From: Sipunculus nudus | Lineage: Eukaryota; Annelida; Sipuncula; Golfingiida; Sipunculidae | Direction of reading: 5' to 3' | DNA: 64,000 bases | NCBI GenBank assembly: GCA_026874595.1 | Contig: CM049313.1 | Coordinates: forward strand, 52,377,659-52,441,658 | In this document: piece by piece, positions 1-64,000 of the stretch | Layout of the letters: each line of letters starts with the position of its first letter | Numbering within the stretch: position 1 is the stretch's first letter | The notes under the pieces: model-generated | Told to the model about the DNA's origin: nothing | What the model saw: the letters and a program-made list of their open reading frames with translations, nothing else | Databases searched by the model: none | Program-made: the position numbers and the translations under genes

Positions 1-96
1 GCTCTAAAAAGAGACAAAACGCTCGGTCGGCCCAAAATCTGTCCGTTAGGCGGGTTGTCCGCCCCAGAGGGGTGTCCGCAGCCCGGGGTTTCACTG
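1..96. repeat. Right end of a Tigger/pogo-like DNA repeat, cut by the window edge
   Basis: The stretch ends in GGGGTTTCACTG followed by TA, the mirror of the CAGTGRAACC ends seen at 37978 and 44512. The segment before it carries repeated GTCCG words (about 45-80), as in elements whose ends read as near-direct repeats. Only the right end is visible, so neither length nor coding content can be judged. Confidence 0.45.
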
Positions 97-102
97 TAAT
101 AA

Positions 103-190
103 TAAATAGCAGTAGCGCCAGTAGTAGTAGTAGCTGCTGTAGTAGTAAAAATAGTAATAGCAGTATAGCAATAGTAGTGTAGTATGCCAA
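103..190. repeat. Imperfect AGT/TAG trinucleotide microsatellite
   Basis: Degenerate runs of AGTAGT, TAGCAG and TAATAG words cover this stretch directly beside the transposon end. Confidence 0.7.
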
Positions 191-1434
191 TGACAAATAT
201 TTGGACGATAATTTTGACGAAAATGGCGAAACCTTTTTAAAAACAAGAATATAAAAAAAAATAATGAATAAAAATAAAAGGGACGTAAGTATCTTAGAGC
301 TTGTTGAAAGTTATCATGAGAACGTTATTATCGTTTCAATAATATATATCGTAAACATACATAATATATAAAAAATACAGATAGTTTTTAGTAAACTGTG
401 GAATATTTATCCACGATACCTATTTTATGAAAACCAAGTCACAGACAACCCATGATATTAATAAAAATATCAGCCATGAGAGGATAAATATACTCCGGGT
501 AGGTCAAAGGAACGTAGAGCTCTTTAGGCAACAGAGAGAAATAATGACACATAGATATTGTCCATGAATACCATAAATATAAATAAATATAGAAAAATGG
601 ACTATTATAAAGGGACCTTAAATCAAAAACATTCTAGACAAAGTCCAGACATGTTATTAATATGAAACAAGAAAGGGTGTCTTGAATGAAGTAATCTATT
701 AGGTCCAACCAAAACAGACCTTGCCAGCAAAAAAATTAAAATAAGTTGACTTATATATATCCTATCAGGCCGCTAATCAATAACCTTTGAATAAATGGTA
801 CCACTATATGGCATACAGGGGGTCGTTGCTCTTCTTCCCGTCCCGTGATATGAAAGTTCAGTTGTAAAACTAAATTAAAAGTGTTCAAACCAAACAAATG
901 TCCTCATTTAAAGTAACAGGATACTTCATCATAGGACCGAGGTGAACGTTTTTTTTGTCAATCTTCTTTTGATTATTTTTATTCCATATATTCCCATGTG
1001 TATGTTTCACTTAACAGAGCAGTTTTACAACTTAACAACATGCGTGCTCTGTTTATATTTTTAATATAAGGCTTGAAAAAAAATATCCTTACTTGACCCT
1101 TGGTCCAACAATTAACATGGTCTAATATGGTGACACGCATGTCCTGCGTGAGTTAACGATCTGCTGAAGCTTTATTCTTGATTTACAGAAGCCGTCATAC
1201 CGTTCAATCATATTGCAGGGAGACTTATAAACTAAACTGCCATAAAATTGCAAATCCTGTGAAATCATAAACCCCGGTCAACATCAACTAGGTATATAAT
1301 ATGACCGAGGACCTACACTGGAAAATAAAGCAAGTGGTCGATGGGTCGTGACGCTCGGCTGCTTAGCTTATTATTATAACTCAGACGAACTGGTTGATTT
1401 GTTATTTTGAAATTTCACATTTAATAATCACATT
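191..1434. other. No recognised feature
   Basis: AT-rich DNA with no frame over 60 codons and no repeat that I could match elsewhere in the window. Words near 1340 (GGGTCGTGACGCTCGGCTG) match words near 53510, so a small piece of the 53.5-56 kb repeat may be present. Confidence 0.5.
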
Positions 1435-1945
1435 TTTAAAGAGGCCCTATCACCTATAAAGCATTTTGTATCAACATAAAAAATGCCTTTAAAATAAATC
1501 GGTACCTGCCATTATATATGCCTTGGAACCATTTGCTTACTCTTGTAAACGACTGTTTAAAACAGTGAATCGGGCACGATCACAGGTGTCAACATAAACA
1601 CAGCGCGAGGGGCCGTTTGCATCGTGGAGCCACAATACGTGTCAATCAGGAGATGCCCTGACTGAAATTGGAACAAAAATTGTAATACATGATCCCGCTG
1701 GCTGAAACACTGGGTGTTGCGGCTCAAAATCGGACCCGCGGTTTCTCGGCCATGTCATTGTAAACAGACACAAGTGGACTGTGTTTACCACCACACAGAA
1801 CCATAACAAGGTGTTAAACAGCCGTATGTGAGGTACTGAGACTGTGTGCTGGGACAGTTTTGTTTGAAAACTTTTCTTTAAATGAAAACTAAACTTATAA
1901 TGTGAAAGAATAGGCATAATATTGGGCCTGATTATGTCCCTTCAA
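1435..1945 (+). repeat. Interspersed repeat family B, copy 1
   Basis: This segment aligns by eye with 20033-20465 in the same orientation. Shared blocks in order: ATCACCTATAAA; GATACCTGCC/GGTACCTGCC; TTTGCTTACTC; AACAGTG followed by CGGGC; CATAAACACAGCGC; CACGTGTCAAT/TACGTGTCAAT; CTGTGTTTACCA; CCATAACAAGG; GCGAGGTACTGAG or GTGAGGTACTGAG; and TGATTATGTCC. Both copies are about 430-510 bp with scattered substitutions and indels. No coding frame is shared and no terminal repeats are obvious, so the class is unknown. Conserved non-coding function is a less likely alternative. Confidence 0.8.
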
Positions 1946-3623
1946 GAATTCCGTGGCCTAGTTTTGATCAAATCACCAGGAAATAGTTCGGATCGGTGTA
2001 TTCTAAATCATTTTAGTAATTGAAAGCCTGTGATATGAATATATGATAATAGTGGCATAATCTTAAACTGCTATTCTCCAAATCTTGAACATAAGTAAGA
2101 AATAATTTAAAATATTGGAAGCACCACGAGTCTCATACAACGAATGAAGCTTTCCTAGAGGAAGAGTGGTAATCGATGCGTTAGTTATTGAGAAAATTTA
2201 GCTTTAGTATGAATTTTTACTAAACAAATACTCATTTTAGTAACATTTGACACATATGAATATGAATACTTACTCAAAATGGGTAAATTACAGGGTAATG
2301 TCAAATCAGCATATAATCTGAAAAATAATTTGCAATGAGCTAGTTAGGTCAATTCTGCTCCGCATTCTGACAGGAACACAAGTTTCCACTCAAAGTTAAG
2401 GTAAAGGGGTGAGAAATTCTGTTCAATATTCGTGAACACTCCTTTTAAAAAGTTTTTTTTTTTTTTTGCTGATTGGCTGAGATTTTACTGTGATTTCTCT
2501 ACGATCTGTGTCGATATTGAGCAGGTCCAACGGTTAATATTTGTGCCCTGCTAAAGGTCTGACAGACGGCCGGTACAATGGCTATCTGGGGAAACCAGTT
2601 TCAGCAACTAGGAAACAATTTATGGAGCCGGAGCTGAGAAACTAATACCATTGCTCTAAGTTCGCGATCTAAAAAAAAAAAACAGGTTAAATGCGTAAAT
2701 ATTGAATATAAAGCACCGATGACGCCGTATATCTTTAACAGAAAATATAAATCATTACACAACTAACAAAGTAAAGCATATTTGGTATGAACCCTACTTG
2801 AACCAGTTTCGTTAAATTTTTTAAAATTGTTTCATCATTTAGATAAAATGTAAGCGCCACGACAGCCCTTTAATGTCTATTAACCATTTGCAGAGTTATT
2901 GACTGGTAGACAAACGAAAATGTTGTCAAGGAAGCAGAGAACATGAAAATTGGAATAAAGACTACTATTTTCATAGAAACACTCAAATATTTCAATTGGA
3001 CCATTAAATAAAGCTAATAAGACAAAATGTAGCTAATTGTGTCATATACCACTTGTCTTGTTACTTGTTGATGTACCAGGGAAAATGATATTTATATCGT
3101 GATGTGTAGAGAGACATGAACCCGACGAGGACTGGTTTTAATGCCCTTTACTGGTTTTTCGGAGAAAATTGTTTTCGTTTATTCACATTCACTTTCGAAC
3201 ATAATTGTGATCGCCCAAACAGTATTCTGATTTGCCTTGGGCGAGTTGGCTTGCGTCAATGTCGAATCCTGCGCATGTCCCTCACACGCATATAGTCCAG
3301 GGTATAATACCATATTTAAACCCCAACCCCAATGCACACTTTTTTTATTATTAATACCGTTCTAATTGGTGTTTATAGAACCTAATTCTGGCGTTGGCTT
3401 GGAGGAGGGGGAATATTTTCAGGCGTCAAATGGCAAAAGTGTGAAGTGTGAGGGGCCGAGAGGATTCGGTATGTTGTCGTCGGAGATGTGGAAATTCTTT
3501 AACTTATTTTGTTTAAAATATAACCGATTTTGAACCATTGTCAAACAAGAGCTAATATTCTCGGTTCAGAAATCAATATAGTATAATATGCTTTGTCAGA
3601 TATATTGATCAAGCTTGATTGCG
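1946..3623. other. No recognised feature
   Basis: AT-rich DNA with homopolymer runs (T near 2452-2468, A near 2671-2682). No convincing frame, RNA gene or matched repeat was found. Confidence 0.5.
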
Positions 3624-4500
3624 TGCCAAAATGGAATTTATTGGCTAACTTTTTTCATTTATAGGCTAACTGTGCTTATTTCAGACGTGTGTTCAGATGC
3701 CATTTTAAATTAAAATGGCCACCATTTGTTATATTTTGTTTTTTTATCTGGATTTCCGAGCACTGTAGAGAATAATTAACTGTAGCAACACCCATGTTTG
3801 AGATACTAGGGATTCCATGAAAGCCATTCCCGTACTTTCTACAAAAATTGGATTAGGCCGCCATATTGAATTTCAACATGGCCGCCGCCATTCTTTTTAT
3901 ACCCTATATTTGGACTTCTTAGCACCGTAGAAGAATACAAGTTGTAGTAACATCACTGTTTGTGATACCAGGGATTCCATTAAAGGCATTCCCGTTTTTG
4001 CTTCAAACTGGACCAGGTAGCCATATACTGAATATAGCCACATATTGAATATAATATTGGCCGCCATTTCTTACACACGTTTGCGTGTATCTGCTCTTTT
4101 GATCACCGTAGAAGAATACACATGGTAGCAATATCCATGTTTAATAGAAAGATATAAATCAAAGCAATTGCTGTACGTTACAAGTATGGTTTGGTCGCCA
4201 TATTGAATTTCAAAATGTTCCCCATTTTTAATCCGTATTTGATCATATCATTCCTTGTGAGGGTGGGATGATATTTTAATTTGGTAGCAACATATTTGCT
4301 AAACATTGGTTAACATTTTTGCATATCTATGAGCCATGTAGAAGAATAAATACTTTGCAAATACATACGTTTGTGATACCAGGGATTTCATTAAACCCTA
4401 TGCCGTGCATGTTCATATTTTGGTTTTGCACCATGTTGGTTGCCATATTTAATGTTCTTCGCTGGTATAACAGCACTTCATTCCCACAGAGGTGTATCAG
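3624..4500 (+). repeat. Left arm: about three diverged units of a roughly 160-bp repeat
   Basis: Three units repeat the same order of words: a GGCCGCCATATTGAATTTCA-like block, TGGCCGCCATT, CACCGTAGAAGAATACA, GGTAGCAACATCCATGTTT, GATACCAGGGATTCCAT and a pyrimidine-rich linker. The arm begins at TGCCAAAATGGAATTTATTGGCTAA (3624-3648), which has its reverse complement at 7131-7156. Unit copies are well diverged, so the array is old. No protein is encoded. Confidence 0.75.
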
Positions 4501-6589
4501 CGGTGGTATAAAAGTCTAAATTTAATGTCATGTTCAAAACGATGTTTAATATGATGTATATATACATCATACAATACATTCAACGAATCATCAAAACTGA
4601 AACAGATCAGCAACTGCCTGTGGTGCAGGTAGTCCAAGACAATTTCTGGAGAGACATTTGTTTCGATAAGATGAGGATTTTTCGGTCCTTACTCACTCTA
4701 CCATTTGCAAGTGAGTGATATTGTCAATAAGAACAGGATTGTTTTGGTCCTTATTCCATATACCAAGTGCAAGTTAGCGATATGGGACAGACTTTCTGAA
4801 TATGTGGGTCTGATGTACCAAGGCTTCTTCAGTTTAATCTGATTCATTTGAAGGCTCAATGTTTTACTCCTTATTCACTTTGTCAAAGTCATTTTTGCCA
4901 GGTCGAATAAGATAATTACCATTGAAATTGAGGTACCTTAAGAAAACAGTAAACATGTATCTACCTATTGTCTCCCACAGAGACTGCAACACACTACAGG
5001 GCATGACTAACAAAGCAGAACTACTATATAAATCTTGTCAATATCTGTAAATCTTCTCCTAACCACCTTTCCAACGCGTCTTCTGCTTGCACATACTGAA
5101 AGTCTTAAGCTTAACTTTCTCCATTGGATCCTAAAAGGATTTCACTGATGTAGATACAAATAATCTCACTCCCTTTATTGCTGCACTGCTTGATCAAGTG
5201 AGGCAAAGCAAATGAAATATCCACCTGCTCCAAAGAACTTGCTAGACATAGTGTCGTATGTCAAAGGTATTGGTAACATGTAACGAGGAACCCTCATTCG
5301 AAAGATTATGTAACTCCTTTTAACACACTCATCACATCAAGTCGTCTCGTATTGAGATCTTTAGCAGAGTGCTTGGCATTTTAGTAACATTATGTCCAAG
5401 TTTCATTTCTCCAGGAATGCTGAAAAAGGAGATCATTAAAGGTCATTATGTTGGTCAAATTAAATATAAACTTTATTTATTTTACAAGGATTGTACAACT
5501 ACTTAATATAACTAATATATTAATATACTAAATGTTGGTCAAATTGTTTTCTATACCTGATGTACCATTTTCAAGTACTGATTTGGCCAATTGTCTCTCA
5601 CCTGTAAATAATGACCAGCTTTTATGTTGATGAATTCAAGAGAGCTGTCTTCTATATACTTTTCGACAACGGTGAAGCAAAAGGAAAAAAATCAAGCCTA
5701 AAGCCACCAGCTCTCAATGGGCGGCCTTTACCTATAGAAGAGTGCAGCTTAAATACCCTGCAATAGTCAGGACCAAGAGTCTTTACTGTTTTGTGAAGAG
5801 GACCAGGCACAAATGCTTATATGATTTTTGCAAGACACAACATTGTAAAACGAGTAGTCAATCGGTCTCTACTTAACAAGGTGGCAAAACATGCACTTTG
5901 AATCTGTGGCTGTCGTGACTGCATTATTAGGAATTAGTATTTGCCCTTCCGACAACCTGCTAAACCTCAATAATACATAACCAGCAATTGGGCCTGCCAA
6001 AACGTCTTTGAAGCATTTTTGTAGTATGAAATCTTGACAACAACTATCCTGAAATGTTATGTACTTCGCAATAAACGAAACACGAGGTAGGCTGGTGTGA
6101 CAGGTGTCTTTGAAGTAGTCATGGTCCAGAGCACCGTTCAATGTTACACGTTAACAAGATCTTTCAAAGATAAACACAATGTCTCCTTTCAGGAAATGTT
6201 CGTTGACATTAGTGACTTTCATTTTCATACAGATTATTAATTTGCATGTAAAGTAAAAAAAAGTGACAGAATGCTTTACATTACATTTAATTCCAAGTTT
6301 TAAATTGATTTTCGATATCGGCCATTTGTAAATCAAACATTGCGGTTGAATTCACCTGGCAAATGCTAGACATGCAGTAAACTAGAACCTCTTTACCATG
6401 AATGTTGATTTTTGGCATCATTTATAGATTTAGTTCCTTCTCTGGGAATCCCAGGCAGAGATAGCTGCAAAGATTATAATAAATCTTAATTCAACATGAC
6501 GGCCAAAATTTGTGAAATCGTGAAATTTTTATCAATGGAAGCCCCTGATGTAACAGGCATAGATATTGCCACTTAATTAAATGTTCTAT
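4501..6589. other. Spacer between the two inverted arms, no gene recognised
   Basis: About 2.1 kb lies between the facing arms. Short open frames exist, the longest about 90 codons on - at 5869-6141, but none resembles a family I know. Around 5660-5760 a stretch reads as a broken frame with a run of lysines and prolines. It may be decayed coding sequence of the element, but I cannot name it. Confidence 0.4.
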
Positions 6590-7156
6590 GCTGCTAACAA
6601 GAGTCCATTTTGAAATCCAATGGTGGCAAGAATAATTTTAAACAAGTATGGCCATGGCCTTAATGGATTTGCTTGGATCACATACATGGATGTTCGTACC
6701 AATTTAATTTCTGAACCCATGCTCATAAGTCCCGATATAAGCAAATGAGGATTAAAACTGGTGGCAATTTTGACATTCAAATGGCGGAATAACCTAATTG
6801 GTCGTAATATGGCAAAGGCTTTAATGGGATCGCTGATATCGCCAAAAAGGATGCTGCTACCAGTTGTATTCTTCTGCGGTACTCAGAAGTCCAGATATAG
6901 CGCAAATAGTACAGTGGCGGCTATGTTGAAGTTCAATATTGCGGCCGAATCCTAGTTGTAGCAAGTATGGCTATGGCTTAAATGGAATTTTCTGGTATCG
7001 TAAACATAGGTGTTGTTACCATTTATATTACTTTGAAATTCAAAATTACGCTGAAGACGTGCTGAAGACGCAACTGGAAACAAAATTTGCACTTGATATT
7101 TTTGGAATCAGCACCCCAAAATTGTCCAAGTTAGCCAATAAAAATCCATTTTGGCA
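6590..7156 (-). repeat. Right arm: inverted, diverged copy of the 3.6-4.5 kb repeat units
   Basis: Read on the minus strand, this stretch follows the left arm's order: the TGCCAAAATGG and ATTGGCTAA entry block, GATACCAGAAAATTCCATTTAAGCC, a TTCGGCCGCAATATTGAACTTCA block, TCTGGACTTCTGAGTACCGCAGAAGAATACAA, and GGTAGCAGCATCC. Identity to the left arm is partial. The facing orientation around a 2 kb spacer is what a foldback element or an inverted duplication would leave. Confidence 0.7.
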
Positions 7157-7794
7157 AGAAATCCCAGGTTGACTACATAACAGACTGTACAAATAACTAA
7201 AAATCTTTGCTTTTACCATTCTAAAACTACTGGCGCGGACTCGCTGTGTTACTTTAGACCCGCAACTAGTTATTTCGCTATTACAACAATTGGTAAAACC
7301 TAATCTATATATAAATATCGTAAGGGCAATTTTTGTAATTTTCCGTATCTTCTCTGATACCATCGTACGGATTGCCGTGATTTTCGATATACATATGCCC
7401 CGGGTTTGCCTGAAGAGATTCCACCCACTTTCATTTGCAATATTTGCGTATTACGTGCAAAATTAATAATTTATTATTTGCTCCCCCGCGGGCGCCTTTT
7501 TCTTTGTGTCTTCGGGCCCGGTATCACAATAGCCATAGAGTATGTGGTGGCGGGACCGAGTTTTACTCAGGGGGCCCTATCGGGGGTTTAAGTACATTCG
7601 CGGTGACCGGCCCGAAATAATCCCCATCGGCGATTCCTTTTGAAAAGGGGGATTTTTGAAAGTATTGTTTTGCAGGAGCCCTCTTCGTGACCTGATATGC
7701 TTCATTGCACATCAACCGGGTCGCAGGAAATCGTAATAGATAGGCAACAAAAAAAAATGGTATGGTTCTCGGGCACTTTATTTCAGAAAACTGT
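7157..7794. other. Mixed stretch with a repeat D copy and a G+C-richer patch
   Basis: The part at about 7300-7390 matches 8655-8745: both carry ATATATA, AAT(A)TCGTAA or AACGTAAT, a GATTTTCC-like ATCTCC block, and CGTRCGGATTG(C/T)CGT. The part at 7480-7640 is clearly richer in G+C, with CCCGCGGGCGCC and GGTGACCGGCCCG. Its two short overlapping frames have no recognisable product. Confidence 0.45.
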
Positions 7795-8035
7795 GAGGCC
7801 GGGTGATATTTTATCTTTGTTTTGTTTGTTTCGATAACATTTCATATGTTTCATATGATCAGGTAAAAGCATGAAAATAACAGAATTGTTTTGCTAAACG
7901 AGCATAAACACTACATAACAAAGGAAGATCAAAACTGTAAAACTGAAAATAAAAATATTTTTTTTATGGGGGGGGGGGGATAATTGACGCGGGCGGCGCC
8001 TGAGAACCATTCCTTTTATTTTTGTTGTGCCTTAT
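7795..8035 (+). repeat. Interspersed repeat family C, copy 1, with a poly-G run
   Basis: This matches 57265-57500. The shared order is TTGTTTGTTTCGATAA, ATATGATCAGG, AAAGCA, CTAAAC, ACACTACATAACA or ACACTATACATAACA, AAATAAAA, a run of 12-13 G, then AATTGACGCGGGCGG, GCCTSAGAACCAT and TTTTATT. A third, shorter copy lies at 43670-43760. The G-run (7968-7979) is part of the repeat and varies in length between copies. Confidence 0.8.
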
Positions 8036-8644
8036 AGGCCTACAGTCACACTTGGTCGCACGAAGTCCGGGCCTCGCATATGATTGAGGTCCTTGATAAA
8101 TATTCAAACCACATGTAGGCCTACTATATGTAACAGATGTAAAGAAAACAATGTTAACCAAATTCACGTCGTGGTTGGTACAGTGTAATGTGTACATGTG
8201 TGGAGATGGACCACCAAAGTTGTAAGCAAATAATATTGACTTTAAATGTTTTGAAAATCGAGATTTTTTTCTCATTACTGCAGTTACAAAGGTAAAACTC
8301 ATGCATGTAAAATGTGTATTTAATAAGTTTGTACTGGTATTTGTTTCTTTTACATATATGTGCCATATGATTTTCAATAATGTTTATGAAATACTCTTTG
8401 TTTTTAAAGACTTTAATTCCTTCATTCAGTATATATGCTTTTTGTGTATCTTTTGTATGCATATGTAATACTGTTGATCAGTTTCTCATGTCACATGGTA
8501 CATGTGTAGGTGACTATTTGGGAAGACCCCGACTACATTTTTGGCACTCCATGGTTTGGGGGTGACCGTTCGCGACTGTACGATGTTCCGAAACATGTTA
8601 CGAACGCTGTTCCAAAAAGATTTTAAATTTATCCACAATAATTT
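8036..8644. other. No recognised feature
   Basis: Low-complexity AT-rich sequence. The longest open frame, 137 codons on - at 7964-8377, starts in ordinary DNA and ends by translating the poly-G run and repeat C, so it is not a gene. Confidence 0.5.
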
Positions 8645-8745
8645 ACATACAGTGGATCTATATATTAATAACGTAATGCGATTTGTGTGATTTTCCATAT
8701 CTCCGGATTTTTTGTGGATTTCCGATACAACCGTGCGGATTGTCG
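8645..8745 (+). repeat. Repeat D, second copy
   Basis: About 90 bases resemble 7300-7390, with shared CTATATAT, TTTTCC and TATC, CGATA, and CGTGCGGATTGTCG or CGTACGGATTGCCG blocks. Only two copies are seen, 1.35 kb apart in the same orientation, flanking a repeat C copy. Confidence 0.55.
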
Positions 8746-9479
8746 TCTACGCCCTAAACCGTGCGTAGCACAGGTATTTGCTAGTGAAAAATTAATGGCA
8801 CTCACGGATGGGTTCTATAATGTCGTGTATATTGGTGAATCGTTTATGGAAACCTGCAGTTTCTTGATATTTGATTAACTTTACAACACAGGTACACATC
8901 ACATATTGTGAATAGAGCTAACTGTTATGGCGAACTGACTTTATTCATTGACAGGATGGGGTGGGGGGATCGTCACCCCTGAATGAAAAGGTGGGTGGAT
9001 ATGGGCCTATACGGATCCTAATTGCGACCCATCATGCCGCGTGGTTCATTCCTGTACGGTCATGAACAAAAAAGTTTTGATTGTGTTTGATATGACATTG
9101 AATCAATACAGTGCTTTTTATTTCTTCACCTCTGTATCTTCTAAATTCCTCTTATTTTGCGACCTCAGCTATAGCAATCGTCCTTTTCTTTTAAGGAAAG
9201 TCTGCATTTCTTTACTTGACTTTTCTACCGCCACATATCTCTTCCTTTATATTGGTCAAAACACAATTTTACAGAACTGAATTGACAAGTGCACGATTTT
9301 GCTGTTTGGGAATAGTGGTAAAGAAACCGTTGCACTTGGGCTTCTAAATATTCCAATGGCGTAGGTATAAATGTAGTTAAGAAGTTGATTTAGTCCATTA
9401 ATTATGATCGCTTAGATTCTTAAACGGTAGAGGTTCTACAAAATGAATACACCGCAGGATTTCCACATGATCAAGAATT
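8746..9479. other. No recognised feature
   Basis: The open frames are short and unrelated to known families. A G-rich patch at 8954-8970 is the only notable composition change. Confidence 0.5.
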
Positions 9480-9660
9480 CCTGTGCTTGCGCATTACCAC
9501 GGTACATTTGTTCACATAGTCAGTTTCTGAACAACTGCTACGCTCTTTACACAGCGCTTTACCTATAGAGCTACTACTAGTTGATTCTTTAGAAGCGCAA
9601 GATTTCCGCTGCCCCGGGAACGTAAACAACTGCTTGCCCAAAAAAGCTCTCAATGGAGAT
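9480..9660 (-). repeat. Short interspersed repeat family A, uninterrupted copy
   Basis: On - the order is a GGCAGCGGAAATCTTGCGC block, TTCTAAAGAATCAACT, TAGTAGCTCTATAGGTAAAG, CGCTGTGTAAAGAGCGTAG. The last part resembles a tRNA D-arm/A-box region (TAGCTCTATAGG), so a tRNA-derived SINE is possible, but I see no convincing B box here. Other copies: 27505-27596 with 32963-33005, 42185-42270, and 63045-63095 with 63700-63750. This copy shows the Harbinger target site unfilled (AGAAGCG-CAA-GATTTCC, about 9590-9607). Confidence 0.75.
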
Positions 9661-10355
9661 GTTTTCTGATGACAAAAGTATCGTTCTGTGTAACGTTGTA
9701 TATTGTATATTGAATGAGAAATATGTTATTCCGATTCAGATTACCTTGATAATTTTTATGGATTATTCCTTAGATTTTTAACATAAAATATGTCTTAATA
9801 AATGGATCAGAACTTTTCGTGTAAAAATCCTAACAGGCAGTATATGAACAAAAAAAAAAGGTAAAAAACATACAACCTTGCTGGAGGAGAAAGTAATAAT
9901 AAATACATGTATTAATACATAAATAATACGTCTATGAACACACTATGTACCCACTATGCCTAAACATATGCAACATGAAGGTTTTTTCTCTATATGCCCT
10001 CGTAGGAAGATAATCTACAACACTATTACTGAGATAATGCCATGACTTATGTCGTTAATGTTAACAAAGAAACACGGAAAATCAACTCATTGGATTATGC
10101 CACCTTTATTGCACCATGCTGATCATGGTTTACTGACTCCTACAACCTATTTATGCATCGTGTCATTCACTCCGAACCAAAGTATTGTATAAATCAGGAT
10201 CTCAGAGAACAATAGAACTGCTGCTCTAATTGTGAATTATTGTTCTCCATTTAAAGTTGCCTTTGTCAGTCGAAGAATTCAGGACACTATAAATAAATAA
10301 ACGAACAAAATAGGTACACTGTCATCAGCCCAAGATTTGTTTTGTTTTGTTTTTT
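9661..10355. other. No recognised feature
   Basis: AT-rich DNA with scattered A-runs and no matched repeats or genes. Confidence 0.5.
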
Positions 10356-10385
10356 GCTTGCCGGAAATCTTCGATTTCGGCAAGC
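10356..10385. repeat. Short near-perfect hairpin
   Basis: GCTTGCCGGAAATC pairs with GATTTCGGCAAGC around a tiny loop, with one unpaired base. It stands at the left edge of the repeat-rich 10.36-12.25 kb block and could be the terminal hairpin of a mobile repeat, but no partner end is visible. Confidence 0.55.
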
Positions 10386-10527
10386 ATGTTGGTCAGTTGT
10401 GTATGTCTGTTTGTTTGTCTGTCTCCACCCGCAAATGCATAGTTTGTAGCGATCGCTTTCAAATTTACATAGTTGATGTACAACCAAACGTGTCCGAAGC
10501 CTATTGAATTTTGTCAATATTAGTCAC

Positions 10528-10545
10528 AGGTCAAGGTCAAGGTCA
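10528..10545 (+). promoter_or_regulatory. Three abutting AGGTCA half-sites
   Basis: AGGTCA occurs three times with no spacer. The two junctions each create TCAAGGTCA, the known monomer site of NR5A/ERR-type nuclear receptors. It lies inside repeat sequence, so function is only a possibility. Confidence 0.4.
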
Positions 10546-10964
10546 TCAAAAATTTGAAAAACGGTTTTTTCTTCATATCTTTGTCACCATTAGTCTTCTC
10601 TACTTCAACTGTAGCTCATTTTAATCGTCATTCCAAGGCCTTTCTTCTCGTGTGTAGCTGACTCAAATTTGCCGTAACCATGGTAACATATTTTCGGGGA
10701 AAAGTCATGAAAAATGGTCTTATTTTTCTAACTTTGTCAGTTTTACAGCTAGAGAGGTCTAGTTTTTTTGCATCAGGTAGTATTCAATTCGTGTTATTTG
10801 ATTATATTAAAAGTCTCGCAATATCTCGTATAATATCTCGTTAAACGAGATATTTCGAGATATCACTTAGTAATAGACTAGAGTCTACAGTTATGCAGGA
10901 ATCATTTTGAAACTAATATATCTTATGTCTGACATTAAAAAAAGGATTTTTCATTTTCCGGATA

Positions 10965-10983
10965 TGGCCGCTAGGGGGTGCTA
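10965..10983 (+). promoter_or_regulatory. CTCF-like motif, unit 1
   Basis: TGGCCGCTAGGGGGTGCTA matches the known vertebrate CTCF core (TGGCCACCAGGGGGCGCTA) at most positions. It is the weakest of the four because the GGCGC core reads GGTGC. Confidence 0.4.
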
Positions 10984-11289
10984 CACTTGAACCCCCCGAA
11001 TATAAAAATTTTTGGACATATCTCCAAAAACTATAAACCTCAGTTACAGAAACTATACCTTGGTTTCTTCCTCTGGGTCTTCTTCATAACCTGGGAAAGT
11101 CATCTGGTCTAAAACTTGTGTCACTTTGTCTGTATGTCTGTCTGTTTCTCAGTTGTCCTCACATTCGCCTGCTTGCTGGTTTTCGCATATATAGCATTCT
11201 ACAGGCCACAGTTTTGAAAGAATTCTTTAAAACTGGTACATGTTATGTCTTACACAAATATCTCGAAAAAAATTTTCATTTTCCGAATA

Positions 11290-11308
11290 TGGCCACTAGG
11301 GGGCGCTG
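11290..11308 (+). promoter_or_regulatory. CTCF-like motif, unit 2 (best match)
   Basis: TGGCCACTAGGGGGCGCTG differs from the vertebrate consensus at only two positions, one of which (C to T) is a tolerated pyrimidine. It lies about 325 bases after the first site. Confidence 0.5.
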
Positions 11309-11624
11309 CCCATGACCCTCCCCAACATATCATGCTTTTGCCATATCTCTATAACTATAATTCTCAATTACAGAAACTATGTAATTTCTCTTGGTCTTCA
11401 CCATAACCTGAGTAAGCCACGTGGTCTCATTCTTGTGTTACTTTGTTAGTATGTCTGTCTGTTTGTCAGTTGTCCTCTAATTCGCGTGGTTGCTGATTCT
11501 TGTGTCTTACATAGAGCATTCTAGAGGCAACAGTTTGAAAGGAATCCTTTTGAAACTGGTACATGTTATGTCTTACACAAATATCTCGAAAAGAATTTTT
11601 CATTTTTCCGAATATGGCCGCTAG

Positions 11625-11644
11625 GGGGGCGCTGCCAATGACCA
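11625..11644 (+). promoter_or_regulatory. CTCF-like motif, unit 3, with one extra G
   Basis: TGGCCGCTAGGGGGGCGCTG has an additional G in the core run, which would shift zinc-finger register. It is probably weaker than unit 2. Confidence 0.35.
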
Positions 11645-11944
11645 TCCCCAACATTTCATTCTTTTGGCCATATCTCCATAACTATAATTCTCAATTACAG
11701 AAAATATTACTTATTTTCTTCCTCTTGGTCTTCCCCATAACCTAAGTAAGTCATGTGGTCTCATTCTTGTGTTACTTTGTTGGTATGCCTGTCTGTTTAT
11801 CAGTTGTCCTCAAATTCGCCTGCTTGCTTTTTCTTGTCTTACATATACCATTCTTCAGGCCACAGTTTTAAAGGAGTCCTTTTGAAACTGGTACATGTTA
11901 TGTCTTACACTAATATCTCGAAAAAGATTCTTCATTTTTTGGAT

Positions 11945-11963
11945 ATTGCCGCTAGGGGGCGCT
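11945..11963 (+). promoter_or_regulatory. CTCF-like motif, unit 4
   Basis: TTGCCGCTAGGGGGCGCTG keeps the full AGGGGGCGCT core, with changes at the 5' side. Confidence 0.45.
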
Positions 11964-12425
11964 GCACATGACCTTCCCAAATATTAAATTTTATTTTCTT
12001 CCTCTGAGTCTTATCCATAACCTGGTTAAGTCATCTGGGCTAAAGCTTGTGTCACTTTGTCAGTATGTCTGTATGTTTTTCAGTTGTTGTCAGCTATTTC
12101 TGCTTTCATTTTCTTTTTTTGTGAAATATGTCGTTCAACAGGCCTCACTTTTCACCAGTCGTTCTGAAAATCACTCAATTGTTAGAAAACCGAAAGTTTA
12201 TTCTGTCTGTCTGTCTGTTTGTGATTTCAACTTCCAGCAAGCGTTCGACCTATGGTCGTCTAGTTTTTCTCTTTCACACTTAAATAAGAATTTTTCCAGA
12301 TTGAAAGTTATATTAAAAACATACATATTTCTTGAATTTTCATAGGATAACAAATCATACATTCCAAACAAATGAATAATATGTGAATATTTTCTCCTGC
12401 TTTGAGTCTTGGTACAAGAATATTG

Positions 12426-12458
12426 ATATATATATATATATATATATATAAAGATATA

Positions 12459-12509
<51 letters not shown>
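12426..12509. repeat. (TA)n microsatellite, interrupted
   Basis: About 80 bases of TA dinucleotides with an AAGATATATATTTTT interruption near 12451. Confidence 0.95.
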
Positions 12510-12512
<3 letters not shown>

Positions 12513-14619
12513 AACATGGCCTCTTAGTGACACTTTGTTTTGAAGGGAGATAAATTTAACAAAGCGATAAGAAAAAATAGCAATTGGTCTACGTTATAGG
12601 GGCTGAGAATAATCAATAAGTCATTACCTGTTGTGCATACAATGGAGTGAATCTTGAAATTTTCCCGTTTGGTGTTTAAGGCTCTTGTAGTGATGAAACA
12701 GGGAAACATCCGCCCATCAACTACCATTCGTTCTTGATCCAAGTGAAATACTTCATCGCAGCTTATTGGTGAAAAGTTGAAAGTTCATTTATTTATATCT
12801 GTAAAAAAAAGACTTATTGTCCGCAATCGCGAGCGATAGCTAGGGGAGACTCCGTCACCCTCTCCATCCCAAATCCCGCTCTTTCGACACCAAACCTGCC
12901 CCGGTCGCCCACAAGTGAACCGTCACACAAATAAGTCTGTTGGCTTAGGAACTTATAGATAAGGCGCAGGTGCAAAATAAATAAATATCACGTGCAAATA
13001 TATTATTTGCGGCCATTGCTCTGACCAAAGGTATATTTTGGATGACCAGTCGTATTTTAGATCTTTCGCAGGCAGGCAAAGAAATGATCGATAAAAATGG
13101 GCTAGGCCATTGAGTGTACGACCTCAGAAATAAGGTCAAGGTAAAAAATAAATATCAGTTGCAAATATGTCACCTATGACTAATACTCTGCCTGTAGTTT
13201 ATTTTATGAAAATCAGGAGTACTGGAGCCAAGAAGAAAGAAAATAAAGTCTACCCAAAAAGAATATTAATATAACAATCAAATTACCAACCCCTTATATG
13301 CCTTAAGGGAAGGACACAATAGAATGTTGATTACAAACTTGCATATAAAGCTAATTGTTAGAGTGAGAAATATGTTTGTCTATTGCTCGAATGTAGCACC
13401 AGTTACGTGACTTTCAGTTTGTTACTTGAGCTCTTCCAACGTTTCGACTGAGTGACTGAAATATCAAAACCCTGTAACTATACTTTCTACTGAAAACATC
13501 AAGTTTCGCATGCAAGAGTGCATGTAGAATGGCATGAAAGATGGCAGAATCCGGTTTATACTGAGCGAATATGTGTCTGAAGTTTGATATGATCGTAGGA
13601 TGCATCATTAGCGGAGAAGCAATTTTGAGGGAAGGCAAACTTTTATTAATGTATTTCCGTTGGAAATGTGAAAATTACAAAGTATTACGATTCCTGTATA
13701 CGGCGTAGTTTTAAGTATCTAGAATTGCTGATGGCTGCACTGAGGCAAAATCAAGGTAGAAATATGCAAAATCAAACAATCGTCTAGGTTCTATCCGTTT
13801 TTATTTTAACTTGTGCTGACATCTACAACTCATTTTCTTTGAGCGGCTGGGATGAACAAATTTGGATTTGTTCTGCAAATATTCCGACATGCCTCTGCGA
13901 CTTTCCCGAAGATAACAGTTTGAAATGTCAAACTTGTATGCTGAGCGCCATTACCTTTGGTGAATAATTTTAATAGAAAACAATGCTCTTTCTTTTTTAT
14001 TCCCTTACCTATTTGGGGTAAAATAAAGAGATGATTGGTAAGATTAAATATCTACTTTGACATATGAAATGTGTAGCGTTATTCGTGTTTCGTGAAAACC
14101 ATTAAAATAAGGGCGATGCACTCACTGCGGTGGTGATATACTACTGACAGAAAGTGGTCACACACATGAAGATTAGAGTCAATCGCTAGTTTATTTTGCC
14201 TTTATGTATTCTATGTTTTGACATTAGCAGGTTATCTTTATAAAAAAAATATTTATGTAAACGAAACATGTTCAAAACGTGCATTTTAGTTAACGTTTTC
14301 CGGCATGTAACATTTAAGGATATTTTAAATATTTCTCGTTGGAAGTTGCCGCCTCCATTTAATTAATGTTAATTGGAATACACATATGAACATATGCAGA
14401 ATTCCCTTACGTTCAGGGGCCACTTACAAAACAATGGAAGGCAAAGGGACCAGGATATTCAGTTACCGCGGCTTTTCATATTTAAAGTTTGAACTATTAC
14501 TAGATGATTAAGAGTTTTAATATATTGCTTATTTATATATTATATGAATATTATAAATGGATTATGAAAGTAAATGTAAAAAATATATTATGTAATAATG
14601 ATAAGAGAAATATATCACG
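12510..14619. other. No gene recognised; one weak local duplication
   Basis: About 12955-13000 and 13130-13170 share a diverged AAATAAATATCA and GTTGCAAATAT or GTGCAAATAT block. Otherwise this is AT-rich DNA without long frames. Confidence 0.45.
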
Positions 14620-15160
14620 GCGGCTACACGGTTCTCACGCCGGATGTGATCCGTGTTGATCAGGCACCTTTATGGGCCTGGGACTTTACCTGGTGAGCTA
14701 TACGTGTTCCGTACCTGGAATGTTTTTTTTTAAGTGTTCCGGTTTGCGTGGAAGTAACTGTGGGGGGTACCCTCGGGCCACTACGGCTATATCGGTGGCA
14801 GTAGGATTCCATCAGTGCCTGGTAGGGTTCTGTTGGGATTCTTTTTTCACCCCGATTGACCCCGGCAAAGTATTGCACGCAAAACTCCACCGGGACACGT
14901 TGCCGATTGAAGACTGTTGATCAGGATTGGCTACGGTTCTCTAGGTCCGGGTACGGTCTAACCACGAATGGCTACGATTAACTGCGGAGTTGAACCATAG
15001 GGCCACCGGGACGCCAAACTTCATTCGTATCCCGATAACGTCATAGGTTTTGCCTGTCGTAAGTAGCAAAGATAAGATAGACTGGTGTCCCTGTATTCTA
15101 TGCATCCTGAGAGAAGCTTTACCATTTTGGATGAGGGTGCCAGTCTAACTGTTGGGACTC
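14620..15160. other. G+C-richer island of unknown nature
   Basis: Composition rises sharply over its AT-rich surroundings, with words such as CCGGGTACGG, CCACCGGGACG and CACGCCGGATGTG. A 76-codon frame on - (14660-14890) and an 82-codon frame on + (14672-14920) overlap here. Neither resembles a family I know. It may be a fragment of a mobile element or a stray exon, and I cannot decide between them. Confidence 0.35.
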
Positions 15161-16711
15161 TATGAGAGAGACCCAGGATTTGTATAAATATCGATCGATA
15201 CTGGAGAGTTGGTGATTCTCTGGAGCTACAGCTTGGATGGAGGTATTTACGGCTGCTTTGTACCTTAGACTACTCGTGTGATCACACCACTTGACTTCAT
15301 GACTTCCAGTAATGTTCTTGGGATTTCGGAAGGTAGGGAACGAGTTTAGTAATACGCGTTTTATATCAAATGTGTGAATGTTATATAAAGCTGTTCGGTG
15401 TTTTGGATAAATATTTGTCAGTGTTAGGTAAAACAGGACTTAAAACCTATACCCCCATGTTGTGGTTTAATCTGAAATGTAAGTTACAAAATGTCCGTTA
15501 AACCATTTCCATAGCTACAAACAAACATCGTGATTGCCTTACATTAGGTTTCCTGTAGTCCTGGGTAGAACCATGTGAATCTTTACATAAAATACTAGTA
15601 CGTTTTAGGAAGCATTATTCAATATAATATCAGTTTGCGTGAGCTATATTCATATTGATCGATGATCGGTAAAATGTCGAAATCTCTATAACAGTTTGTT
15701 TTTATGACCGCGTTGGTAGTTACCTTAACTGGTTATACATTTCGCGGTTTAAATGGTGAAAGTGTACACGCTATGTTTCAAACATATCGGTTGATTCAGC
15801 TATATTTATTACATTTAATATCGCTTAGATTTCTAGATTTCTAGGAATTAGATAAAAGTGTTGGTGCCTGTAGGACAAGTTTGTTAAGGTCCTTCCTATT
15901 CTATTGCTCGTATTTCTGTTACAAGTAGCTAATAATCGTGTAGTTCAGAGCATTAGCCGATTATTTCTATGCCAGTCACCGTGTGGTGTAACTGTAGGAG
16001 TAGGGCCAGGGACTTCAGTATGTTGAAAAGTTGCATATGAACAACTCAAAGTTTAATTCATTTTCCATGATGCCAAGCTCCCCGGACGTTTTCAAAGGGA
16101 ACAAGACAGGAGCACCAATAAGCGACAATATTTAGGACTTGTTGCTTAAGGAATAAAATAGAAAACAAAAGAAAGAGTAGCAGGTATTCAGCAGAACATT
16201 TTAGGATGAGGCCCAAATTATTGAATTTCGCAAGGGACAAAACACTATATTAACCCTATTTTTTTTACAATTATTTTAGAATTTCGACAAATTTCGACAC
16301 GATTCACATTAACCTTTTTTTAGCTTTGGTTGATATTTACCGAATTTGAACAAATATTACTGAAACAGTCTGGTTGAAGTTATTGTGAATCTTTAAAACA
16401 GAGAAAAAATAAAATAAAATAAATGTGCAATATCTTTAACCTGAGATAATCTATCCATATTAGGGAGTTATATGTGTCACTTTGAGTGCGCTTTAGTAAG
16501 CCTGTAAATAGTAAATGGTAAAGCTAATTAAAATGAATTCCAAAAGATTTGGTTATTTTATGATTGATTTTGTTTGATCAAACATGAATTTCCTTAATCA
16601 GATTTTGTTTATTCAAATTTCAGAAAAAGAAACCGATTTATAATATACACACAATTACACACACCCACTGCACCAGCGTGTGACCCCTGCTGATTATATT
16701 TAGTAAATATA
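15161..16711. other. No recognised feature
   Basis: AT-rich DNA with only short chance frames. Confidence 0.5.
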
Positions 16712-16790
16712 TAGTAAAAATGGACCAGGGTAGTTGAATATATATATATATATAATTACATATATCCATATATAATGGATCAGGCTTGTG

Positions 16791-16850
<60 letters not shown>

Positions 16851-16872
16851 CTACCCTGGTCCATTTTTACTA
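16712..16872. repeat. Inverted repeat with arms of about 30-44 bases around a TA tract
   Basis: The left arm from 16712 begins TAGTAAAAATGGACCAGGG and continues through TAGTTGAATATA. The right arm ending at 16872 is its exact reverse complement. Both arms run inward into TA dinucleotides, and the loop holds a short unique piece (about 16756-16790) containing CCATATATAATGG. The structure could fold into a long hairpin or cruciform. A MITE that acquired a TA expansion, or a replication-slippage inverted duplication, would both leave this. Confidence 0.9.
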
Positions 16873-19800
16873 CCCACAAAATACCTTCAGACATGCTTGG
16901 ATCTACCCTTGCTTGTAGAAAGTCAAACAGGTCTTGCTAAACGGAATCTAAATCTACTGAAAAAAAGTAGAAACTGCAGCCTTCCTAAATTTATATGAGC
17001 AGAGCGCGGTCTGTAGCCATTCCATTCCCTATAAAATTCATCCCAGCAGTACTAAATAGTTCTGAATGGGCAAAAAGCTAGATTTCCAAAGTATGAGGAC
17101 CATAATTTTGTGGCTAGATCGCTCACTGAAAAAAGTAACTTTAAAAAAATACACTAAGACATCATGCAAAAAACAACAAGATACGCAGGGGTCTAATGTT
17201 TATTCTGAGTCATAGTGTGCATGACAGAGGGGGATCAAGAAATAAAACAGTGAAAGTGAAAGTACATTTCAGCAGTAGTCCAAGATAGGTGCATCCACCT
17301 ATGACTTGCACCCGCTTACAAACTAGTCACATAATCAATAGTTGCCGCTATGGCTTAGATATATGGTGACAGTCATGTTTTTATTATGCAATAAAATTTA
17401 ATCATAAAGTTTAAAAGTATTTTTGAAAATAAACTCAATCCATGCTTGTTTCATTTTATTGGCTATATAGAATTGCTTACACTCATATATGAAAGCCAAA
17501 TATAAAGTATGAATAATTCCTTACTTTAATAACAGAAAAGGGCAAAACTACAAACTCACAAATTAAATCAAAACAGGTGGCACCACCTGTAGCCTAAAAT
17601 GACATAGTACTTACCGTTCCTCTGACATCTAGTTCTGATGGCTGCAGCTTTGCCTTAGGTATTAAGCAGAGGACAGAGTACCATGCATATTAAAAAATAA
17701 AATCGGCAAATTTTGAGATCCAGTAAATGTGATGTCCTGTAAAGACGCAAAATTTGAAAAATTAATAGTTATTTTATTCCCTTAATAACTATGACAGGGA
17801 AACCAAAATATTAAAACTCCATGCCTTATCTTGGAAAAAGTGAAAAAGATCATTTGGCCCTCAGAAAGCGGCTCAAAATCACTGGCAGTTTCAGGACCAA
17901 TATTCCTGTAATATTTGTTGCTGATGACTGCTACCATTCTTGAGATATTCATAGTTCCATAAAGACATCATTTTGAGAATAATCTGACTTAATTCCAACC
18001 TTCCGCCTGTGGTTGGGACTACTCAAGCAAACCTTGTCGAAATGTCACTGTTTGGCGGCCAGGACTACTGGTCTTTACAATCAATTTGTTTAATAAAAAT
18101 AGTACATTCCTTCTGATTACATTTTATTTGCGCATAAATGCAAAACATTACATATTCCATTTATTTCTAACCATAAAACGCCTATATCCATGTAATTTGC
18201 CTTGAAACAATTATCATTCAGTGTATATGACCGAACTTTATATCACCCTCTTCACTACATTTATCCCTACGCCGCTGGTGTATTTAGAACCCCCGTGCAT
18301 TGTGTGACCGGTTTTATTCTCCTGCCTCTAAATAATTATTGGATATCACATGAAAGCCAACAAGAAATCTTTATAGCCTTATTTTGGACAAAACGGATCA
18401 TTTCAGCCAGCAGCCGGCCATTTCTGCCCGCCGAAAGTAGGAGAATAAAGATGGTGCATTAGTCAGAGTGATATAAAAATATCAGCTTTACAAAACCCAT
18501 ACTGGAGCAATAAAAAGTTGAAACGCAAGCAAGTGTATGTACAGGCCGGAGATATTGAAGTTTTTTAATTTCAAAGGCGGACTAAAGAATGATATATCTA
18601 TTTCGCAAAGCAACAGCTTACGAAAAGTAACATAGAATAATGAAGCAGCCTGGCATCAATGGAGATTTCTTTAAAATCCAGTAAGAGTGATGGGGAGCAT
18701 ATTCAAGATAAATGCAACGGGATGTAAAAGACATTTGCCTGATAACTTACCTTATCCTGTATCTTTACTCTGCACCAACTAAAGTTTTTTAACATCAATA
18801 TACTGTGAAGGATTACATGGGTACATCGGGTCAGGATTTCTATATTCTTCCTTTTGAACTTGGCTGTCCTGATTCATAAAAGAAACTCCATAAAATTAGT
18901 TTCGCTGCAGGGTTTTACGGTGCATAATAAGAAATTTATAAATTTCTAATACTAAATGTGCGTGTGTGAGTTTGTTTAATACATGTTTCGACTTAGAAGT
19001 TCATACAAGATGATTGCTTCAGCATGGAGGGTATGCGTCCATCCTTGTTTGTGTAGTTATAAGGTTGTTCACGAAATAACTCACACAAACATGAGCGGAA
19101 TCTCATGAAAATTTCAGGGCATTACGGGAAGTAGCCAATATAAATTATATTGTGGTGTGGATTTGGAACCTTATCTGGATAAAAAAACACAAATACACAG
19201 TCACTTATGCACTATACAATATGGGCGAAAACCGAATGGCGGAGACTTGCATTCATTAAAATGCAAATGTTAAGTTAATATTTTTAATGTGTTGAAAAGC
19301 TTTTTATCTAAAATAGTAGCTAAAGATATCCAGCGTAATTAAACTTTTCTTTGTCTATTGGAAAAAGGTACATTCCTGATATGGTAGGCATATTAAGCAC
19401 ACCTTATTATTAGTTATGGTTCAAATATATATTTTAATATATGTCCCAAATAATATATATGCACTGATAAATTAAATCCGACACGTGTTCCATAGTTTTG
19501 CTTAGTAAATTCCTTATTTTAAAGTGTGATTTATGTGATTATTAAAAACAGGGAGCACGAGGGCCATATACATTTTCTGAAAAATAAATTACTTCATCTT
19601 TGATTACTACATTCTTTGAGACGTACAGAGGACGAGAAAGAAAGCCTTATATATAATCCTTTTATTTGGAAGCCATTTGATTAAGTTTAATTGGGAAAAT
19701 GAATGACTATGACAAGACACGTCTATAGGGATGTCACGGTACAGCGATTAATGAAAGAACAGTTAGACCAGAAATCTAAATGGTAATTGGTTCCGCTTAA

Positions 19801-20032
19801 AAAAAACCAGATCAATACAAGAAAATAATATAAATAAATGCAATAAAATAATGCCTTAAAATGAACACGGATTTGGATTATCGTTAATCTGGATGACAAG
19901 AAAGCCCCTTCGATAAAGATCGTGAGATTCAAGTTATTTCAAGTAATTTGACATCAATTGAAACATGCAGTACCATCACCAATAAATCAGGTATTGTTCG
20001 CTGTGGTTATTCAGATCAATGGTCTTAAAGCT
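16873..20032. other. Long stretch without recognised features
   Basis: More than 3 kb of AT-rich DNA. The longest frame (86 codons, + 18202-18462) has no recognisable domain. No matched repeat was found by eye. Confidence 0.5.
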
Positions 20033-20465
20033 TAAATGGGCCCAATCACCTATAAACCATGTTGAATTAACACTAAAAATAGCCTCCTCCCTTTAGAATG
20101 AATTGATACCTGCCAAACGATTGCCCTGTAACCGTTTGCTTACTCCAGTACACGAGTACGTGTTATAAACAGTGGACCGGGCGCGATCGCAGGCGTAAAC
20201 ATAAACACAGCGCATGCATCACCGGGCTACACCACGTGTCAATTTAGAGATTTCCTGACTTTTGGCCCAAAAATTAAGTAAATGTTCCACGTGTACTGTG
20301 TTTACCAACACTCGGAGCCATAACAAGGAGCTAAACCGCTGTATGCGAGGTACTGAGCCTGTTTCATGGGAGTTTTTTGGTGCTTAACTTTCGTATAAAG
20401 CAAAACTGAACTGTTAGTGTGGAAGAGTAGGCAAAATATTGATCCTGATTATGTCCTTTTAACGA
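20033..20465 (+). repeat. Interspersed repeat family B, copy 2
   Basis: This is the partner of 1435-1945 in the same orientation, 18.6 kb away. Shared blocks include ATCACCTATAAA, CCTGCC, TTTGCTTACTC, CATAAACACAGCGC, CACGTGTCAAT, CTGTGTTTACCA and CCATAACAAGG. It lacks about 60 bases that copy 1 has between the CTGAC and TGTTTACC blocks. Confidence 0.8.
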
Positions 20466-21365
20466 TATCTGAATCGTATCCCTTTTCCGACAAATCGATG
20501 TTAATGCCGAGATTTACCTGCCTTAGATTATATGTGATTTCTACATTCATTCATTATAAGCATTAGGTAATTCCTGCTAGAAATGGTTTTGAAAATGCTC
20601 TCAGACGCATGTTTATAAACAAGCCATAAGTAAAACCTGTACACGGCCTGTGTTGACAAGCAGAAAAGCCATATGACCGAAGGTGTTTCATTGCATTTGG
20701 ACGTACGTTGAAAGTGCCATTTGCTCTTTTCGTCTGACTTGTCACCAGATTCCCTTTTGAATGGGTCTGGAATATTTTGGTGGGGCCCCCACATAATAAC
20801 GGGCATATGAAAAAAAAAAGAGCCTGAGAAATATATATTTTTTCTTTCTGGTCAATCTTCTGAAAAGTTCAAGGAATTTTCTTTTGTTAATACAGGCATC
20901 AGGCAACGGCCCCTTTAACAGTTTTCCATCAGCTCCCATACATTACAACCCATTGTCTTCTAGGTATCAGGTGTAAACTATCCTCAGACAACCCTGCGTG
21001 CCCTGTCTGATCCATACATTGGGCGACTGTGTAATACATATGCGACCATGACAGGGCATATTGATAACTCTGATGGTACCATGCTTCACGGCTAAGCTGT
21101 TATAGATCGTCCCCTTTTGTGCCCATATTTTCTCAACAATCCGGAGTCATATTCGGTAGTTGGTATTATTTTCGATCGACTCGGTGTGCAATGTTGCATC
21201 CCGGTGTGGCTTCCTAAAAATCCTTACGTGGTTTATAACACACCTGATCCGGCGTACATCTTGCTTAAAGGCCAGTCATTCACCTTGTTTCGGTAGCAAT
21301 TGTGTGGTTTCTGACTTACTTTACGTAAATTGTAAAGAAGTACATGTTATTCCTATTCAAAAAAG
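20466..21365. other. No recognised feature
   Basis: Three overlapping short frames on - (20528-20939) have no recognised domain. The right part runs into the tandem array that follows. Confidence 0.45.
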
Positions 21366-21438
21366 TTATGTGCAATTTGTTTCCTGTCTGACTCTCTGGG
21401 TGCTTAAATGACATCTATTCTGATAGCTTGCAAAATAT

Positions 21439-21453
21439 AGGTCATAGTGACCT
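21439..21453. promoter_or_regulatory. Perfect AGGTCA-3-TGACCT palindrome
   Basis: AGGTCATAGTGACCT has both half-sites intact with a three-base spacer, the known geometry of an estrogen-receptor element. Whether a receptor binds it here is unknown. Confidence 0.5.
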
Positions 21454-21597
21454 AATTTCACTTTTCCAAGGACATTGCCCGAGAAAGTCTCAGAATGTTA
21501 CATAAGAAAATTCTTGGCCTAACAGATACAATATGTGCCCTGACTGACTGTCTGGGTGCCTATATGACTTCTTTCCTAAAGGTCGCAAAATATAGCT

Positions 21598-21612
21598 AGG
21601 TCACGGTGACCT
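21598..21612. promoter_or_regulatory. Perfect AGGTCA-3-TGACCT palindrome
   Basis: AGGTCACGGTGACCT, 159 bases after the previous copy. Confidence 0.5.
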
Positions 21613-21880
21613 TATTCAGTTTTCCACAGACATTTGCCAAGGACGTCTCAGAATATTACATTAGAAGATTCTAGGCCTAACAAATACAATGCATGCCGTG
21701 TCTGACTTTCTTGATGCTCAGAATCCTGTTTTCGGCTTAATTTCTGGTTTCCAAGGAGATTTGCCTAGGACCGCTCAGGATGTTGCATTAGAAGATACTA
21801 GGCTTAACAGATACGATTTGTGCCCATCTGACATTCAGGGTGCTCAAAATCCGGTTTTCGGCCTGTAGGTCACAAAATGT

Positions 21881-21895
21881 TGGTCACCATGACCT
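21881..21895. promoter_or_regulatory. Near-perfect AGGTCA-3-TGACCT palindrome
   Basis: TGGTCACCATGACCT keeps the essential GGTCAnnnTGACC core and lacks only the outer A. Confidence 0.45.
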
Positions 21896-22039
21896 ACTTT
21901 CATGTTTCCAAGGACATTTGCCTAGGACCTCCCTAAATGTCACGTTGGAGGATTCTAGACCTTATGGATACTATTTGTGCCCCATCTGACATTCAGAGTG
22001 CTCAAAATAAGGTTTTTCGGCCCATAGGTCATAAAATAT

Positions 22040-22054
22040 ATGTCACCATGACCT
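22040..22054. promoter_or_regulatory. One-sided AGGTCA-3-TGACCT palindrome
   Basis: ATGTCACCATGACCT has one damaged half-site (ATGTCA) and one intact one. Confidence 0.35.
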
Positions 22055-22195
22055 AACTTCAGGTTTCCAAGGAGATTTGCCTGGAAACTCCCAGGATATT
22101 GTGTTAGAGGATTCTAGGCTCCACAAATACGATTTGTCCCAATCTGACATCCATGGTGCTCATATGACATCTTTTCCCTTTAGGTCGCAGAATAT

Positions 22196-22210
22196 AGGTC
22201 ACAGTGACCT
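22196..22210. promoter_or_regulatory. Perfect palindrome identical to the vitellogenin ERE core
   Basis: AGGTCACAGTGACCT matches the classic vertebrate vitellogenin estrogen-response core, including the CAG spacer. Confidence 0.5.
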
Positions 22211-22353
22211 AGTTTCAGGTTTCCAAGGACATTAACCCAGGATATCCCAAAATGTCAGGTAAGAGGTCACTAGGACTAATGGATACAATTTGTGCCACTT
22301 CTGAATGTCTGGGTGCTCAAAATCATGTTTTCGGCCCGTAGGTAACAAAATAT

Positions 22354-22368
22354 AGGTCACCATGACCT
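22354..22368. promoter_or_regulatory. Perfect AGGTCA-3-TGACCT palindrome
   Basis: AGGTCACCATGACCT, 158 bases after the previous copy. Confidence 0.5.
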
Positions 22369-22520
22369 AATTTCGGGTTTCCAAGGAGAGTTGCCCAAGA
22401 CCTCCTTGGATGTACAGTTAGAAGTTTCTAGGTCTAACGGTTACATTTTGTGCCCTGTTAACGGCCGGACGGACACCGGACAAAGGGTGATCGCTAAAAT
22501 TGCTTCTCTATAACAGTTAC

Positions 22521-23271
22521 TTGACTTATGACAAAACAATACACAGGGACAGGAGTCAAACGGCGAATTTCTGCGATCGCTCGTGGAGCAAAATTTACCG
22601 ATTAGAGTGTGTTGGATCTCCGATTATATGTTAAATAAAAGAGAGACTTCCAAGTCTCGCGTTATCAACAAGGTCTTCACGTTGACAGACAAAGATATCA
22701 AATGTCCTGATTAAAAAATCAGTCATTCGAGTTTAAAATAGACCATTGATTTAACACTTCGATGATCCTTCTATTGCCTTATATAACTCGTTACTTTCTG
22801 GTATCATTTTATTGCATAGCATTTTATGAATTAGCTGAAGGGGCAAGCATAATACAAACACCCTTTTAATTGCGTTCGGATTTATTCTGGACTTGCGCGG
22901 ATGGCCTGGTGGTTTTCGTAATCGCTGCCAAATGTAGTGAAATTACGCGCGTGAGCTTTTCTTATCTGATTACTGCAGTTTGTGAGAGTATTGCGCGGTC
23001 TCTATGAAGAACGGTCGAGTACGCATGACATGATCGGTGGTCACTGTCATCAGGAGAACGCTCTCGGTGCAGCAGGTCGCATCTGGTGATCAGCTGTAGT
23101 TATCAACAGCATCTTATGCCATGGACGGCAGCGATAATATTATAGGGGAGTGCTATTAGTAGGGCGCATGGTGATCTTTTACGAGCATTCGAAGCCATAT
23201 AATATTATAGGATTCCAGACCCTATAATATTACAGGGTCTCTGAGGTATGTTGGGAAGGCGCAGGGTGCAG

Positions 23272-23273
<2 letters not shown>
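22521..23273. other. No gene; small AT palindromes near 23135-23240
   Basis: TATAATATTATAGG-type words occur three times within about 100 bases (near 23136, 23199 and 23222), one as CCTATAATATTACAGGG. They may be local slippage products. No coding frame is present. Confidence 0.4.

Positions 23274-23326
<53 letters not shown>
23274..23326. repeat. (TA)n microsatellite
   Basis: An uninterrupted TA run of about 50 bases. Confidence 0.95.
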
Positions 23327-23327
<1 letters not shown>

Positions 23328-23520
23328 CCTCGTTGTGTCGAACTCGCTTAAGGCGAATACCCCGCTTATGTCGAAGTAACAGACTTGATAATCAGGACAA
23401 CACTAGCTGAATTATTACCAAATAAAACCCGCTTGTGTCGAACCTCGGATGTGTCGAAGTTTTCTGAGGGTCCCTTCGACTTCGACACGTGTTTTCACTG
23501 TATATGTATATATAATATGT
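23327..23520 (+). repeat. Short Tigger/pogo-like derivative with degraded left end
   Basis: Repeated words CGCTTGTGTCGAA, GTTGTGTCGAA and ATGTGTCGAAG lead to a right end TTCGACACGTGTTTTCACTG followed by TATA. Elements of the pogo group commonly end in a CAGTGRAAC/GTTTCACTG pair with internal copies of the subterminal word. The left end appears to have been overtaken by the TA tract. Confidence 0.5.
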
Positions 23521-24265
23521 GTGTGTGTGATTTTCGCTGAATTTAATCCACGGGGTCTGTTGCGAAGGCAAAGGCTGTAGTCATATATTTGATTTTGCTG
23601 ATTCGAATCTTTCTTTATCATACGTGTATCGTTGTTCATAGGTCAGATATGTAGCCAAGTCGAACCAACGTAAAACCATACAACAGATAAAGTTATTCAC
23701 ATCTATAATATTTTTGCCATTCACGGATACTGAGAATATATTTTAAATCGTTTTAATTTAGAATCGTTTTAAGTTAGAATTTAAATAAAAAATATAGAAT
23801 TCTATTTGAAAAAAAAATCCCTGTATCGATGCTTAAAATCACCCGCACAAACATCCTGTGTAGTTCGTCCTGTAGAAATTTAACCCTGCGTTTCAGCTAT
23901 ATACAAGAATCAACAGCGTCTCGTTAAGATAACACAATTCATTAAGAAATAGCAGGACATGGAAACTATTTACATCTCTTTCATTTGTCTCACAAAATAT
24001 CCGAAATTTTGCGAAAGTTAAAAATAAAAAAAAATAATAAAACGGAAAAAATAATAATCGATTGTCTCATTTTATCAAATGTTTGAGGTCCGCTCACTAG
24101 GTTCCAATGTGGCATTTGGTTGGTCATGGCGGCTACGCATTACATAGATTAGGTGTGATACCGATTGATTCTGATTTTCCATGACCGTTTAGTAATCAAT
24201 TTTATGTAGTACTCGATGAAAACTAGGCCAAATTGATAAACAGATGGAAAACGTAACATAAATAC
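23521..24265. other. No recognised feature
   Basis: AT-rich DNA with A-runs and a duplicated word near 23745-23775 (AATCGTTTTAA and TTTAGAAT). Confidence 0.45.
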
Positions 24266-24800
24266 TGTTGGAAACGTTTATTATGGAACAGTTTATCACA
24301 CCACACACGCAGCGGACATATAATTCCCGGAAACCTTCACGCAAAAGTCAAGAACATTCGAGTCCAGGGGTTGCAACAAAACGAGTTTATTTCCGAGAAC
24401 GTCACAGATTGCTTTCGCCCACCGTGGACTGGATCCAGTCTGACAAACAGTACTTCCAGAATACACAGTTCTCTGGCTTTCACCCGCCATTAACTGGTAA
24501 TAAATACAATTCACCAACACACAAAGTATTCCTGCGCGCTGCTTAGCTAATTATAAAACTCAAGAACCAATATTCATCCTCTCGCAGAATTTGACAACAC
24601 ACCTCGCTTGGTGCCGATCTGCCTCTCACGAAATGTCGTCCGCAAAGACAAACTCTTTCGGCAGCCTTGGAAGCAGCCTTAATATATACCTCTCCCAAAA
24701 AAATAAAAACTTCGGGAAAGTTCTGAGTAACGAATGTTCCGGAACTATCTACACGTTAATTACCAGCTATAAGCCTCCTAGAAGCTTCTAAACCTTCACA
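24266..24800 (-). mobile_element. Possible solo LTR with heat-shock elements
   Basis: On - the segment begins TGTGAAGG and ends CCAACA, the TG...CA form of LTR ends. It holds in order a cluster of heat-shock elements, a TATA-like GGTATATATTAAGG (24675-24688) and an AATAAA-bearing block near 24390. There is no matching target duplication (flanks AATAC and ATGTT), no internal region and no primer-binding site beside it, so the LTR reading is tentative. A 74-codon frame on - (24296-24520) within it has no recognised domain. An ordinary heat-inducible promoter is the alternative. Confidence 0.35.
24711..24797 (-). promoter_or_regulatory. Cluster of heat-shock elements
   Basis: TTCGGGAAAGTTC (24711-24723) is a perfect three-unit TTCnnGAAnnTTC. 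GAATGTTCCGGAA (24732-24744) is a perfect GAAnnTTCnnGAA. GAAGCTTC (24781-24788) is a two-unit site with a further TTC at 24795. HSF binds such arrays in all eukaryotes studied. On - a TATA-like word lies about 25 bases downstream of the cluster, the spacing expected of a heat-inducible promoter. Confidence 0.6.
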
Positions 24801-26526
24801 ATGTTTAATCAGCGAATCATAACAAATTTAAGTCTGGTAAGTTCCATCGTTTGATACGTAAGCAAAAGGATCTACCGATAACCACAACTAATTATAATGA
24901 TAAACACAACATTATTAAATATCACTGACTACGTTTCCCTGCTTATATCTATATTATCCTATGGTGCTCTCATTTAACAAAAACTGACCTGGTAAATACA
25001 TATGTGCCACAATTGCTTTACATAAGAGTTGTCTAAAGGTCTCGTTGGTAGGTTTGCAATCCTGGTGAATCCTGGTGCAAAATAATGTATTAAAATCCTT
25101 TGCCCGAACGATTGTTTATCCGAAAAAAAACCTTGTTCCCCGAGCCGTTCAGATCATCGACGCTGTACTTTATGAAGAACCTCTTTTTGTGTTATTGCGA
25201 TACTTTTCGTTTCAACTATTACGCTTTGGTTAAAACATATTTTCTTTTTTCATTTTTTGAACGTTCAGTAATTTATCGCAAATAAGAGAAAATTGGTGAA
25301 TCTGCTGCTTATAGCAAGAGTGAAACAGACGAGGCGGATACTTTAAAGGACAGTGCTACAGTATCTCTCCCGAGAGCAACATCCCAAACGCCGGCTCCCG
25401 GGAGAGGCAAGAAGACAACGCCGGTTGAGGAAGCGGAGGTCAACTGCAGGCTTTAAGCCAGACCTGATTGGACAGGCAATTGTACAAAATATTCCCGTAA
25501 AAAACTGGAAAAGAAATAAGTCCTAGAAACAAACCACTCCCGAGATGAAGATAAGCTTTTCCTCATTTGCCACCTTGCCACGCTGCGGCCATTATCCCGA
25601 CAAAGATTAGCTTTGGCGAAAATCGAAATACACAAAACTGTTTTTTTTTAGGCCGAACGATAAGATGGACGAGGTCCCCTGCCCTCCAGCATGAAACTAA
25701 ACTCCTCAGTACAACATTTCCGATCTAGACAAAGAACCGAACATAAGCTACAGTCTCTAGGCAATCAGTTAAAATAAACTTGATCATGACATAAGAAGCC
25801 GAACATGAACTACAGTTTGGATTTTATTCTGTTTTATATGGTAAAACAATGTCTAAAGCCATGAATAAACAACTATCTTGTCTTTTTTTTCCTTTTACAT
25901 ATAATTTTAATTAAATTATATGAAGGTCTATGGTGTGAATGATCGTTAAATATATTTATCACGGCATTATATTGATACTATATATATATATATATATTAG
26001 ATATATATTTTATATATGATATCTAACTTTTACAAGATCCACTGAACTTTAATCCCTATGAAGTGTTTCAGGACCAAATAAAACATTTTCAGAAAAATAT
26101 AGTTATATCAGTATTAATTCCCTGAAGCTGTTGTATTAAACAAAACTTTCTGACAGCTAGGGTCAAGTTTGGCTAACTTAAAAACACTAAAGGTGAAGTC
26201 ATTAATTTTACCTGCCTTGTAATAATATAAATACTATGAACATTATAATTATATATCATATATATAATTAAACATAATTCTGTCAGTTGGTGTATCATAC
26301 CGTTAGCATGGATCCTTGAAGTGTTGTCTCAGATTTAAAACGTTATGTATCATTCATATTATTGAGTAATGGAATCAGGGATCAGGAAAATAGCCTTTGA
26401 ACCTGGCGCTTTTGATGAATCGCATGCAGTTGCGTCAATTTAGTATGAAGGGTGGTCGGATGACTTGTAGATGTGGAAGGGAAAGAGTAATAAAACATGA
26501 CACAACTTTTTTATAAGTCTATAAAT

Positions 26527-26573
<47 letters not shown>

Positions 26574-27499
26574 TATGTGAATCGTTTCAAATATATTAAA
26601 AAAACTAAGTTTAAGGTATATTTTTTTAATGTTATAGTATAGGTTAATTCAAAACAGGGATCAGATATAAAATATTTGAATGTGAATTAAGTAAAATGTT
26701 CATTCAAAATATTTTATATCCCATCTGTTGATTAATGCTTGTTTATCAAGTAGAAAGGTAGAAATGAAACCAAAGTCTATCATTATAATTAATTATATGC
26801 TTTATTTCCAATATAAAAAGCCTAATCTCTGAACAGTTTGGTTCTGGATCATTCCATTTTTTCTATAACGTTGGAGGAGGTATATTTTACCATCCCCATA
26901 TCCCATTGGCGCCCCCGGTTGTACCCATGTCACGAAAGAAACAGATTGTTTAACAGATCGAAACTGCATTGCCAGCTTTCCTTTTATATGAGCTATCAGT
27001 GTAGGTGTATCGTCATAGGCAATAGCCGTGATAACCCGACTCAGTAGGCAATCGGATAATTTGACTGGTAAGCCTAATCGAGTCGTAATACAAGTAATAT
27101 CGAGAAATTTATTGCTGTGGTCTTGCATCAGGTTGCATTCATATTGTGGTAAAAGGCCAATAATTTAAATATAATGCTAAGAATGATAAATTAACACAAA
27201 AGTACACATGTGAGCTCACAACCCAAACTGAAACACCGTCTCGATGGGCACGGGTCATTTCCTGTATCGCCTGCAAGCTGCCTGCATAATATAACCAGTG
27301 CGAGCCATGCTTGTGTTCATGCGGTCATAAGTTTAACAAACATGCCGAGGGTTTTACCAATGTGCTAGATTAAGACGGAACTTTTCTCGCTCATGTTTTG
27401 TATTATAAGAAAGTACACCAAAAAATGATAACGAATGGTCTGGTTTAACGTTGATTGACAGTGTACCTATAGGCCATGAAGTGTTGTCAGAAATTACGA
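24801..27499. other. No recognised gene; two TA microsatellites
   Basis: TA runs lie at 25979-25998 and 26532-26572. A 108-codon frame on - at 26802-27128 starts with ATG but shows no recognisable domain or splice context. Near 26630-26720 a TTCAAAACAGGGATCAGATATAAAATATT block faces AATATTTTATATCCCATCTG, a weak inverted repeat. Confidence 0.45.
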
Positions 27500-27504
27500 A
27501 AATA

Positions 27505-27596
27505 TTTGCATCTTCATAAGGCCTACGCTCGTTACACTGCGCTTTAACTATAGGCCTACTTCCTATATGGTAAATTCAGTTGCTTCTTTAGAAGCG
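27505..27596 (+). repeat. Repeat family A, left half, split by the Harbinger insertion
   Basis: CTACGCTCGTTACACTGCGC, TTTAACTATAGGCCTACTTC, AATTCAGTTGCTTCTTTAGAAGCG is the family A sequence on the opposite strand to the 42 kb copy. It is broken at the TAA target and resumes after 32962. Confidence 0.8.
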
Positions 27597-27599
27597 TAA
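27597..27599. other. Target-site duplication (left)
   Basis: TAA, matched by TAA at 32960-32962. PIF/Harbinger elements typically duplicate three bases of the form TWA. Confidence 0.85.
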
Positions 27600-27646
27600 T
27601 GGGGCTGTCCCACTGAGGCGACGCTTCAGGCGACTACAGGCGATCG
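27600..27646 (+). repeat. Harbinger left terminal inverted repeat
   Basis: It matches the reverse complement of 32913-32959: TGGGGCTGTCCCACT exact, then AGGCGAC, then CAGGCGACTACAGGCGA. Confidence 0.9.
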
Positions 27647-27885
27647 TCTGAGTCGTGGCAGGTCGCCTGAAAACAGGCGCAGGACCCCCGCTACGACTTG
27701 GTCTACGACAAGCTACGACAGCAAGGCGACTATGAGACGTCAAGGTACGACAAGCTGCCGACAACCGGCGACCAAATCGCCGCGACAAAGGACGATCACC
27801 TACAACAACCTACGACAACTTACGACCACACTGGCGACAACCTACGACATGCTACGTCCACCCGCGACCTGTAGGCGACAACTCA
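27640..27885 (+). repeat. Left subterminal repeats of CTACGAC/CCTACGACAAC words
   Basis: CTACGAC and relatives (CTACAAC, TTACGAC, GTACGAC) occur at least eight times, mixed with GGCGAC. The same words in the opposite orientation fill 32410-32770. Subterminal repeats are the usual binding sites of transposase or its Myb-like partner; that role is inferred here. The region also gives rise to chance frames. Confidence 0.75.
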
Positions 27886-28156
27886 GAAGAGTTCACTCTA
27901 TTTCAGAAGGGATTCGCTCAGTTTTCCTATAAAAAGGGGTAGGGTTGCAATTATTCTGCATAGTAATATCATGGAGTCACATCAGAGTATATTACTGCTG
28001 CAAGAAGAAGAAGCTCTGCTGCTTGCGGCAGCTCTCACGCTAAAAGATCAGCAGAATAGGAAGAAGAGGCGACTGGGGAAGAAGGCCAAGGAGAGGTCTG
28101 TGTGGTTGAAGCCCTTGTGCCAGAAGAGATCTAGGTAGGGCCAGTTTGAAAATCTG

Positions 28157-29250
28157 ATGGTTGAACTCCAGCAAGAAGACGAGGCTGCCTTCAATAACTT
28201 TACTAGGCTCCCTCGTGAGCTATTCCAGGAGATGGAGACAAGGGTGCGGCCTTTTCTCGAAAAGAAACATACCTTCATGAGGAAGCCACTGGAACCAGGC
28301 CTACGCCTTGCCATCACCCTCCGCTACCTGGCATCAGGAGACTCCTACAAAAGTCTCTCCTATAGTTTCCTTGTGCCCCACAACACCATCAGCAAGGTTA
28401 TCCGAGAGAGGCCATCATGACTGCTTACGAAGATGAAGTCATGGACTGCCCCAGTACACCAAGATGAGTTGAAGACAGTGTTGCAGGACTTTGCTAACAG
28501 ATGGAACTTCGAGCGTACGTGCGGGGCAGTGGATGGCAAACATGTGGCCATCAGGTGTCCACCCAAAGGGGTTCTGAATACTTCAACTATAGGAAGTTCC
28601 ATTCCATTGTACTGATGGTTGTGGTGGATGCAAATTACAACTTCCTGTTTGTTAAAGTTGGCACACCTGGCAGCGTGGCGGATGGTGGGATCTGGAGAGT
28701 TACACCCTTGGGCAAGCACTGGAAGAAGGCAGAGCAGGCTTTCCTGAACTAGAACCTCTGCCAGGAGAAGACAGCCCTGACGTCCCCTACTCATTGGTTG
28801 CTGATGACGCCGTCATGGTTAATGAAGCCATACCCACACAGGCAGATGTCAAGGGAGCAGAGAATCTTCAACTACTGACTGTCCAGGTCAAGGGGAGTGG
28901 TGGAAAACGCCTTCGGCATCCTCGCCAGTAGATTTAGATGTTTACTAACTACGATGGAGCACGAGCCGAAGAATGTTGAAACCATTGTCTACGCATCATG
29001 TGTCCTCCACAACTTGATCCGCACCAGAAGTGCAGCAGCAGCCATGGAGGAGGGTGATCGAATAAACAACCAGACAGGAAACATCTTACCAGGTTCATGG
29101 AGAACCGAAAGGCAGGAAGAACCCTTGTTGGGACTAACTAGATTGCCAGGAAACTCCTCTAACAAAAGGGCCAAGGACCAGAGGGACCATCTCTGCACTT
29201 ACTACAACTCCGAACAAGGCAGTGCACCATGGCAAAACGACATGATCTGA
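28157..29250 (+). pseudogene. PIF/Harbinger DDE transposase, frameshifted
   Basis: It carries the catalytic nuclease of PIF/Harbinger elements, which cuts and pastes the element. The first frame (28157-28420) has the family N-terminal region with LEPGLRLAITLRYLASGDSY and LVPHNTISKVI. A second reading carries AYEDEVMDCP, and the original frame then resumes with NRWNFERTCGAVDGKHVAIR (catalytic D, codon 28532). After one more shift comes FNYRKFHSIVLMVVVDANY and GSVADGGIW (second D, codon 28681). Past another break, VVENAFGILASRFRCLLTTM holds the catalytic E (codon 28903) and VLHNLIR follows. At least four frameshifts and a TGA (about 28876) in place of a sense codon show that it is dead. All three catalytic residues survive. 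Upstream coding from about 27971 may belong to the N-terminus. Confidence 0.93.
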
Positions 29251-29995
29251 AGACCAGGAAGAAGCCCCAAGAACCACAACTAAATTGCAAATGACATGTA
29301 TTTTCTTTACTGATATTGAAAAAAATACAAGATTTATCAACCTACCATTTGTTGTTTATTATTGAATTACGAAGAACATACAACACTGCATGGTAAATAT
29401 GTTAGTTACAGAAAAATGTAAAATTTTCTATAATAATGCAAAAAAATCATAAAACAACACAATATCAAATAATGGTACGCCTGTGTTTGGAACTATTATC
29501 TATAAAAATGCAATAGTAATCATCACTAAAACAAAATCTTTAGTCTGATCAGTAGCATCAATCTTAAAAAGCTAAAAAAATACAATATAAATGTAACGGC
29601 TGTGATAGGCACCATTAAATTTGTAGAAACAGGTAATTACATTGTAATTATATATACTAAGAATGTTCCATGTATTTATCCGCATAAAACATAAAATAAT
29701 GGTACACTGGAGTTAGGAACAAAAAAATGCAATATTAATCATCATTAAAACAAATCTTTAGTCTAGTCAGTAGCATCAAGCTTACAAAGCTTAAAAAATA
29801 CAAGCATGTTCTATGTATTTAACATACTAAGCATGTTCTTTGTATTTATCCGCATAAAACTTTCTACTTAAGTAGCTCTGAAAGCGATTTTACATAAAAA
29901 AAATGCTTATACAAAGCTCAAACATTACACAGATGTCTGATTTGTGTCCAGTAATCCTGTGAAACTCAAACTTAATTGAACTCCCCACTCATCTC
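29251..29995. other. AT-rich centre of the Harbinger element between convergent genes
   Basis: No frames occur. Two stretches (about 29500-29580 and 29725-29810) repeat AATCATCA, AAAACAAATCTTTAGTCT and AGTAGCATCAA, a diverged local direct duplication. The 3' ends of the two genes point toward it. Confidence 0.7.
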
Positions 29996-32305
29996 CTAAA
30001 CCTCTGTTCTACGTGTACCTCCTGGTGTTACTGATGTAGACTTGGGTGTGCCCAGGCTAGGGTAGTCTGGGAATGCAGAGGAAAATGCAGAGACGGTACT
30101 AGTCCTTGCAGGCTGCAACACAGATACATATCAATGTTTAACGGCAAATAAGACAAATAAATAATATTTTTCACAAGCTATGGCAACAAATTGAAGTAAA
30201 AAAAATCACACAAAAAAGTAAAATTTGATACCTATAGTGAGCCTGAAGATGCTGTGGTCCTATCAAACCTAATTGTTGTTGTCCCACTTGTTGCTGTCTC
30301 ACGTGACCCACCTGCTGTTGTTCCATAAATTGCTGCTCCGCTTGTACCATCTGTTGCTCTCCCATCTGTTGCGGTCCCAAGTGTTACATCTGTTGTTGTC
30401 CCATCTGTTGCTGTCACATGTATTGCATCTGTTGATGTCCCATCTGTTGTTGCCCCACGAGTCCAGTCAGTTGTTGTGTAATATGTTGCTGACCCGTATG
30501 TCCGATCGGTTGCTGTCCTATCTGTTGTTGTCTCATCTGTTGCTGTCGTATGTGTTCCATCTGCTGCTGAGTCTTCAACACACATGAATTTATTATTGAT
30601 TTGATCACAATAAAACATAAATGTGAAGGTCAGATTTTCAAATAAAATATTCCAAAAGTTATATCCCACAAATAGCAATTAAAATATTTACCAGCTGGGA
30701 GTAGTAATGGCCCATCCTCATAGCATCCATGGTGTAAGTAAACCACATGTTCTCTGGAATTTTGATTATCTCAGACTTTAAGAACCCTAGGAAGGTATCA
30801 ACAGCCCTCTCATGTGGTGTCTGAGGCTGTGTCATGGCCTTTCTGATCTCGCTTGCCTCTGTTGCCTGTTGTAGGATCTGCAACATACATTAATAAGACA
30901 CAGGTTAATAAAAATGGAGAAAAAAATAGAGAGAAGATAAACAAATGGATCGATTGATGGTTGGAAGCAAAGAGAAACTACCACCCCTCCCCCCTACTCC
31001 ACCCCCTAAATACCTACTTTCCTAATAAGTTCCTGCTGAATTGCCTCTCCCTCATCTGTCTCACTTGCTGCATTTGACCTGGCAGTGGTCCAAGCCCTCT
31101 TACAGTGCTGCTTTTTGGTGGAGTGGATGGGTCCAGGGGTTGCCTCCAGTGGTTCAACATCATCTCCATTGTACAAACTGGGCAGTGGCGTTTTCTTGTC
31201 AAACTGAAATAAAATCAATGTGATTTCAACATTATCTTTACAAAATGTCAGTAATATTAGGAAATGCAAGCCAGTTGACAAACAAATTATCAATTTAAAA
31301 GTAAGTAAATATTTTATAACAATTACCTTCTTTGTACTCTGTCTTCCCTCGACTCTTATTATATGTGAATTGATAAATCCCAATTTGTCGATGATCCACT
31401 GTTGCCTGGGGGTAATTTTTTTTACCTCCAGAGCCTGACTTGTTCCCAATCTGTGACAGCTTGCTATATCTTGTTCTCTGGCTTTTGAACCACTGAAAGA
31501 GTTGGGTAGCTGTAAAACAATATAACATCATTGTGAAATGTCTGCCTACAAGAGAATGGAACAGCAAATGTAAGGCTAGAAACTTGCGTGTATCAACAGG
31601 TTGTACCTGTTACCACACTTGACAAAAAATAAAGAAAATTTCTTTAAAAAAGATTATAAAATGCAACCGGCAGGTTAAATTAACATGCAAACTTGCTTCT
31701 GGTTTACTGCATAATCATCGGCCTGCATTTCATTTCATCGCATCACAAACAAATTTTTGTTTTCATTATATTTATTTAATATATTTTTCATTTAGTTTTT
31801 TTTTCTGCAAGACAATATGAAATTGCAAAATTCAAAAAGAAATTCAGAAAAACAAACATGTGCAGTCGGGGAACTCCTTGGCCTTGTCCTCAAGAAGAGA
31901 GCTCCTCTTGTCCTTGTTTCTATAATGTTGATGGTTCTTGTCATAGAGCTCTGGATGTGCCTGATACCACTCGACCAGTTCTCCTTCTTGTTCTCTGCTG
32001 AACTCATAAGGAACCACCTTGGATTTTATGGCCTTCTTCCCCTGCACCTGGACAGTGAACACAGTCGGGACACTTTAGACATCAGTGTCCTGAGCATCAT
32101 CTGATGCTGATTCTGAGCCAGTAGCAGTACCAGCGGTACCTGTGGCCTCTGCAGAGTTGCCAATTTTGGCGGGGGAGGGGATGGAGTCACGAACTACCTT
32201 ACTGGTCTCCTCATTATCCTCCTTCTGGGCCGCCTCCTGTGTCTCCTGGGATTGGGGTATTGATTTGGCCTTGCCCTTTTGCTGTCCTCTCCTTCTAGGC
32301 GGCAT
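29996..32305 (-). pseudogene. Harbinger MADF/Myb-like accessory protein gene, six exons, decayed
   Basis: Animal Harbinger elements need a second protein with a Myb/SANT-like (MADF) domain that takes transposase to the nucleus and the element ends. Exons by GT...AG on -: 32305-31858, 31509-31327, 31203-31018, 30877-30692, about 30566-30232, and 30112-29996 (stop TAG). Exon 1 starts MPPRRRGQQKGKAKS, runs through an acidic tract, then the MADF core EGELVEWYQAHPELYDKNHQ and YRNKDKRSSLLEDKAKEF. It splices in frame to FQWFKSQRTRYSKLSQIG. Exons 3 and 4 are both exactly 62 codons in phase 0. Exon 5 is glutamine-rich. Lesions: TAA at 32077-32075, a frame change in the A8 run at 31416-31423, and two stops in exon 5. 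Splice positions are my reading, not tested. Confidence 0.85.
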
Positions 32306-32409
32306 GATGTACTATAAAATTCCAATATTAACAATGCAAGGTTCACAAATACTCATGTACCTCAAATGGAGTCATCCTGCTATTTATATAGTCGCACTTG
32401 TCTCACAGA

Positions 32410-32770
32410 GACCTCACTGTCGTAGTCAGGCGTACCTAGTCGCCTTTGATCGCCGATGGTTGCCACCTGTCGTAGGTTGTCTTCCACTGTCGTAGGTTGT
32501 TGCCGTTATGGTCGTAGATGGTCGTCGGTATGGTCGCACACTGTTGTAGGTTGTTACCGTTATGGTCGTACATGGTCGTCGGTATGGTCGTACGTTGTCG
32601 TAGGTTGTCGCCAATAAGGCGCTGATGAATTTCCTTGTCGCGACCTGACTTCCCTTGTCGCCTGAACCAGTCGGCGATTGACGTAGGTAGTCGCCCAAGA
32701 TGATCGCCTAGGTCAGCACCCGCGACAACCCACGTCACCTGGCGACAGCCTACGACAGCCTACGACTGCT
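32410..32770 (-). repeat. Right subterminal repeats of GTCGTAGGTTGT words
   Basis: GTCGTAGGTTGT and variants recur, including a 57-base tandem duplication (GTCGTCGGTATGGTCG near 32521 and 32578). They mirror the left subterminal CTACGAC repeats in inverted orientation, so both ends present the same words facing inward. Confidence 0.75.
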
Positions 32771-32912
32771 CCTTCGCCAACAGAAGACAGGCTACGCCCA
32801 CTGGCGTCAAAAAAGCTGTCGCCGGACAATTGTGAACATGTTGAAAATCCAGAGGCGACAACTTTGAGGCCACGAGTCTTCGGGCGACTTCAGTCGACTT
32901 CAGGTGACAGCC

Positions 32913-32959
32913 TGGTCGCCTGTAGTCGCCTGTAGAGTCGCCTAAGTGGGACAGCCCCA
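32913..32959 (-). repeat. Harbinger right terminal inverted repeat
   Basis: Inverted copy of the left end, closing with AGTGGGACAGCCCCA. Confidence 0.9.
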
Positions 32960-32962
32960 TAA

Positions 32963-33005
32963 GATTTCCGCAGCCTCGGGAGCGTACATAAGGCCTTATA
33001 ATGCG
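32963..33005 (+). repeat. Repeat family A, right half after the Harbinger insertion
   Basis: GATTTCCGCAGCCTCGGGAG continues the family A sequence broken at 27596. The intact copies at 9600 and 63060 read GATTTCCGCTGCC-CGGG at the same place. Confidence 0.8.
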
Positions 33006-35050
33006 ATCCTCAGACTCAGATGTAGAGACACTCTGGCGCAAGTAAACTGGTTGTAAAGCCAGAGGGTCGATATGACGCTACATTGACAATGGACACAAGC
33101 CCCGGGATCCTGAGATACATCTCAAGACTGACGCCCACAGGGAGCGTTTCATAGATCCCTAATGTGTCCGATCCTAAAACCAGCCACCTCCCTAAAACAC
33201 GCTATCCTGGCAATTCATCGAGTGACAGTTTTTTCCTATTTTTATTTTAGGTATTTGGGCAGGAAGTTCACAGTCACTTCAGTGTATGTTCAGTCCTTCT
33301 TTATATGTACATGGTCACATAATGAACATGACTCCCTAACTTTGTCTTGTATATTTGTAAATAAAAAAAAATTATTCTATTCATATACATTTTGTAGTTT
33401 TTTTTATCTTAGTTTGAGTTACGGTATTTCCTTAATATTTCTGTGAGGAGACATCCTCTTATCTTTATTCACTGACAATATTGGCACATCTGTGAGCTTA
33501 TCCTATGATAAATTTTTAAGTATTCGCGTACATGTCCCATGAGCGTGAACAAAATGGGAGACCAATTATTATAAAAGAGTATTCTCTCGACTGACACATT
33601 TACTGCATCAACAACAATGAACAAAATCCAATTTAAAACAAAGGAGAATCTTCTGGGTATGACCGTGCGAAGTTGGGTCCAAACGTAATTGTATTTGATG
33701 TAATTGTAATAACAATTACTTTTTCGAGTAATTGCAATTGTTCTCGGTGGTATGACGTAGAAATATGAAGATCACTCACTCATGTCAGCAGGTGCAGCAG
33801 TCACCAGGCCTGGTTAACAGGATATAAAATGATAGGAAGTTGTTGCTACTATCCTTACTCCTCAGAAACCGGAATGGAATTTTGCAGACGTAAATAAAAA
33901 TCAAAGGCGGTTACCTCCAACTAAAATATAAACAAAAAGTGTTGTATTGCTAGCTCATATTACATGCACCCTCATCCGCACATCACATGCACGTCAGGCT
34001 GTGGGTAAGATGAATGAATTGGAACGAATGTACTGTGAATACTGCTGAGTGTAGGTCTTACTCCATGCAGTCCCACATAAATATCTTCTCTTCAGATAAA
34101 CTTTTTTTCCAAGTTTTTCAGGTCAGTCTTAATTTGTAGCATCGGGAGACTAGACTTTACTAGGAACTCTACATGGAATAACAAGTCAGAGCTAGCCTGA
34201 ACTGTTTATAAAAGTCATGAATACCATATAAGATGGTTACATTCCAGACAGACATTCTCCGCCTCGCTTGTCTCGATCACGCCTTTTATAACCTGGCTAG
34301 GAGATTCGATCAGCGGTGTCAAAAAGGAACTAATCATGCATGGCGCCCACAATTCCGCAAAAAGAAGTATGATAGACTGGCTCAAACAATGGACTTCCGG
34401 GGGCTTCTCTATAGGGTATTATGTCCGCGAAGATAAATTTGAAGTGTACACACACAAGCTATATATTTATGGACAGACCAATTTAATCAGGATAACAAGA
34501 CCTCAGGCCCAAAGTTCCAACATAGACATGGTACATATCAACCAAAACATTCAATTACAAGCAACAAACTTCATTAAAAAACTACATTACAAATACAAAC
34601 TAATCAAAAGAATAAACTATGAACGGTAATAGATTAATAAATAAATAACCAAATAAAGAAAATAAAGAAAAATAAATATATATATATAAGACATAATCGA
34701 AATAAATAATTAAATGGGCATAAAATGATCGATTATTGCATTTTCATTCATTTTCATACCGCTTCGGTTTCTAGCTCTTACCTAGGAAGTAGCACTGTTA
34801 TTAAACAAAGAATGTCACCTTATATCATTCAATAGAAGCTAGAAAAACAATGGATGAGAGATTTAAATATTACTTGAACTGCATAAATTTTCAGGTTTAT
34901 AATAAATTCATAATCTTAATCTTTTAGCATCCTATTGGATGAAAATTGTTAATAGATATACGTCTCTGAAAGAATATTATGACTGTATACAATAATCGTA
35001 CGAAAGGCAAAAATCGAATTGAATTGGAGACCCCTTAACAATTCACAGGC

Positions 35051-35111
<61 letters not shown>

Positions 35112-36360
35112 TGAGATCGGGTAGGACTTTACGGTACTGGTACGTCTAATCTTAGGTCGGAGAAGCCTATACGGGTTTATGAGTTTTTTCTTCCATTCTG
35201 CAATTTTCTGTTTGCGCTAGATCTCCATAACGACTGTTTTATTTTCCAGTGATCGCTCTGCAATACCATACATCTTAGATGATCGTCTTTTTTTTTGTTT
35301 TGTTTCAAAGCCTAGGGTTATACCGCTCAATTTGACCTATTATAACAATACAGAGGTTTTGTTAGCCATATTTCTGGCTGGTGCCAGGAACCCTGATAAC
35401 AACATAAACCCCGATTTAAGCCACGAAATGAACCAAGGGACCGAATCCCTGAAATCTTCTTTTTATTAAATCAGGATATGCTACAGGATATAACTCAGGA
35501 TATGAACTTCCGCTTACATCAAAAGAACACATAGACATACATTTGCTAACAGTAAAGGGCCTTAAGCAGCGACGAAGGAATTAGGCACTAGATTAATATA
35601 TACAAAGGTAATTACAAGAAGCATACGTTGATTGGTAAAAATGTATTCAAATCTAAGAAAACATGTAGCAGGGTTAACAGGGCCAATATCTAAATTTGTC
35701 TGGAACGTACCGGATTAACCTAAATGACAATTGAATGAGGCAATTTACTCGTAAAATCCTAAATACTCTCCACATTAAATGCATAACCGAACGATTATGT
35801 AGAAAAAAATATGACCAAACTATAAACTGATTGATGAAATTATCTCAAACTTGATAAAAACTGTGTTTAATCCCCCAAAAAAGTAAAATTAACAAGGGTA
35901 TTTTGTCCCCACCAATCAAAACTAAGATCCCCGACCCCTACCCCCCCCCCCCCCGAGGAAAATCATGCCCTTGTCACAGCATTTTGTCTTGACCAACCAC
36001 CTGTACGTCTTAAATCCAACGTGTGTCCATCCCAGGTATGGTTCAGGAGGACAATGGCTTTTTTAGGGGGGGGGGACAAGGGCAGGTTGAAACATGTTTT
36101 TAACCGAAATAAAACCATGTTGTAAATGCAAAAAAGGATTTTTTCAAACGCCAAGGGGACGTAACATGCGTGACAAAATGCCATAATTATCTTAAACACC
36201 AAAAATGGTCATAGTTTTTACAGTGCGGTTGAGTGAGCGTGTAGTGAAATACATATCCCTCTGGCTTTCATAGGGACTTACCATTTAAGTAGCCGGGTAC
36301 CTCTCATATTTATATATATATATTGGATTTGTAACATACCTGATCTGATACATATAAATT
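33006..36360. other. Intergenic DNA upstream of the receptor gene; presumably contains its 5' UTR exon and intron
   Basis: No coding exon is recognisable. It holds a TA/TG compound microsatellite (35054-35111), a poly-C run (35941-35954) and a G-run near 36067-36074. A splice acceptor at 36370 implies that an upstream untranslated exon lies somewhere in or beyond this stretch, but I cannot place it. Confidence 0.5.
35054..35111. repeat. Compound (TA)n(TG)n microsatellite
   Basis: About 36 bases of TA pass directly into about 22 bases of TG, a sequence able to adopt cruciform or Z-DNA. Confidence 0.95.
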
Positions 36361-36370
36361 TATTTTTCAG
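36361..36370 (+). promoter_or_regulatory. Probable 3' splice acceptor before the receptor ATG
   Basis: TATTTTTCAG is a good pyrimidine-tract acceptor five bases before the start codon, suggesting that the coding exon is preceded by a 5' UTR intron. Confidence 0.6.
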
Positions 36371-36375
36371 AAACA

Positions 36376-37446
36376 ATGCTACAAATGAATGAAAATCACT
36401 CCTTTGAGGCATCAACAAGTTCTGGGGATCTGAATGAAACGTATTTTCCATTATCACAAACGAACTCTCCTGGCTTCGAGACACTGTACCGCGTGATGTT
36501 TATCGCTTGTCACATGCCTGCAGCGACAGCCGCCATAGAAAACCTAGTCGTTTTGATTTTGTATGCATGCAGAAGTCACGTGGTCATACACCAGCGGAAG
36601 GAGTTCACGTTATCTCTCGCAGCGGCTGATATGTGTGTCGGCGTCACGTGGTTTTTGCAAGCGTATTTAGTAAACAATAGCGAGGTGTTTAGCAGATTGT
36701 TATATACCATTCACGATGGAATGCTAGCTGCAAGTGCTTTATCTGTTTTCATTATGGTCCTTGACCGGCTTTTACTAGTGCGTCGACCTTTCACACACGA
36801 ACATAAGTGCGGGAAGCACTATGTTTGGTTTGGATGTCTTGGTGTATGGGTTTACTCTTTACTGGCTGGGGCCACGCTTTCAATCTTGGATGCTAACATG
36901 AAGCAGCAACCACGTGACCTTTGGGCTTGTGGAATCTGGCCGGTCCTTCTAGTGGCTCAAATTACGTTTATTTTCCCCGCCTTCTCTACGTTAGTGATTT
37001 TCCTGTGTCTCCACGCCATGGCGGTCCGTGCCCGACTCAAGGGACATCAGATGGTGCCACTTCAGCAGGACATCGGAGCCACCAACCGACGAACTATAAA
37101 GGAAGCTAAAAGGTCCGTCATGCTCTATAGTACCGTGGCTTTTTTCCAGCTGTTCGGCGGCATCTTAAGCGAGATGCCAAATTTGTACATAGCTGGTCTG
37201 TGTGGAGTGAAGCAGACGTTGCGCCATAAAACGTTTCTTGGATACCTCAGTGCTCTTCAACACGTCGCCTACTTGGTTAGAGCGACGGGATCTGCAGTAA
37301 ATCCATGGATCCATACGTTCCGGCGACGAGAGATTATCCGGTGTTTCGCCGGTAGAGGCAGCGATATCAATCTTTGTTCCGGCAGCGCTGAGCTTCAAAA
37401 TACTTACAATAGGCGAGACACAGTGCAGCGAGGGACTTCATTTTAA
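36376..37446 (+). CDS. Class A (rhodopsin-like) G-protein-coupled receptor, orphan
   Basis: A 356-residue seven-helix plasma-membrane receptor in one uninterrupted coding exon. Helices lie at about 37-64, 76-98, 106-133, 148-171, 187-216, 246-272 and 289-313. Class A landmarks: N56 (1.50), LAAAD with D85 (2.50), DRL at 130-132 for DRY, W158 (4.50), P201 (5.50), and NPWIH at 309-313 for NPxxY. Glycosylation sequons at N7 and N20 fit an outside N-terminus. C323 after helix 8 (FRRREI) could be palmitoylated. Oddities: no Cys at 3.25 (S106), although C185 is in loop 2; helix 6 reads FQLFGGI in place of FxxCWxP; and the NPxxY tyrosine is His. The short third loop (217-245) is basic. ATG 36376 follows a splice acceptor; ATG 36385 is an alternative. 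The ligand cannot be inferred. Confidence 0.93.
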   Translation: MLQMNENHSFEASTSSGDLNETYFPLSQTNSPGFETLYRVMFIACHMPAATAAIENLVVLILYACRSHVVIHQRKEFTLSLAAADMCVGVTWFLQAYLVNNSEVFSRLLYTIHDGMLAASALSVFIMVLDRLLLVRRPFTHEHKCGKHYVWFGCLGVWVYSLLAGATLSILDANMKQQPRDLWACGIWPVLLVAQITFIFPAFSTLVIFLCLHAMAVRARLKGHQMVPLQQDIGATNRRTIKEAKRSVMLYSTVAFFQLFGGILSEMPNLYIAGLCGVKQTLRHKTFLGYLSALQHVAYLVRATGSAVNPWIHTFRRREIIRCFAGRGSDINLCSGSAELQNTYNRRDTVQRGTSF

Positions 37447-37641
37447 AATACATGGTACCGAATCCTTCGACCATCAATCATACATTATAAAGACACCATG
37501 CGGCGCTTGATTCTCATAAAATGATACATCGTCAAATGATGTACACTAAGTATTCTTTTACATTGTCAGTCTGTGTAATTTATACAAGTGAAAATGAAAA
37601 ATTTACATTTCATCGAGAAAAAAATGAACAGCTTTGTATAT

Positions 37642-37647
37642 AATAAA
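37642..37647 (+). terminator. Poly(A) signal of the receptor gene
   Basis: AATAAA lies 195 bases after the stop codon and is followed by a GT/T-rich stretch (GGTTTTTGGTC, then TTTGCGTTTTTATTTTA), as expected for cleavage near 37660-37675. Confidence 0.7.
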
Positions 37648-37675
37648 AAGGTTTTTGGTCACGAACTTTGCGTTT

Positions 37676-37977
37676 TTATTTTATTTTATTTTTTTATTAT
37701 TTTACTTCATGACACAGGCCTCAACTAGGAGGGTTATATCATTTATATGTACAAGAAAGCCATTACGAAATGTTTAGTAGAGTCAGTCAAATGTTTCTAG
37801 GTAGATATACGCGTTTATATGCTTTTAATCAAACCAAATGTTCCTTTCTTCGAGCCATAAAGCAACCTTTCACATACAAAGGCGTTTAACTCTTTTCTTT
37901 ACAGTGCAGGGCGTTAATGTTTTGTAAAAAAAAATGTTATTCCTTTTACTGATTGATCATAATGAGATATTATAGTA
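37676..37977. other. Intergenic, nothing recognised
   Basis: T-rich sequence between the receptor 3' end and the Tigger-like element. Confidence 0.5.
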
Positions 37978-39186
37978 CAGTGGAACCCCGCCTTGCGACC
38001 ACCCCACAATTGCGACCACCCCACAATTACGACCATTTTGCTTGGTCCCGAATTTTTTTTAGTTCATTTATGTTTAAAAATGACTCAAAATTACGACCAC
38101 CCCTGAATTCAGAATTACGACCAGATTTCCTGGCCCCAGCGCTAATGCGACCCCGCTAATGCGACCACCGCCGAGAAGTACTGAAACAACATTTGTCACG
38201 AGCCGATGGCTGCGTCTTGTCACAAGCGCCTTAACGAAAGATCAAAGCGGGTAACAAGGTTTCTTAACCCGAGTGTGAATCTGGTCCCGCATATCTTCCC
38301 GACTCGGTGTCTTCGCTGAGACTCGTTGAGGTGTAGGTTATAAATCAAAGAGGGTAACCATCGGCCAGATTACTCAATGAGCCGGTCTGACCTGGGGTCA
38401 GATGCTAATTGCCCCTCAGTGATCACCTGTATTACAGCTACCCTAAGTGTGGGGTTGCGGGCTTAATATTTCAACTCATCACATATTGTTCGATCCTCAC
38501 TGGTAAAATTAACGACCTGGTTAATCCTAAATGTGTTCATACCTTTCTGACACTGAGTATTGAGCACTCAGTAAAATGTATAAATAAAGCTTGCATGGGG
38601 GGAAAATCCCCCACATTAACTTGCCTTTTCTGATAGATCGTTGTCAGTTTATTTCTCTACTGGTTAAGTTTGCATTTAAATTGATCGCTGTTAGGCAACC
38701 ATGCCTCTGAAAGAGCTCTACTTGAAGGATAAAGTGGCGTTTATCAAGGCGGCAACACCACGCGCAGTCAGCACCAAATGGCTCAGCAGTCGGGAAAACT
38801 CAAGTGCACGCAATATATGCTCAAGCGGAAGGCTAAATGACAGCCACGTATTATGTTCAATATGCATTCAATAGGTTGTAATCGTATTGCCTTAGTGTTA
38901 TTATTTGTTAATCATCAGTCACTAAGTATGTGTACATGTATATTAATTTTTATCATGAACAAATATGTTCAGGTACACACAAAAAACATTCATAATAAGG
39001 GTCATCCGTAAAGTAAAATATTTTGTTATAATTCACATTAAAGATATGCAATAGATAAACTCTGATACAGATTAAATATCAGCGTGTTATATGCGACCAC
39101 GGTGCGAGTTTCACAAATACGACCACCCCCAAATTACGACCACTTTGCTCAGTCCCCAGGGTGGTCGTAATTGTGGGGTTCCACTG
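37978..39186 (+). mobile_element. Tigger/pogo-like DNA transposon derivative, 1209 bp
   Basis: CAGTGGAACCCC at the left and GGGGTTCCACTG at the right are exact inverted ends flanked by TA on both sides, the target duplication of the Tc1/mariner-pogo group. The subterminal word TTACGACCACC recurs many times near both ends (38030-38170, 39095-39170). The interior carries a decayed start of a pogo-type transposase at 38701 and no DDE domain, so this is a non-autonomous deletion derivative. Confidence 0.88.
38701..38874 (+). pseudogene. Decayed N-terminus of a Tigger/pogo transposase (CENP-B-type helix-turn-helix)
   Basis: The ATG frame gives MPLKELYLKDKVAFIKAA, like the MPLKR...LSLKDKVELIKAAE start of Tigger transposases. 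The helix-turn-helix follows in pieces in other frames: SQHQMAQQSGK, then TQVHAI, then MLKRKAK, matching the family's SQRQLAEQFGVGKTQV...ILKRKA. Two frameshifts are needed and the DDE part is missing. The segment is too short and broken to function. Confidence 0.75.
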
Positions 39187-42110
39187 TATACACAACTGAA
39201 ACACTTTATTAACTCTGAATAACATCGCTGATACATCTCCTAGGACCGTGTTTGTTATAGATGACACTTTCACATAAGTAGAAGCTATATTTTATCAAAA
39301 CGGTGTGCAGCATGAATCAAGCCTGCTGTCTGCTGTCCGTGCTGTCACTGGGTGTTCTTCAAAAACTCTCTCCCATGACGAAGGCTCCCTTATTTCTCTG
39401 CCTGTCATAGCAAATAAAGCCGTGATACTGGGGATCGCATGAATATGCTGGCAAAGCAATGGTGTTTATAGAAATATAGGGGAATGATTTATAACATATA
39501 GACGTCTATATTACTTTCAGCGTTCTACCATCAGGAACATTTAGTGGTGCTGACCAGCTTTAGACGCTACACGCAAGAGAACAGCCGCCCACCAAGGCAT
39601 TCAGCCAACATTCATGTGCACGTAAACAGACCCCGAAGAGTGAGCATTGATACTGGAAATTAAGTTCCGTGAGCCCCTATGCTTAACTCTAATGGAGTAG
39701 TCATCTGAGCGACTTGGCCGCTGGTCCCTTACGGCGGTAATCAAAGGTAGTCTAGAGGTCATTTTGGAGGAATATGGCTGTCGTGAAGTAAGACGACTTT
39801 GCATCATGAGTCCGCCGCCAGTTGTATAAAAGTGTCGTTATATATATATATATATATATATATTTCCGCATTTAAGATTAATTAACCTACGAAATTACAC
39901 CTTCTGATGGTAATAAGTACAAACAGATAATGTGTATCATGCTTGTGAGAGAGGCGGAAGCCATTTACATCTAGGTCATTTAGAATGTTGGTCGACTTTA
40001 TACGTACAGGCTTATATTTCTTTGTAGGTTCGCCATTTCCTGACATTCCCTACTTTTCTATATAAATCTCATTTTTGGCATAATATGCCTGCCATGTGTT
40101 CCCATGGTGTGTCTTTATTTTGGCTAAAAATGGGACCATCTGGATTCTGCCTGGTGTCTGTCATTGGTTTTATACAGAATCAGTACATTTTTAAACTTTA
40201 TTCTTAAACATCAGTCTGAAAAGGATTTCAATATGTTGACTACTGAAGCATCGAGAATCACGAAACTTTAACTGCAACTAAATTGAATGAGAACAACTCG
40301 GACATACAATGGCTTATTTAAGAAGGCATACTGGAGAAGTATTGGTTTTTTTTAATAAAGCTTAATGAACAAGATATCGAGCTCCAAACCATGCGGGCGG
40401 CTGAAATATTGAGGCCATTGGCCTCTTCGACGAATGAGCAATTATCTTTATCTTAATTCGTGTAATAAAGAACAAAAACTTGAACCGTTTACGATATGGG
40501 ATGGTGGTATTAATTAAGGATGGACAAAAGGTGCATGTCTCCGTATCTCAGCGGCGATAATTATCTCGATCAGGAAGTCAAAGGGAATTTGCACTCATTA
40601 GGAACTTAATGGAACCGATTTGTCAAACGCACCCATTTCATTTTTAGCCCAAAATTGAATAGCTGTCGGGGTTAATAAGCTGATACTGCTATTCTGGTTC
40701 ACGTGAGAAAAACATTTGGTGATACTGGTTTAAAACAGACGAAGTTTTATAAGGACAGATTATTATAGATGGAGGCTATTCCGGCGACCAGATATGAGCT
40801 CCACAATTACAAGCAGAACTAATGCATATTTAGATTTTTTTATCAGGTGAGCCTGAGTGTTCTGTAGGGAGCATACATTCTGTGTACAGTGGTTAAACAG
40901 TCATACCCTGTCCTTGGTTATATTATATTCCACTTTTGATTAATACAAGAGCTGGACTCTTCGGACTGCACATTACAAAGTAGGTTTCTCTGTTAGAACT
41001 GACTTATTTCCCCACCCTTAATTCCAACAATTGTGCCAATCATATATTGTGCTTGTTTATTCTACCATGATAATCTAACTTTTTATGTGAACAAGAATAT
41101 CTGGTCATGACAGAGGCTAGCGCTCTGTGACAGCACCCCTCTAATTTTACCCATTAATATCATTTTTTATCACTCTAATCTTGTTTTTCCAGTCTCACTC
41201 ATATTTTGTTTTGACATCACATCTCAAAATAACCTCCTCCATGATACCATTCACCCCATAAACTCCAATTAAAAGAGGACTTTTTCACCCGGGAAGAAGC
41301 GTTTTACGAGCTTGTGTTCATTAATTGGTATCTCCTAAATGTCCCAAAGCAATAATTATCTGCCATCAGCGATCTTAAAGAACCTATTTCTAGTATTTAG
41401 AAATTTATTTTCCTAACAAATAGTCATGTGATGCAATTTCCAGATATCTTGAAAATCCTTACCGGTGTTTAGTCTTGTCATCTGAATTATTATAGAATGA
41501 AAACCAGTTTTATGAAGGTCAGAGGTCACTTTTCCAAACGATAAACCAATTAAAATGCGTCAATAAAGTCGGTGTCTATAATTATAATAATCAGGGACGA
41601 ATGATAATATCAAGTTCATTCACGTTTTCAAATCCCAATACGGATTACTCGACAACTTTATTAAGTAGAGGGTAATGCAGCACAAACATTCTCCATGGCG
41701 ATTTAAATGACACATTCGTATATTCGATGGCATGATGTCTTATATAAAACAACCGTCTCTATATTTCTAGCCAGTGGCTTAACAATACATTATCAATAGC
41801 AGAGCAGCGACCATCCGAGCGGCTTGATATATTTTATTATCAAAATAACACAGTTATAAATGTGACAACCAAGTTTTCTTGTGAAACTAATTTTCAGTTC
41901 AGGAATGGCAAAATCCTTGAACACTATCATGTGTTTAAACTGTACTCTTTACTTCATAAAAAAAATATATAACTATGCACAATGTATACTAGTATTACCC
42001 TTACCTGATGGAGCCTGAAAAACTATATGTATTGGTTATTCAGAAATGTGTTTCTTAAATGTATCTTAAACTTACCCCTGAACTTATTGCTTGCTACTGG
42101 GACTACAACC

Positions 42111-42114
<4 letters not shown>
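39187..42114. other. Long stretch without recognised features; one TA tract
   Basis: A TA run lies at 39839-39863. No coding exon, RNA gene or matched repeat was found in nearly 3 kb. Confidence 0.5.

Positions 42115-42177
<63 letters not shown>
42115..42177. repeat. (TA)n microsatellite
   Basis: About 63 bases of uninterrupted TA, abutting a family A repeat. Confidence 0.95.
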
Positions 42178-42179
<2 letters not shown>

Positions 42180-42184
42180 CCCCC

Positions 42185-42290
42185 CAAAGGCAGCGGAAAT
42201 TTTGCAACTTACGATATAGGTAGTAGGCCTATTGGTAAAGCGCTGTGTAACGAGCGTAATGGGTGTAATTCTCTTGGGTGCAGGGATAAC
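42185..42290 (+). repeat. Repeat family A copy, possible tRNA-derived SINE
   Basis: AAAGGCAGCGGAAATTTTGC, TACGATATAGGTAGTAGGCC, TATTGGTAAAGCGCTGTG, TAACGAGCGTAATGGG. The TAGTAGGCCTATTGG stretch resembles an RNA polymerase III A box, and GGTGTAATTCT about 40 bases on resembles a weak B box. If real, the repeat is a SINE; the block before the A box does not fit a simple tRNA-headed SINE. Confidence 0.7.
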
Positions 42291-43669
42291 TGACGTGGGG
42301 TAATAGGCCCAGGGGTTACACTGTTTGCCTTTTTTTGGAAGAGAAGAGCTTTATCTGATAAAAGACAATAATTAACAGGCTCAGGGAAAAGTACCAAACC
42401 TTTCTTGGTATCATGGATTGACGGCTATTATTAAGATAAACTCATCTTATTTAACATAGTATTATTCAATTGCTGAATTGTACAATTTTAACAGCCTTAT
42501 CCACTGACCACGTATTTGGTTGTTCTAGGTCAATTAACATTGGGTTTAAATGTTTTTTTTTAAACGGTGCATGAGGCTACAAACCGACGTACTTCCACAT
42601 AAATTTGCAAGAAATCAGTGACGTTATCAAAATCAAAGACATACTATCCTGGAGGAGGGGCTAGCTGAACAATGGATGGGGCTTCCTAGGGTGAGAGGGT
42701 TACCGACAGCTGAATAGGTAACTTATGAGGATATGTATATCATCCTAAAGATCTTAGAAACTGTTCTTATCTCTGTACTTTTAAAACTTAATATAGAGAA
42801 AAAAAAGTGTCCACACACAATGACGTTTTTTTTTAATTATTATTTTAGTATAATGCATATGTTGTGTACTTCTGACTGTTAAGTTATTTAGCATGTCTTT
42901 AATATGAATCTTTTAATTAGTTGTCTCGAAATGAGCATTTGAGCAGTATCACACTCTCAAGCGCACAATTTAAATGTACATTAATAATAATAATAATTAC
43001 AATAATAATAATAATAATAATAACAATAATATATGGTTTATTCTTTTTAAAACTTCTGCATAACCCTGATTTACGCGTCAGGTGCCTTTGGTTCCGGTCC
43101 CCATCCTATTACTTCCTTGGTGCCAATTTTGATATAAAATACATATTCTAGAGAGTCCCAGAACACACCCCGGACACTTGAAATGTTCCAGACTTTTGTT
43201 ACTAGAGTTTGTCAGTGAAGCCGTGTCCTTACTCTTTGCCGTTGTTTGACCGCGCTTAATCAGATTTGACCGAGACCAACCCGATCTCTTTGCTGGATAA
43301 TTTAATGTGATATTTTTGGCAACAATTAGCCAGATGCCCCAGGTTTTCCACAGACGCTACTTTTACCGGAATAAGATGAACCACGGAATCAACGCAAAGG
43401 GCAACGGGACGATGCCATAATTTAATCCGCTGTTTGGCAAACAAAAATTAAAGGTATGTTTCTCAGGCACCGCCCGAGTCAACTTTAACCACCCGCGTCA
43501 AACACTTTTATTTTGAATTTCATCTTTCAATTAGAAAAAATAACACAATTCTGATACGATTTCCTTTGCCATGTAGTGTTCTTACCTGTTTAGAAAAAAA
43601 CTGCTTTTTTCATGCTTTTCCCTGACCATATGACATTTTAATCGAAACTTACAAAAAGGTAAAAAAATA
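42291..43669. other. No gene; one (AAT)n microsatellite
   Basis: TAATAATAATAATTACAATAATAATAA repeats run from about 42981 to 43030. Nothing else is recognised. Confidence 0.5.
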
Positions 43670-43790
43670 TACTAGCGCCCGCTCGCGGTGATTTAAAAAA
43701 AAAGTAACTGAGAACCATACCTTTTTGGCCCTTACCTGGTGATTATAATAGCCTTTCGCCCGGTGGTGTCGATTTTGCCAGCTGGTTCAC
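43670..43790 (+). repeat. Repeat family C, partial third copy
   Basis: ACTAGCGCCCGCTCGCGGTG, then CTGAGAACCATACCTTTTTGG and CCCTTACCTGGTGATTATAA correspond to the distal end of the 7.8 and 57.3 kb copies, which have GCCTGAGAACCAT and TTTTTGG. The poly-G part is replaced by an A-run. Confidence 0.55.
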
Positions 43791-44511
43791 GGCGATTCAA
43801 TCCTTGAGTGTGTGATTTGATCTTAGAGGAATGATTGGAATTTTGATGAAACATATGGGATGTCATCAATTCATTGAGAAGACAAAAGGGTCATCTATTC
43901 CTCGGAAGCTCAATATGCTATAAGGTCACTGCTCCCAGTATAAATCAGCCATTTGTGCAATTAGCGGGAAACCAGGATATATTAACTCATGTCGCCTATG
44001 ATAACACTGGCACTGCAACGAAGACAGATTAAACGAAGAGAACATAATTTTCTTTTTATTAATGTTATGTCTTAAAAAAGTTCTTTCTTTCAGATTACAG
44101 TGGTGAAAAATTTAGAGTAGGTTGGTAGAGAATTATATTATTTTTAACATTTTATTACACGACGTGATAAAAAATATGCTTTTCTAGAAGAAAATTTATT
44201 TTAAAAATAGATTTTGCTGCTTTTGTTTATAGATTTAACTTAATTTATACATTCGTTTCAAGGTGATAATCCAAAATGTAAATATTTGTATTACAAATAT
44301 TACAAGAAAAAAAATCTGAGTTTCGGGGCGAAAGGTGAAGGTTACAGGTTATAACCGTTCACAATAACAATGTTTATTTGACCAACTGTTTTTAAATATA
44401 AAATATAAACAGTATTTATGTTCATTCTCTGTTTACGTGAGGGTGTTTGAAAAATATGATAAAGCCAGAAACAAAATAAAAACCTCGGAGTCTGAAAATG
44501 CATATACAGTG
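43791..44511. other. No recognised feature
   Basis: AT-rich with A- and T-runs. Confidence 0.5.
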
Positions 44512-44600
44512 AAACCTGTCTAAAGCGGACAGTCAAGGGACTCAATCATTTTGTCCTTAATAGTGAGGTGTCCTTATAAGGCAGGTTCACCTTAGTTGAT
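44512..44600 (+). repeat. Left end of a further Tigger/pogo-like repeat
   Basis: ACAGTGAAACCTGTCTAAAG follows TA, then a GCGGACAGTCAAGGGAC block and, inverted, TGTCCTTATAAGGCAGGTT. It resembles the CAGTGRAACC ends elsewhere in the window, but no right end is found. Confidence 0.5.
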
Positions 44601-44821
44601 AACTGATGGATTATAAATAAAGACAAAGAATAGCTGCAAGAACGTGTTTTCTTGTATTATATTAGGTTTCATGTACATGTACAACTGATCATGCACACAT
44701 CATGCATTCAATAGTCATATACAAAATGTGATTATTTTTACTTTTCTCGAGTAGTAAACAATATAAGGAGAAGGGTCCCAATGGCAAACATATATATATA
44801 TACTTTAGTCCCACAGCACAT

Positions 44822-44872
<51 letters not shown>

Positions 44873-45047
44873 TATTTAAAATAATCATGAAATTTTATCC
44901 TTTTTCAAATTTAAATTCTCGGCACTGTACATGAATATAATTAAAAGATATCAAAATAAAAACGGTTATATTTCAATTAGGAGTTTTATAAAGGGTTTTA
45001 ATTTTTAATGATATTCTTGTATTATTTCGGCACTGCCATAATTACTA

Positions 45048-45106
<59 letters not shown>

Positions 45107-45719
45107 GCGATATAATCCTCCATTGTTACACACCTGACGATCCAGAAAACACAAAATACTTTCAAGTTAAAATTAATTAACTGAAGACATTAATAAATGT
45201 TTGATCACTAAGATCATAGAACATGTGACGAATTAGCTATTATTTGTGACTTGTGCAAGATATGTGACTTTTTATGTGACCCATGCATCAAACCCTGATT
45301 AAAATGTTTAGACTTAATAACTTTTATTGGAGTCGGAATACCGGAAACAAAGAACAATTGTTTTTGCTTTATGAAATAGGAAAACTTGTGTCAGGTAAGC
45401 AATGGTCCAACTGTTTGCCAAAACCAAATGATATATAATCTTTAAAATAGAGTGAACTAATCATAGTACTCGAATAAACATATTTTTTTTAATGAAGCAG
45501 TCTCTGTTTTCAAAACCTTTGTTTTTTTTACGTCTGAAGGGAGATCGATATTGGTACTGTGTGTGCCACGCTTGACCTAAAAACCATAACACAACATCAA
45601 AGAAAGGGAGGCTTTATGATTATTTTTGGTTAGGAACGAGTGCCACCATTTAATCAGCAGATAACCGTGAGCTGTGGTATCTGGGGACATAAAAGGCCTG
45701 AATTGTTAAGGTTTATGGT
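44601..45719. other. No gene; three TA tracts
   Basis: TA runs at 44791-44802, 44824-44869 and 45051-45099. The first two are separated by only about 20 bases. Confidence 0.6.
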
Positions 45720-45790
45720 ACTTGGGGGCAGCTGGATAGAGCACTAAATCTAGTTGTGAGGTCTGTGATTCGGAGCTTTCTTCTGGCGAT
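45720..45790 (+). repeat. tRNA-like SINE fragment
   Basis: GGGGGCAGCTGGATAGAGCA looks like a tRNA acceptor/D-arm region with an A box, and GTGATTCGGAGC about 45 bases later resembles a B box. The anticodon arm does not fold cleanly, so this is a tRNA-derived SINE fragment and not a tRNA gene. A related, weaker trace lies near 47140-47210. Confidence 0.4.
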
Positions 45791-47224
45791 ATGAAATATT
45801 AAAAACCAGCCGTCTATTTCCAAAACACCGACACTGCTTTCCAAGCACATTTCTCATAATAAATATTATCGTGTATTTGTCTTCACATTTTGCATGATAT
45901 GCACCGCATGAAACCTAACAATTTCGATTTATTATTAATAACTTGCTCCTGACGATTTTGGGGCATCATTTTCAGTAACCCACAGTAACCATAATTTATT
46001 CTCAGTTTATACTTGAGTCATATAGGTACTTTAAGGTCAATGAAACAGACATCTTCGGCAAAACTGTGATGGAGGTTAATTCAGGTTCCGCGATTTCACA
46101 TGGTAAGGGCTCTGTAACCGGATAATAAGCTCTTTTCAAGTATGGGAGACGTCACATATTAATAACGTATACCTCTCGGGGTCGCTTATTATGCCGGAGA
46201 AGATAACTGGATTTGGAACTATTTGTGTCCAAAAATTTCTCGACAATAATACGAAATTGACCCTGACGTCTGTCTGAGAACGTAGGTAATGTGTAAAACA
46301 TGTTAGGTCTTGATACATGTAAAATGGATGGTTGGTCAGATCAACAACAGGGACTGTTGAGCTCTATAGGTTGGTTTTTTTTATTGTAATTACTATACAA
46401 GTTTTGTATTTCATCTGAAACAACTTTTTCGAAAAAAAAATCATGTTGTGAAAAGGGTAAACTTGGTTTATTGACATGTCTTCGCAAAAATGTTTTAATT
46501 TGACAGGGTGATACTCGCGGGTGATGCCCATTTATCCTCGGTCCTTCGTTATCTAACACCTCGTAAAAGTCAGACAGTACAATCACTGCGTTGGATATTG
46601 CTTTTGGCAGCATTTTTGTGCTGGATATTTCGCATTAATTTTTATGCAAATTTAGTCAAAACTAAATGCATGCGCATTGTCTACTAAAACCCGTTCATTC
46701 GCAATCAACGGCAACGATACTTATACACATTATATTATTGGAATACTGAGTAATTTGGAGTCCTGCTGCTTTCAATCTCAGCTTGTTCATTGCGAAGCAG
46801 TACGGCGTGTAAATGTAACATATAGTTCTGTGAATTTTCATTGATCTAGCTTTACCGCTTTTACAGTTATTTTCTTGTAAAGTTAGGTTCACCTGGTTCC
46901 CATTGATCTTATTTCCTAGAGATTAATCAGTTCCGGCTGAGAAATGAGTATAGGCGTTTAATCTCAGTGAAGTCTAATTCAATAACAAATAATCCACTGA
47001 GTTGCATTACTTACTAAAACTTATAACTTAAAACTTACAAATTCATGTCTCCTAAAAGAAATATTTATTATTGGAGGACTGATATGACAGCCTGCCAAGT
47101 GATCTATGGTACTTGGCGACATGATTATAAGGGATAACGCTAGAGCAAAAGGCAAGCGCCGGTAGCTAGATCACAGGGCCTTCAAACCTAAGTGCGAGGT
47201 GTCTTATCGCAAACAAGCAACATG
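45791..47224. other. No recognised gene
   Basis: A 90-codon frame on - (46341-46613) starts in a fair context (AAAAATG) but has no recognisable domain, so it is not called. The rest is AT-rich. Confidence 0.4.
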
Positions 47225-47437
47225 CAGAAGCGGATCTAGGGGGTCCAGACCCCCCTCCTCCCTTTTGTTTCATCCGCTGCAAGCTTTTTAAGAATTTCAG
47301 ATAAAATTTTGCGGCCTGGACTCCCCCCCCCTCTTTTCTGGAGCTAGTGATCTTTTTTTTTTTAGATTTTTCATTGGTCCTCCTAGGTTTGACCCTTGAT
47401 CCCCCTCTCCTTTTTCTAAATCCTGGATCCGCCCCTG
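47225..47437. mobile_element. hAT-like MITE, 213 bp
   Basis: The ends CAGAAGCGGATCTAGG and CCTGGATCCGCCCCTG are imperfect inverted copies of CAGGGGCGGATCCAGG, a form of end common in hAT elements. GGGGGTC and GACCCCCC runs sit inside each end. The expected eight-base target duplication is not evident (GCAACATG against AAATGGGC), perhaps from decay. Confidence 0.6.
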
Positions 47438-49465
47438 AAATGGGCCGGAACCCGGAATCTTAGTAGACTCTCCTGTCTAATTTAAACTTGCTTGGTATTT
47501 GTTTGTACGGCATTTGTGCTTAGTGTTATAAGTAACGTGAGATATTACAGGATATTACGATCCAGTCACTGAAATAGGGGAGTCTATTATCATGGTGAGA
47601 TTATGCAGAGCCATAGATATCTCGGAAAATCAATATTCTTATTATTATTAAAGGGTCAATTAATTGTGCATGTGTCACTGATTACGGTATGAGATCCTGT
47701 ACAATTTATGTGAATTTATTAAAAAAAAAACACCTCAGTCACCTACATGAAAGATGCAAATAAAAATACACGTAGAAAAATTCTAATGTGAAATTAACAG
47801 TTTCATGTTATCCTGAAACATTTTATTTTTAAATCAGTCGTTTGCTTTTTTTCAGCGATATCCATTGAATTTGAACGGAGGAATGTGTGAGCTATATAAG
47901 CTGAGTACTTATATTACCATGTTTCATAATTTAATTGTTAGTGATGTTTTAGGCTCCGATACATCACATTTTGCTTATCCAACAGTTTGTCTGCATATAG
48001 TATTTATTTATTTACGGACAATTGGAGGCCGGGTTGGGCCTTGGTTATTGTCTATAAGGGAGTATTTCACGGTCTTTCATTACCGGAAGGCCCGTTCAAG
48101 TTCCGGTGATACAGATACCCTGAAAGAATGATTTTCCTTTATTATGAAATATAAATCAGAACTTCCATAATTTTCATAATTGTGGATTTTTACAAGGATA
48201 ATTTGAGCAGGTTTGAGCTAGCTTTCACTTCCGTTATTTTTGCTTTTATTATTATTGCTTTTGTCATCGGTAGTATTTGAGAAAGCTCAATTTTATTGCC
48301 ATTCTGGTCCTATTATATCTTCTTGATTGGGCTAATATTGTCCATGCTATATCCATACATTGACTTCCTTGTGGCTACAGTACATCTTACTTAACAGGCA
48401 AATCTGTATGGCATGATGGCAAATTTGCTACATAAAATTCTAATCCTTAGTTATTTTTTTTATATTATTGAGAGTCCGTTTTCATGTAGCATATCCAATA
48501 TGGACTTTTTTTCATGTAGTATAGCCAACGTATTTATAGGATTACTTGTGTAGCCCCGATGCTTCTGGTTGCGGCGGCGGCTAGAATTAAAGGGAGGGTC
48601 TACAGGGTCCGATTCTGCCAGTGTGCCGCGAAGATTATTTTTACTCCGATTGAGAGCCGAATAAGGCCTTCTTCACCAGCAGTCATAAAAAACATAAGCA
48701 AAGCTGAGGTTAAATTGTATAAATGTTTGGAAATCGTTCATTATTCCTTGCAATCAAAGTTTTAAGCGCTGCACCTGTTTCCAACTTCATTAATGTCGTA
48801 ATTGTTAGTTTACCAGTGAGCTATAGCAATTGTGCAGCGTCCGCCTGTCTTCTCTCATTTACCACTAGCAGATTTTCTCAGGAATGTTTGAACCGATACT
48901 CCCGAAAATGCATTTAAGTATTAAATTTATCAGGTGGGCCACAAACAAAAATTGGCGGCTCCACCTACAATTTTGGTTATTGCATGTGCGTGTTTGCCTT
49001 ATGGACCATTAAGAAACACTTATTGCACTTTTTTTTTAAAATATGGCCTATCCTGCAGTCATGATGTTACTGATAAAAAAATTAAGGTATTTATATCATC
49101 TTTGTCAGCATGTCAATTGTCAAGAAAATAGCCTTAAAAATTTGTTTCAGAACCATATCAAATAACTTGGTGCTCTGGCGCAGGTTCGTGCCCTTTTCCA
49201 TTTAATTCCGACACAATGGTTGTCTTTTCTCAGCAAAAGGCTGTATATGCATTCTCACTATATTTTGCAAAGAAAATGATGTAGATAAAGCAAATCACTT
49301 CGTTAAATGGTGGGGGGGGGGGCAGTTATCTTCATGAGGATTTTCATTCAGTTTCCATCTTCATTTAAAACAGTTTATGAGCGGTTTTATTAAGACTCCG
49401 CACTTTAAATTCAAAAGCCATGTGAGTCCAAAAGTGAAGTTCTGGCGGTGATCCCCAAAGCAAAC
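47438..49465. other. No recognised gene; one G-run
   Basis: Poly-G lies at 49312-49322. Short frames at 47865-48131 and 48559-49131 have no recognised domain. Words TTTTCATGTAGYATA recur at about 48479 and 48509. Confidence 0.45.
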
Positions 49466-49941
49466 TGAATACTATATAAGTCCGTTACATATTTAGAAGA
49501 AGATCTATAACTGCTGCAAATATCGGAAATCTCCACAGACTGACTCACATTCTTCTGAGTACGCTGGAATATTTCTCTCTCCTCTCCTCGGCTCTAAACA
49601 CAGCCCCCTATTTATAACTTTTCATCTCAAGCCGAAAACTTTCCATTTCCCAAACATTCCAACGAACGAAACTATACATTATACACACGCCCAACAGAAC
49701 AATACAAGACACACGTTCATAGAGCGCGAACAGCCTAGAATATTCCAGATGAGCGCTGTGTCTCTACACGCCAGGGTTCAACCAGCACGGATTAAACCGA
49801 GCGCTGCGTCTCTACACATCCGAGTTTACACGTGGGCCGCACCCGGCTAGGCGAGTTTGCTACAGCAACGAGCCACGCCTCCGCCATACCAATCAAGTGT
49901 CAACAACACTCCTGCGTACGAAAAAAAAGACTTCTGTCACA
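49466..49941 (-). mobile_element. Possible LTR or stand-alone promoter with a strong TATA box
   Basis: On - the segment starts TGTGACAG and ends TATTCA. It contains a duplicated word (TGTAGAGACRCAGCGCTC near 49757 and 49808), a GAATATTC heat-shock-type site (49738-49745), a clear TATAAATAG and a strong 5' splice donor GTGAGTCAG near 49550. Just past its end on - is TGGGGATCACCGCCAG, which could be a primer-binding site. No coding region follows and no second LTR was found. It may be the relic of a retrotransposon or an ordinary gene promoter whose exons I cannot see. Confidence 0.35.
49608..49616 (-). promoter_or_regulatory. TATA box on the minus strand
   Basis: TATAAATAG followed by GGGGGC is a near-ideal core promoter element. 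Transcription would start near 49580 and run toward lower coordinates. Confidence 0.5.
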
Positions 49942-50029
49942 GTAATTACTTGCTGGTCACCAGGTTGTGTGTATTAGTTTTTTTTTCAGTTTTCCTACAT
50001 ATTACCATTGTTTAAGTCATGTTGAATGT
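49942..50029. other. Short unassigned stretch
   Basis: T-rich linker before the next repeat. Confidence 0.4.
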
Positions 50030-50515
50030 CATGTTAGAAGATTCGAAACACGATTTTCGCAAATTGTCCACCGCCTGACTCAATGGGTGCTCAAATTCAT
50101 GTCTGTGGCCGTAAGATCGCAAAAAAATAAGAAACGATGACCTTATTCAGGTTTCCATGGAAAATTGCCTAGAACATCCCTATATGGATTTTTAGAAGAT
50201 TCAACGTCGAAAAGAGAAAAAAAATAATTCGTAAAAATTAGACAAAAATAAAGGTGGTGCCACTAGTCTTCAGGAACTTGAGAAACACTCCATATCCATT
50301 TTGCCTGGAAAGAAACATGGCAAACAGTGATTTATTTATTTAGATAGCTAGGAGGATAAAGGTAGCAGTGACCTAATTTCAGGTGTCCTACACAAACTTG
50401 TATTGACATCCATCGGTTATGATTCGTGCCTTTAAATGGATGACGGAACGGACCAAGGACAAAAGTGATCGCTAAAGCTCAGATTACTTTCAGTCAACTG
50501 AGCTAAAACTTACTG
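50030..50515 (+). repeat. Diverged member of the 21.4 kb array family
   Basis: It repeats GAAGATTC, GGGTGCTCAAAT, GGCCGTAAGATCGCAAAA, GATGACCTTATTCAGGTTTCC and ends with ACGGACCAAGGACAAAAGTG, ATCGCTAAAGCTCAG and CAACTGAGCTAAAA. The palindrome is decayed to GAAACGATGACCT. Its 3' end matches that of the 53.5-56.1 kb array. Confidence 0.75.
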
Positions 50516-52510
50516 GAGATTGATGCCTGATACAAACATTTCAAATTTGAAAATGGTTCAGTATTACAGACATAGATTCCTGAACTCCCTATATTATATA
50601 ACAAATCTATGCGGGTCTTTTCATTGGAAATGAACTATTAGATTTCTAAAAGGTTACCTATATTAAATAATTCTAGCTTTTGCAGTATTATCATATGGGA
50701 AAAAATCACAGGTGAGCTTTGGGTCTTTGGCCCTTGTTTTTAAATCTCCTGTAAGGACCTGGGATTATTCATGTCATATATGCAGAGGTAATTTCACGGA
50801 ACAAACTCAGTGGATCAATATTACCCGTCCATGGAGTGGCAGGCAGCAGGTGCATCATCTTCGTTGCTTCTTTGCTATGTTACGCTCATGCCACAGCTCA
50901 TCATCTTCCATCTATACCTAATATGCAGTATGGAATGGGGGTGCTTTTATTTTGGTTTGGCTGAAATCAATCAAATGCTGAATCAATTAGACACGAAGTT
51001 GGCCTAAAGCTCAGTAAAATACACTGAGATAGGTTGAATCAGTCACTGGATTTACAGCATATATGGCTGAGCTGTGTATTCAAGCAAGGCGGGGGCATTC
51101 ATCGAAGAAAAAATGGTCAAGAAAAGCTATGTGCACACCAACGTCTTGTAATAGGGGTTTTATTTTTTCAGGTTTTCTTATATAATATTTAATTTGTTTA
51201 TAATCATGCATTCTATTTACTTTTATTTTTGCAAATGATTAGTTTATTTCAAAACATTCTATAAAAAATGGATATAAACACAAAAAGTTTACTGTTTAAA
51301 CGAGTTTATTATTATTTCTTGAATCCCTGGACAGCAAGGCCGTTTAGAAATGTATTCTACAAAATCGTTGTATGGTCAATAAGCCAGCCAATGCCCCTAT
51401 GGGTTCATTTGGGCCATGAGTCAGGTCCGCTAAAGCGTTTTGGTCCGTTTTTGTTTCTTGATTCAATCAGCGATAACGATAACACCTATGCGATATGTAC
51501 GCCAATAATGACAAAGAATACTGCCAGCACTCGAAAAATATTACAAGTGTCTACAAACGAACCAACTGGTCAGGTGTGTTTGGGCGCAGTCATAATGCTA
51601 GGTCTTTCAACCTACCTGATTTACTGCAAGTCATGATGTATATCAGCGGACGCCGATTCGCCACCTGATGTCTAAACCCATTAAAAGCCGCGACTCATTG
51701 CACCGGTCGCATCTGCTCATATAGCGGTAGATTTCCACTGTCTTGGGAGCATATGCAAGGTTCGCGAAAACATTCCTCAATTGACACTGAGCACTCTCCA
51801 AGTGTGGTCCAAATTTTATATCGTCAGTAATTTTCAGGATCAGGACAGAGTATATTGCAGGGTTCATGTCTGCCTTTTACAGATTCTGGGCTCTTTTGAT
51901 TTTTTCCATGCATCTATCAGCATTGCCTATATTGTTATATCTTGACATAAACTTCTTGGAGCCTTTCCTTGACAACTTAGATAATTCAAATGCAACAACT
52001 ACTTAAAGTTTACATCCCCAGAGGAGCGTATTCAGACCAAACAAAAAAACATCATTGTGTAGAAAGCAGCAGTAAATGATAACGAAGCTAATTAATCCAC
52101 GTGGTCTTGAGCTTCCGTCAGTTTCTTCCAATCGTGTCTCATTTTATGCTATATGACTATGTCGCAATGCCATCCAGACATATTAGCAACACCTCATAGA
52201 GCTCATATGCAGCCCTGCTATTTTTTCATATTTATGCAAGGGCGAGGGTATATATCTTTTCAGCAAGGGGGGGGGGGGTTATGATCACCCCCAGCCCATG
52301 CTATTTAGAGGATAATATTTATATATCGAAAATGAGATATGTTAATAATCAGAAATACAGACTTTGGTTCCATTTCTCAGTTTACCATGAAATATGTTTT
52401 ATTTTAAACATGGTTTAGAAGTAACCTAAACGGGAAACATAATACATTATTTTTAAAAGCTTTTACTTAATTGTTATATATTTATACATGTGTAACAAAG
52501 ACAATTTAAG

Positions 52511-52548
<38 letters not shown>

Positions 52549-53489
52549 ATTTGTGTGTGTGTTATTAAAAAGTAGTCTTTAAGTTTGATAATCCTCCCGC
52601 TCCAAGTCATGCCCCCCTTCAAGATAAATTGACACCACTTGCCCCTCCAACAATTTCCCCCTTTTTTTCTTGCATTATTAGTATATCTCTTTTAAATTAG
52701 AGTGTCTCATCTGTAATTTACCTTGAATGTCATCAGAGATCAATTATATGTCCTGTGTTGATCTTTCTTACAATTTCTCTCACAACCTTTCCTTGCTTCA
52801 GCCGAACTTTCTTTTAAGACAACCAAAAGCAACCAAGTTAACACATTTAACGGTTCCTTTAAATTATAAGCGTTTGTAATTAAGTGTTTGAAGCATTAAT
52901 CACATCTGCTGTGTTTTACTCACGTCAAAATCGAAGTATTTGTACCTGGCTTCAGTAGTTCAACTAAGTCCGATGTTCGCACCGATAATTTGCAGGAAAC
53001 ATTAGGCCAATATAAATATAAAGTCTCCGTACTGACTGAAGCCTTGTCTTGATTTATATGTTGCAATGCCAATAGTCTTTTCTAATGATATGCATCTAGC
53101 TCTATGAGAGATTAATCGAAATTAAAACAAGTTGCATTTAAACTACATTTATTAAACCTTACAAAACACAGCTTTAAAGGTGCCAATTTGCCTACCTTTT
53201 GAAAACTCGGAACTCTCTGTGTATATATAAATGATGTAAGGGTAATTTTGTTTGTGAAACGGCCTTTGTGAAGGATGTGTAAATTTGTTTACCAAAAACA
53301 TGTTTGGTTTGTAAACACAGCAGTGTAAACAAACGGGAAAACATGTAACATTAGGTCGTAGGTTTCGTACATGCCGAGGGAGAAAGGTCACTTGCTGCAA
53401 AATTTTTTGCCAAGCTCTGCTTTATCTGACTTGATGCCAGATGCCCTTGTTGAAATTGTTTTGATTATTTGGCAGACCACCACATATTA
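50516..53489. other. No recognised gene; poly-G and TA tracts
   Basis: G-run 52267-52278 and TA run 52512-52547. The 122-codon frame at 51268-51636 (+) is the longest and has no recognisable domain or codon character. Nothing else can be assigned. Confidence 0.45.
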
Positions 53490-56140
53490 AAACAAGTGAC
53501 CCATGGGTCATGACGCTCAGCCGACTGACATATTGGCAATGTGTCCTTTCACAGGCAACTAATTAAAATAATGTCCAGCCTTTCCTGAGGAATCTGGCAC
53601 TTATTTTGCATTATTTCTGGGGTGCTCAAACATACCCCAAAACTCTGGAATGTAGGTCAAAGTGACCGAATTTCAGTTTCTGGGGAGAACTTTTGAGGAA
53701 CTCTCAGAATGTCAGGTTAGAAGTTTCTGGGCCAAATGGTTATGATTTCTGCCCTACTTTGGTAACACATTTTCAGTCATTCTGAGGGATGCTTTTAAGC
53801 CCCATAGCTCAGAAAATATGGGTAACAGAGACCAAAATTCACGTTTCCAAGGAGACTTCTCATGGACCTCCCTGGATTAAGAGTGAGAAGATTCCAGGTC
53901 CAATGGTTATGATTTGTGCCCTGCTTTGGCTCAAAGTAGAGAGAAAAAAAATAGTAAACAATAAAAAAAATACAGGTGGTGCCATCAGCCTGCAGAAACC
54001 AATAAAATATTCCATAACAAATATTACAAGCAAAGGATCATGGTAATCAATGCATTGGTTGTTAAGATACTTGAGCTTTTGTATCAATTTTTTTATTATT
54101 TTTGGGGGGGGGGTACTTCTGAGCCCCATAGCTTGAAGAATATTGGTAACAGAGACGTAAGTCCAGGTTTCCACGGAGACTTTTCATGGACCTCTCTGGA
54201 TGTAAAGTAAAAAGATTCCAATTCCAGCGGTTACGAATTGTGCCCCGTTAACAGATGACCACATCTTTAAGAGGTCTCAAGAACAGAGAAAAAAATAGTA
54301 AAAAATAAAGAAAATACAGCTGGCGCCATCAGTCTGCAGAAACTGATGAAACATTCCATGACAAATATCTATGCAAAGAATCATGGTGATCAATGCATAA
54401 GTTGTTCAGATACTTGAGCTTATGCATCAAATTTTTCATTTTTCTCAGGGGGGGGGGTACTTCGGGTTTCCATGGAGACTTTTCATGGGCCTTTCTGGAT
54501 GTAAAGTTAGAAGATTCGAGGTCAAGCGGTTACGATTTGTGCCCTGTTAACAGATGACCGCATCTTTAAAGGTCTCAAAAAAGAGAAAAAAATCGTAAAA
54601 AATAAAAAAAAAATACAGGTCTCGCCACCAGTCTGCAGAAACTGATGAAAGACTCCATGATCAATATCCATGCAAAATATCATGGTAATGAATGCATTAG
54701 TTGTTCAAATACTTGAGCATTTGTATCAAATTTTCATTGTTCCGGGGAGGGGGTATTTTGCAGCCCCATAGCTTGAAGAATATGGGTAACAGAGACCTAA
54801 ATCCAGGTTTCCAAGGAGACTTTTCACGGATCTCTCAGGATTTAAAGTAAGAAGGTTCTAGGTCAAGCGGTTACAATTTGTGCCCTGTTAACAGATGACC
54901 ACATCTTTAAAGGTCTCAAAAACAGAGTTTAAATAGTGAAAAGTAAAGAAAATACAGGTGGCGCCATCAGTCTGCAGAAACTGATGAAACATTCCATGAC
55001 AAATATCTATGCAAAGAATCATGGTGATCAATGCATAAGTTGTTCAGATACTTGAGCTTATGCATCAAATTTTTCATTTTTCTCAGGGGGGGGGGGGGGT
55101 ACTTCGGGTTTCCATGGAGACTTTTCATGGGCCTTTCTGGATGTAAAGTTAGAAGATTCGAGGTCAAGCGGTTACGATTTGTGCCCTGTTAACAGATGAC
55201 CGCATCTTTAAAGGTCTCAAAAAAGAGAAAAAAATCGTAAAAAATAAAAAAAAAATACAGGTCTCGCCACCAGTCTGCAGAAACTGATGAAAGACTCCAT
55301 GATCAATATCCATGCAAAATATCATGGTAATGAATGCATTAGTTGTTCAAATACTTGAGCATTTGTATCAAATTTTCATTGTTCCGGGGAGGGGGTATTT
55401 TGCAGCCCCATAGCTTGAAGAATATGGGTAACAGAGACCTAAATCCAAGTTTCCAAGGAGACTTTTCACGGATCTCTCAGGATTTAAAGTAAGAAGGTTC
55501 TAGGTCAAGCGGTTACAATTTGTGCCCTGTTAACAGATGACCACATCTTTAAAGGTCTCAAAAACAGAGTTTAAATAGTGAAAAGTAAAGAAAATACAGG
55601 TGGCGCCATCAGTCTGCAGAAACTGATGAAACATTTCATGACAAATATCCATGCAAAGAATCATGTTGATCAATGCATAAGTTGTTCAAATACTAGAGCT
55701 TTTGTATAAAATTTTAAATTTTTTTTTCGGGGGGGAGGGGTTATTCAGAGCTCCATAGCTTAAAGAAAAAGGGTAACAGAGACCTAATTCCAGATTTCCA
55801 AATAAACGTTTCATGAACCTCTCTGGTTGTAATGTTAGAAGATTCCAGGTCAAGCGGTTAAGATTTGTGCCCTGTTAACAGATGACCGCATCTTGAAAGG
55901 TCTCAAAAATAGAGGGGGAAAATCGTAAAAAATAAAAAAAAAATACAGGTGGCGCCACCAGTCTGCATAAACTGATGAAACACTCCATGATCAAAATCCA
56001 TGCTAAGAATCACGGTAATCAATACATTAGTTGTTCGGTTACGATTTGTGCCTAGTCAACGGACGGACAGACAGACAGACGGATGGACGACAGTCAATGA
56101 GTGATTGCCTAAGCTCAGATGACTTACAGTCAGCTGAGCT
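53490..56140 (+). repeat. Tandem array of a roughly 320-bp unit, with a newer 640-bp dimer duplication
   Basis: About seven monomers share GCCCCATAGCTTGAAGAATATGGG, TAACAGAGACCTAAATCCAGG, TTTCCAAGGAGACTTTTCA, GGTCAAGCGGTTACRATTTG, TGCCCTGTTAACAGATGACC, GTCTGCAGAAACTGATGAAA and CTCCATGATCAATATCCATGC, plus a poly-G run. Segments 54321-54958 and 54959-55600 are nearly identical dimers. The first unit still has AGGTCAAAGTGACCG (53654-53668), linking the array to the 21.4 kb family. It ends in a GGACGGACAGACAGACAGAC tract (56058-56077) and a hairpin. Confidence 0.9.
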
Positions 56141-56144
56141 AAAA
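56116..56144 (+). repeat. 3' hairpin of the tandem repeat family
   Basis: AGCTCAGATGACT pairs with AGTCAGCTGAGCT around a three-base loop, with one mismatch. A weaker copy stands at the equivalent position near 50476-50504, so the hairpin marks the family's 3' end. Confidence 0.6.
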
Positions 56145-57259
56145 AACGGAACAAGCAGCCTGAGTGTTCGTGATATCCACGTTTTCTGGCCTATTTTTAT
56201 AAATGCTCTTTAGGACAACCTTTAGATTATAAAGGTCAGATAGGTGATTGACCCCTTTAAAGTAAAGACATGGCTCTACAAATTACACAAATGTGTATCC
56301 ATCAACATACTGGTTGTATTTTGAGATGATTTCCTCATCCAGTAATATCCATTGTTACATCATGGCAATATATAGATGCAATACTATTGTAATGGATGCA
56401 AGACGAAAAAAGGAACAGCTTAAGATTGGAGGCGCGTACTCTCTGTGCCCCCTCTTGATGTGCCCATGAAATGTTATATCTGCAATCAACTCTGTCATAT
56501 GTCGGCAATCAACAATGTGAACCTAGTCAATGTTAATCAACACGTCAGGTGTCTGTTGGATTGAATGAACTCCTCATCTGCAGTTAACTGTCATTTAATT
56601 ATTCTCTCAGCAAGGTCTTGATGCTAATTAACATGAAAGAGGCTGCCAGAGGAATGCCAAATGTATAAACAAATGTGTTATATTTCTGACTGTCGAGAAT
56701 AATGCAAGTTACATGGGAATTCATTCGTGTTATAAATCATACATCATGTTTCAATAATTGCCACAACCAACCTTTTAAATAAAAGTTGATTTTATGCTAA
56801 TTCTAATTCAAGGCGTTGTGGAAACAGTCATACCCTTATGTCCAGTGACTTTCAATATACCGCTTTTAAGCTTTCAAATAAATCATGGCAGAACAAAATA
56901 CGTATTCAACAGACGTAAACAAGGTTAGAGATCTATAAGTTCTTCTTTATTCGTATAAAGTTCTTCGAATGGAATGAATATCAAAAAAGTATGTCAGCTT
57001 TCAAATCTTTTGAGAAGATTAATTACTTGGTCCAACTGAATGTCATTGCTCGTGATTCATGTGCCTACACACGTCGACCACAGAAGACATGCGTTACTTT
57101 TACGAATCATCATTATTGAAAAAAAACTGAAGATGAAAGATTATAACTTGCAGCAGGTGAAGCTGTACGTTTCTGATTTCAAAACGTTCCGGCTGCCGGA
57201 GATTACAGCAGCGATTTTTCATATCTTATATAAGGACAAAGCTAAAGATAAAAAGGAGT
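56145..57259. other. No recognised feature
   Basis: AT-rich DNA; frames are short and unconvincing. Confidence 0.5.
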
Positions 57260-57500
57260 TTTTACTACCTTTTTTGTTTGTTTCGATAAAAATGATATAT
57301 GATCAGGGAAAAGCAATTTAATAACAATATTTTTTTTTCTAAACAGGTTAAACACTATACATAACAGAAGAAAACTAATCAAAATTGTATTATTTGATCT
57401 TCTTGAAAGATGAAAATAAAATCCATATTTTAAAGGGGGGGGGGGGGTAAAATTGACGCGGGCGGTGCCTCAGAACCATACATTTTATTGATTTTTTTGG
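57260..57500 (+). repeat. Interspersed repeat family C, copy 2, with a poly-G run
   Basis: Same order and orientation as 7795-8035, including ACATAACA, a 13-base G-run (57435-57447) and AATTGACGCGGGCGGTGCC. Confidence 0.8.
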
Positions 57501-59195
57501 TCCTAAATCTCTATTTCGAAAGCTGCTTGAAGCGTTGCGTAATATGGCTGCTCCCACAGGCCACTAAAATATAAGAGCATTTTAACTTTTTCAACAATTT
57601 GGATTCAATCATCAGTCAATATATATCACAAGACGCAGGGACCTGTTTACTCAGATGAATCCAGTATTTATGAAGAAATTATAAATACATCTGCGTCCAA
57701 AAGGTGCCCTTTTTTGTGAATGTAAACATTTTTGGAATTTGAACCCGAGACATCATATGCAAGGATTGTTTACAAATCTTTGTTGAATTGATTCTCATAT
57801 ATCTACACAACATGTCCATACGCAATGAAGTGAATATACGGTCTTAAATAACCTCGACCAAGGAGTAAATGTTTTCATCCATGTTAGTAGGAATTTTTTC
57901 TATGAGCAGGATTACCGAAACCTGCACTGATTACCACAAAATTGTGTGGGACACAGGTAAAGGAAGAAATCCGGATTACAGCATGAACGCATGCGCAACA
58001 TGGCATGCAGCGGTCCCTAGAAACTGGGAGAAATAAACCATTCAGGGTTCAGAGAACCGACATAAAATTACAGCATCAAGGCGAGAATCTATCTGGGATA
58101 GAGTTTGGCGTAAAGGGGACGTGTGTCGGCAACGTTTAAAGAGGATTCACGCTTTCTTTACCTCTCCCGAATGCATAGTATATATATTAGGAATTTATAA
58201 ATAATATAACATTAATAAAGCAAAATTTAATACTGTTCGTGCTTTCCAGTCAGCATATACTGTATGTTTTATTGTCGAAATTGACGAATGCATACCGTCT
58301 AGACTTCCTGAATTCGCGAGTTTCTCTTTGGCCTCTTAAATCGGTCATTGGTCCCTCTTAATCTAGAAGCGGCGACGTGGGCTTTCTGATATTTATTGCA
58401 ATCATGAACGACGTTTAAAAACAAGCATTGATTCTAGGAAGGCATATAAGATGTCTTTATTGGACGGTTATCTAGGGTACAATACACTTGCCTGTAAAAT
58501 CTGGCAGTCCGTACACTCAGCAACTCGTCACATATTCCAAAATCGGCGAGGTCGGATACTTTGATAGTGTGAAAGTTATTTCATGTTGACATAATAGTAC
58601 TTTATTAGACATCACATTAAGCGCAAACCCAAATAAATTATAATTCAAGTCATGACTGAAATACATAAATACAAGTAATGAACTTGGCAGAGTCTAAATG
58701 GACGTTTTATTTATACGTATATTGCCTACCTAGACGTCCATAACCTGTTGCAAGCAGAAATTAATATAACTTGGCGGATGATATGCTTTTATGTAATGAT
58801 ATAGACCAGCTCGTGGAAATGGCACTTCACATTCAAAAGGCGTCGACATCATGGGTTTTAATGTTTAGCAGTCTGTCTGTAGAGATGCGATGTGAATGTA
58901 GTAAAAACGCGTTGGCAAAGAATGAAACAATCAGTACCAACAAATAAGTACATGCCTTTTAAACCGTACAGGAGTTTCGGGCAGCTTGCTTTATGTGTGT
59001 TGACAGAACGCACGGTTTGCCCTTTCTAACACGTGGTTTAAGCTAATTTAAGTAGAAAGCAAAGGTAAAAAAGAGGAAATCTTCATTGATTCGAGACTGA
59101 ACCAAGGTTGCGACCCCATTTTGCAAATAAAGAGTGAGACTGACAAAAGGGACTTTTGGACCTACAATGCTGAACACTAAATTGTATATGTCAAA
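57501..59195. other. No recognised feature
   Basis: No frame over 60 codons and no matched repeat. Confidence 0.5.
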
Positions 59196-59768
59196 ACCGG
59201 TTAATGAACATACTGACAAGTAAATTCAAGTTTCCTTTTATTGACTTTTACGGTATGCTGCTCACATTTTAAGAGGGCTTGGATTTACCACCTAGTTAGG
59301 TTAATCTCAGCTGTCTGTTAGCTGCCTTCTGAGACAATTTATGGCCCATAACGGTCATTTTTTCGCCGGCTGCACAGATCCTGAATTGGATGATATTATA
59401 AAACGCTACGACGACCATTTACTCTTAAAATGGTGCTTTGGTATCATTGTTACGGACTTTTATAACATAAATCATTTATACGATAGCATAAGTATCCAAT
59501 TTAGTCCCACATGCATCAATGGCTAAATGTAGTTTTTATCATTGAGTTATTTACGCCTAATTAAACTGAGACATTAAAACGTATCAGCTCACCACAACAT
59601 ACCGTTATCTAAATAAAATGCGATACCCCTGATTACCGAGTGTTTCCTCCCGGATAACGTTGTCAGGTTGTAGTTATAGAATTCCACCAGAGTGCGTACG
59701 TGGGCTCGTGATGTATAAAGTACTGTAAGGCCTACAATGAACATTGTAATTACCCTTTGCTCAAGCAA
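59196..59768 (+). repeat. Tandem duplication, copy 1 (about 572 bp)
   Basis: From CCGGTTAATGAACATACTGA to CTTTGCTCAAGCAA. It repeats almost base for base in the next 580 bases. Only about five substitutions and one 8-base indel separate the copies. Each contains the same 61-codon frame (59341-59526 here), which has no recognised domain. Confidence 0.95.
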
Positions 59769-60348
59769 CCGGTTAATGAACATACTGACAAGTAAATTCA
59801 AGTTTCCTTTTATTGACTTTTACGGTATGCTGCTCTGATTACCACATTTTAAGAGGGCTTGGATTTACCACCTTGTTAGGTTAATCTCAGCTGTCTGTTA
59901 GCTGCCTTCTGAGACAATTTATGGCCCATAACGGTCATTTTTTCGCCGGCTGCACAGATCCTGAATTGGATGATATTATAAAACGCTACGACGACCATTT
60001 ACTCTTAAAATGGTGCTTTGGTATCATTGTTACGGACTTTTATAACATAAATCATTTATACGATAGCATAAGTATCCAATTTAGTCCCACATGCATCAAT
60101 GGCTAAATGTAGTTTTTATCATTGAGTTATTTACGCCTAATTAAACTGAGACATTAAAACGTATCAGCTCACCACAACATACCGTTATCTAAATAAAATG
60201 CGATACCCCTGATTACCCAGTGTTTCCTCCCGGATAACGTTGTCAGGTTGTAGTTATAGAATTCCACCAGAGTGCGTAGGTGGGCTCGTGATGTAGAAAG
60301 TACTGTAAGGCCTACAAAGAACATTGTAATTACCCTTTGCTCAAGCAG
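59769..60348 (+). repeat. Tandem duplication, copy 2 (about 580 bp)
   Basis: It differs from copy 1 by an inserted TGATTACC (about 59836) and point changes such as GCGTAGGTGGG for GCGTACGTGGG and CCTACAAAGAAC for CCTACAATGAAC. The near-identity implies recent origin, gene conversion or an assembly artefact. Confidence 0.95.
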
Positions 60349-63044
60349 GCAGCATCGATCACAAGGTACTACAAAGTATGATTCTGGTCATAACCTTAAG
60401 CTAAAAATAAACGTGTATTGCCGGCGAGGTAGGTCACAAAGTCAATTATTATTCCTTTAAGTGGGCACATGAAAAATGTTTTTTTTAACAGGACCAGTAA
60501 CTTGATTTATATCGAGATGTGCAATATCAGTAGAATCAAAGATGGACCTTTGAGGATGTCTACTGAAAGTGCGGTCTTCAAAAGCGACTTTCACAGGCGC
60601 CGCTGTACAGACATGGGTTTCATTAAAGGACGCTTCTTACTTAAAGAGGCATCAAGCGTAAATGAGAGCGGCATGTATTTTCAAAATGGAGACAAATGAG
60701 GGCGGAAAAGTCTGAGGGGAAGATGTAAGAAATAACCGGTGGTTCATAGGTAATGTGTGGAAAATTGAGGTTTAAAACACAGTTTCTGTATGACATGCGT
60801 GTGATATTTTGTACTGGGGCTATTAGAAAATAGGAATATTCTGAAGAATACATTAGCTAATAGAATCTTTCGTCCTGATCCTTGAGATATGTTATTATGA
60901 CGCAGCAGGCCAAGTATTTTCTAGGAGTTTTAACACCCAGCGGCACGTGACCCTGTTCATTTATGATTCCCTTAAAGAATATATCAATTTTCTCTGATGA
61001 ACAAAATCATTAAAAAGAAACCTAATTAGAACGTGGACTGTACATATATCCGAAAAAAATAAAACTGGGACAAAGAATTATACAAATTCCGTATTGCAAT
61101 AAATTACGATATATAATGGCGTATTGTGATAGGTATTGCAATGTTGCAATTGTATTCAATTTATAGGAAACAAGTGTGTGCTTCTGTATTATAAATACAT
61201 AAGTATATTAATATTAATCATATTATTATTATTATAAAAAAATTCCTTATCATGTTAAATATAATAACACAATAAAAGTGTATGCAGATCGGTTTATTTT
61301 GAACACGAAATCGGCAATAATTCTTTCTGATGTACTTAGTAAAGTACTTACTTTTTCTTTGCCGTACTCAAAGAAACATTTAAAATCAAAAGTTTAGGGA
61401 ATTCTTGAGATGGTTAAACATAGAAAGGGGTATATTGTGTGCATAATCGCAGCCGTATGCCAAATGGCAAGGCTCCTGTTCTTAAACAATAATACTGTTA
61501 ACTTAAAACTTGATCTACCTGCAGATATCAAAAGCTGTGTGAAGAAAATATTAATGAATGATTAATTATTCTGACTTTGTTTGTCGTATGAAGATATTTA
61601 TCTCATCACAAAAAGTCTTCCAGCATACATGCAAATTTCCTTGGACGGACCTTTGAGCCCTGGCATATAAGGCCTACTAGAACGTTTCATACTAAACGTC
61701 TACAGACACTTTTACTTTAAGCCTGTAAATAAAACCAACCCATTTAGATGTCTATATTTAAAACAGAAATATTCAGAAAAATCAGTTTCAGGCAAGTCTA
61801 AATAGTATAAAAAATATCGGTGTTTGAAAGCTGTATCGCGATACACAATATGTAAATCGCCGTATCATGATGTATCGATAATGTCGCGCAGCCCTATTCA
61901 TTTATATTCTCACTGCGGCGTCATACATTTTGGTCGGTGGGTCATCGCTCGGTATTCACTGATGAAACACAATTCACCAGGATGCATGAGGAATAAAACC
62001 TGAACTTCCGCTTGAGGCACTTCAATGTCCGGACACGGACAGTTTGACATGTTCCATCTCACATACCCACGAATATATTTCCGGACATCCCAGAAAGAAG
62101 TTTCCTGCAAGAGAGATATGCAATTCCATTAACTGAATATTTTGACTCATCATATTCCATGCATGGCATATGTACATCATATCATGATACACATCCTCTT
62201 TGACTGAAAGAACAAATTGTAACTTCAATGAAGCCTTGGTAGTTTACAGGTAAACATCTTGAATGAAAGTGTTGGGCGGAATCCGTGAGAGCTCGAAATA
62301 CAAAATGGCTTCCATCGACCATTTTGAAATTAAATTTTCCGGTGGTTTGGCCTGTAATAGTGTTCAGTACATTTAAAGTTGGCGGTCTACTTGGGTTGTA
62401 TGCTTAAAATGTTTCAATTAATACATTTGACATCAAATATGACTCCCTCGACCCAAGAAACCCATAAATCCATTAACTGAAGAGTATTGCAGGCAAAACC
62501 ATTGAAACGTTTATTCTAAAAATCTGGGAGAACGGTCATCTTGGAATTCGGGCTCTACCTGGTTTCATCCTCAGTTTAACGAGGGACATTTGCGAAATTT
62601 TTCCATAGAAGACAAATCCATTGAGAAACCAAGTTCCTCTACGGTCACGGAATGCATCAAGATGATTCATCTATACAGCACAACAGAACAAAGTCAGGGT
62701 GTTCAGATATTAGCCTGAAGTACAGGCAATACTTGTTTGATATAGGATAATCCCAAGGGGGGACTGTAAACAGAGCAAATGGAATTTAATTCCACGTTTA
62801 ACTCGTGTTCTGTGACACAATAGCAGCATACTGATGATACACCCAATCTGGCTGAGTTAGTTTCAAACATATAAAAATCTAATGGAGCAATCTTGGCTGG
62901 GTATGCGCTGCATTTAGATTAACATGTTACCTTTGTTTTTTTTAATGTTTCCATAGGAACAGGGTGATAGAATTACAAGCAAACTTACCGAATGACTTTT
63001 TGTGAGATACCACTTCTTATGCTCATTTTAATATCATCCTGTGT
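60349..63044. other. No gene recognised; traces of an old repeat
   Basis: Blocks rich in TATTGCAAT and TATCGCGATAC-type words lie at about 61090-61150 and 61825-61900, the latter ending in GCGCAGCCCTA. Such words are typical of decayed hAT-type repeats, but ends cannot be defined. Short frames at 61910-62228 (-) have no recognised domain. Confidence 0.4.
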
Positions 63045-63097
63045 CTAGTACGCTCCCGAGGCAGCGGAAATCTTGCGCTTCTAAACAAGCAACTGAT
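63045..63097 (-). repeat. Repeat family A, first half of a split copy
   Basis: Reverse complement of the GAAGCGCAAGATTTCCGCTG and CCTCGGGAGCGTAC block. It shows the Harbinger target as CAA, unfilled. The repeat breaks off and resumes near 63692. Confidence 0.7.
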
Positions 63098-63691
63098 TTT
63101 CACGCTGCCAGCTGTGACCGTTTATGATATATTTAGACACCAGATGGCGGTTCGTTGTCCACTGAAATAAACGTGCGTATGATGTGACAAGCAGCCAATC
63201 AGATGCCAATAAACAAACACTCGACAGGCATCCTGGCTCCGCCCATTGCTGCGCTTCAAGCGTCGCTTGACGATTTTCCGGTCGAATTTAAATTGCTCCC
63301 TCTGCATTCTCGCATCATCGACTATGACATTATGACATTATGACTGTGTTAGCGTAGCCATGTATCTGTTGTCTGCAGAACTGAAACCAGCCAGCGAGGT
63401 GCACGCAGCCTTTGTTGTTACGTTTCGTTTGAATTACAGCTCACCGGCCAAGCATCCTATGCGCCCAAGGCCCTAAGCAAACCACGTCAGGGGCAATTCT
63501 CTCTGAGCCTGTGGCCTGTTCAGACGGTTACGCTGGGGGATGAGCTGTCACTCAAAAAGAAATGAATATGATTGGCTCCGTGTATTCCTCGCTTGGCTTT
63601 GTCTTCCAGCACAAGGTCTCATATGATTGGACAAAAATACAGTGCTCCCCTCTGGTGTTGCAATTCAGGATACGAGGTCATAACAAACAGC
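63098..63691. promoter_or_regulatory. Promoter-like G+C-richer block inside a split repeat
   Basis: It contains AGCCAATCAG (63191-63200), GCTCCGCCCATT (63237-63248), an AATTTAAATT stretch (63286-63295), a TATGACATTATGACATTATGAC direct repeat and two inverted CCAAT boxes (TGATTGGCTCC near 63569 and TGATTGGACAA near 63624). A short ATG frame starts at 63361 (38 codons) but has no recognised domain. CGCTG...TGACC at the left faces GGTCA...CAGCG at the right, so the block may be an inserted element. Confidence 0.4.
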
Positions 63692-63755
63692 GCCTTACGA
63701 TATAGGTAGTAGCCCTATAGGTAAAGCGCTGTGTAAAGAGCGTAGAAGTCTAGTG
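63692..63755 (+). repeat. Repeat family A, second half of the split copy
   Basis: TACGATATAGGTAGTAGCCC, TATAGGTAAAGCGCTGTGTA, AAGAGCGTAGAAG matches the distal part of the 42.2 kb copy. Confidence 0.7.
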
Positions 63756-64000
63756 ATATCTGCCTTTATTTCTGCTTCCTCAAGTTTATCTTGAGCATAA
63801 ATCACTGCTGACTGGTTACCTGTCAAACATGTTTCCCTTAATTCATAAGATCACAGATAAATGTTAAATTCGTCTATTGGTAAACTGATTTGTTGAATAT
63901 CATTGATTAAAATATAGAACATGGTGTGGAACGAACGGGAATTTTAGAATATGCTGTTGTGGGAGGCGAAATGGCGGCAGGGGGCATAGCTGTGTTTCAT
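63756..64000. other. No recognised feature to the window edge
   Basis: The last 40 bases contain AAATGGCGGCAGGG, a YY1-like word, but nothing further supports a promoter. Confidence 0.4.

Follow-up and report, generated by a model that had tools for sequence, protein, structure and literature searches.

This study revealed that the estrogen-response-type palindromes clustered in the stretch of DNA analysed (64,000 nucleotides, hereafter the window) belong to a large dispersed family. To judge from the sequence, the units of about 158 bp in which they lie make up the central tandem array of a non-autonomous element of Helentron type (HINE), and a large HINE-borne family of perfect consensus EREs was confirmed. 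The accompanying estrogen-receptor (ER) interpretation is not supported in this genome, and use of the HINE palindromes by another receptor appears possible but unproven. No ER gene was found, and the sites accumulate mutations at about the pace seen in the remainder of the repeat; they thus resemble passengers rather than parts of a working hormone system. We consider it quite probable that the HINE arrays spread the palindromes, that these have drifted at about the rate of the rest of the unit, and that receptors other than ER use them, if at all, incidentally or locally. We infer, in addition, a rolling-circle spread of the family and a lack of global regulatory use.

The ERE-bearing array, termed array A, comprises the following features of the window:

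21361..22460, plus strand: ERE-bearing array A, of type A, with an incomplete first unit followed by seven units of about 158 bp, of which one is shortened and the last is truncated by the tail
21439..21453, plus strand: perfect IR3 palindrome AGGTCATAGTGACCT
21598..21612, plus strand: perfect IR3 palindrome AGGTCACGGTGACCT
21611..21737, plus strand: shortened unit from which about 31 bases, including the palindrome, are deleted (from repeat spacing and unit alignment)
21881..21895, plus strand: palindrome with 1 mismatch, TGGTCACCATGACCT
22040..22054, plus strand: palindrome with 1 mismatch, ATGTCACCATGACCT
22196..22210, plus strand: perfect IR3 palindrome AGGTCACAGTGACCT
22354..22368, plus strand: perfect IR3 palindrome AGGTCACCATGACCT
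22461..22498, minus strand: HINE left-flank remnant, a GTCC-type microsatellite and a GATCGCTA block, without the hairpin end

A pattern search of the window returned 0 mismatches to AGGTCAnnnTGACCT at 21439, 21598, 22196 and 22354 and 1 mismatch at 21881 and 22040. This confirms the preliminary description, which had reported six palindromes between 21439 and 22368, four of them perfect, and had matched them to the consensus ERE AGGTCAnnnTGACCT; all six lie inside a tandem array with a 158-bp unit. The palindrome AGGTCACAGTGACCT at 22196-22210 is identical to what we take to be the core of the vitellogenin element. When up to 2 mismatches were allowed, AGGTCAnnnTGACCT was matched 9 times in the window, against a mean of 1.84 and a maximum of 6 in 100 shuffles. 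Successive palindromes are separated by 159, 283, 159, 156 and 158 bases, and a repeat search of the window recovered 7 unit copies with spacings of 158, 127, 157, 159, 156 and 158. The same description had proposed a spacing of about 158 bases with one unit lost; the spacing holds, but the supposedly lost unit is still present at 21611-21737, minus about 31 bases with the palindrome.

The units of array A are 62-80% identical to one another (unit alignment), and the array is therefore regarded as old and degraded. Both element ends are absent, as the right tail ends after GATCGCTA and no left end was found. Since the hairpin end is missing from 22461..22498, array A is interpreted as a truncated relative, classed by its units, and not as an intact HINE. 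No ORF of at least 100 aa (stop to stop) overlaps the array, and no tRNA was found in the 64-kb window.

Two related copies are located further along the window:

53491..56146, minus strand: copy B, a related HINE copy with both ends present, mostly of type B units (GGGTAACAGAGACCT or close)
56112..56140, minus strand: 5' subTIR AGCTCAGCTGACT and inner inverted repeat (hairpin, -15.9 kcal/mol, RNA parameters)
53515..53527, minus strand: 3' subTIR, a 12/13 match to the inverted 5' subTIR
53497..53510, minus strand: 14-bp 3' end palindrome TGACCCATGGGTCA
50059..50505, minus strand: third, short family copy with one unit and the hairpin end

Read on the minus strand, copy B shows, in this order, a T run, a subTIR of 13 bp and the inner inverted repeat, then a GTCY-type microsatellite and the array, and finally the inverted subTIR and the 14-bp palindrome; its first unit, at 53654, retains AGGTCAAAGTGACCG. 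The subTIRs near both ends (GCTCAGCTGACTG and GCTCAGCCGACTG, 12/13 matching) fall within the 11-15 bp that define a HINE. The inner inverted repeat, a further defining feature, is made up of AGCTCAGCTGACT, 3 nt and AGTCATCTGAGCT, in an arrangement identical to that at locus L014. A GTCY/GTCC microsatellite is also characteristic of HINEs, and a GGAC-type run adjoins the hairpin in copy B and at L014, L008, L002 and L015. Ends similar to the TGACCCATGGGTCA palindrome were observed at L002, L013, L021 and L022, and right ends are common to the window's copies A (truncated), B and C and to L002, L008, L013 (degenerate), L014 and L015; left ends were likewise found to be common to the compared loci. 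A HINE is expected to sit in T-rich DNA and to cause no target-site duplication. In this regard, the segment L019:2893-3414 lacks the element, aligns to the sequences on either side of copy B and is a possible empty site, although its status as a diverged paralogue makes the junction inexact. At L014:7774-8895, family units lie near one another in opposite orientation (plus strand 7945-8033, minus strand 8311-8743).

The repeat had been called satellite-like. A free satellite without a carrier is disfavoured, as the array tails and the ends of the related copies fit HINE anatomy and assign the repeat to a mobile element. This organization resembles that of Cg_HINE from Crassostrea gigas, a group of non-autonomous Helentron elements with 140-180-bp central repeats, in which subTIR, inner inverted repeat, GTCY/GTCC microsatellite, tandem array, subTIR and end palindrome follow one another and the arrays are short and dispersed (PMC7492417). 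The likeness lies in the described modules and their order, and no nuclear-receptor palindrome is named for the Cg_HINE unit in the available portions of that paper (PMC7492417). The module order of copy B also agrees, by description only, with that of the HINE/DINE-1 elements of Drosophila and mite, for which autonomous partners are known (PMC4067079, in the sections available). Among bivalves, the BIV160/Cg170 satellites also have units of about 160-170 bp and have been linked to HINE-like elements (PMC5139131, PMC7492417); both published BIV160 primers gave 0 matches in the window at up to 3 mismatches.

With regard to the abundance of the family, the assembly examined comprises 1.4265 Gb in 153 contigs, 17 of which are longer than 60 Mb (contig C18 measures 52,500 bases). 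The exact site AGGTCANNNTGACCT was found 13,608 times genome-wide, compared with 93 times for a control pattern reading it backwards, a ratio of 146; the palindrome pattern reads identically on both strands, and the equal counts obtained in the two orientations therefore refer to one and the same set of sites. A total of 5,393 of these perfect sites (0.396) are preceded by AATAT and followed by NNTTTC, a combination with 0 control matches. If every perfect site belonged to the family, the nine-column identities of a palindrome-blind sample would predict a flanked fraction of 0.366. Given that the observed fraction is no lower than this, most of the 13,608 perfect sites probably belong to the HINE family. 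Exact flanks place 5,393 sites within the family.

Of 24 ten-kb stretches, 19 taken at hand-picked round coordinates and 5 from a random list, 6 were found by a palindrome-blind profile to contain the family, which occupies 2,617 of the 240,000 bases; the 24 stretches contain 2 perfect sites, both within the family. The 40 scored palindrome-blind matches are spread over 16 of the 17 long contigs (chromosomes) which, together with the 5,393 exactly flanked sites, bears out the earlier view of a dispersed family. One pattern searched for family relatives gave 0 matches in a collection of viral contigs and 0 in a collection of genome contigs. Within the library searched, no paper combined EREs with satellite DNA and bivalves, or EREs with transposable elements and molluscs, nor was there, by title and abstract start among the matches listed, any published report of the HINE family's palindrome.

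The family is not uniform. A pattern with fixed flanks and an open palindrome, GAATAT N15 AATTTCAGGTTTCC, was matched 3,852 times genome-wide (control 0). Among the matches listed (100 of 3,852, all from C1), 85 were nearer to GGGTAACAGAGACCT, 47 of them exactly, and 15 were nearer or equal to the palindrome, 4 being perfect. Judging by these units, an abundant subfamily, B, carries GGGTAACAGAGACCT, a broken palindrome that is no ERE, so the ERE-bearing copies must, by the same counts, mostly have flanks other than GAATAT N15 AATTTCAGGTTTCC. Absence of the palindrome from the family consensus had been named as an outcome that would speak against the original proposal; the consensus of one major subfamily contains it, while that of the abundant subfamily B does not. 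Among 100 listed perfect sites flanked by AATAT and NNTTTC, the spacer is CAG in 52, CCA in 31, TGG in 7 and other in 10. In 36 of the window's 39 nearest relatives, a CAG-type unit is followed by a CCA-type unit, the other 3 rows having CCA-type units on both sides, and this alternation agrees with the TRF period of 315 bp over 21738-22395.

The existence of subfamily B also bears on the idea that the palindrome serves the repeat itself, as a hairpin or protein site aiding unit amplification, recombination or transposition, as in the phBglII400 satellite. The palindrome is symmetric and present once per unit, the right edge of one deletion in the window lies at or within it, and 13 of 16 phBglII400 junctions fall in a 12-bp palindrome, according to the sections available (PMC5139131). 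Nevertheless, subfamily B was amplified without a palindrome and the right junction of the arrays is found at another point of the unit, following TTTGTGCCCTG or near variants of it, which makes such a role quite improbable.

Conservation of the arms was assessed with a palindrome-blind query (window 22211-22353), for which 40 of 1,278 candidates were scored, one being the window itself; the flanks of the other 39 copies were read. Perfect palindromes were found upstream in 21/39 and downstream in 24/39 copies, and 12-column blocks of the body were perfect in a mean of 20.1/39 copies (range 4-36). When no rows were dropped, mismatches amounted to 56/936 in the arms against 287/5577 in the body (p=0.30), whose divergence is biased low because the body is the search query. 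Compared with the bases immediately outside the palindromes, the arms have fewer mismatches (56/936 vs 89/936, p=0.006), but the excess in these outer flanks is wholly downstream (62 vs 30 in the arms; upstream 27 vs 26), where the flank also contains A/G variants and alignment shifts. A version leaving out 3 upstream and 7 downstream rows (body 285/5575 without dropping) gave, upstream and downstream respectively, 20/432 and 10/384 mismatches for arms, 6/108 and 7/96 for spacers, and 23/504 and 37/447 for flanks. In this version the arms (30/816) differ from the flanks (60/951) with a Fisher p of 0.013, from the body with p=0.083 and, within this young set, from the spacer (13/204) with p=0.12.

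In the older type-A units of the sampled stretches, 127/157 arm positions are identical to the majority letter, compared with 1333/1744 in other columns (p=0.24) and 21/39 in the 3-base spacer (p=0.001); in the type-A units of the window, the values are 75/97 for arms and 925/1193 for other columns. Conservation of arms over spacer is what a dimer site would show, and subfamily spacer variants would do likewise. For the flank half of the genome-wide comparison of arms with flanks, freeing two flank Ts raises the count from 5,393 to 5,849; the arm-freed counterpart of this pattern is AATATAGGNCANNNTGNCCTNNTTTC. Taken together, in the palindrome-blind samples the arms decay at about the rate of the unit body, but more slowly than the spacer or the flank downstream; weak constraint on them is conceivable. 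Decay at the neutral rate combined with an absence of binding had also been named as evidence against a regulatory role; with regard to decay, the arms are indeed not clearly more conserved than the unit.

A zf-C4 search of the 1.43-Gb assembly yielded 67 exon matches, all of which were translated, together with one further place from another search; none contained a CEGCKAFFKR finger, and none was a second-finger exon starting with AFFKR. The P-box of ER or ERR was also searched as a degenerate DNA pattern, which had 1 genome match, the ERR exon. Neither the family search nor the protein and P-box searches detected an ER DNA-binding domain in the assembly, though ERR was found (L096, CEACKAFFKRTIQG, and L104); an ER that the assembly does not contain, or one whose sequence has diverged beyond the reach of the searches used, would escape detection. 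By motifs that we take to be diagnostic, other fingers are RXR-like (L095), RAR-like (L085/L109), COUP-TF-like (L089), EcR-like (L112) and TR-like (L083/L107). That the species' own ER uses the family as its sites, as originally suggested, is therefore considered very improbable, despite the match to the consensus ERE. The suggestion had invoked an ER homolog that binds this sequence; this holds for the mollusc Marisa, whose ER DNA-binding domain binds the ERE core in gel shift without ligand (PMC3778743, in the portions available), but no such receptor was found in the present assembly. It has been recommended that molluscan ESR genes be classified as NR3D, and their role in estrogen signalling has been doubted, according to the available text (PMC12965858).

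The sites might instead form a nuclear-receptor network, in which a dimeric receptor still present (COUP-TF, an RXR heterodimer or ERR) would bind the IR3 sites, and the element would have profited from this or rewired host genes, as happened with the Helitron-borne heat-shock elements of Caenorhabditis. The exact consensus dimer site is 146 times as frequent as its control, and receptors to which motifs assign a suitable half-site specificity (RXR-like L095, COUP-TF-like L089, ERR L096/L104) are present. Variation in the arms is lower than in the downstream flank and, in older units, than in the spacer. On the other hand, the arms show no less divergence than the unit body or than the other columns of older or window units, and subfamily B is abundant despite having lost the site. 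In addition, mollusc ERR showed no apparent ERE binding, with data unshown, in the available portions of the paper (PMC3778743). We thus regard such a network as unlikely. Of the thousands of consensus nuclear-receptor dimer sites (up to 13,608) that a Helentron family would have accumulated genome-wide in an animal in which no ER was found, another of the animal's receptors may bind a share, and it may have rewired this network or been titrated by it; this reading, too, is unlikely.

The closest precedents for such spread come from other lineages, as far as the accessible text of the respective papers extends. In C. elegans, 11,527 of 18,766 HSEs (61.4%) are Helitron-borne (PMC6927752), and there too much of the genome's stock of a consensus transcription-factor site comes from a rolling-circle family; however, HSF-1 binding and gene induction were shown in Caenorhabditis (PMC6927752), whereas the HINE sites are a sequence finding and the expected receptor was not found. 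The DR2 retinoic-acid response elements of primate Alu repeats similarly multiply a nuclear-receptor consensus site, but Alu is a retroelement, its sites are direct repeats and not IR3, and binding was demonstrated by ChIP at several elements (PMC1785376). Both cases indicate that dispersed repeats can spread working sites; for the HINE family, it is the sequence step that is shown.

According to the explanation that we favour, the palindrome is part of a unit of about 158 bp forming the central tandem array of a HINE. An autonomous Helentron presumably produced the very numerous copies of this element across the genome, and within the arrays the number of units grew. By these routes, one major subfamily would have seeded most of the 13,608 perfect consensus EREs (5,393 by exact flanks, the remainder by extrapolation), and another abundant subfamily has lost the palindrome. 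After insertion, the palindromes would drift at about the rate of the unit body, any nuclear-receptor use being incidental or local and not by ER. The genome provides a figure, 13,608 perfect EREs, and one mobile family as their main source; in genomes of this kind, most of what an ERE motif scan counts would be transposon copies. As an assembly in which no ER is detectable, it also offers a natural control against which claims of estrogen regulation can be judged. Should some receptor prove to bind the family, a further example would be at hand of a regulatory site dispersed by rolling-circle elements.

Several other features were observed in the window. A 334-bp tandem array of 3.2 copies at 10940-11978 contains CCGCTAGGGGGCGCTG-like cores at 10968, 11293 and 11949, which presumably resemble the CTCF core. 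Tandem nuclear-receptor half-sites, CAGGTCAAGGTCAAGGTCA, lie at 10527-10545, and AAGGTCAAGGTCA with up to 1 mismatch has 3 matches in the window (two of them overlapping at 10527-10545), compared with 0.10 by chance. A DDE_Tnp_4 transposase remnant was identified at 28879-29247 (E 9.3e-08), and an open single-exon frame of 362 aa at 36358-37443 matches a rhodopsin-type 7TM receptor domain (E 6.9e-12).
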